Shown here: positions 1-64,000 of the stretch, piece by piece
Layout of the letters: every line of letters begins with the position of its first letter
Position numbering within the stretch: the stretch's first letter is position 1
Assembly (NCBI RefSeq): GCF_032884065.1
Contig: NC_088880.1
Coordinates: 23,041,696 to 23,105,695 of the forward strand
Reading direction: 5' to 3'
Length of the DNA stretch: 64,000 nt
DNA from: Artemia franciscana
Taxonomy: Eukaryota; Arthropoda; Branchiopoda; Anostraca; Artemiidae
The notes under the pieces: generated by a model
What the model saw: the letters and a program-made list of their open reading frames with translations, nothing else
Database searches by the model: none
Told to the model about the DNA's origin: nothing
Position numbers and translations under genes: made by a program

Positions 1-859
1 CCTCTAAAATTACGACAGAAAGCATAGAGAATGACTGGAAAAAATATGCTTGCTTTCAACAAGACATATTACGTAAAACACTACAGCAAAGTTCTATGTG
101 ACTCATAAAGAAAAGCCCTGTGACTCATTAACTCATTTTAAATGTTAGGTAATTTATTTCAGAAGCAAAGTCCTGTGATAGTATAAAAATAAAAAAAAAT
201 ATCTGAAGATCTGTCTCAGACTTCAAAAACCCACATGTCCCCTGCTTGAAACAGTAGCCCAAATGTGAATTTGGAAATAATTCTCAGTATTTCATATCCT
301 AACCCTCTCTTCCACCCGAGACCCTCGGAAAATCCTCTAGTACTTAGTTAAAACCATAGCTGGGTTAAGGCTGCACCTGTCATCCACAGCTGAAAATTTC
401 CAAGAAATTCAAAAACTGAATTCTAGACAAATTTCTCTCTCGGCATTATTTTAGCATGCAAATAATGCATTTTAGTCACGAGCCATCTTTTAGAGTTATC
501 AAAGTTGAAACTTTGGTCTGATTTCATTACAGTTTTATTAGAGATAGAAAAAAAATGACCAGTTTATCTTTTATTCCTTGAACCTAAACTGTTACTCTCG
601 AGGGATTCCATACAATTTGTTTTTGGCTCCCAGCATATTATCAAGTAGTAACAAAGAAAAGACAGTACAGTTGTGAGTGACAATTTTGTCAATACATGAA
701 TGAATAATACACGAACTAGCCAAAAAGCCTCTCAGATAACAGACAAAAAAATAGAGAAAAAAAAGTACGCAGCTTTCGAGTACTACAACCCAACTGACGA
801 TGATTGTAGAATGGAAAAACATTCACGTCAGGTAGTCGACCCGTTATATTATGTGACAT
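1..859. other. No recognised feature
   Basis: AT-rich non-coding sequence. The short open frames here are not protein-like, and I see no convincing exon or repeat boundary. Confidence 0.5.
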
Positions 860-2716
860 CATTGCCTTCTGATTAGGGACTGACTGGGTGTTACGGACAT
901 ATGCCAATTAACCAAATCTTGACTAAGCGAAACTTGGCCGAATCGAACCAAAACCTTTTTGGTGAAAGAATTGTAATCTGGGATTAAATTGAATTGTGGC
1001 TGGTGGTATTAATGCCAATCTTTTGTCCCAATCGGAAAGAAGTGACCTGTTTTTGATGCTTTTCCTGAGTTAGTAAATAAAGACAAACAGTTTACCTACA
1101 TTCATAACCGTGCCTGCTACCGTTTCGACCATCAAAATCAGTGATTTTGTGACTCATTTTAATCGTGTTTTTTTCTACATTTAATCACACCATCCAGTCC
1201 ATATTTTCTTCCTTATTGATAATATTATTCCTCAAGCTCTTCAGCAAGCCCATATGCAGTCAATATCTTGTAGTGATATCTATCGGGCTTTAAAGAGGGC
1301 TAAGAAATCAACTGCTCCCGATATGGATGGTCTGTGTTACAATCACCTCGCCAATAAGTGTCCATTATTGTTAACACACATTCAGCTCCTATTCCAGATG
1401 TGTTTAGCCCAGTCATTAGTTACAGATAGTTTTTCTTTCGGAAACCGTAACATCAGTTTTGAAAAAGGGAAAGGACACAGATCGGTGTTCCAGTTATTGA
1501 CCAAATACAGTGTCCTGTTTCATGAGAAAGCTGTTCGAGTAGGCCCTATTCCCTGAAATTTTGACTAAATGTGATTTTTCTGATTATCAATTTGGGTTCA
1601 GAGCTGGTTTTGGTTGTTCTCAAGCCCATCATATACTTGGTCAGTTGCTAGTCGGTTAAAATGGATGTCTGATATATCTCAGCCCATCTCAGTAAAGATG
1701 GTAGTCAGGCAAGGTGGTGTGCTGTGTCCATATATTTTTAATACTGTGCTTGCAGATTATTTGCGAATGCTGTCCCCTACTGTGTTTCTAGAAAATGCTG
1801 TTGTTATTCAACTTGCCTATGCTGATGACGTACTGCTAGCTAGTCATACTGGATCAGGCCTCACAAAGAATCTAAATGTTCTGATAAATGATTCAATTAT
1901 GATTGGACTGAGATGAGTTCAGATATATCAGACATCCATTTTAACCGACCCAACGAATTGACATACCAATATTGAAGAACTTTTACGACGGAAGGATTGA
2001 CTCCTGATCTAATTAAGCAATGAAGCACCTGGGAATGTACAACGTTGTCAAAAGCGCCCGAAATATCAGCCAAGCAAAGATAAAGTGGCCTTTTTGCATG
2101 TTTCTGTGTTTTAATATATTTCTAACCCTGCTCCTCCTTTACATGTAGGTACAATGCTACTCGAGTGCGTCTCAAATTTGAAAGGGCTTAGGGTTACTTT
2201 TTCTGATAGACTTTCGGCTACATGCTCGTCTCCGATTGCTATTGCTCTGCAATATATTTTTATCTCATATGGTGAAATATTGCCAAACAGAGGAATGTAT
2301 AGCCGCCGAGGCTTATGTAAACTTTACCATAGTTTTGTTCTCATATAATTGTTTTTCTTTCTGGTTTTCAGCCTCTAATGCGGAAAAAGACCGTCTTCAT
2401 CTAAGGAGAGGATATTTTAAATATTGTAAATTCTTGATATATTTACCAAGATGGTACAGAACTCACAAGATAGTTTCTCATTTTAGACTTATCGACCCTC
2501 TAGTGCTACTTGACAACATCGCAAAGGATCTGAGGATCAATACACTCACCTATTTTTGGTCCTCTCACCTATTTTTTCCCAGATCAGTTATTCAGCAGAT
2601 TTTGTTATATTATTTATGTTTATTTTTATTCTTATTTCATTATGGATTATATTATTTTGTTTTTTACTCCGTATTTATTTTATATCATTGCAGGTTATAA
2701 ATAAACTTACTTACTA
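860..2716 (+). mobile_element. Degraded non-LTR retrotransposon (LINE), reverse transcriptase region
   Basis: Broken frames on the + strand give LINE reverse-transcriptase pieces in the right order. A pre-RT block lies near 1255-1400 (AKKSTAPDMDGLCYNHL, the 'k..tapg.Dgl' motif). The block with RQGGVLCPYIFN followed by the catalytic YADDVLLAS lies at about 1705-1850. C-terminal motifs follow near 2290-2345 (NRGMYSRRGLCKLYHSFV) and near 2410-2460 (YFKYCKFLIYLPRWYR). Several stops and frame changes make it inactive. The 3' end is placed at a TTACT-type short tail near 2716; the 5' limit is approximate. The clade (CR1/jockey-like) is inferred from motif style only. The same C-terminal motifs recur at 33460-34330. 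Confidence 0.75.
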
Positions 2717-2919
2717 AATCACAAAACGATGGCCTTTAAGAGACATAAATTAGGGTAAACAATCGCTTTCCGGACACATCCTCTTAAATATTGTAAAGAA
2801 AGTTGTTGAGTTAGGTGAACAGGGGAAATATTTTCTTTGAGACACTTTACAACTTATCATCCTCCAAATATTTTAGAATGAACTGATATAGCTAAAGATA
2901 CAAGACGAAAGTAGGATAT

Positions 2920-3019
2920 NNNNNNNNNNNNNNNNNNNNNNNNNNNNNNNNNNNNNNNNNNNNNNNNNNNNNNNNNNNNNNNNNNNNNNNNNNNNNNNNN
3001 NNNNNNNNNNNNNNNNNNN
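2920..3019. other. Assembly gap (100 N)
   Basis: Exactly 100 unknown bases, the usual placeholder for a gap of unknown size. Confidence 0.99.
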
Positions 3020-3714
3020 TGGTATTTTAGTTTTGAAGAGATAGTGTGTTAACTAGAAATCATATATTGCCGTAAAAGGTACAATGTGCTTTAGTTCTCA
3101 TCCATGTGATTTTTTCCATCAATGCCAAATTCGACTGCTTTTTTATTGATGTGTCCTAGTTCTTGGTCGATCCGCATGATGAGATTATTCAGTTATATCA
3201 AAAGAGATGAGATAAAGTACCATATAATATTATCCATCTTTTGTTGAACCGTGTTCACTCAAACTATAGGATTCAAGCGATTTGGATCTTGATCATAGAT
3301 CCCAAGGCGTCATGTTAGGGGGATATTTCCCCTTGTAATACTTTTGGTGAACAGATAAAAAATTGAGTTGGTGAAAGGTGGCGTAAGTCGTAGTATTACC
3401 GGCTCACTATTCAAATTCAATAATTTAGGAGAATAAAATTAATGTGATAATTGAATGAATAAAAAAAGATGACAAACCTGACATAGCAACCACTGAGTTC
3501 TTGACCTGCCGAAATCTGTACATTGTACATTCAGTGTTAGAAATTGTACTTTCAATTTTAAATAATCAAGTGATTGACATAAATACTCTTAAACTATGGG
3601 AATAATAGTGAAGGAAAAATATAATGCCGTCTGCAATATTAGGTTGATTTAGCCACAGTAAGGAAATAGGAACTTCATAGCATTGGCTAAATAGTGAAGC
3701 GGAACTTGTTAATC
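3020..3714. other. No recognised feature
   Basis: AT-rich sequence without recognisable coding or repeat structure. Confidence 0.45.
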
Positions 3715-4086
3715 ATTCAGAACACACTTAAGAATCTTAGATCTGAGAAAACCGGTTTCATTGCCACAAAGGCAAGTGATAGAATGCTATGGACTTATGT
3801 AATTTGGGGTATATATTTGCACATTAGGGGATGGGGGTAAAGCATAGCGGATACGCATGCAAAATGTGATAGCTACAACTATTCTGTATATTATGAAGTA
3901 AGAATTGTTTTCTAACTTCGCGCTGTCCAAATACTTTACCCCCACCCGCACCCACCCTCCTAATGTGCAAATATATAGCCCAAATTATACAAGTGAAATT
4001 TACTCTGTCACCCGTGTTTTGTCTTTGTGGCTGTGAAACCTGTTTTTTTTCAGATCTAAAATTCTTGAGTGTGTTTTGAACAATTA
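3715..4086. repeat. Imperfect foldback (MITE-like) element
   Basis: The segment at about 3716-3842 reappears as a diverged reverse complement at about 3940-4086. Landmarks pair in order: AACACAC with GTGTGTT, TTAGATCTGA with TCAGATCTAA, TTTGCACATTAG with CTAATGTGCAAA, and GGGGGTAAAG with CTTTACCCCC. The spacer is about 100 nt. No coding capacity. The layout fits a non-autonomous foldback DNA element; the family is not identified. Confidence 0.65.
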
Positions 4087-4568
4087 AAAAGTTTCAGTGA
4101 AGCTTTGAATAGATTGGGGTAGAAGAGGGTTGCGTGCCATTGAAACCTCATTGGGTCTTCAACTTGCTAACGCTTTCCACTTCAGCTGTTTTTTCTTTTC
4201 TTTTCTGTCTATTTTATTCCTTCCTGCCGTAAGAGGAGCTACAGTCAGTTCATTTTAGTTTAGCATTATGACAAATAGTTCCCAATCTATTGTTTATCGA
4301 TGTAATCAAGTGAACAGCCTCAGCCTATCGAATAGCATGATGGATAGCTTTGCTCATTATCGAACGGTTATTTTGAATGGGAAATACTAGTTTCAAATAT
4401 TAAAGAATTATGGTGAAAAGTTGAACTTCAGAGTAAATGTAGGATGGAGGTGACGGGGGTGTCAGCCTGCCTCATATTTTGACAAACCCTCTCCATTGGT
4501 AGTGGCAGAATAGAGTTTGATTCCTACATAAAACTTGTGTGATTTTTTTTTTTTTTTTTTTTTGAAAA
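4087..4568. other. No recognised gene; poly-T run
   Basis: Non-coding. Contains a homopolymer T run of about 21 near 4543-4563. Confidence 0.45.
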
Positions 4569-4792
4569 AGACGTAGACATTAGGTCTTAGTAAAATAAGT
4601 CTTAAGTTAAACATAAAGGTCTTAAGTAAAATAGTCGTTGATGGCTTAGAATCCACGGACAAATTTTAAAGGGGTAAAATAGACGTAGACATTAGGTCTT
4701 AGTAAAATGGGTCATAAGTAAAACATAAAGGTCCTAAGTAAAATAGTCGTTGATGGCTTAGAATCCAGGGACAAATTTTAAAGGGGAGCGAG
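4569..4792. repeat. Tandem duplication, unit about 112 bp
   Basis: Two adjacent direct copies beginning with ACGTAGACATTAGGTCTTAG (4571 and 4683), each ending near GACAAATTTTAAAGGGG, with only a few differences. Confidence 0.85.
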
Positions 4793-4999
4793 AAATAATG
4801 AAAAGCGAGTCATGAGTGAGTCTATTTTTGTATTTATGCTTTGTTTGTTTACTTGTCAATACAACCAGCTGTTTCAAGAATGACAGTTATTCTGTTATAT
4901 GTAAAAGACTTGGAAATAAAAAGACAAATATCAAAAGGATAATGTCTTATTTGCATTATTTTCGTAATTTTCATTTTGACGAAGGGATAAGGCCTTTTA

Positions 5000-5320
5000 A
5001 ATCCCTACACCTGGCATTGCTCCTTTTAGAATTTAGGGTTTTTAGAATTTTAGAATCTGGGGGGCTAATGGGAGAGGAAAAATTAGAATAAATTAGGTAT
5101 TTATAACTTACGAGTGGGTGATCGGATCTTAATTTTGATATTTAGAAGGTCATCGTGACTCAGAGCTCTTATTTTAAATCCTGACCGGCATTAAGCCTCT
5201 GATTTTCCTTTTAAATCAATCTTTTGATTCTTAGAATTTTGTTAGAACTCATACCATATGAGCTCTTGGCTCTTCTTGCCTCGTCACAAGTGCCATATGA
5301 GCTCTTAGCTCTTGTTTAAT
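5000..5320 (+). repeat. Fragment of the dispersed repeat seen also at 7950-9870, 37390-37890 and 63270-64000
   Basis: Shares blocks with the other copies: GAGTGGGTGATCGGATCTTA, then a 'TTTAGAAGG...CTCAGAGCTCTTATTTTAAATC' type block, then a pair of CATATGAGCTCTT motifs (5258-5310). Non-coding and located just upstream of the first visible cytospin exon. Confidence 0.7.
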
Positions 5321-5416
5321 AATGATTTTTTCCAATAAATGTATGTATAAGGTTGATAGTCTTTGCAAAATCATTAAGATTGATATTTAATCACCTCATT
5401 TTTCCTTTTAATTTAG

Positions 5417-5647
5417 ATGCAATAATTGGTAAGACTGTCAGTTCTAACTCTACTCAAATAAAAAGTGATGATCAACAACCAATTGGCCCTTTGAGACTTC
5501 TTGCTAATTCTGAGACGCCTATTCGTAGCCTAAGTTTTTCTGATGTTGATAGGAAGGAAAATCCACTGGCTGGTTTGGTCAAAACTGGTGGATCAAAACG
5601 AAACGCATTGCTCAAATGGTGTCAGTCTAGAACTGCTGGTTATTCTG
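5417..5647 (+). CDS. Cytospin-like exon: Ser-rich linker and start of CH domain
   Basis: The acceptor is a pyrimidine tract plus ATTTAG ending at 5416; the donor is GTAAGA at 5648. The first two bases complete a codon begun upstream, and one base (G) is left over at the end. It encodes a polar linker with DVDRKENPLAGLV, then GGSKRNALLKWCQSRTAGYS, the first CH helix. Confidence 0.85.
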
Positions 5648-8600
5648 GTAAGAGAAACTTTTTTTTTTGGTTTGGCTTTTATCCTTTTGGTTTGGCAAAT
5701 ATAAATTTTATCGCAGAAAATCTCCCGGGGTGCTTTAAAGTATGATTTTCAAGGATAACAATGTTGTTGCGATTAAAATCCTAAAGGAGTTGTTCTAGTG
5801 GAGGAAAGTGCTGTGCCGAGCTTTATGTGAGCTAAGCCCCCTGTCAAAGTCCTTTTGTCTTAATGTGAGTAAAGGAGGTAGGGAACTGAATGAAAAAGAA
5901 TCGGTGATGCTTTACTGAAAGAACTGGTGTGACTGACGCTGTGGCGCTATCCGGCAGCGGTAAAAAAAAGAACTAAATTCATCACAAGGTTAAATTTTTA
6001 GTTTATTTTAGTTTGAGCTCATTTTCAATTTATTGAATATTATATTTCAATTAAAATACAAAGTAAAGTGAAGTCAAGGTAGTCCAAGATTCACACTGAA
6101 GAAAGTCATCGCAATAGATAAAAATTGGCAAATTCTACCGATCAGCAATCTTACTTGCCGGTATATTCGTACAGGATTCGTATTTCATCCAGTTCGTAGC
6201 TCACAATAGTTCTCCCCATTGCTGTTGCTTAGAAAAAAAAATGGCTGCTGCTGTTGGGTAGAAAAAGTTGCAAAAAAGACGTTATACTTGTTAGTACTTC
6301 CTGCTCAATGAATCGTTTAACGATAATGCGCTGACTTATTGAAGAATAATGCGTCTTTCATTTGTTATTGTTTGGTGTTTTCTTTGTGGCCCTTATCGTT
6401 TATAAGAAAAAGTCGAGGAAACCCAAGGGAGGGCTCATTTGGTTTGAAATTCAGAGTTATAGTGGCGTTTCTAAGGGTCAAAATTGATTGGACATAACCA
6501 GCCACCCTTTGCTGTTCTTGTCTTGTTGTCCCACATCACTTCATCTCAAAAAGTTCCAAATTGTCCAAATAGCCCATTTAAAAAAGAAGATTCAGTGATA
6601 AATTTTATAAAAAATGCGGACATTCTACTGCTTGTTGAAATGAGGACTAACTTCATGTGTATAAAAATTGTGACCCTGTATTAACTCGTGGTCGTTCAAA
6701 GACCATTTAACGATTATAATTGGAGATATGAAAGAAGCCCTAGTGTCTAGCTCTTCCCAGTTTTATAAATAAGGTGGGTATGTTGTACTTTGCTGAATTG
6801 AGGGTTGTTTAAAGATATAAGTCTACAGAATTGCTTGTTTCCGGGGTATAAAGTCTCCTTCCCCCCTCACCTCCATTCCTAGCTGCATAATTATAGACAT
6901 GTTACACCTCTTTCGGTTCTTGACCCTTCAGAGATGAATGAATGAATGGTCTGTACGTGCCCAAAACGTGTCTTAACCAAAGGCGATAAGTATATATTTC
7001 ATACTTAGCGTTTTATTTCCATTAAATTTGCTATTTATTGGTTTTTAGAATCGCTAAATCCAAAAAATCTTGTTGTTTTAACACCGATTAAAGACTTAGC
7101 TCATTTGAGCACTGAGTCAGTACTTGGCTCTCTTTTGTACTAATTCAAATTATCTGCTCTTTGTTTACATTATTATAGGAATTTATTTTTGCCGGGATTT
7201 ATACTTATTTTAGGTTTAATATGGCCTATCCTTTTCTGTGAAAAACGTCTTCTCCGGAATTTTTTTTTTAACTAAATTTTGTTCGTTCTTGATTGCCAAA
7301 GTTCTAAATTTTTCATAAATTTAAAATCAAATGATTTTTTTTTACGTCGAAGTAACACTATCAAAATAACAAAGTATAGAAGTTCTTGAGTTCTAGAAGT
7401 TCGTTCTTGATTGCCAAAGTTCTAAATTTTTCATAATTTTCAAAATCAAATTTTTTTTTTTCGACATCAAAGTAACACTATCAAAATAACAAAGTATAGA
7501 AGTAAAGGAAGGAGTAAACAAGTTAACAAAAATGACGCTGTAGGCTTTAGACTTTTACAGTTATGGAAGAAGGCAGTAGCCAAACTCTTGTTTGTAGTGA
7601 TTTTTGTCCGTTTTAAGCTTGAATTGCATATTTAATTTAAGTTTTCATCGTTTTAAGATTTATTTATTATTTATAAATTAACTAGGACCTATTGTATGCT
7701 TGTTTGCTATGATTGTTTATTTAGTTTCTATTCGTTTTGTGTCTTTTATTCTTTAATAGTGAATTCTGGGCGTTTTGAGTTTGAATTATTATAGGAATTT
7801 ATTTCCCCTGATCTTCAGTTTAATATGGACTTTACTTTTCTTTGAAAAATTTCTTTTCTAGAAAGTTTTTTTTTTTAATTAATCTCTATAAAATACGACT
7901 TGCCCCATATAACCTTCTAAAATGCGTTTTTATGGCACTTGGTATTAACCAAGTGACATAAAGCAATCGCAAATTCTGTCGGTCCCGGTTTTGCTACTTT
8001 AGGCACTTCCAGGTAAGCTAGGACGATGAAATTTGGCAAGCGTATCAGGGACCGGACCAGATTAAATTAGAAATAGTCGTTTTCCCCCATTTGACCATCT
8101 GGGAGGGAGTGGGGGCCCGTTAATTCGGAAAAAATAGAAAAATTGAAGTGTTTTTAACTTACGGACGGTTTATCAGATCTTAATGAAATTTGATGTTTGG
8201 AAGGATACCATGTCTCAAAGTTGTTATTTTAAATCCCGATTGAATCTGGTGACATTGGGGGGGGGGGGGTTGGGAGGGGAAACCTAAAATCTTGGAAAAC
8301 ACTTAGAGTGGAGGGATCGGGATGAAACTTGGTGGGAAAAATAAGCACAAGTCCTAGATACATGATTAACATAACCGGAACGGATCCACTCTCTTTGGGG
8401 TAGTTGGGGGGGGGGGTTGTTAATTCTGAAAAATTAGAAAAAAATGAGGTATTTTTAACCTACGAACGGGTGATCGGATCTCAATGAAATTTGATATTTA
8501 GAAGGATATCGTGTCTCAGAGCTCTTATTTTAAATCCCGGCCTGATCTGGTGACATTGAGGGGGGGATTGGGAGGGGGAAACCTAAAACTTGGAAAACAC

Positions 8601-10852
8601 TTAGAGTGGAGGGATCGGGATGAAACTTGGTGGGAAAAATAAGCACAAGTCCTAGATACATGATTGACATAACCGGAACGGATCCGCTCTCTTTGGGGTA
8701 GTTGGGGGGGTGTTAATTCTGAAAAATTAAAAATAATGAGGTATTTTTAACTTACGAACGGGTGATCGGATCTCAATGAAATTTGATATTTAGAAGGATA
8801 TCGTGTCTCAAAGCTCTAAATCCCGACCGGATCTGGTGACATTGGGGCGAGTTTGGGGTGGGGGAACCTAAAATCATGAAAACACTATATTGGAGGGATT
8901 GGGATGAAACTTGATGGGAAAAAATAAGCAGAAGTCTTAGATACGTGATTTATATAATTGTAACGAATCCGCTCTATTGGGAGGGGGGGGGGTTAAATCT
9001 AAAAAATTAGAACAAAATGACATATTTTTAACTTGGGAAGGAGTGATCGGATCGTCATGAAACTTCATATTTAGAAGAACCTCGTAACTCAGATCTATTA
9101 TTTTTAAATCTCAACCGGATCAAGTGTAATTTGGGGGGGGGGGCAGTTTGGGGGGGACCGGAAATCTTAGAAAATACTTAAAGCTGTGAGATCAGGATGA
9201 AACTGGTTGGGAAGAATAGAAACCTGTCTGAGATGCATGATTTACATAACCGAACCGGATATGCTCTTCTTTGGTGGAGTGGGGGGGGAGTAATTTTGAA
9301 ATTGAGGTTTTGTAACTTACAAAAGGGTGGCCAGATCTTAATCAAATTTGATATTTAGAAGGATCTTGTGCTTTAAAGCTCTAATTTTAAATTCCGACCA
9401 GATCCTGTGACATTGGAGGGAGTTGGAGGGGGGAAACTGGAATTCTTGGGAAAACGTGAAAATTGGGGTATTTTTATCTTACGAATAGGTGATCGGATCT
9501 TAATAAAATTTGATATTTAGAAGGAATTCATGTCTCAAAGCTCTTATTTCAAATCCCGACCAGATCTTTTGACATTGGGGGGGGAGTTGGAGGGAGAAAT
9601 CTTGGAAACACTTGGAGTGGAGGAATCAGGATGAAGCTTGGTGGATAGAAGAAAGCAAATGTCCTTGATACGTTATTGACAGAACCGTACTGGATTCGCT
9701 CTTTTTGGGGGAGTTGGGGGAGGGGTTCAGTGATTTGGCGAGTTTGGCGCTTCTGGACGTGCTAGGACGATGAAAATTGGTAGGCGTGTCAGGGAGCTGC
9801 ACAATTTGACTTGATAAAATCGTTTTCCCCAGATTCGACCATCTGGGGGGCTATTAATTATAATAGATATTTTGTAATATAAATAGATATTTTTATTGTT
9901 TATATGTTCCATGTCTTTTGTTATATTCTATGTATATTTTATTTGTTTTTATTACATACTATTTATATGTTTTTATTACATATTATTTATATGTAAACAT
10001 ATAAACGTTGCAACAGTTCTATTTTAGGAGTCTAAGAACTGAGGTTTCTTTCGGAATAATTTGAGTGACATGGCTCTTGTAAGCAGATATAAAACAAAAT
10101 TGTACAATTTAGTTCAAGAATTATTATTATTATTCTTGTAATTCTTGTAATTCATTATTCTTGTAATTCTTGTAAAAGAATAATTATTATAATTCTTGAG
10201 CAAGGTTCAAGAATTATTGAACGGTTAATATACCCGTACTGCATGTTTCTTTTCTTAAAACATGATTTCATTATTTTATTACAAATCATCTGTTTGTGAT
10301 TTGCTAAACTGATAAATCAGTTTAACACATTTAAAAAAGATCTATGCTTCTATGCTTGGATGGATATGGATTTCTATGCTTTCTCCAAATTCTACAAATT
10401 CTAGATGGTTTTTTTTTCGCTAGGTGAAGTAATCGACCATGTTAGTGTAAATACTTTGTGTTGATACTAGTTCATTAATTTATATTTTTTTTTTAGGTAT
10501 CGACATAACTAATTTTAGCAGCTCATGGGCAGATGGACTGGCTCTTTTCCCGCCTTGCTTCATACATTCCTTCCTGATAAAATTCCTTTTGACACATTGA
10601 AAGCTTGTGATCCTAGAACAAATTTTGAAGCCGTTTTTAAAGTGGCTGAAGAAGAGGGAATCCCGACTATGCTCGTAAGTTATTTTCTCTCTCCTCTCCT
10701 CTCTCTCTCTCTCTCTCCTCTCTCCTCTCTCTCTCCTCTCTCTCTCTCTCTCTTTCTCTCTCCTCTCTCTCCTCTCTCTCTCCTCTCTCTCTCTTTCTCT
10801 CTTTCTCTCTTTCCTCTCTCCTCTCTCTCTCCTCTCTCCTCTCCTCTCTCTC

Positions 10853-10898
<46 letters not shown>

Positions 10899-10905
10899 CT
10901 CTCTC

Positions 10906-10943
<38 letters not shown>

Positions 10944-10964
10944 CTCTCTCCCTCTCTCTCCTCC

Positions 10965-11012
<48 letters not shown>

Positions 11013-12137
11013 GGGATGCTACGTACTTTTTTCCTCAGTATATAAAAAAGTAAAACCATGTTTTTCGTCAATACTTTTTGAAATTGTGTGCTTTGCTATA
11101 CTCATGCATTTGAAAATGTAATGGTGTATTTCTGTCTGCTACTCGACATTTCGAGTTGAAATCTATTCCGAAATCAACTTGGTGGATTTGAAAACATTTT
11201 GTTTCTATTCGGACCTAAATCCTGATTTGCGGCAAAAAATGGCGGAAATGTTTATTTTCCTGTGGTATGGCTCCTTTCATTACGTAAAATATGCACTACA
11301 ACTTTTATTTCAGTTCTTAATGAGCCTTCTTCTGATATTTTACGGCAATCACTTTGATATGATCTTCCCATGAAAAAAAAACTGTTACCAAATTTCTCGG
11401 GAAGAAATGTAAAATTTCCCATTTTGCATATAGGCACTTGAATTGTCCGCAGTTGGACTCTTGGACTTGCCTATTGTGATGTAATTTTTTCAAGATATCA
11501 CCCCTTAAGGAGGTAGGGAGAGAAGGTTCTCATGTTTCTAAAATTACCTCGAAAAGTGGAATTTTTTTTATGTATTGCTCTTAAGTTTTTTTTTTTTTAG
11601 AATTTCTGATTTATTGGCACATGTCGCTATTTATCTGCAGTCGTTAGCACAAACTGTATGAACAGGAAACTGACATAAATTTTTAAAATATACCTTAAGT
11701 ATACTTTTAAGTATACCTTAAGAGATTAGTTGTCGTAACATAAATTAATAATTGCGTTATATTGAGCAAGTAGCTGTCATTAAAATGATAATGCTAGTTG
11801 TAGAAAGATTGCTTCATGAAAATGCTTACTGTCCACAAGCTAGGGTTTACTGAAATACATAGTTAAGGATGAGGAGAGCCGTACACAGCACATGTAGTAA
11901 AATAATCTCATGTCGCTTTGATTTAAAATACAGTTAATTTTATGTTGTTGGTTGTTTTTTTGTTTTTTTTTTAATGAGATTTTGTTATTATTCTTTTCCT
12001 TTTTTTAGAGCTTTGACGACATGCTGTCTGAGGAGCGACCTGATTGGCAGAAGGTCTTAAGCTATGTCACTGCCATCTACCAACACTTGAGTGCAGAAAC
12101 AAACAACACGGAACAAGCCAACGATGCTACAAGCTGA
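5417..12137 (+). CDS. Cytospin (SPECC1L)-like gene, 3' part: C-terminal calponin-homology domain in three exons
   Basis: Joining 5417-5647, 10497-10674 and 12009-12137 gives a linker and a CH domain ending 22 codons after the YVTAIYQHLS helix. Recognisable blocks in order are GGSKRNALLKWCQSRTAGYS, ITNFSSSWADGL, ALLHTFLPDKIPF, CDPRTNFEAVFKVAEEEGIP and LSEERPDWQKVLSYVTAIY. This is the signature of cytospin-A/SPECC1L CH domains; such proteins link actin and microtubules in vertebrates, a role assumed here by homology. All junctions are GT-AG and phases match, except for a frame slip inside the second exon near 10544-10551. Upstream exons (coiled-coil region) are not visible. The gene converges with the protease gene downstream. 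Confidence 0.85.
5648..7278. other. Intron sequence, nothing recognised
   Basis: First part of the intron between the first two visible cytospin exons. The short open frames here have no recognisable similarity. Confidence 0.5.
7279..7508. repeat. Tandem duplication, unit about 118 bp
   Basis: Two direct copies starting at GTTCGTTCTTGATTGCCAAA (7281 and 7399), both ending at AACAAAGTATAGAAGT. Each contains its own poly-T run. Confidence 0.85.
7950..9870 (+). repeat. Tandem array of about 290-bp G-rich units inside a dispersed repeat
   Basis: About six units each contain a run of 7-10 G, a GTTAATTCTGAAAAATTAGA-type block, a 'GGGTGATCGGATCT' block, 'TTTGATATTTAGAAGGAT', 'AAATCCCGACC', 'GTGACATTG', a second G run and a 'GATGAAACTTGGTGGGAAAAA' block. 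Flanking modules at both ends (near 8000-8100 and 9735-9850) share GCTAGGACGATGAAA and a CGACCATCTGGG block, so the array lies between direct repeats. Related single copies are at 5000-5320, 37390-37890 and, inverted, 63270-64000. Located in a cytospin intron. Confidence 0.8.
10085..10215. repeat. Low-complexity ATT/TTCTTGTAA repeats
   Basis: Short direct and inverted repeats of ATT and TTCTTGTAATTC, able to fold on themselves around CAAGAATTATT. Confidence 0.6.
10497..10674 (+). CDS. Cytospin-like exon: middle of CH domain, with an internal frame slip
   Basis: The acceptor TTTTAG ends at 10496; the donor GTAAGT is at 10675-10680. The left part reads GIDITNFSSSWADGLA in the frame set by the previous exon. 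From 10552 the conserved ALLHTFLPDKIPF continues in another frame. Eight bases (10544-10551) lie where family members have six (Phe-Cys), so the exon has two extra bases or lacks one. Removing a CT repeat next to GCT would restore Ala-Phe-Pro-Ala. An assembly error or polymorphism is as likely as true loss of the gene, because the flanks are fully conserved. Confidence 0.8.
10684..11010 (+). repeat. (CT)n/(CCTCT)n microsatellite next to a 5' splice site
   Basis: About 330 bp of almost pure pyrimidine on the + strand, starting only a few bases after the GTAAGT donor of the second cytospin exon. Long open frames on both strands here (poly-Ser/Leu and poly-Arg/Glu) are by-products of the repeat. 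Confidence 0.97.
12009..12137 (+). CDS. Cytospin-like last coding exon: end of CH domain and stop
   Basis: Acceptor T-rich tract plus TTTTTTAG ending at 12008. Phase 0 matches the previous exon. Encodes SFDDMLSEERPDWQKVLSYV, then TAIYQHLSAETNNTEQ and a short tail; TGA at 12135-12137. Confidence 0.9.
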   Translation, partial: SFDDMLSEERPDWQKVLSYVTAIYQHLSAETNNTEQANDATS

Positions 12138-12492
12138 AAATATACCTGCCAACTTGCCAAGTTCCTAATTTGCTGCTATATAACCGATAATCCTTACTTT
12201 TTTTTCCTTTTTTCAGGGACTGAATTTTGCATCTGCTTGAAAATATAATTTTGGGTTGTATCTGAAGAGGGATGATCGCTCATAATTTTTTGTCATAAAA
12301 TTCAAAGAACGAAGCGGATTTTTTCCTTTCTCAAATTATTTAGGTGGCCTACTTCTCAAGACAGACATGTACCTGTTTTAAACAAATCTAATTTTATTAT
12401 TAATTTACAGTTAATTACTTCATTTAATCATAATTAACTAAATCAAATAGATTAATCAAATTAATTACTAAGAATCAAACCATAAAAATCAC

Positions 12493-12498
12493 AATAAA
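12493..12498 (+). promoter_or_regulatory. Candidate poly(A) signal of the cytospin-like gene
   Basis: First AATAAA after the stop codon, about 355 nt downstream. A second AATAAA at 15347-15352, followed by a GT-rich stretch, could serve a much longer 3' UTR. No transcript evidence. Confidence 0.35.
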
Positions 12499-12499
12499 T

Positions 12500-14985
12500 C
12501 ATTATTATTTATCATAGCCACCAAGGGTAAGTGTGTTTGGTCAAATATATAAACCTTTTATTCTTTTATAGACCATATTTTCTTTTATCTGTGCCCCCCC
12601 CCCCCCCAGTTCAAACAACGTCGACAAACCCTTTAAATTTTCTTGACGACTAAACGTAAATATCGAATTGGAAATAATTTTTGTATATTTGAATGACAAA
12701 ATTCGTTCCAAATTTTGGGGCCTTGTCCTTTTTCTCAGGTACGATCTTGACATCGTTTTGCCTTCTGTTTTTTGTCTGCAAGATGAATAAAATTTGAAAT
12801 GTGTTCGTTTTTTCCGTGTACTTAAGATATTATATGGCATACTATCAAATAGTTGAAGACTAGAGTAGCACCACATCATCTGCCAGGTATGAGGGCAAGA
12901 TTTTTCAAACCTTTAAAAGTGTATAGTAATATTTTTCCAAATGTTTTTGAACAGTAAACTGTATTTAAATTCAAATTGCCATCATAAATCTTGCTTTTTT
13001 ATGTTTTTTTTTATTACGTAGGTTTTACAATTCAATGCATCTTTGAAGAAAAGACTGTAGTAACAAAAGAAATTTAATAGAATAATAGAAAAAATAATTT
13101 AAAAACCTAACTGAGTTTCATTTTTTAGAGTTTTGCAACTTCGATACCATGAACGGAAAATAATTAATCCTTAAAATTGTTTCTTCGTCGACGCTTCAAC
13201 AACATGTGAAAAAAAGCTAATACGTTAACCTTAACCCAGGTACTTCCATCACATGATAGTTCTAATTGATTGTTCATTTCATTTCTTGATCAAATTTGCT
13301 TGATCAGGCTAAACAAATCCTTTCTTACATCCCAAGAAAATCTGCAAGTATTACTGAATAATGAGATAATTATATTTTTTCTAATTTGCCATATATTGCC
13401 CGTTATGTCATGATTTATTTCATTTATCAAAAATCAAAGCATATAAAGAAAAATGAAGAAACGATTTAAAGTCTTCTCAAACGAGTCCGAATCTAGTGAA
13501 TTCAAAACGTCTGAGGGGTATGAAACCTGGCAACTTGCCAAGACATTCTGGCTAGAACCTGGATTATCTATTATTTGTAGTTAACTGCTAATTGAAGGAT
13601 CGTACACAATTCTGGTACTTACCAGTATCCAGGGAGGAGGGAGGAAACAAGAAATATCTGCTTCATAATTTGCCTCTGGAGGAAATCCACAAAACTTCGG
13701 TAGAACCGAACGCTTGGATTTAAATCGGAGTATTTTTGAAGAATAAAACAATGCTATTGAATCCTGTTTTGTGATATACCACTTAGTTTATAATCCTATG
13801 GATTTAGTACTGAATAGGTTTGCTAGGTGTCAGATTGGGTATTTTTATTTTAAGAATTTAGACATCAATTTTCCTTAAGCCTATTATTTGTATTTTAAGG
13901 CTAGGTTAGTGGAATTTAGTCCACTGAGAGAAAAACTGATTTATAGGCGCATAATCTTACTCCATGAATAATAATTCCCATTCGTAAACCTATGATTTGT
14001 AATCTTTGGGCTAGACGAGCTATTCGTAATATTTTGGAAAGCTTTCAGCCTGTTAAGTGAAAGAAAAAAGATGATTTAGAAGAACATAACCAATTTCCTT
14101 AATATAATGTGGTTGTACAAAAAATATTCAATATTTTTTAGATTAAATACAGGGTTTATTAAAACAAACAAAAAACAAAATAAACCACTTAACCTTCCTT
14201 AAGTTTTCGCTTGTCCGGTGTGTATCAGCCCCTTTAAAATATAGAATACCATTAAATATTAAGAGAGACGAGAAGAAAGTAAGAGAAAAAATCCTGCTGC
14301 TACCCAGTTCCGGATCACCACAACCCTTCCTTTACATGCTGCCTTTGTTTTGATAAAACAGTTTACAGTATTTATGGAAACATTCGATTCAACTATTTAC
14401 TTGCATTTTTGTTTAGTTTCCATATTCTGTTTAAAATGAAACTACTACATATTTACTAAAATTTGGGATGGGTCAGGAGGAGTTAGTTTTGTAGAAAGCG
14501 TCCTTTTCACCTATTGTATAAAAACATGAGTTATAAATGTAAGGCTGGGAAGGTTTGTGTGACTGCCCAACTGTACTATACATTGTTGGAGTTCCAGGAT
14601 TAAATCTTTCAAGTATCGCAGTTTGTAAAGCAGGTATCGTAGTTTGCAAAATTTAAGGTTTATGCGACTGCCCACTTATATTATGCATTGTTGGAATACC
14701 AGAATAAAATTCAATATTAAATCTTTCAAATTTTGCAGTTTGTAAAGCTTAAATTGATTTTTTCCAATGTTAATTCGTTCTATCTCGAACGCTACTTTCA
14801 GTCCCAAATATAACGAATCGAACGAATAATTGAGTCATCAGTGTTACACCTAAAGATCTTATCTGACATTTTTTACACTTCTGAGGTAATTACCAAAAAA
14901 TTTTACTATGCTGTTCTATAAAAAAAAAAGGATCAGTAGTTTAATTTAGGTCAGGAGGATCAAGATATAACTGAAGATTCGTTGC
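12500..14985. other. Convergent intergenic region, nothing recognised
   Basis: AT-rich sequence between the 3' ends of two convergent genes. The 112-codon open frame at 12541-12879 (-) includes a poly-C run and has no protein-like conservation that I can recognise. Confidence 0.45.
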
Positions 14986-14989
14986 CCTG

Positions 14990-15645
14990 ATGATCCTTCC
15001 TAGGGCTGTCTATTGAGGGGGGGGGGTTAAGAGGGGGTGTGTCTCCCTTATAGCCTACACCCCCATTAAATTTCGAAAAACACCTTGTTTGGGGGGGGGG
15101 TCATTGAAAACACTTTTTCTTGTATTTTCATTGGAAAAATTAAAAAAGTTACAAATTTATCTCTCTTCCCATTTTGAGAAAAATATTTTGACCCTCTCTA
15201 AAATTTTCGTGAATTGACGTCACTGATCCTTCCTCAGCGTGAGAATGTTTTAAGCAGTCTTTAGGCATGACAGCGATGAAGTGTCGTTTTAAGCATTCCC
15301 TTTTTTTGTCTTTATATATGACATGTGAATCCTTACTCTGTTTGTAAATAAAACTAATATTATTTACTCGTGTTTTTGACTATTTATTTAATTGCTAGTT
15401 CTTCTTTTTTTGTGAAATTAAGGTCTAGTTGTAATTTTACGGTCAGCATGGCCGTATTCTTTTTGTTTGGGGGGGGGGGGGGGTGGTGGTACAAAAGAAT
15501 TTTTATTCGAGGGAGGTTGCAAAAAACTTTAAAAATGCATTGAAAATTTGTTTATATTTATTTTTGTTACGTTTTTAAGAGTCGGACAGACATTTCAGGG
15601 GGGGGGTCAAACCCCCTCCCTGGATACGCCCTTGGTCAGCATATT
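14990..15645. repeat. Fragments of a dispersed G-run repeat
   Basis: Blocks at 15005-15150 and 15455-15645 contain G runs of 8-14, 'GAAAAACACCTT', a 'TTATTTTTGTTACGTTTTTA' block and CCCTGGATACGCCCTTG. Related blocks occur at 17105-17500 and 36925-37390. Non-coding. Confidence 0.55.
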
Positions 15646-15670
15646 CACATATTTTTTTACTGACATTTTT

Positions 15671-15737
15671 CTCGAACCCTTGCCCCTCGGACAAAGATTC
15701 CGAACACAGCGCGCCAACCACTTAGCCAGGACGACTT
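15671..15737 (-). mobile_element. tRNA-derived SINE head or tRNA-like relic
   Basis: On the minus strand the sequence opens with a tRNA-type A box (TGGCTAAGTGGTTGGCGC), then after about 40 nt a B box (GGTTCGAG). Spacing and both internal Pol III promoter boxes fit a tRNA or tRNA-derived SINE. I cannot form a clean acceptor stem, and A-rich sequence follows, so a SINE fragment is favoured. Confidence 0.45.
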
Positions 15738-15739
15738 AA

Positions 15740-17104
15740 AAGCTTATAGATGAGCCTGTAGAATCCTGACTGATGCTCCAAAGTAAGGGAGAATCAATAA
15801 AGACAATATCGATTTGGGTACTGGCTATCGCGCTTTTGAGCATATGAAGGCTTTGTCGAGGACATGGGCAGAATCTCAAGTTCAGCATTGGCTATGTTCA
15901 TGCTTTCATGGAATGCGGGGAAGTCTAAACTCACTAGAACTTAAGAAAACGTAGGTCTATAAGGAAACACGGAGCATTTTTCATCCAGTGAAACAAGAAA
16001 ATATACAAATATTTTGTCCGATATCTCTTCTTAGTCTTCCCCCATGCAAAAATAAAATAGAATGAATTCCAGAAATTGTAAAAAAGACGAAGCTCAGTAA
16101 TAAAATATACTATAAAGATCTGTTCTCTCGCATGAACTGTAAAATGGTCGGATAAGTGGAGGTGTAGGTCGAAACTTTTGTATTGTTTCCTTGTTTTTTC
16201 CTCCTGCGTTTTATTATTGTCTTATCCAAAGGGTGTCTTATCTCAGAACTTACTTATTATTTTGAGTGACAGCACCTTTACGTTGGTAATTTTAAAAAAT
16301 CCTATAAGATGAAACACATTCCATGTTGTCGTCCAGCCAAATTTTATTGGTACCACTCGGGCAAATCAAATATGCTTTTTTTTTTTGCTCTACTGGTGGC
16401 TAAATATACATTTTCAATGAAAATATATGTTTCACTGTTGTAGAAAACTCAATCGAGTTCGGCCTTTTTTGAATGAACAACATCGTAGTTTTTAGTCTTT
16501 AAGATAAAAAGATTTGATATCTGTATACTTGCTTGAAAGGAATTGGTACACCATTTCGAATTGACATACCGAGAATAAAGCATCTACGATGTTTTGGTTG
16601 GAGCCGGACAGTATTGAGATTTCTGTTATTTTGATTGGCTTGGTCGAGAACTTTTCCCTTCATTACCCGTCCTAATGTTTAAAAAAAAAAAATAATAACC
16701 TTAATAGCGTCATGGTTAACAAAATACATCAAGGGCCAAGGATTAGGGTAATTATTCGCCTGTTAGTTGAAATGGGATGACATGAGTGATTTGCAATGTA
16801 GAAAAAGAAAATTCATCCGTTCCTATAGCATTAAAACGAAAGAAATAAGTAAGTAACTATTTTGATATATTAGGCCTTGAATATCTATCAAATTGGCTTT
16901 GCTTAGAGTTTTGGACATTTTCTCACAGCCGAGCGACAATGGAAATCCATTGTTCAATATGGTGTTTGTCTCCTTAGAGGATTATGAAGGCCCGAATTCT
17001 GGCAAAAATTGTTAAAAATGAAGCTTCATCAAATGTCATAGTAAAATTTCTTGCTTGTGTTTGGTTACGTAGAAGGTTATAGAAACCTCAATGTTGGCAA
17101 AATT
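15740..17104. other. No recognised feature
   Basis: AT-rich intergenic sequence without recognisable exon or repeat boundary. Confidence 0.45.
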
Positions 17105-17500
17105 GGCGTACCCTGGATTTTTTTTTGTGGAGGGGGACAAAGAAAACTTCAAAAAAGCACAAAAAAGTTGTCCATTTTTATTTTTGTTAAGTTTTTGCGT
17201 GTTGGACAAAACCGTACTGTTTTGAAGCTCCTGCGATGTTTTCATATTAAAGATAATTATTTAGGGAGATTTATCAGGTCAGTGGAAAGGAATCATGAAA
17301 CAGAAAATGTTGAACTTGACATTTGTATTGTGTGTAGTCCCATGCATTTTGAAGGTTTTCTGCTGAAATGGTAGTAAATGTTTAATGGTACTAATTCCTT
17401 CTATATCAATATAAATTTTATGATCTTTTAAAAATATTTTCTGATAAAAATTTCTATGAAGGGGGGGGGGGTATGACCCTGGATACGGCCTTGTGATACA
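17105..17500. repeat. Fragments of the G-run dispersed repeat, interrupted
   Basis: Two flanking pieces carry the family blocks (GTACCCTGGATTTTTTTTTG with a T-rich 'ATTTTTGTTAAGTTTTTGCG' block near 17100-17215, and G10 with ATGACCCTGGATACGGCCTT near 17460-17490), separated by about 240 bp of unrelated sequence. Confidence 0.5.
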
Positions 17501-17523
17501 TATTTGTGCTTTTATAATCTGGA

Positions 17524-17529
17524 TTTATT
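17524..17529 (-). promoter_or_regulatory. Poly(A) signal of the serine protease gene
   Basis: AATAAA on the minus strand, about 68 nt after the protease stop codon. Distance and position fit a short 3' UTR. Confidence 0.6.
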
Positions 17530-17596
17530 TGAGTTGCAATCTAGCTCTTTAAAAAAAAATTGTCCCTGGAAATACTGATCTAGTAAGCAGCTTAAA

Positions 17597-38830
<21,234 letters not shown>

Positions 38831-38864
38831 GGTGCACTAAATGTTTTCACACACCGAAAGTGTA

Positions 38865-38869
38865 ACTGA
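38865..38869 (-). promoter_or_regulatory. Candidate initiator (TCAGT) of the protease gene
   Basis: The arthropod initiator consensus TCAGT lies 37 nt upstream of the start codon on the minus strand. No convincing TATA box about 30 nt further up. Weak on its own. Confidence 0.3.
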
Positions 38870-40448
38870 CACTTTTTAGAAACTAAATGCCAAAATGATA
38901 TTCAGTAGGTGATAAATACAAAATTACAAAGGTAATAAACATAGTAGATGGTAATTACTGTACGGTAATTAATTGATAAAGCACAGTCGTTAACGAACGA
39001 TTGATTTCAGCTTTCCACAATGTAAAAAAATTTAATTTTTTCTAAATAAGGTCAAAGAGAAATCTAACACGTAGTTGCTTGTTAAAAAAAGAGGTGGTCT
39101 TATTGGTGCTGGTTCTGGCCTCTCTTGCGCCCAGCGCAGAATCTTGATTACCCCGCCTCCTATCTCCCACAAAATTTTCAGGCTAAATCTTAACAAAATT
39201 TTCATTTATTAACAAGATTATTTTAAATCTCTGGATCAATTAGTTAACTTATTTTTCAGTTATAACTTAACTTAGTAGTTAAATTATTCAGTTTTAATTA
39301 ATTATTTTAACTTTATCTGTTTAACTTATTACTTTAACTGTTGTTATTTAATTATTTTCTATTTAACTTTATTTTATTAATAATTTGTTAATCATTTCAT
39401 TTATTAACTGAGCTCACTACTTTATTCATAAAATTTCAAAAATTGTAAAATGATTATAACCGTTAGATTATTAGTATGAAATTTTGCGCCCCTTAAATTT
39501 CTTAAACTTCTTTCATCCTTCACTTGGGGCAAGTACCCCTTCCTGTCCCTCCCCTAAATCCGTCTCTGGGTCATATACCTGGGGTAGGGTTTTTTTTTGT
39601 CTCTCAGGGAAGCTAGAAGTTCAGACGGGTTTACAATGGGGGAACTTTCAATATACAATTATAAATCTTTTAGAAACTCAAACCAGTTTAATTGTCAGCA
39701 AATCACTACATTTTCTTAATTCTACTGAATTCCGAGCGAGAAAAATCGTTTTATTTAAATCGATAATTTAAAATCTACGAGACACAAGATGCGAGACTCT
39801 CCGATTCAGCCTCTTATTTAAGTGGTTCTTATACCATCTTGCTAGGACTCTTGGTCCAAAATAGTGAGACTTCTGGGTTGCGTAAATGAAACTGTAACCA
39901 AAGAATCAATGGCTATCCTATGCTCTCCCTTTACAAACCTGCTATTTTCAATCTCAAACAGTTGCATAAAATGAGCTGATTTTCATTAGTTACCACAGCA
40001 AAACACACATGTTACAACTTATAAATATATTACCTAAATTTAGACTTTAATATCTGTGTATTATTTTGACAAAAATAAATTGAAGTATAATTCAATTTTT
40101 GGCAACTATGCTGTCACTAATCTTCCGGGTTTAATGCTCCAAGTTGGTATTAAAGACCGTTAAAGAAACTGAACCGATTAATGATTATATGCCAAATTGA
40201 TGTTGTGATCTTTGATCCGCTGCAGATCATTTGGAAGAAACTAAATAGCCAATTTTCACAACATGTGCTTGCCATGTGTGCTCATAAAGCTGCTACCGTG
40301 TTTCACATCACGTGTTTCCATCAAGTTATTCACTTTCGTTGTGCATCAAATTTCAATTCTTATCGAAGTAACATCATTTATTTACCCTAGAAGGTTCTTC
40401 AAAAATACATTTTCACCGCATAAAATAGTTTTCGAGCTATATATATAT
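38870..40448. other. Upstream region of the protease gene, nothing recognised
   Basis: AT-rich, with runs of TTAATTA-like low complexity at 39240-39420. No exon seen on either strand. Confidence 0.45.
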
Positions 40449-42203
40449 TAAATAAAAAAAAACTAATTTTTTTAGCTGAAAGTAAGGAGCGACATTAAAA
40501 CATAAAACGAACAGAAATTACTCCGTATATGAAATGGGTTGTCCCCTCCGCAGTCCCACGCTCTTTACGCTAAAGTTTTTAATTGTTTTAAAAGGTAGAA
40601 TTGTGGCAAAGAGTCAAACTTTAGCGTAAAGAGCGAGGGACTGCGGAGGGGACAACCCATTTCATATACGGAGTAATTTCTGTTCGTTTTATGTTTTAAT
40701 GTCGCTCCTTACTTTCAGCTAAAAAAATTAGTTTTTTTTTATTTAATTTCTGAACGTTTTTGAACTAATGCATGTTTGGTTTTGGCTCTCCGCACATAAA
40801 TTATTAAAATGAAATTTATATATTAATTCTTTTTTTGGCTAAATGGCTTTCTCTTAGTTTTGATCAGACGATTTTGAGAAATAAGGGGTGGAGAAGGAGG
40901 CCTAGTTACCCTCAAATTTTTTTGTTACTTAAAAAGGCGACTAGAACTTTTAATTTTTAACGACCGTTTTTATTAGTAAAAAATATACGTAACTGAAGAA
41001 TTAACTTACGTAACAAACTTTCATAACCTTATATTTTTATTATGTATACGAAGGGGTTTGTACCCTCGTTAATACCTCGCTCTTTACACTAAATCGTAAG
41101 TTTTGTCCCAATTCTTTAAGAATGACCCCTGAATCAGAAAGGCGTTAGAATAAATAGTTGAAATTACTAAAAATACTTTAGCATAAAGAGCAAGGTATTT
41201 ATCTTCTCCTAAATACCTCGCTCTTTATGCTAAAGTATTCTTAGAACCCGTCATATGCGGAATAATCTCTTTTCGTTTTAAGTTTCAATACTACTTCTTC
41301 CTTTCATTTGAAAAAACGTTTTCATGTTTATTTTTCATTGTTTTCTTACAGTGATGCTAGAGAATCCTGCGCCCTTTTCATTGAATTTTTATTCCCCCAT
41401 GACAGATTCCTCCAAGGAAAGATCCTCCAACATAGCCCCCTCTCCTCAGCCCCACCCCCAAACAAAATAAAATCCCCCTGAAAACGTCTGTACACTTCCC
41501 AATAACCATTACTATATCTAAACACTGGTCAAAGTTTGTAACTTGCAGCCCCTCCCCCAGGGATTGTGGGGGAGTAAGTCATCCCCAAAGACATAGTTAT
41601 TATGGTTTTCGACTATGCTGAACAAAATGGATATCTCAAAATTTTAATCCGTTGACTTTTGGAAAAAAATGAGCGTGGGAGGGGGCCTAGATGCCCTCCA
41701 ATTTCTTTGGTCACTTAAAAAGGGCACTAGAACTTTTCATTTCCGTCAGAATGAGCCCTCTTGCGACATTCTAGGACCACTTGGTCGATGCGATGACCCC
41801 TGGGGAAAAGAAAAAAAAAACAAAAAAACAAAAAAACAAATAAACACGCACCCGTGATTTGTCTTCTGGCAAAAAATACAAAATTCCACATTTTTGTAGA
41901 TAGGAGCTTGAAACTGCTACAGTAGGGTTCTCTGATACGCTGAATCTGATGGTGTGATTTTCGTTAAGATCCTAAGACTTTTAGGGGGTGTTTCCCCCTA
42001 TTTTCCTAAATAAGGCAAATTTTCTCAGGCTCGTAACTTTTGATGGGTAAGACTAAACTTGATGAAACTTATATATTTAAAATCAGCATTAATATGCGAT
42101 TCTTTTGATGTAGCTATTGATATCAAACTTCAATTTTTTAGAGTTTTGGTTACTATTGAGCCGGGTCGCTCCTTACTACAGTTCGTTACCACGAACTGTT
42201 TGA
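40449..42203 (+). mobile_element. Non-coding foldback element, copy 2
   Basis: Same structure and orientation as 20826-22554, with high similarity by eye along its length. Large inverted repeat (arms 40449-40575 and 40619-40745), 43-nt loop 40576-40618, third partial arm near 41175-41330, 3' GGTCGCTCCTTAC and terminal hairpin. The loop is in the opposite orientation to copy 1 although the arms and the remaining 1.4 kb are not inverted. Confidence 0.8.
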
Positions 42204-43500
42204 TACATATTTATTTTACCAAAAGAGCAAATCTTCTTTTTCTAATTGAGAATGTCTCACGTGTCATTGTTATTGGGTTGGAGGAGGAGCTTTCGCAGCT
42301 GTGCTGGCCTCAAACAGCTTGGTGATGTGGTGAGTTATTAGTAGTAGTTAGTAGTATAATGCTATTTGTGTGTTATCTTTATTTCCATGGCCGGAAGAGT
42401 GTTTACAAAACTATGAACGACATCTGGTGTTTTGCGACTCTTTTTTTTATTGTAATAATGAGAATTATTAATTTAACTAGTTTGTTTGGTAAAATTACGG
42501 TAGTAATAAATATCTAATTTGAGTACCTTAAAGAAAAATGATTACAGAGCTGGAAAATGTCAAGGATCGCCATATGCTAGATGGCGTCGATGGGTTTTTT
42601 TTCTGGAGACACTAGCACCAGTTCTATTCTTGTAAGTTACCCATACTCTTTTGATAAGAAACTAAATTCAAATTGACAAAATGACCAAGGTAATGTATAT
42701 GCTACCAATGGGCTACATTCCACCACCACTACCTTAATGGCGTTTTAATAATCTGATCTGGATAGATTGCCGTCGATTACTGATAATAGTTTAAGGTTTT
42801 TAGTGGCTATCAGCGGGAGGTTCCTGAAAAGCAGCCTTGTAGAGTGAAAAAAAAATTAGATGGCTGTATTTTTTTTTGTATATTGAAATTGTAATTTTTC
42901 AACGCGAGCACTTTGTAGTAATTCTTAGTAAATTGTAAGTCCATTTGTGTTTAGCGTGATTGTATATTATCGTCGTGGCCCATGCAGCCAAAACTAAAAA
43001 ATGTGATTTTAAGGAAACTGTCTAACCACAAACATTTTCCAATTAAGTTTGTAAATAGTAATTCTCATTCGTATTGAATTGAACAGGAATTTCAAGTTAT
43101 CGGATGAAATATTTTCTGAATTACGAAAAAGAACGTAAAATCCATAAAAATGTTATCAAATCAAAGTAAAAGTGTACAATATTGAAATCACCATTGTCAA
43201 AAAACCTTGAACTGAAGGTTTACAGTTCCTCACCTTAAACAACAAGGAAGATTTTTGCATGGATAGCAATGATGCGTCTCGCTTTTTTCCACTTCTCCAT
43301 TCCCCGGTTTAATCTCATCAAACCAACCATAGGCAGCGCAATAGCGCTGCCAAAGGAAAGAGCGATGTTGGCACAATGTATTACTTACTTACTTTTATTT
43401 ATTTATTTATTTCTTTTAGACCAGGGCACTTCTTATCAAGGAGTTGTCGTAGAAACTTTGAAAAAGGGCTCATGTGATCGAAAATTGAAAGAGCTAGTAC
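42204..43500. other. No recognised gene; GC hairpin at about 43333-43352
   Basis: Mostly AT-rich sequence. GGCAGCGCAATAGCGCTGCC at about 43333-43352 is an 8-bp-arm hairpin. Nearly the same hairpin, in reverse orientation with the flanking word CTATGG, occurs at 58911-58932, so it belongs to a dispersed element. Confidence 0.5.
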
Positions 43501-43900
43501 CCTTTTTCGTGGTCCTAAGTGATTGAAGGGCGACCAACCCCCCCCCCCCATGCTCAACAATTGCTCAAAGACATCCAACCAAAATTTTAAGATAAGAACC
43601 TTTTAACGTAATTAAAAAGTCCGGTAATTATATCTTTGAGGATGCCAACCCCCCGACAGCCCTCTGAGCAAGGGTCGTAAGTTATGCCCTGGGGGCATAT
43701 AAGGTTCTTATAGAAAGGGTGGTCGTATAAATTTCGGAAGGGACTCGCTGGATTGGTGATCAGAAATTCTAGTGCCCTTTTTGAAATTCAAAGTGATCGA
43801 AGGACGGATACCTCCCACACCTCTTATTTTTCCCGGAAAGTAGTGATGGGGTTCCGGTTTTGGGAAGTACCATAGGGGTAAACCTGAAGTTGCTAGGCCC
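43500..43900. repeat. Probable dispersed repeat fragment
   Basis: Two partly similar blocks (TCCTAAGTGATTGAAGGGCG near 43513 and AAAGTGATCGAAGGACGGAT near 43790) with C/G runs; no coding sense. Family unknown. Confidence 0.35.
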
Positions 43901-43969
43901 TAAAGACGTTATTACGTACACCTAGGTCTTACGCAGTACGATAGTGCACTGTAACGGTATAGAACACCA

Positions 43970-44415
43970 ATATGTTACGTAACAAGGACTGTTTTCTTCG
44001 AGATGCAGGTGCTTGTTACGTAATAAGTTTTGTTTAATTTTGGTTGTTACGTAATACAAAGTTTTTTCTTTGATTGTTACGCAATATATTTTGAATAGTT
44101 TTTGTTGTTACGTAATAGGACCTGTTAGAGTCCATTAGTCAAGCGGGGAAGTCCCCGTTGTAACTGAGGGGGGCACACACGTGGGTGCTACGTAACGACA
44201 GTGCGCAAGTGGGTGTTACATAATGACGGTGCGCATGTGGGATTTTACGTAATGATGGTGCACACGTGGGATGTTGCGTAACGATGGTGCAGACTCGGGA
44301 TGTTATGTTACTGGGGCGCACACGTGGGATATTACGTAACTACGGTGCACACATGGGTGTTACGTAAGGACGGGGTACGGCTGTTATGCAATACCGGTGC
44401 GCACACTGGTGTTAC
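43970..44415. repeat. Minisatellite of about 32-bp units rich in TTACGTAA and CACGTG
   Basis: Proper tandem units run from about 44160 to 44415 (GGTGCACACGTGGGATGTTA type, then CGTAACGA). The motif TTACGTAA occurs exactly seven times: 43975, 44016, 44047, 44108, 44245, 44332 and 44360. CACGTG occurs three times: 44178, 44263 and 44321. The four upstream TTACGTAA copies are looser, in T-rich spacers. No coding sense. Confidence 0.85.
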
Positions 44416-45345
44416 ATAATACTTTAATAGATTTTTTCTTCAGGATTTCATTTTTCTTCAGAATTTTAATTTTATTTCAGGGTGTTTTATTTCTTCTTTC
44501 AATGCATTTTTTCTTCAGGATTTACTTTTCTTACAAGGCGTTTTTTAAGATTTCATTTTCTTTCATGATGTTTTTCTTACGAACTTTTATAATCTAAAGA
44601 TTTTTGTCCGCATTATTATTCAAAAGAGATTTCAATCCAATGGAATGGATTACTAGACAGCTGGACTATGAAAGCCTTTCTAATATTATAATTCGAGTAA
44701 TAATTTCTACGTTATAACCTATTGCACGCAAGGAGAATCCCCTGTCCCAGCTTATTAGAATGATTAAATGAAACGCGTGTTTTCCTATGAGTACAATAAT
44801 TGATATTCAGGGGAGAAAATCGATTACTAGGATTTGGTCTCATTTGAAGTGCACCGCCTTTTTAAGTAATGCCCTAGGAGGGTATTATCAGATGATGTTG
44901 GGGTTTGGTCTTAGCGCATTTTTTAGTAATGGAGCCTTTTACTCAATTGGAATTGAATGTGCTATCAGAGATGATTTAAAAGCGAGAGTATCAATATGGC
45001 TAGAATATGGTACACTATCATTTATGATCAAAAGTCTTTCTTTCCCTCTTCACTACACATAATTTTTGACTTATATTAGAGACAATCTTGAACGAGCATG
45101 CCTATGTACATAGGCAACAAGATGCTTAAATTTTATTATTGAAATATATAGAATATTCGTCCTGGAACAAGAAATCTAAAGAATGAAGGGTTTTTTGTAC
45201 ATACAACTCTTATTAATAAAACCAAATTTTCAAGCGAAAAAACAAAACGTGAAAAAACTGGATATAGGATAAAATATAAGCAAAAAGAACCATGAATTAT
45301 AGAAAGGCAAGGGGACATAGAAACCAATTCCAAGGGGAGGGTTGT
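44416..45345. other. T-rich sequence, nothing recognised
   Basis: 44430-44590 has irregular repeats of TTTCTTCAGGATTT. The remainder is AT-rich, without exon or repeat boundary. Confidence 0.45.
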
Positions 45346-45349
45346 TATT

Positions 45350-45672
45350 ACAGGTAAATTTAAGCCTTATTCAGAGTTTTTTCTGAGAGGTTTTTAATGA
45401 AATCCGAAGTTTCTTTAAGTCAAGACAATGCATATTCACGCCACCGTGACAGTCTTGGCTATTTCTGAGAGGTTTTAATGAAAATGCCACGTTTCTTTCG
45501 ACCCAAGACTCTGCATATTCATGCCACCGTGACAATATTTGCCTGGCCCACTCTAGAAAGCAATTTCAGTTTATTATTAGAGATAAATTTAAACCGTATT
45601 AAGAGTTATTTCTGAGACGTATTAACGAAAATGCCTCGTTTCTTTGACTCGGTGTTAGAACTTTAAGTCGTA
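45350..45672. repeat. Tandem repeat, about three units of roughly 100 bp
   Basis: Each unit contains TTTCTGAGA(G/C)GT, then TTAA(T/C)GAAAATGCC, then CGTTTCTTT. The first two also share GCATATTCA(C/T)GCCACCGTGA. The third is more diverged. Confidence 0.75.
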
Positions 45673-46049
45673 GAATATGTTAGTCCGCGCAATTCACGTC
45701 ACTGGGTTACACTACGGATGGTACAGTGCACCCTCTAGCACCTCCTCATTATTTCTAAGACATTTTCCAGGTATTTTCTTGTTAAAAACTATGCATAACT
45801 TTTACGAACAAAAATCAGCATGCATCATGTTTTACAAAGGAAAAAACCAACATGCAACAAGTTTCACGAAGAAAATTATCATGGTAAATTAAGTTTCACG
45901 AAAGAATAAATCAACCTACAAGAAGTTTCACGAAGAATAATATCAAAAAATAGTGAGGAAGACCACACTGCTTTTCCATAACAAACAAACACAAAGCAGA
46001 AACAATAGGGAAAATCTTTTCAAGACAGTGGAAATCAATTCTGTGAATA

Positions 46050-46445
46050 TTTCGCCCCTTGTGTTCTAACCACAGACAATGCTGGGTCCCGGCGGCTTCG
46101 CCACTGGGCCCCATCATGGCATGCGGCAGGCTTCTATATATGGATTCTCATTGTTCCTTATGTTCTAACCACAGACAGTGCTGGGTCCCGGCGCCTTTTC
46201 CACCGGTCCCCGCGGGTGGATTCTCATTGTCCCTTGTGTTCTAACCGCAGACAGTGCTGGGTCCCGGTGGCTTCGCCACCGGGCCCAAGCATGGTATGCG
46301 GCAGGCTTCTATATATGGATTCTCATTGTCCCTTGTGTTCTAACCACGGACGGTGCTGGGTCTCGGCGGCTTCGCTGCCTGGTCCCATCATGGGACGCGG
46401 AAGGCTTCTATGTATGGATTCTCATTGTCCCTTGTGTTCTGTTTC
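46050..46445. repeat. Minisatellite of about 100-bp units each with a GC hairpin
   Basis: About four units contain TTCTCATTGTCCCTTGTGTT, then CTAACCACAGACAGTGCTGG, GTCCCGG, a hairpin such as CCCGGTGGCTTCGCCACCGG with a CTTCG loop, and GGCTTCTATATATGGA. One unit is shortened. Frames open through it are artefacts. Confidence 0.85.
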
Positions 46446-46494
46446 CCGGCAATGCTATGTCATTTTTGGATCGAATTGATGACGTAAATTGGTT

Positions 46495-46790
46495 TGGTTT
46501 TCGGTTTTAAGGTTTTGGAATTGCTTTAATCCATTGTCAAAATATACAGAAATATTTGTGCTATCACCAGTTTTTTAAATTTCAAGCATTTTAATAATAA
46601 TTTCTTTTTGACGTTAATTGACACTTTGACAAATTTTCTTTGAGCAGCAAGCATTCTAAACTTCAACAATTTCTACTAAACTTCAAATTTTGGTTTTCTG
46701 TTTTAAGGTTTTCGAATTGCTTTAATCCATTGTCAAAATATATTGAAATATTTATGTGATCACCAGTTTTTTACATTTTAAGCTATTTAA
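46495..46790. repeat. Direct repeat, unit about 95 bp, spaced by about 193 bp
   Basis: Two copies of a block with GGTTTTAAGGTTTTGGAATT (second copy TGTTTTAAGGTTTTCGAATT) followed by GCTTTAATCCATTGTCAAAA and a CACCAGTTTTTTA end. Confidence 0.8.
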
Positions 46791-46997
46791 TAAAATTTAA
46801 AAAGAGTTTCAATTTTTTGAGCTCGTGTAACGGTAATAACGGTAATGTAACATATGGACACTACATTTATATATATATACTAGCTGTTGGGGTGGCGCTT
46901 CGCGCCACCCCCAAGCCCCCCCGCGCGCGTAAGTCGTTACGCGCCATATTAGTTACGCGCCATTGTAGTTGTGTCCCTATGTCCCACCTGTGAATAT

Positions 46998-47126
<129 letters not shown>

Positions 47127-47339
47127 TTTAACTACGTAAAACTTGCGAATATACAACATTCTTTGCTGTCCCATTGTCTGTGCATATAAATAGATTGTCA
47201 GGTTTACCGACTCTTGAACATGCAACATATAATGGTCCATGGGAAAACAATCCGTATTCAGATCTATACCTCATGATTCTAATGATTGCCCTTGAGCTTT
47301 GTTGATGGTGATTGCTAATCGACCATTCCCTGAGTTGCC

Positions 47340-47875
47340 ATCGTCATTTAAATATCCCCCTGTGCACCCCGGCGTCCCCTTTGTAGTTATGTCCCTGTGT
47401 CCCGGTCGTCATTTATATTCCCTGTGTCCCGGTCGTCATTTGTGTCCCGGTGTTCCAGTCTGTGATTTCTCTTTGAGTGTCCCGGGCGTCATTTATATTC
47501 CTTGTGTCCCGGTGTCCCGGTCGTCATTTATATCCCCCTGTGCCCCCCGGCGTCCCCATTGTAGTTGTGTCCCTGTGTCCCGGTCGTCATTTATATTCCC
47601 TGTGTCCCGGTCGTCATTTGTATCCCGGTGTCCCGGTCTGTATATACATTCGTTTTTTAGTTTTGTTTTTCTCCTTTATTTTTTTCCTTTTTTCTTTTTT
47701 TTCTTTTTTAGTTTATTTAGATTTTTAGATTTTTTAGTTTTTTTATTAGTTTTTAGTTTTTTTGTAGTTTTTACCATTTTTTTAGTTTTTTTAGTTTTTT
47801 TTTTTACTTATGTCCTGGTCGTCATTTATACTCCCTGTGTCCCGGTCGTCATTTGTGTCTCGGTGCTTTGTTGAT
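47340..47875. repeat. Minisatellite of GTCCCGGTCGTCATTTATAT units in Helitron A
   Basis: About ten irregular copies of a 25-45 bp unit (CCCTGTGTCCCGGTCGTCAT, with TTATAT or TTGTGT after it), interrupted at 47660-47810 by T-rich repeats. CCATTGTAGTTGTGTCCCTG also occurs in the Helitron 3' terminal region, so the array seems to have grown from element sequence. Confidence 0.8.
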
Positions 47876-48768
47876 TGCTAATTTATATTATATTTATATT
47901 TATATTTTTTATATTTATTAATATTTTTTAGTTTTCTTTTTCTCTTATTTTTCAGTTTTTTCCTTTTTTTTAGTTTTTTCTTTTTTAGTTTTTAGTTTTT
48001 TTTTGTTTTTTACCTTTTTTTAGTTTTTTTAGTTTTTTTAAGTTTTTTAGCTTTTTTAGTTTTTTTATTAGTTTTTAGTTTTTTTTTAGTTTTTGCCTTT
48101 TTTTAGTTTTTTCAGTTTTTTTTAGTTTTTAGTTTTTTACCTTTTTTTAGTTTTTTTTAGTTTTTTAGCTTTTTTAGTTTTTTTTCTTTTTAGTTTTTTT
48201 TGTAGTTTTTACCTTTTTTAGTTTTTTTTCTTCTTTTGTATTAGTGTGAAATAATTCAGACGTCATATGCGGACAAACACGACGTCACTCGACAGACAGA
48301 CAGACAGACATAACCCACAAACAACTTATTTTTATATATATTTATTCATATTTTTTTAGTTTTCTTTTTCTCTTTTATTTTTCAGTTTTTTCCTTTTTTT
48401 TAGTTTTTTTCTTTTTTAGTTTTTAGTTTTTTTTAGTTTTTTACCTTTTTTTAGTTTTTTTTAGTTTTTTTAGTTTTTTAGCTTTTTTAGTTTTTTTATT
48501 AGTTTTCATTTTTTTTGTAGTTTTTGCCTTTTTTTATTTTTTTCAGTTTTTTTTTAGTTATTAGATTTTTACCTTTTTTTAGTTTTTTTTAGTTTTTTAG
48601 CTTTTTAGTTTTTTTTTCTTTTTAGTTTTTTTTTGTAGTTTTTACCTTTTTTAGTTTTTTTCTTCTTTTGTATTAGTGTGAAATAATTCAGACGTCATAT
48701 GCGAACAAACATGACGTCACCTGATCCATCCACAGATCCACACACAGACAACTTATTTTTATATATAT

Positions 48769-48771
<3 letters not shown>
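47876..48771. repeat. Tandem duplication (about 430 bp) of T-rich array plus Helitron 5' end
   Basis: Two copies of a TTTTTTAG-rich stretch, each followed by ATTAGTGTGAAATAATTCAG, then ACGTCATATGCG and AACTTATTTTTATATATA (48239-48340 and 48671-48768). The inner copy is a buried second 5' terminus. Confidence 0.8.

Positions 48772-48859
<88 letters not shown>
48772..48859. repeat. (AT)n between the two Helitrons
   Basis: 88 bp of pure AT dinucleotides joining the 5' end of Helitron A to the 3' end of Helitron B; probably the shared target site. Confidence 0.95.
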
Positions 48860-48860
<1 letters not shown>

Positions 48861-48922
48861 TAGCTGTTGGGGTGGCGCGAAGCGCCACCCCAACACCTAG
48901 TTGGTGGGGCGCTTCGCGCCCC
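48860..48922 (-). terminator. Doubled Helitron 3' terminus (two hairpin + CTAG signals)
   Basis: This is a transposition (replication) terminator, not a transcriptional one. Inner signal: hairpin arms 48906-48912 and 48916-48922 with loop TTC, then CTAG at 48897-48900. Outer signal: arms 48869-48878 and 48882-48891 with loop GAA, then CTAG at 48860-48863. In Helitron A only one hairpin occupies this place, followed inward by CAAGCCCCCCCGC in both elements, so the outer 37 bp of Helitron B is an addition. Confidence 0.85.
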
Positions 48923-49215
48923 CCCCCCCAAGCCCCCCCGCCTGCGTAAGTCGTTACACGCCATATTAGTTACGCGCCATTGTAGTTGTGTCCCTGTGTC
49001 CCACCTGTGAATATAGATAGATTCATATATGTGTTTCAAACTACGTAAAAATTGCGAATATACAACATTCTTGGCTTTCCCATTGTCTGTGCATATACAA
49101 AGCCGTATGTACTAATAATGACGTCATATGCAAACGCTCTTTTTACAAATAAACAAACATGCATACACACAACTCGTTTTTATATAGATAGATAGATAGA
49201 TAGATGCAATACAAA

Positions 49216-52200
49216 TTAACTGCGTAAAACTTGCGAATATACAACATTCTTCGCTGTCCAATTGTCGCTGCATATAAATAGATTGTCAGGTTTACCGACC
49301 CTCGAACATGCAACGTACAATTGTCCATGGGAAAAACAATCAGTATTAAGATCTATACCACATTTTTCTAATGATTGACCTTGAGCTTTGTTAATGGTGA
49401 TTGCAAATGCTAATCGAATTGGGAATTGCAATCTTTTAAATTGAAAAGGCAGATCCGTTGGAATCATGGGAATGCGAGGAATAAGAACAGCCTCACCCTC
49501 AAAAGGCCCTGTCAAGATTGTGGCCTCTATTAGGTTTTCCATTGTTTTTTTTACGGCAAGTCGAGTGCCATTGCAAAGCTTTGGTGGGTTTATATTTCTT
49601 AAAAGTATTATTGGTACGCCTATTTTTAGTTGTAGCACGTGTGGTGGAAACCCTGAAAGATCTATGGAATTTAAAAATTCAGATGGATAATTAACCGCTT
49701 CATTTGGTTCCAAAACTGTGTTGACTGACTTGTAAAGGACTGCCTGGTCTCGAATCTTGGTCAAAACAATATTGTTGATTTCGTGGACGTCTATATTTTT
49801 GGGTGCGAGAATCGTTCTTTCACTTAGCCATTTATTATTTTTATAATTTTTTAGAATATTCGGAAATACTTTTTCAATCAATTCATTTTTGGACGTCACT
49901 AAATTAAAGAAATCAGCAGGTAGTTGTATACGTCCTGAAATTGAGTCTACTGGGAGCTTTCTGTTTCCAATTGCCAGCAATTGATCTGAAAATGTTTGAC
50001 CAGAGTCATCGTTTTGCAATCGGACACGCATATTTGTAGTTAATTTTAATATTTTTACGTGTGCCCATAAATTAGAATTTTTCAGGCAAGCATTCATTTC
50101 GTCTGCAGGAGTTGATCTAGGTATTATAGGTAATGTTTGCCTGAAATCTCCCGCAAGCAATATTAATGTGCTGCCAAAGGGTTTCGACTTCCCTCTCAAA
50201 TCTTTCAAGCATTGATCCAGAGCCTCGAGCGATTTTTTGTGTGCCATTGTGCACTCATCCCAAATAATAAGTTTGCATTGCTGCAATACTTTACCCATCC
50301 CAGATGATTTGGAAATATTGCACGTGGGAGTTTCTGTAGAATGCAAATTCAGAGGCAATTTCAAAGCGGAATGAGCAGTTCTTCCACCAGGCAGCAATGT
50401 TGCGGCTATTCCGGACGACGCAATTGCCAACGCTATATCATTTTTTGATCAAATTGATGCCAGAATCAGTTTTATCACAAATGTTTTACCAGTACCTCCT
50501 GGCGCATCCAAAAAGAAAATTTCTCCAACGTTGTTATCGACACAATGCATTATCGTATCATAAATGTCTTTTTGTTCCGATGTTAACTTGGAAATGTTAT
50601 TTTGTACATACGACAATAGATCACTCGTACTGTAACTTTGTTCACGATCCAATTCTACACATGTCGAAACAGCAGCGATACGGTTAGGTGAAGGCATTCC
50701 CAAATCCTGAAGAGGTTTGTTTGCCATACGTACGCACAAATCTTCTATAATAACTAAAGTGTAGTTATAAATTTCTGATGTAAAATCAAAAGTCATATCT
50801 GACGTCTCTAACTGTTTTCGATGGAGTATATCTTCGGACATTTTTGACTTATATTTTTCCCATAACTCTGTAGGAGCTGATGGAGAGCAAGTTGTTAAAA
50901 TGATGCCAAACAATGCACGAATTTGACTTGGGGTTGACGTTTCGCACGCGTCATTGATGCAGTTATCCCAGTGTTGGTCATTCTCCAATAAATTCAGAGC
51001 TTGGCATGCACTACGGTAAGTGTCATGTATAGTACCGTTTACAGTTCTCAAATACTCAAAGGATGTCGGACCGGGTACATTCACCAAAAGCAGGCGTAGA
51101 AAGAAGCATTCATGTTGATTTAGGGTGAACGGTGTAGAGTCTTCCTATCGTGGTATCTTTGAAGATGGTAGGTTGGCCGTCGACTGACTTACCCTGTTTT
51201 CGACGTTCAAATACTTTATTTTTAGTATTCCACGTGTAATACGAAGGCACTTCAGTATACAGCAGTTTTTTTGCAAAAGAATCATTTTTGCAAAGCGAAA
51301 AAAAAGCTGTTAATGTTGTATCCGGTGGATTCAGGACTCTTTGTTGCACGTTGGTTTCCGTGAAATAAACACGTTGACCATTCTGTAAATGTACCGCTAA
51401 GTGAACAACAGCTGGACTACGTTCATGTATCGGAAATGAAAGAATTCGCCAAACAGCTTCATTACTGCTTATGTATCTTCCAGCCTGATATTGTACGATT
51501 TCGTCGAAATCTTTGATTTCGGGCTGCAAGCCAAAAACTGCCATGTCACTGCCTTTGTTGACGTATTTACATATGTATTTGATTGCCTTTACGGAGTTAC
51601 AGTATTCAACGTTTATGTGTGCATTAAATGTTTTTGATAATAATGGGGAATATGGAACAACCCACTGGTTATCTACTTCGATGGTGGTACCGTTACGCTT
51701 CTTTATTATTGCTGTTTTACCGCCATCTTCAGTAGATCTTCTTCTATATTGTGGGTAATCATCATTGTCAGTAATTGTGTTTGATACTAAAAGTCGAGGA
51801 TATTGCTTTGTGCACCTTCCTTTGGCCATGCATGGTGAATTTTCGTTCAGTGCACCGCAAGGTCCATGTATCATATTTTTTACAATAATATCATGTAACC
51901 CCTTATCGACATTTTTATCAGGTATTTCAGCGGAAATCACATCATCAATTTCGTTCGAAGTAATTTTTTTATGTAGCCAGATTAGTATATGTGTGTGTTG
52001 CAAACCTCGTTTTTGCCATTCCACTGAGTACATCCAGCATCGCACTGACCCAAACACTTCAAGTTTTACTATGTAGTTTATCAGTGATTTCAACTTTTGC
52101 CGGAAGACACGGGCCGTAATGTCATGCCTATGAACCGCCGATTGTCCTTGAAGTAAAAGCTGCAGTATCTCGTCCCAAGATTGATTACATGTAAATGTAA

Positions 52201-53929
52201 TAAATAAATCTGGACGACCATAGAGACGAACATACGCAATAGCATCTTGAGCATATTCATGCATATGACGGGGACTGCCAGCATATGACGAAGGTAAAAT
52301 TGTTAATCTTCCAACGTTTGTGGTATTACCGTCATTTATAACTGCATCTCGCAAATGAATGTATTGTTCAGAGCGGAGCTTGGTCTGATTCAAGCGGATA
52401 TATAGCAAACGTTCTGATTCAATTTTAGCATACATATCAACGACAAATTGGTGAAACAGTTCACGGCATTTTAAAATATAATTTTCTTCATCCTGCCGAA
52501 TCATTAGTCTATAAGAATAATAATGCATTGCACTGCATTTCTTATTCATTTCTTTGTTAGTGGCTGGATTCATCAATTTAATATTAAAGTGATAGCCATC
52601 GGCTCCATCCCAAAAAATGATAGGATATTGTAGGGCATCGTAGCATCGATGAGTTTCAGCAATTCTTAACAACTGAGCGTTTCGCTTATGAAGAATAATA
52701 TCTCGAGGTAAAAACTGATCACCGACCATAACGATTGCCACTTTGTCGATAGTTGGAGCATTGTATCTACGCACATGTTGGCCAGGAGGCGTTTTGTCAG
52801 CGGAAATAACAATTTTATGCGTATCAGTAGGCATCAAATCGATGGCTGTTTTGAACAGACGCACTAAATTATTATTTTCGTGGAAAAGATGTTGCAATTG
52901 GGAAACGATTGTCCTTTCAACGTTGGGAGAAATTTCGCAACGTGCATTCAATTCAGAATTTCTATCACTGATGAAGTACAATTGTAAAAATTTATGATTC
53001 TCGCCTGAGAATGGTAGAAGGGACCCGGCTCTATGATAAATTTGCCCTTTTACTTTGAAAGTAGACATAAATTGATCTGGATTTTCGATTTGGGCTCCAA
53101 ACGACGTCATTTGAAAACATGAGTTGTATTTTCTGATTTGTGACAAAAAACGCTTAGGTTCTGACGTAGTTCCAGTAAGGAAAGTCTTCAATGGCTCTGG
53201 TGGTGCAGCCAATAGAGGAAGTTTAACTTTTCCTGAGGCGCAACACATTCCCATTGTTTCACCATTGAATTTCAAGGCCTTGCAATAGGGACAAATTTTA
53301 GACATTGTCCCGATTTGAACACATCTACTCAAGCTATAATCATCGACTGCGTTGTACCTGAATGCCAGGCGATAACTTTCAGGTTGCTCTGATTCCTCGG
53401 CACGCTTTCTTTTCTTACTTTCTCTATCAGCAGCAAGCCTGATTTCTTGCTGTTCTTGTGATTCCTCGGCACGCTTTCTTTTCATACTTTCTCTATCAGC
53501 AGCAAGCCTGATTTCTTGCTGTTCTTGTAATTCCTCGGCACGCCTTCTTTTTTCACTTTCTCTTTTAGCAGCAAGTCTGCTTCCGCGTTGCTCTGGTAGT
53601 TCCTCGGCACGCTTTCTGTTCTTTCTTTCTCTATCAGCCTCAAGCCTGTTTCCTTGCTGTTCTTTTGATTCCTCGGCACGCTTTCTGTTCTTTCTTTCTC
53701 TATCAGCATCAAGCCTGTTTCCTTGCTGTTCTTTTGATTCCTCGGCACGCTTTCTGTTCTTTCTTTCTCTATCAGCCTCAAGCCTGTTTCCTTGCTGTTC
53801 TTTTGATTCCTCGGCACGCTTTCTTTTCTGACTTTCTCTATCAGCAGCAAGTTTTTTGGCATAGACTCTTTGAGCATCTTCATCGGCTTTTGCCATTGTA
53901 AGTTCATCAGTCATTTTGAACTTAAACAT
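49216..53929 (-). pseudogene. Helitron Rep-helicase (RepHel), two disabling lesions
   Basis: About 1,570 codons. From the ATG at 53929: a charged coiled-coil of seven 23-residue repeats (residues about 25-190); a Cys-rich motif CPYCKALKF...MCCASG (about 205-235); the Helitron-like region with FITFTCNQSWDEI (about 570); the HUH nuclease motif HTHILIWL (about 645); the Tyr motif YICKYVNKG (about 785). After a +1 frameshift near 51120 (HPK instead of continuing into HECFFLRLLLVNVPGP) come the Pif1-type helicase Walker A DAPGGTGKT (near 50490), a TGA stop at 50451-50449, Walker B IIWDEC (near 50260), GDFRQTLPI, and the C-terminal INKAQGQSLEKCGIDL and LYVACSRVG. The stop lies in the same frame on both sides and reads as CGA to TGA. 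The Tyr and His residues needed for Rep are present. Confidence 0.93.
53360..53880 (-). repeat. 69-bp tandem repeat within the RepHel N terminus
   Basis: Seven in-frame copies of a 23-residue unit (RKRAEESKEQQGNRLEADRE plus RKN), 69 bp apart. Highly charged, predicted coiled coil. It expands and contracts in whole codons. Confidence 0.93.
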
Positions 53930-54069
53930 TAATAGATTTCTGCGTGAACATATGTCTTAAATATCTTGAATGACGTCACCGTCGTAGCAAAAATGACGAC
54001 AACTAACTTGATGACGTCAGTCAACACAGAAACATGACGTCACCTGACAGACAGACAGACACACAGACA

Positions 54070-54205
<136 letters not shown>

Positions 54206-54234
54206 CATAATATGACTGAAAATAGTTTATGTGC

Positions 54235-56050
54235 GAAGAGGGTGTCGTATGCCAGCCGTTGTGTGCCAGGCTTGTGTCAATTGTTTGGAGTCATCAGAAG
54301 AAACGTTATTGGAAATTTTCCTTTAAGTTTAAATGATCGATTATAATATAAACGGTTATTTTTGTAGGAAAGTGTCTGAAAATGCCTTTGGTGTGATAAT
54401 AAATACCAGAGTGTGTCATATGCCAGTCATTGTTTGCCATTTTGGCGTCAATTGTTAGGAGTCATCAGAAGAAACGCTATTGGGAATTTTACTTTAAGTT
54501 TAAATGATCGTTTCTAGCTTAAAAATTGTTTTGTAGTAAAATGTCTGAAAATGCCTTAGGTGTAATAATGCTTGCCAAAGGGTACCATATGCTGGTTATT
54601 GGGTGCCACAGACTTGGAATTGTCATGGAACATTGCAATCTAACAATGAAATGGCAAGTTTAATAAAAACAATGATCAATTTTTAGTCTATAAGGTTTTT
54701 CTTGTGGGAAAAAAGTTGAAAAATCCATAGCCGTGATAAAGTGTGCCAGAGGGTTTCACAGTGAGACACATTGGCGTGAATTGACATTGTGCATCATAGA
54801 GGGTTGGCTTGCGAAAAAATGAAGCAATGGATTTAATACATGATTTTTAACCAAGAAATATCTTTAAATGTCCCAGGATTGATTAGGGGGTATTAGAGGG
54901 TACCAGAGGGCCAGTCACAGTGTGGCACGGTGGCGTGAATTGTCATGATGTATCACGTTTAGGATGGTTTGCAAAGACATGAACTAACGGATTTAAAGCG
55001 TGAATTTCAACAAGACAATACCTGGAAAATGTTTTAGTAATGATGAGAGGGTACCAGAGGGCCAGTAATAGTGTGACATGGTTGTCTGAATTGACATGTT
55101 GTATCACGGAGGGTTGGCTTGCGAAAAAATTAATCAATGGTTTTAATATATGATTCTTAACAAGAAGACATCTTAAAAATGTCTTAGGAATGATGAGAGG
55201 GTGCTAGCGGGTGCCAGATGGCCAGGCATAGTGTGTTACTGTGGCGTGAATTGTCTTGGTATATCACGTTTAGGATGGCTTGCGAAGACACGAACCAATG
55301 GATTTAAAGCATGATTTTTAACAAGGAAATATCTGAAAAATGTCTTAGTACTGACGAGGGGTACCGACGGTGCCATAGGGCCAGTAATAGTATAGCACAG
55401 TGGTGTGATTTGTCATGGTGTATCAGAGACGGTTGCCTTGGAACCAATGGATTTAATACATGATTTTAAACAAGAAAATATCTGGAAAATGTCTTGAGAA
55501 TGATAAGGGGTTACTAGAGGGTGCCAGAGGGCCAGTCATAGTGTGACACAGTGGGATGGTTTGACATGGTGTATCACGGAGTTTCGGTTTGCAAAAACAG
55601 AAACAATGGATTTAAACGATGATTTTTAACAATCAATTTCTGGAAAATGTCTTACCGATGATGAGGGATCGCTAGGGGGTGCTAGAAGGCCCGTCATAGT
55701 GCGGTACGATGGCGTGAATTGAGATGGTGCATAGTTTTTAGGATGAGTTGCGAAGACACAAACCAATAGATTTAAAACATGATTTTTCACAAGAAAATAT
55801 CTAGAAAACGTCTTAAGAATGATGAAGGGTGTCAGACGGTGCTAGAGGGCCTGTAATAGTGTGACATGGTGATGGGAACTCACTTAGGGTATCACGAAGG
55901 GATGGCTTGCGAAAACACGAACCAAGGGATTTAATTCATGAGTTTTAGCAAGAAAATTTCTGGAAAATATCTTAGGAATGATGAAGGGATGCTAAAGGGC
56001 GCCGTGTGCCATCTATAGTGTGACACAGTGACGTGAATTACTCGTATTAA
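54235..56050. repeat. Satellite array, about 12 diverged units of roughly 160 bp
   Basis: The motif GCCAGTCATAGTGTGACAC or a variant recurs near 54253, 54423, 54590, 54750, 54910, 55060, 55222, 55380, 55530, 55690, 55850 and 56010. Each is followed by GGCGTGAATTG..ATGGTG, TATCAC, GGATTTAA and TGATTTTTAACAAGAAAATA, then TCTGGAAAATGTCTTAGGAA. Spacing is 150-170 bp. Units nearest the Helitron are most diverged. No coding sense. Confidence 0.85.
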
Positions 56051-56659
56051 CATGTTCTATAGCCTAAAGTTATAAAATTTATTTGAAGTGGCTCACAGCA
56101 ATAAAAGTTTTCTCCTTTACGGATCGTATTTTGCTTTTATGCATCTATTGTAATTATTCGCCTTTAAGATGTATCTTACGCTATGAACTTTAATTTGTCA
56201 TACCTTCAGTGATTCCATCCCGGAAGAAATAGCGTAAAACATGCTTAAAAGACGACTCAAAAAAGGGATACCGAATTAATGGCGAGTTAAGCTTCTTGAA
56301 GATGAACACACGTGAAATTTTGAGCAGCAAAATTTAAATACCATGAGGTAGGCATAAGGATTTTAGAAATGTTTCGATAGGGCATGGCCCAAAATTGGCT
56401 GAGAACCTCTACAGTGGACTGATATCTCCTGTCTGATAGTATTTGTTTTATACTTTTTGCTCCTATTGTGAAAAAAAAATCTGGATCATAAAAGATTACA
56501 TTTAGATCATTACCGGCAAAAAAGGCGTGGTGGTGATTTTTGAAGGGTGGATGAGTCACCAGCTTACAAAGGGAACTTTTCTGGTGAGGAAAGACAAGTG
56601 TTACCATGAATTTGGTTTTTATAGACATTTGCACAACAACATTAGGTTTCATGTTTTTT

Positions 56660-56885
56660 TATATATATCAGATAATTCGTAGCAACAAACTATAAGTAAG
56701 GAGTCATTTGTACTAATAGTAACCAGAGCCCTATGAAAATGAGTTTTCATAGCAATATACGCAATAAAAGAATCCACTTTGTATGTTGAATCCAAATATG
56801 TAATACTCATTAAGCTTAAAGTTATCCAGCAAAAATTTTGAGCCTGAGAAAATTTCCCCCATTTAAGAAAAAACAAGGACCACTC
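56660..56885 (-). mobile_element. Old, diverged 3' fragment of the foldback element
   Basis: Read on the minus strand it retains the end of the element: GAGCCTGAGAAAATTT (as its complement), the ATTCCAAATATGTAAT block, AATAGTAACC, GTAAGGAGTCA and a decayed terminal hairpin (ATTCGTAGCAACAAAC). Far more diverged than the copies at 20826 and 40449. Confidence 0.65.
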
Positions 56886-57195
56886 CCTGGTGCAATGCGA
56901 CGCTGTACTTTTCATCAAGTTTACGTCCCTTTTGAGAGCGTTTGAACCGTTTTTAATTCACAAATTTATTCATTCTTCTAACTTTTTTTCTTATTTTTGA
57001 TATTACGGGCATTGATAATTTTGCAGGACCTTATGCATTTATAATCACCGTAAAAATAAAATTTATAGAACTTAACGATTAAAAGTGTGAAGAAAGTATG
57101 AAACCAAGAAAAATAAATAATAAACAAACAAAAAATCAAACAGCCAAGAAAAACAAGGGTAGTGTCAGCCAGTGGAACAATATGAAACAAAAATA

Positions 57196-57417
57196 AGCAG
57201 ATATTTCGACAAGAACCTCCGCCAAGTCGTCTTCAATGCTTAGAAAAAAAAGAAAAAAAATCAACCTTTTGGAGTACATTCAAACAGAGCAAACAGAGCA
57301 GAATTCTCACCTAGTGAATTCTCCCCTTTTGAGGTATGCTTCGAAAGGTTAAATATTGTTGTTTTGTGTTTTTTTTCAAGCACTGAAGACGACGTGGTGG
57401 AGGTCCTTGTTAAAGTA
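57196..57417. repeat. Small foldback element
   Basis: Arm 57200-57245 (GATATTTCGACAAGAACCTC, then CGCCAAGTCGTCTTCAATGC) pairs with 57370-57417 (GCACTGAAGACGACGTGGTG, then GAGGTCCTTGTTAAAGTATC). About 46-bp arms and 125-nt spacer, MITE-like. Confidence 0.75.
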
Positions 57418-58424
57418 TCTATAAAACTCTTGCTTCATATTGTTCTCCTGGCTAACACTATCCTCATTTCCGTTGATTATCTTATTTTAGTTTTATTAAT
57501 TATTTGTTTTTCGTTTGTTTCATTCGTCACCATGAAATAAAAATATGAGCCTAGTTAATGGCAAAATTGAAAAATGTTCTATGCTTCCTGTTTCGCCATA
57601 TTGGCTAAAGTCAATTTTTTCCCTTGATATTTAAGGTGCTTTTGCTTCCTAAAATCTATCACTTCAAGTTTAGATTCTCTTGTTTGAAACCTTTCAATCG
57701 TGGAGATGAATACATCCTCTATTTCTGCAAATAGGACAGAAATGGACTCACTAAAGAATAAGTATGCAGATACACAGTGAATATAATTTCCTGAATGAAA
57801 AAGAAATCATTGAAAAGGAAAATAAGACTTAGTGCTTTTTATAACGATATTCCTATTATAACTACATAGGTCAAATCGTTTGTAGTTTGGTCATGAAATT
57901 TGGTACAGGGGTATCTGCTCCAAAAACTATTTGATTGTTTTAATTTTTATTCCCAACTTCTAATTAAAACTCCTATTCTGTTATTTACCACTGAAATTCC
58001 TAATAAGCGCTGATAACGTCCTATTCCTTACGTTTCGGATCCACATACTAACCCGTACATATAGAACTGCCTCTATGTATAATACCAAACTGACTTTTTG
58101 CTATTTTAACTTTTCTAAACATTTCTTTTAACCAGCTCCAAAAAAGGATTGGCATAAATGTGCTAAGAATTATGACTGAAATTAGTTGCATTTCAAATAA
58201 CGCCAGCAATACTTGTGGGATGTTTAGCTCTGCATCATCATGCTGTACTAAATTTCTACTGAGAACAAAATAAAGTGAATTTAAATAAAACTTTTATGTT
58301 TTTCTCACAATTTGGAAATTTTGTGTGCAAGTAAAAGCAGCATTTTTAGTTTCTATTGTTATCAGTTCCATCATACAGTACTAAGAGACCAAGCTTTGCT
58401 TGTGAAGAGAATTATAGACATAAA

Positions 58425-58605
58425 AACGTTACTCCGTGTAGCCCCTCCGGAAATGCATACCCTGGTTTACATAAGAACATGTTTTGTGTAATTTTTATAG
58501 AATTACGATACTCCGAATAAAGACGATACTCCGTGTAACCCCCCTCCGGAAATGTATACCCTGAATTACGCAAGAATAACTTTAATGTAATTTGTATTGA
58601 ATTTG
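58425..58605. repeat. Direct repeat with CGTTACTCCGTGTAGCCCCT-type unit
   Basis: Two copies about 95 bp apart share ACTCCGTGTA, CCCTCCGGAAATG and ATACCCTG, then a TAC(A/G)TAAGAA block and TGTAATTT. Confidence 0.75.
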
Positions 58606-58910
58606 TTTGTTTTTTTAACAAAGATACGAAAAGGAAGGTAATTTTCAAACTCTAGGAATCAATTTTCCCTTTCAATTGACATCCCTGGCAACTTTTAATA
58701 AATTTAAGGTTTCTGTCGCAATAATCCCAAGTATTTTTCAGATTTTCTAGATATTCTTTGTCAAACAATACCCAACGAATTAGATAATAATTCTAACTTT
58801 ATTTTTCGAATGCTTTCAAATTGAAATGCGGTCATGTGGGGAATATGTCACAATATAATGTTACACAATCTGTGGTAATACTTTGACTTATCCTGTATCT
58901 TTACTTAGAC

Positions 58911-58932
58911 AGCGCTATTGCGCTGTCTATGG
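58911..58932. repeat. GC hairpin of a dispersed element
   Basis: GACAGCGCTATTGCGCTGTC followed by TATGGTT; the inverse of the hairpin at about 43333-43352. Confidence 0.6.
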
Positions 58933-59204
58933 TTTTTGTTTCGGCTTCATGTGGTCCGCTGATATCAATGCTATTTATTAATATAAGTCGGTGAACCCAC
59001 AAAAAAAAATCAAGCAAATAAAAAATCATAAGTAATATTTCAATAAACCATGTATATTAAACGTTTAGAACAGCGAAGTAAATCTTACATAGTCAAAATC
59101 CGTGCAAAATTACGAGCAAATGAATATCAAAATATCCAGGGGCATTAGAATAGAGTTTGATTCAATTAAGAGACTGACCATCCTGTGCTGGACGACGGAG
59201 TTTG

Positions 59205-59275
59205 TGGAAGTGGAGGAGAGAGAGTGGAGGAAGTGGAGGAGTTGAGTGAAAGTGGAGGAAGTGGAAGTGGAGGGA
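59205..59275. repeat. Purine-rich GTGGAGGAA repeat
   Basis: Irregular tandem copies of GTGGAGGAA/GTGGAAGTG, pure purine apart from a few T. Confidence 0.8.
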
Positions 59276-59604
59276 TATATACTGCAACATTAGCGGTGAT
59301 TCTGGCTTAGAATCTCAGTGTATACGACATTCACCTTCACCCACCCAAAAGTTTGTTTACGCTATACTACTGTCGTCTGCAGCACCTCCTTGCTGACAAT
59401 TCTAGTAAAAGCCAAGCGCCAGTACTTATATTTAGAAATGTTTAATGTGTGTTATTGATTATAATGTATTGAGCAATGTTTTAAATCCACCGATTTGTAT
59501 GTTTGTTAAATAGTTACTTTATTCACTACCGCTTGAACAGCACCTACTTCAACAGCATCCCCTCTTGCCCCCCCCCCCCCCTCGATAAAAATACTGTAGC
59601 TACG

Positions 59605-59672
59605 CCCCTGATCAAAGTTCTATATTTTAGAGTTTCATTTACTATAAACACATGTTCTTAAAAGAACTGTTT
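59605..59672 (+). mobile_element. 3' terminal fragment of the foldback element
   Basis: TTTTAGAGTTTCATTTACTA, then a decayed hairpin AGTTCTTTT/AAAAGAACTGTTTGAAA match the ends of the copies at 22554 and 42203. Confidence 0.55.
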
Positions 59673-59704
59673 GAAAATCCTTCATGTACTTCAAAGTTTC
59701 ACGA

Positions 59705-60005
59705 ACCTGAAAATTAAACTTAACGCCAATGCTTAAAATAGACCAGATAATTGAATTTACACGTCGTTTGCGTAACTAAATAGCTAAAACCTCAATTAAG
59801 TAATCTTAAGAGGGCGTTGTACCCAGTCATTTAGGGATGAGTTATTTATGATACTTGATACCAATCTCAGGATACACTTGACTGGAGATAAAATAAGCTG
59901 TTTTGCATTTACGGGTTTAGTCTTGACAAAGCAGCTGTAATCAACTGAGCAATCAAAGGCTCTTCAAGCATGACAGGATTATCAGTTATAGTAAGTTACG
60001 TTGTT
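59705..60005. repeat. Dispersed repeat, copy 1 of a 300-bp duplication
   Basis: Matches 62903-63200 in the same orientation with moderate divergence: CCTGAAAATTAAA, TAATTGAATTTACACCTC-type block, ATTTAGGGATG, TTTAGTCTTGACAAAG, ATCAACTGAGCAATCA and TCTTCAAGCATGA. Confidence 0.8.
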
Positions 60006-60039
60006 TGATAGATTAGGCAGATAATCCAGTAAAAATACA

Positions 60040-60605
60040 GATTTGAGCAACAGAAATATTTTTCGCACCAACATGCTCAGAAAAGTTTACCTAATATCAA
60101 ATCGAAAAAATGCCGCGGAGCAATACCCCTTTTTCAAGGAAAAGAGGGGGAAATCTCGATGTTGAATTTTTGCAATATTTTCTGGATAGAAAGGTCGTCT
60201 ATTGATTCAAGTCCTCGGAGACCTATAATCACATCAGAATTGCAAAATTCCATCGCTTAATTCCTCATTTCCATCCTAGGCAGGTTAAAAGGGGTAAGAA
60301 TACCATTTGTGATATCATAATGAAATAGTAAGTAATTTAAAAAAATATACAAATGGTGTATAATACGATGGTATTTTCCAATAATGATATCATTTTCGGT
60401 CTCTCTGGACTTGAAATAATAAGAAACCACCTTTCAATCCAGAAAATATTAAAAAATTTAAATATGAGATCCTCACTTCCACTTTTCCCTGAAAAAAGGG
60501 GTATCTCTGCAAGGTGAATTTTGAATATGTTATTAAGAAAAATTTTCTGTACATTTTGGTGACATAAACATATCTGTTGCTCAAATGCCGAGGTTTAACC
60601 CTTTT
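60040..60605. repeat. Long diverged foldback, arms about 200 bp
   Basis: 60040-60235 and 60395-60605 are imperfect reverse complements. Paired words include TTTGAGCAACAGA with TCTGTTGCTCAAA, ATACCCCTTTTTCA with TGAAAAAAGGGGTAT, ATATTTTCTGGAT with ATCCAGAAAATAT, and TTCAAGTCC with GGACTTGAA. The loop is about 160 nt. Confidence 0.75.
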
Positions 60606-61479
60606 TTTCGGAGTCTCCAAGAGTACCCCAAGAAGTCTCCAAGCCTTTGAAGCCTTTGAATTTGATCTAGCTTATTTGCAACCACCATAAACATGAAAAA
60701 TATTTCTCAAAGAAATGGAGCCCAAGAGAATGTGCAACTTAGGGTAAAATTGGAGTTTAGCAACTGAAAATTAATAGCCCGTCCCTTTTTCCTTTTCCTC
60801 ACATGTGACAACTCTGGTAATGTGTTCAGAAAACACTTAAAACGCAAAAAAAAGGTTTTCGATATAAATTATTTACGTAAAAGGACAAATCTTGATTTTC
60901 CAATGCAATGTTAGAAATAAGCAGCTAAGTGAAGTTAAAACGGCTAAGATAAGAGGATAAAAAGGCAAAGGTAATGTACCTGTTTTCGACGGGCTCTATC
61001 CCTCGAGCAGAATTGACAATATTTCATAAGTGGTACTATCGGTGAACTAGTACTACCTTTTTGACGTTTATATCATCATTTATATATAAATTTTCAATTG
61101 GTGGCAATTTACAGAAATCTTTGGGGAAGGGACAAATTTATTTTTGAGATTTAGGGGTGCTATTTCGTTTTATCGCTTTTTTCCAACGGAAATACGAAAA
61201 TAGGGGTGTTTTTCAACAGAGAAACAAAAAAAAGTATGTGTCGAACTCTAAGTGAGGAGAGGTGGTGGTGGTAGTGAGATTCTAAAATGGAGCAAATGCC
61301 CCCTCAACTTGTGCATCTGAAACTGTAGTAACTTGTCACTAGTAAACTCGGAGTTTTTAGGGTACTTGGCAGGCAGTTCTCTATTAACATCTACATCAGG
61401 CAATAAAAAGTCGGGTGGTAATATTGTTTATGTGGTAATTTTAAATTGTAAAATTCTCAACTCGTATACCTTAGGTGTA

Positions 61480-61618
61480 GTCCTGTGGTGGCGCAGTGGA
61501 TTTGACCTTAGTTTGGTAATACGGGACCCAGAGATCGAATCATGCTGCAGCAATGCACTGCAGGGCCGACGCAAAGACCTTAGTAGTCAAGAAGCGTCGT
61601 TAATCTGATACAATACAA
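61480..61618 (+). mobile_element. tRNA-derived SINE with perfect 15-bp target-site duplications
   Basis: A 139-bp insertion flanked by identical TATACCTTAGGTGTA at 61465-61479 and 61619-61633. Pol III-type A box TGGCGCAGTGG at 61489-61499 and B box GATCGAATC at 61533-61541; A-rich short-repeat tail (ATACAATACAA). Mobilised by a LINE in trans; the partner is not known. Confidence 0.85.
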
Positions 61619-61659
61619 TATACCTTAGGTGTATCTCAATATCATTTTTCAATAAACCA

Positions 61660-62110
61660 AGCTATCAAACAATTCGTAGTAATGACCTTGAGGGACTCGG
61701 GCCAATAGTAACTGAAACACTCAAGTATAAACGGAATCTTGATAACAGTTTCTTAGATAAAAAGAAATTGGTATGTTATGCTGATTCCAAATATGTAACA
61801 TCTATGGAGTTCAATGTAACCCATTGAAACATAGGAGCCAGAATAAATCTGCCTGATTTTTCAAAAAGGAGGAAAACATCATCAAAAAGCCCAGCAATCT
61901 TAATGAAAATCACACCTTTTTACCTCCAGCATATCAGAGAACTATACTGTAGACGTTCAAAGTTTCTATCTACAAAAATTTTGGAATTTGGCATATTTTT
62001 TTCCGCAGAAGAAAGGGTACGAATTCGCGTACTTATTTGTTCTTTTTTCATGAGTGATTGTATCAGAAGTTCGGAAGACAGCGGACGGACTCCGCGGACG
62101 GAAGACAGAC
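61660..62110 (-). mobile_element. Old, diverged copy of the foldback element
   Basis: The minus strand carries the element's 3' part: AACAATTCGTAGTAATGACC (hairpin remnant), CAATAGTAACTGAAACACTC, GCTGATTCCAAATATGTAAC, CATCTATGGAGTTCAATGTA, and further in 'AATGAAAATCACACC', 'CAGAGAACTATACTGTAG' and 'TCTATCTACAAAAATTTTGG', each matching 22230-22554 in reverse. Confidence 0.65.
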
Positions 62111-62902
62111 TCGGACGGAAGTTAAAAGCTTATGCAACGGAAAAATAGAAGTTTCTGCATTCTATAGTACCAAACTACGATTTTGGCCTATTAGGACTAA
62201 GTTGCCATCAATTGACATTTCAGATATAGCCAATCGATGAAAAAACATTGCCGAACGGTGGCACTTTTTCTCCTGAAAAGTTACATAGTCCGTAGAAGAT
62301 AAATGGTTGAAATAGAAATTTATCTTAAAGCTTGACTTAACTATGTTAATTCACTTGCTTTTTCATAGAACTAAGTTCAGTTATAAATAATTGCACATAA
62401 CGTATTATGAAGGAGGAACGGAGGATTTTCTTCATTTTATCTATTTTGTCTATATTTAACTTATTTAGTTATTCTTCAACGGCTTTGAGTTTCAAGCAAG
62501 AAGAAGAAATTACCTGTCCTTTGAAAAAAAAAACTTTTGTAAGCTGAAATCGTAGTCTACTCTTCCAAACACTTTAAAATATTAAATATTTGACATATAG
62601 TAGGCCTAAACTTATGAAATTTCACAGTGTATTTTAAAAGGGATTTGTTGGGGTGGGATATTTTGCAAAAGAAAAGTTGTGTGGGTTTGGAGCTTTGTAG
62701 TGGTTGATTATAAGGTAATGAGTTGTGCGTAGGCAACTTTCTGTCCGGGGAGTAGTGGGATGGTGAATTTAGTGACCACCTCAAATACATGGAATTACAC
62801 CTCGCCTGATACCTTTTTAATACAACAAAACTGGTTACATCAAAAAAGCTAATAGGGAAGTCTTATTATCATATTTCAACCAAGCTATCTCTCGAAAACT
62901 TG

Positions 62903-63200
62903 AGCCAACCTGAAAATTAAAGCTAATATGCATGCTTAATATACATCGCATAATTGAATTTACACCTCTTTTGAATAACTGAATAGGCAACGCCTCAATT
63001 AAGTGATGTTAAAAGGACAATGTACCCAGCAATTTAGGGATGGGTTTTTTACGACTTTTAACCATGATCATGAGCCTGAGTAGAGATGAAATAGGCAGTT
63101 TTTATTTACGGATTTAGTCTTGACAAAGAAGCTATTATCAACTGAGCAATCACGACTCTTCAAGCATGATAGGATAATCAGTCGTTGTAAGCTATTTTTT
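62903..63200. repeat. Dispersed repeat, copy 2 of a 300-bp duplication
   Basis: Direct-orientation partner of 59705-60005. Confidence 0.8.
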
Positions 63201-63269
63201 TATAGTTAGATTTGAAAGAGTTCTCCAACCATTTGAAGCCTTTAAAATTAATCTAGCTCAAATGCTACT

Positions 63270-64000
63270 GCACTAAGCATAAACAAGAGCTAAGAGCTCA
63301 TATGGGACTTGTGGCGAGGCAGGACGAGCCAAGAGCTCATATGGTATGAGCTCTGGCAAAATTCTAAGAATCAATATATTGATTTAAAAGGAAAATCGGA
63401 GGCTTAATGCTGGTCGGGATTTAAAATAAGAGCTCTGAGTCACGAGGTCCTTCTAAGTATAAAAATTCATGAAGATTCGATCACCCACTCGTAAGTAATA
63501 AATACCTCATTTGTTCTACTTTTTCCTCTCCCTTCAGCCCCCCAGATGGTCTAATCGGGGAAAGGACTTTATCAAGTCAATTTGTGCAGCTCCCGGACAC
63601 GCCTACCAATGTCCATCGTCCTAGCACGTCCAGAAGCACCAAACTCGCCAAAGCACTGAACCCACCCCCTAACTCCCCCAAAGAGAGTAGATCCAGTACG
63701 GTTACGTCAATCACGTATCTGTGACATTTCCTTATTCTACCCACCAAGTCTCATCCCGATTTCTCTACTCTAAGCGTTTTCCAAGATTTCCGGTTTCCCC
63801 CTCGAACTCCCCCGCCAGTGTCAACAGATCTGGTCGGGATTTGAAATAAGAGCCCTGAAACATGAGTTCCTTCTAAATATCAAATTTCATTAAGATCTGG
63901 TCACCCGTTCTTAAGTTAAAAATTCCTCAATTTTTTTTTTAATTTTTCCAAATGAACACCCCACAGCTCCTCCAAAGTGAACAGATCCGTTCCAATTATG
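63270..64000 (-). repeat. Inverted copy of the dispersed G-rich repeat, continuing off the window
   Basis: The minus strand has the same block order as 5000-5320 and 37390-37890: the double GAGCTCATATG motif, GTCGGGATTTAAAATAAGAG, GATCACCCACTCGTAAG, CCCCAGATGGTC, CATCGTCCTAGCACGTCCAG, then the unit found in the 7950-9870 array. The right end is cut by the window. Confidence 0.8.

What the first reader, a model, noticed from the sequence alone, without database searches (positions are those of the whole stretch)
40576..40618. The 43-nt loop of the foldback element is flipped between its two long copies
In copy 1 (loop 20952-20994) and copy 2 (loop 40576-40618) the element arms and the 1.4 kb beyond them run in the same direction. 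The 43-nt loop does not: copy 2 matches the reverse complement of copy 1 at 40 of 43 positions by eye (for example TTTGACTCTTTGCCACAATT in copy 1 against AATTGTGGCAAAGAGTCAAA in copy 2). Loop length is identical. This fits inversion by recombination between the arms, a template switch during replication, or two source isomers that coexist, as in a flip-flop terminus.
Basis: seen in the sequence. Interest (0 to 1): 0.7.

Follow-up and report, generated by a model that had tools for sequence, protein, structure and literature searches.

The report
Transposon end palindrome with inverting loop
A very abundant mobile DNA element in a brine shrimp genome starts with a long hairpin-forming palindrome whose small central loop has been turned around, and passed between element lineages, several times during its evolution, which makes its copies a natural record of errors made when hairpin DNA is copied.

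Summary
Loop 40576-40618 matches the reverse complement of loop 20952-20994 at 40 of 43 positions (16 of 43 directly), while arms and body run in the same direction. Both copies belong to a huge family of ~1.75 kb elements in the Artemia franciscana genome (identified by scaffold lengths). Each has a left palindrome of two ~127-bp arms around the loop, a small right-end hairpin and, at two empty sites, no target-site duplication, as in rolling-circle elements. Both loop orientations are common: 1,302 against 4,623 exact-motif hits. On a tree of 61 bodies orientation follows lineage: 4 changes, all forced by supported branches, about 14 if shuffled; one origin is rejected. Flipping is real, recurrent and rare, not a flip-flop at each cycle. 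The palindrome is also exchanged: copy 2's core equals that of an opposite-orientation lineage, and L081 carries copy 2's whole 299-nt palindrome exactly reversed on a 9% different body. Older arm variants tend to sit in both arms, and 92 places carry the body motif on both sides. This fits template switching inside the palindrome, known from yeast and chloroplast hairpins.

The parts
20825..22554 (+). Copy 1 of the element, whole (TTAAAT...CTGTTTGA); loop in minority orientation (ori1)
   Evidence: pairwise alignment and ends shared with many copies
20825..20951 (+). Copy 1 left (outer) palindrome arm
20952..20994 (+). Copy 1 loop, 43 nt
20995..21123 (+). Copy 1 right (body-side) palindrome arm
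40448..42203 (+). Copy 2 of the element, whole; loop in majority orientation (ori2); body without substitutions from that of L077, so probably a very young insertion
40448..40575 (+). Copy 2 left (outer) palindrome arm; mismatch marker at 40558
40576..40618 (+). Copy 2 loop, 43 nt, reverse complement of copy 1's loop at 40 of 43
40619..40746 (+). Copy 2 right (body-side) palindrome arm
   Evidence: DNA fold of 40523-40670 -67.3 kcal/mol, z -19
40448..40746 (+). Whole palindrome of copy 2 (299 nt); L081 carries its exact reverse complement (299 of 299) on another body lineage
40541..40653 (+). Inner core of copy 2 (35 nt arm + loop + 35 nt arm), identical to that of L023, an element of the opposite orientation with another body lineage
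40481..40493 (-). Subterminal motif GTCGCTCCTTACT (read on the minus strand), inverted relative to the copy at 42165
42165..42177 (+). Subterminal motif GTCGCTCCTTACT at the right end (copy 1: 22516-22528, with 20857-20869 on the minus strand)
42179..42198 (+). Right-end hairpin CAGTTCGTTACCACGAACTG, 5 nt before the right end (copy 1: 22530-22549)
   Evidence: fold -8.8 kcal/mol, z about -3
41167..41244 (.). Second, internal palindrome of the body (copy 1: 21544-21621)
   Evidence: fold of 41160-41250, z -10.9
61663..62046 (-). Old relative of the right part of the element (about 70% identity); others at 56661-56871 (-) and 43394-43594 (-)

Best explanation
The element is a non-autonomous, rolling-circle-like transposon whose left end is a ~300-nt palindrome. 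When source elements are copied, the growing strand occasionally jumps from one palindrome arm to the matching arm on the other strand, or on another element, because the two arms offer the same sequence in both directions. If the jump happens before the loop and the strand later returns, the loop and the inner arms come out reversed. If it happens after the loop, or within one strand, one arm is rewritten from the other. If it lands on another element, a foreign palindrome or core is imported, in either orientation. If it does not return in time, it runs on into the body and leaves an inverted piece of body outside the palindrome. Rearranged copies then transpose and found subfamilies. Shown here: both orientations, several orientation changes on the body tree, covariation of the two arms that is strongest for common (older) variants, palindrome exchange between body lineages, and inverted body outside the palindrome in one copy read in full. 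Inferred: that the step is polymerase template switching, and that it happens in source elements during copying or transposition. In the window, copy 1 most likely descends from a flipped lineage. Copy 2 has the majority orientation with a core like that of an opposite-orientation lineage.
For: Both orientations genome-wide, 1,302 and 4,623 hits, controls 0. Sample of 67 scorable copies: 17 and 50. Tree of 61 bodies: 4 changes, all forced by starred branches, bootstrap range 4-4, AU test against one origin p 1.25e-11. Variants found in both arms of the same copy: 75, against a shuffled mean of 11.6 and maximum of 31 in 1000. The both-arm share rises from 7 of 95 occurrences for variants seen in one copy to 39 of 83 for variants in 6 or more copies. 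Copy 2's inner core has 0 differences of 113 from L023 (opposite orientation), while its seven nearest outer arms and eight nearest bodies are majority-orientation copies. L081 carries the exact reverse complement of copy 2's palindrome (299 of 299) on a body 129 substitutions from copy 2's and 17 from L023's. L055 (ori2) has an inner core identical to L009 and L049 (ori1), and its group is sister to their clade with full support. One copy has 95 bp of inverted body beyond the palindrome, and 92 places have the body motif on both sides at palindrome distance. Template switching is reported to give both arm homogenisation and spacer inversion in yeast (PMC8604942, abstract and passages).
Against: No reads or second assembly were examined, so no flip was seen happening. 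Double-strand-break repair with gene conversion or crossover between arms predicts most of the same patterns. Own two arms differ on average by 3.7 sites, barely less than from the nearest body relative (4.1); the own arm is closer in 30 of 63 copies, tied in 14 and farther in 19, and mean arm identity within copies (0.945) equals that between right arms of different copies (0.946). So homogenisation is clear only for common variants, and some of those may be recurrent mutations. For copy 2's subfamily the only hit in the other orientation is a two-sided copy. Palindrome exchange means that the four orientation changes need not be four separate inversions (L042 may have received an already flipped core). 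The pairing of copy 1 with L061 is weak (97/42), although their group with L017 is well supported (99/95). The precedent in yeast concerns inverted spacers with 2-5 substitutions.
Confidence: 0.6

Rival explanations
1. Homologous recombination in double-stranded DNA: crossover between the two arms of one element, or gene conversion between elements after breakage at the palindrome, inverts or replaces the core without any polymerase jump.
For: Long, near-identical arms are good recombination substrates. Exchange between lineages looks like conversion tracts with both ends inside the arms (copy 2) or covering the whole palindrome (L081).
Against: It does not by itself explain inverted body run-on in the copy L078/L082 and perhaps at other places, nor why both-arm variants are common rather than private if breakage also acts on inserted copies.
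Confidence: 0.27
2. Flip-flop terminus: the palindrome is copied by a rolling-hairpin step at each transposition, so the loop turns about half the time, as in parvovirus ends (recalled).
For: Terminal position; arms identical but for one marker site in young copies; both isomers abundant.
Against: Orientation is conserved in clades: 12 copies in one clade all ori1, 4 changes against about 14 shuffled. The one CTACC-loop, copy-2-body hit in the other orientation is the two-sided copy.
Confidence: 0.06
3. Several separate old events fixed by chance and spread only by ordinary recombination of whole element halves (left palindrome joined to a different body), with no special role of the palindrome.
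For: L042 can be explained by one exchange between palindrome and body.
Against: Copy 2 has foreign-type sequence in the core with its own lineage's type of outer arms on both sides. A simple joining of halves would keep the donor's orientation, but L081's palindrome is reversed.
Confidence: 0.05
4. Assembly error: identical arms let the assembler place the loop in either direction.
For: The window contains a 100-N gap, and palindromes are hard to assemble.
Against: Random errors would not follow body lineage (0 of 500 shuffles as low). The assembly used PacBio long reads (PMC11492255, passages). The arm marker is phased with the loop in copies of both orientations.
Confidence: 0.02

Closest known systems
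Template switching between inverted-repeat arms with spacer inversion (S. cerevisiae; Abraham and Hazkani-Covo 2021, PMC8604942, abstract and passages read)
   Same: Arm homogenisation and spacer inversion together; recurrent and reversible; intermolecular switch proposed for the inversion.
   Different: There: protein-coding genes of yeast strains, inverted spacers with 2-5 substitutions, arms over 9 bp. Here: a 43-nt spacer in ~127-bp arms at a transposon end, with exchange between element lineages and thousands of copies.
Hairpin-loop minute inversions in chloroplast DNA (Kelchner and Wendel 1996, not read; described in PMC6005162, passages read)
   Same: Loop between inverted repeats turned around, homoplasious between relatives.
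   Different: Short stems in a plastid genome; no mobile element, no subfamily founding, no core transfer in what was read.
HINE / DINE-1, non-autonomous Helentrons (PMC4067079 and PMC7492417, passages read)
   Same: No long reading frame; subterminal inverted repeat of 13 bp; small hairpin near the right end; no target-site duplication at two empty sites; very high copy number.
   Different: Large left palindrome with loop; right end TTTGA; insertion next to an A downstream of a YYYTT motif rather than between two Ts; no Helentron partner looked for.
Parvovirus / AAV terminal flip and flop (recalled, no call)
   Same: Terminal palindrome in two orientations.
   Different: There both isomers arise at each replication; here orientation is inherited by lineage.
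Foldback (FB-like) transposons (recalled; search listings only)
   Same: Long inverted repeats and fold-back structure.
   Different: Here the large inverted repeat lies at one end; the self-comparison showed no long inverted match between the two ends, only the 13-bp motif was found.

Membership tests
HINE (non-autonomous Helentron) | Subterminal inverted repeats of about 11-15 bp | tested here: met
   13-bp GTCGCTCCTTACT, minus strand at 20857 and 40481, plus strand at 22516 and 42165; but 32-33 nt from the left end, while PMC4067079 gives about 2-4 nt for mite HINEs
HINE (non-autonomous Helentron) | Short palindrome near the 3' end | tested here: met
   CAGTTCGTTACCACGAACTG 5 nt from the right end in both window copies, and found with up to 4 errors in 43 of 51 sampled copies read far enough
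HINE (non-autonomous Helentron) | No target-site duplication; insertion between two Ts | tested here: inconclusive
   Two empty sites (L033, L034) rejoin with no duplication beyond a possible single A, but the sites read A-T and A-A, not T-T
HINE (non-autonomous Helentron) | Shares ends with an autonomous Helentron (Rep/helicase with endonuclease) | not tested
   No partner was searched for. The Helitron at 49216-53929 ends in CTAG and does not share the ends
Canonical Helitron | Ends TC...CTRR, insertion between A and T (recalled) | tested here: not met
   Ends are TTAAAT...CTGTTTGA
Template-switch spacer inversion | Arms homogenised and spacer inverted relative to relatives | tested here: met
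   arms: (common variants; not seen in the plain identity comparison); spacer:
Template-switch spacer inversion | Event caused by DNA polymerase switching | not testable with these tools
   sequence patterns only
Flip-flop (rolling-hairpin) terminus | Both isomers in similar numbers within each lineage | tested here: not met
   for one young subfamily (the matching majority count did not complete)

The most novel reading that the evidence does not exclude
The left end is not just inherited but rebuilt: during transposition one arm of the terminal palindrome is newly synthesised by fold-back copying of the other, stopping at a defined point. Arm identity, loop flips, import of foreign palindromes and run-on into the body would then be normal by-products of how this element makes its 5' end, that is, a rolling-circle-type transposon with a hairpin-templated terminus.
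Probability: 0.18. Interest if true: 0.75.

Novelty: new variant of a known kind. Interest (0 to 1): 0.52.

Why it matters
Loop inversion by template switching has been described for short hairpins one at a time. Here thousands of copies with a flanking body give lineage, orientation, arm markers and run-on in the same sequences, so rates and mechanisms of palindrome copying in an animal genome could be measured. It also shows that a transposon's terminal palindrome can move between subfamilies as a cassette, so phylogenies built on element ends can mislead.

Tried and rejected
Copies in other collections: no hit with one or two exact patterns in viral contigs and genome contigs, nor with copy 2 by blastn in phages and plasmids; these tools say that records near the window's own genome may be left out. 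A paper search for six motifs of the element as text found none. A first orientation scoring with a loose body motif (4-5 errors) gave false two-sided calls because the arm holds a similar word (TTTCTGTTCG); it was replaced by at most 3 errors in a fixed window. The simple comparison of own arms with other copies did not show homogenisation (mean identity 0.945 within copies, 0.946 between right arms); counting variants present in both arms did. The idea that the window's Helitron drives the element was dropped because the ends differ. Assembly error and flip-flop at each cycle were rejected.

Rows dropped: of 79 loop hits read (73 of the places listed, a capped list, four more divergent hits in the same stretches, and the two window copies), 12 had no body motif in range and were not scored. 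Six partial or long-branch bodies were left out of the careful tree, and four copies with broken arms were left out of the arm count. Apart from the window copies the sample comes from one scaffold (C1) and is not random. L069-L082 were chosen by pattern (orientation, loop variant), so the tree is not an unbiased count. Two-sided copies (up to 92) can be counted in both orientations. Some listed hits carry the 24-mer in otherwise different arms, so the T-marked core is not one pure lineage.

Full report
Observation. Loop 40576-40618 equals the reverse complement of loop 20952-20994 at 40 of 43 positions and matches directly at 16. The copies are collinear from 20825 to 22554 and from 40448 to 42203 (88.7%). 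The left ~300 nt are a near-perfect palindrome. Of 8 variable sites in 111 arm positions, 5 differ between the copies in both arms at once.

Organism. Two scaffold lengths of the searched genome, 67,337,973 (C2) and 45,252,357 (C17), equal the longest scaffold and the scaffold N50 printed in the Artemia franciscana assembly paper PMC11492255 (passages read). That assembly is 1.27 Gb with 21 chromosomes and used PacBio, linked reads and Hi-C; Helitrons make up 8.81%. The search tool's G000 has 1,270,528,402 bases in 6,468 contigs; the paper gives 6,486 scaffolds and 1,270,721,445 bp, and C1 (71.5 Mb) is longer than its stated longest scaffold. So it is this assembly or a close version of it.

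Element. The loop 20-mer occurs 7,792 + 7,868 times with up to 2 mismatches (control 3 + 3). Full copies start TTAAAT and end CTGTTTGA (some lineages vary), with a small hairpin before the right end, found in 43 of the 51 sampled copies read far enough, and a 13-bp motif inverted near both ends of the window copies. No open reading frame of 130 aa or more lies within either window copy (the one that overlaps copy 1, 20258..20842, ends in its first 18 nt). Joined flanks of L034 are found letter for letter in copy 2, and those of L033 with one substitution, so these two insertions, both into other copies of the family, made no target-site duplication beyond a possible single A. In 67 left flanks (from 80 copies, pattern-chosen ones included) there is a YYYTT motif at -12 to -8 and an A at -1 in 64. 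This is rolling-circle-like anatomy closest to HINEs (PMC4067079 and PMC7492417, passages read), but membership is not established.

Orientation genome-wide. Using the same 20-mer of the loop and a body motif on the right, ori1 (as copy 1) gives 649 + 653 = 1,302 hits and ori2 (as copy 2) 2,347 + 2,276 = 4,623, controls 0. Up to 92 copies with the body motif on both sides may count in both.

Orientation and lineage. From 73 of the places listed on C1 and the window, 79 loop hits were read; 67 could be scored, 17 ori1 and 50 ori2. On a first tree of 67 bodies orientation needs 5 changes, 4 forced. On a careful tree of 61 bodies it needs 4, all forced by starred branches, against a shuffled mean of about 14 (0 of 500 as low); holding all ori1 together is rejected (p 1.25e-11). 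The ori1 lineages on it are a clade of 12, whose sister group is 3 ori2 copies; copy 1 and L061, in a well supported group with ori2 L017 (99/95) but weakly joined to each other (97/42); L025_3846; and L042. The tree has no outgroup, so that ori2 is ancestral rests only on its being the majority on most branches.

What moves. Arms read outward from the loop show a T 18 nt from the loop, next to the loop's AAAAA end, in most of the ori1 clade. Copy 2's inner core is identical over 113 nt to that of L023, of the ori1 clade, while its outer arms and body are nearest to ori2 copies. Genome-wide a 24-mer with this T and the loop's AAAAA end occurs 736 times in ori1 and 81 times in ori2, controls 0. 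Eleven of the listed ori2 hits have copy 2's CTACC loop; bodies of eight of these, copy 2 included, were read. Seven differ by 0-6 substitutions in about 1,440 (copy 2 and L077 by none), and one, L079, has another body. L081 has a 299-nt palindrome that is the exact reverse complement of copy 2's (299 of 299; direct alignment 270), on a body of the ori1 clade, 17 substitutions from L023 and 129 from copy 2. So both a core inside the arms and a whole palindrome are shared between body lineages in reversed orientation. Which lineage was donor is not shown. For copy 2's subfamily itself, the only hit in the other orientation is the two-sided copy; the matching majority count did not complete by the machine.

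Arms. In 63 copies, 75 variants lie in both arms of the same copy, against 11.6 expected by shuffling (maximum 31 of 1,000), and 233 lie in one arm only. The both-arm share of occurrences is 7 of 95 for variants seen in one copy (4 of the 7 in the divergent L017_2182), 4 of 42 for two, 25 of 88 for three to five and 39 of 83 for six or more. Inserted copies thus diverge arm by arm, and homogenisation seems to belong to the lineages that transposed. Against this, the own second arm is closer than the nearest relative's arm in only 30 of 63 copies (14 ties, 19 farther), and plain arm identity is no higher within than between copies.

Run-on. At C2:11806357-11806679 a copy-2-type element carries, outside its palindrome, 95 bp of inverted body identical to six members of its subfamily (one mismatch to its own body), followed by unrelated DNA. 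A self-complementary pattern finds 92 places with the body motif on both sides at palindrome distance, some of them clustered duplicates.

Reading. Template switching between inverted-repeat arms is reported to cause both arm homogenisation and spacer inversion, recurrently and reversibly (PMC8604942, abstract and passages), and hairpin-loop inversions in plastids are homoplasious (PMC6005162, passages). In bird nuclear introns recurrent microinversions were not tied to stem-loops (PMC3123225, passages). The Artemia family shows both signatures, plus exchange between elements and run-on, which one mechanism explains. Break-induced recombination remains possible. A flip at each cycle and assembly error do not fit the lineage pattern. 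A search for papers with at least four of six terms (Helitron, palindrome, hairpin, loop orientation and others) gave one unrelated listing, and the listings on foldback elements (20 of 299 papers; 12 of 14) showed nothing of this kind by title and abstract start; these cover only the open-licence library.

Noticed in passing
49216-53929 (-): Helitron with Rep (Helitron_like_N) and PIF1 helicase domains; the helicase is split over two reading frames, and the start of the Rep ORF holds a 69-nt tandem repeat (53390-53851). Its 3' end looks canonical (hairpin, CTAG).
   Followed up: partly
left flanks of 67 copies: Insertion-site preference: YYYTT at -12 to -8 and A at -1 before the left end; unlike the TT preference of Helentrons.
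   Followed up: partly
L009, L013, L015, L020, L023, L036, L043-L045, L049, L055 right ends: Members of the ori1 clade and one sister copy share extra sequence beyond the usual right end (TTTGAAAAGAAAATAATTCGG...), as if the element had gained a new end by reading past its terminator.
   Followed up: no
C1:19.18-19.28 Mb and C4:0.93 Mb: Two-sided palindromes repeated at short distances, probably segmental or tandem duplications carrying one such copy.
   Followed up: no
18678-20083 and 20349-20684: 54-copy 26-bp minisatellite followed by a 336-bp (AT)n run directly upstream of copy 1.
   Followed up: no
8119-9420 with inverted relatives at 63280-63940: 292-bp tandem repeat with related inverted copies about 54 kb away and relatives at 37657-37885.
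   Followed up: no
L007: Palindrome joined to what looks like the right part of the body with the middle missing: probably an internally deleted derivative.
   Followed up: no
L047 and L050: Two copies with the same flanks about 230 kb apart on C1, i.e. a duplicated locus; both have the same loop orientation.
   Followed up: no
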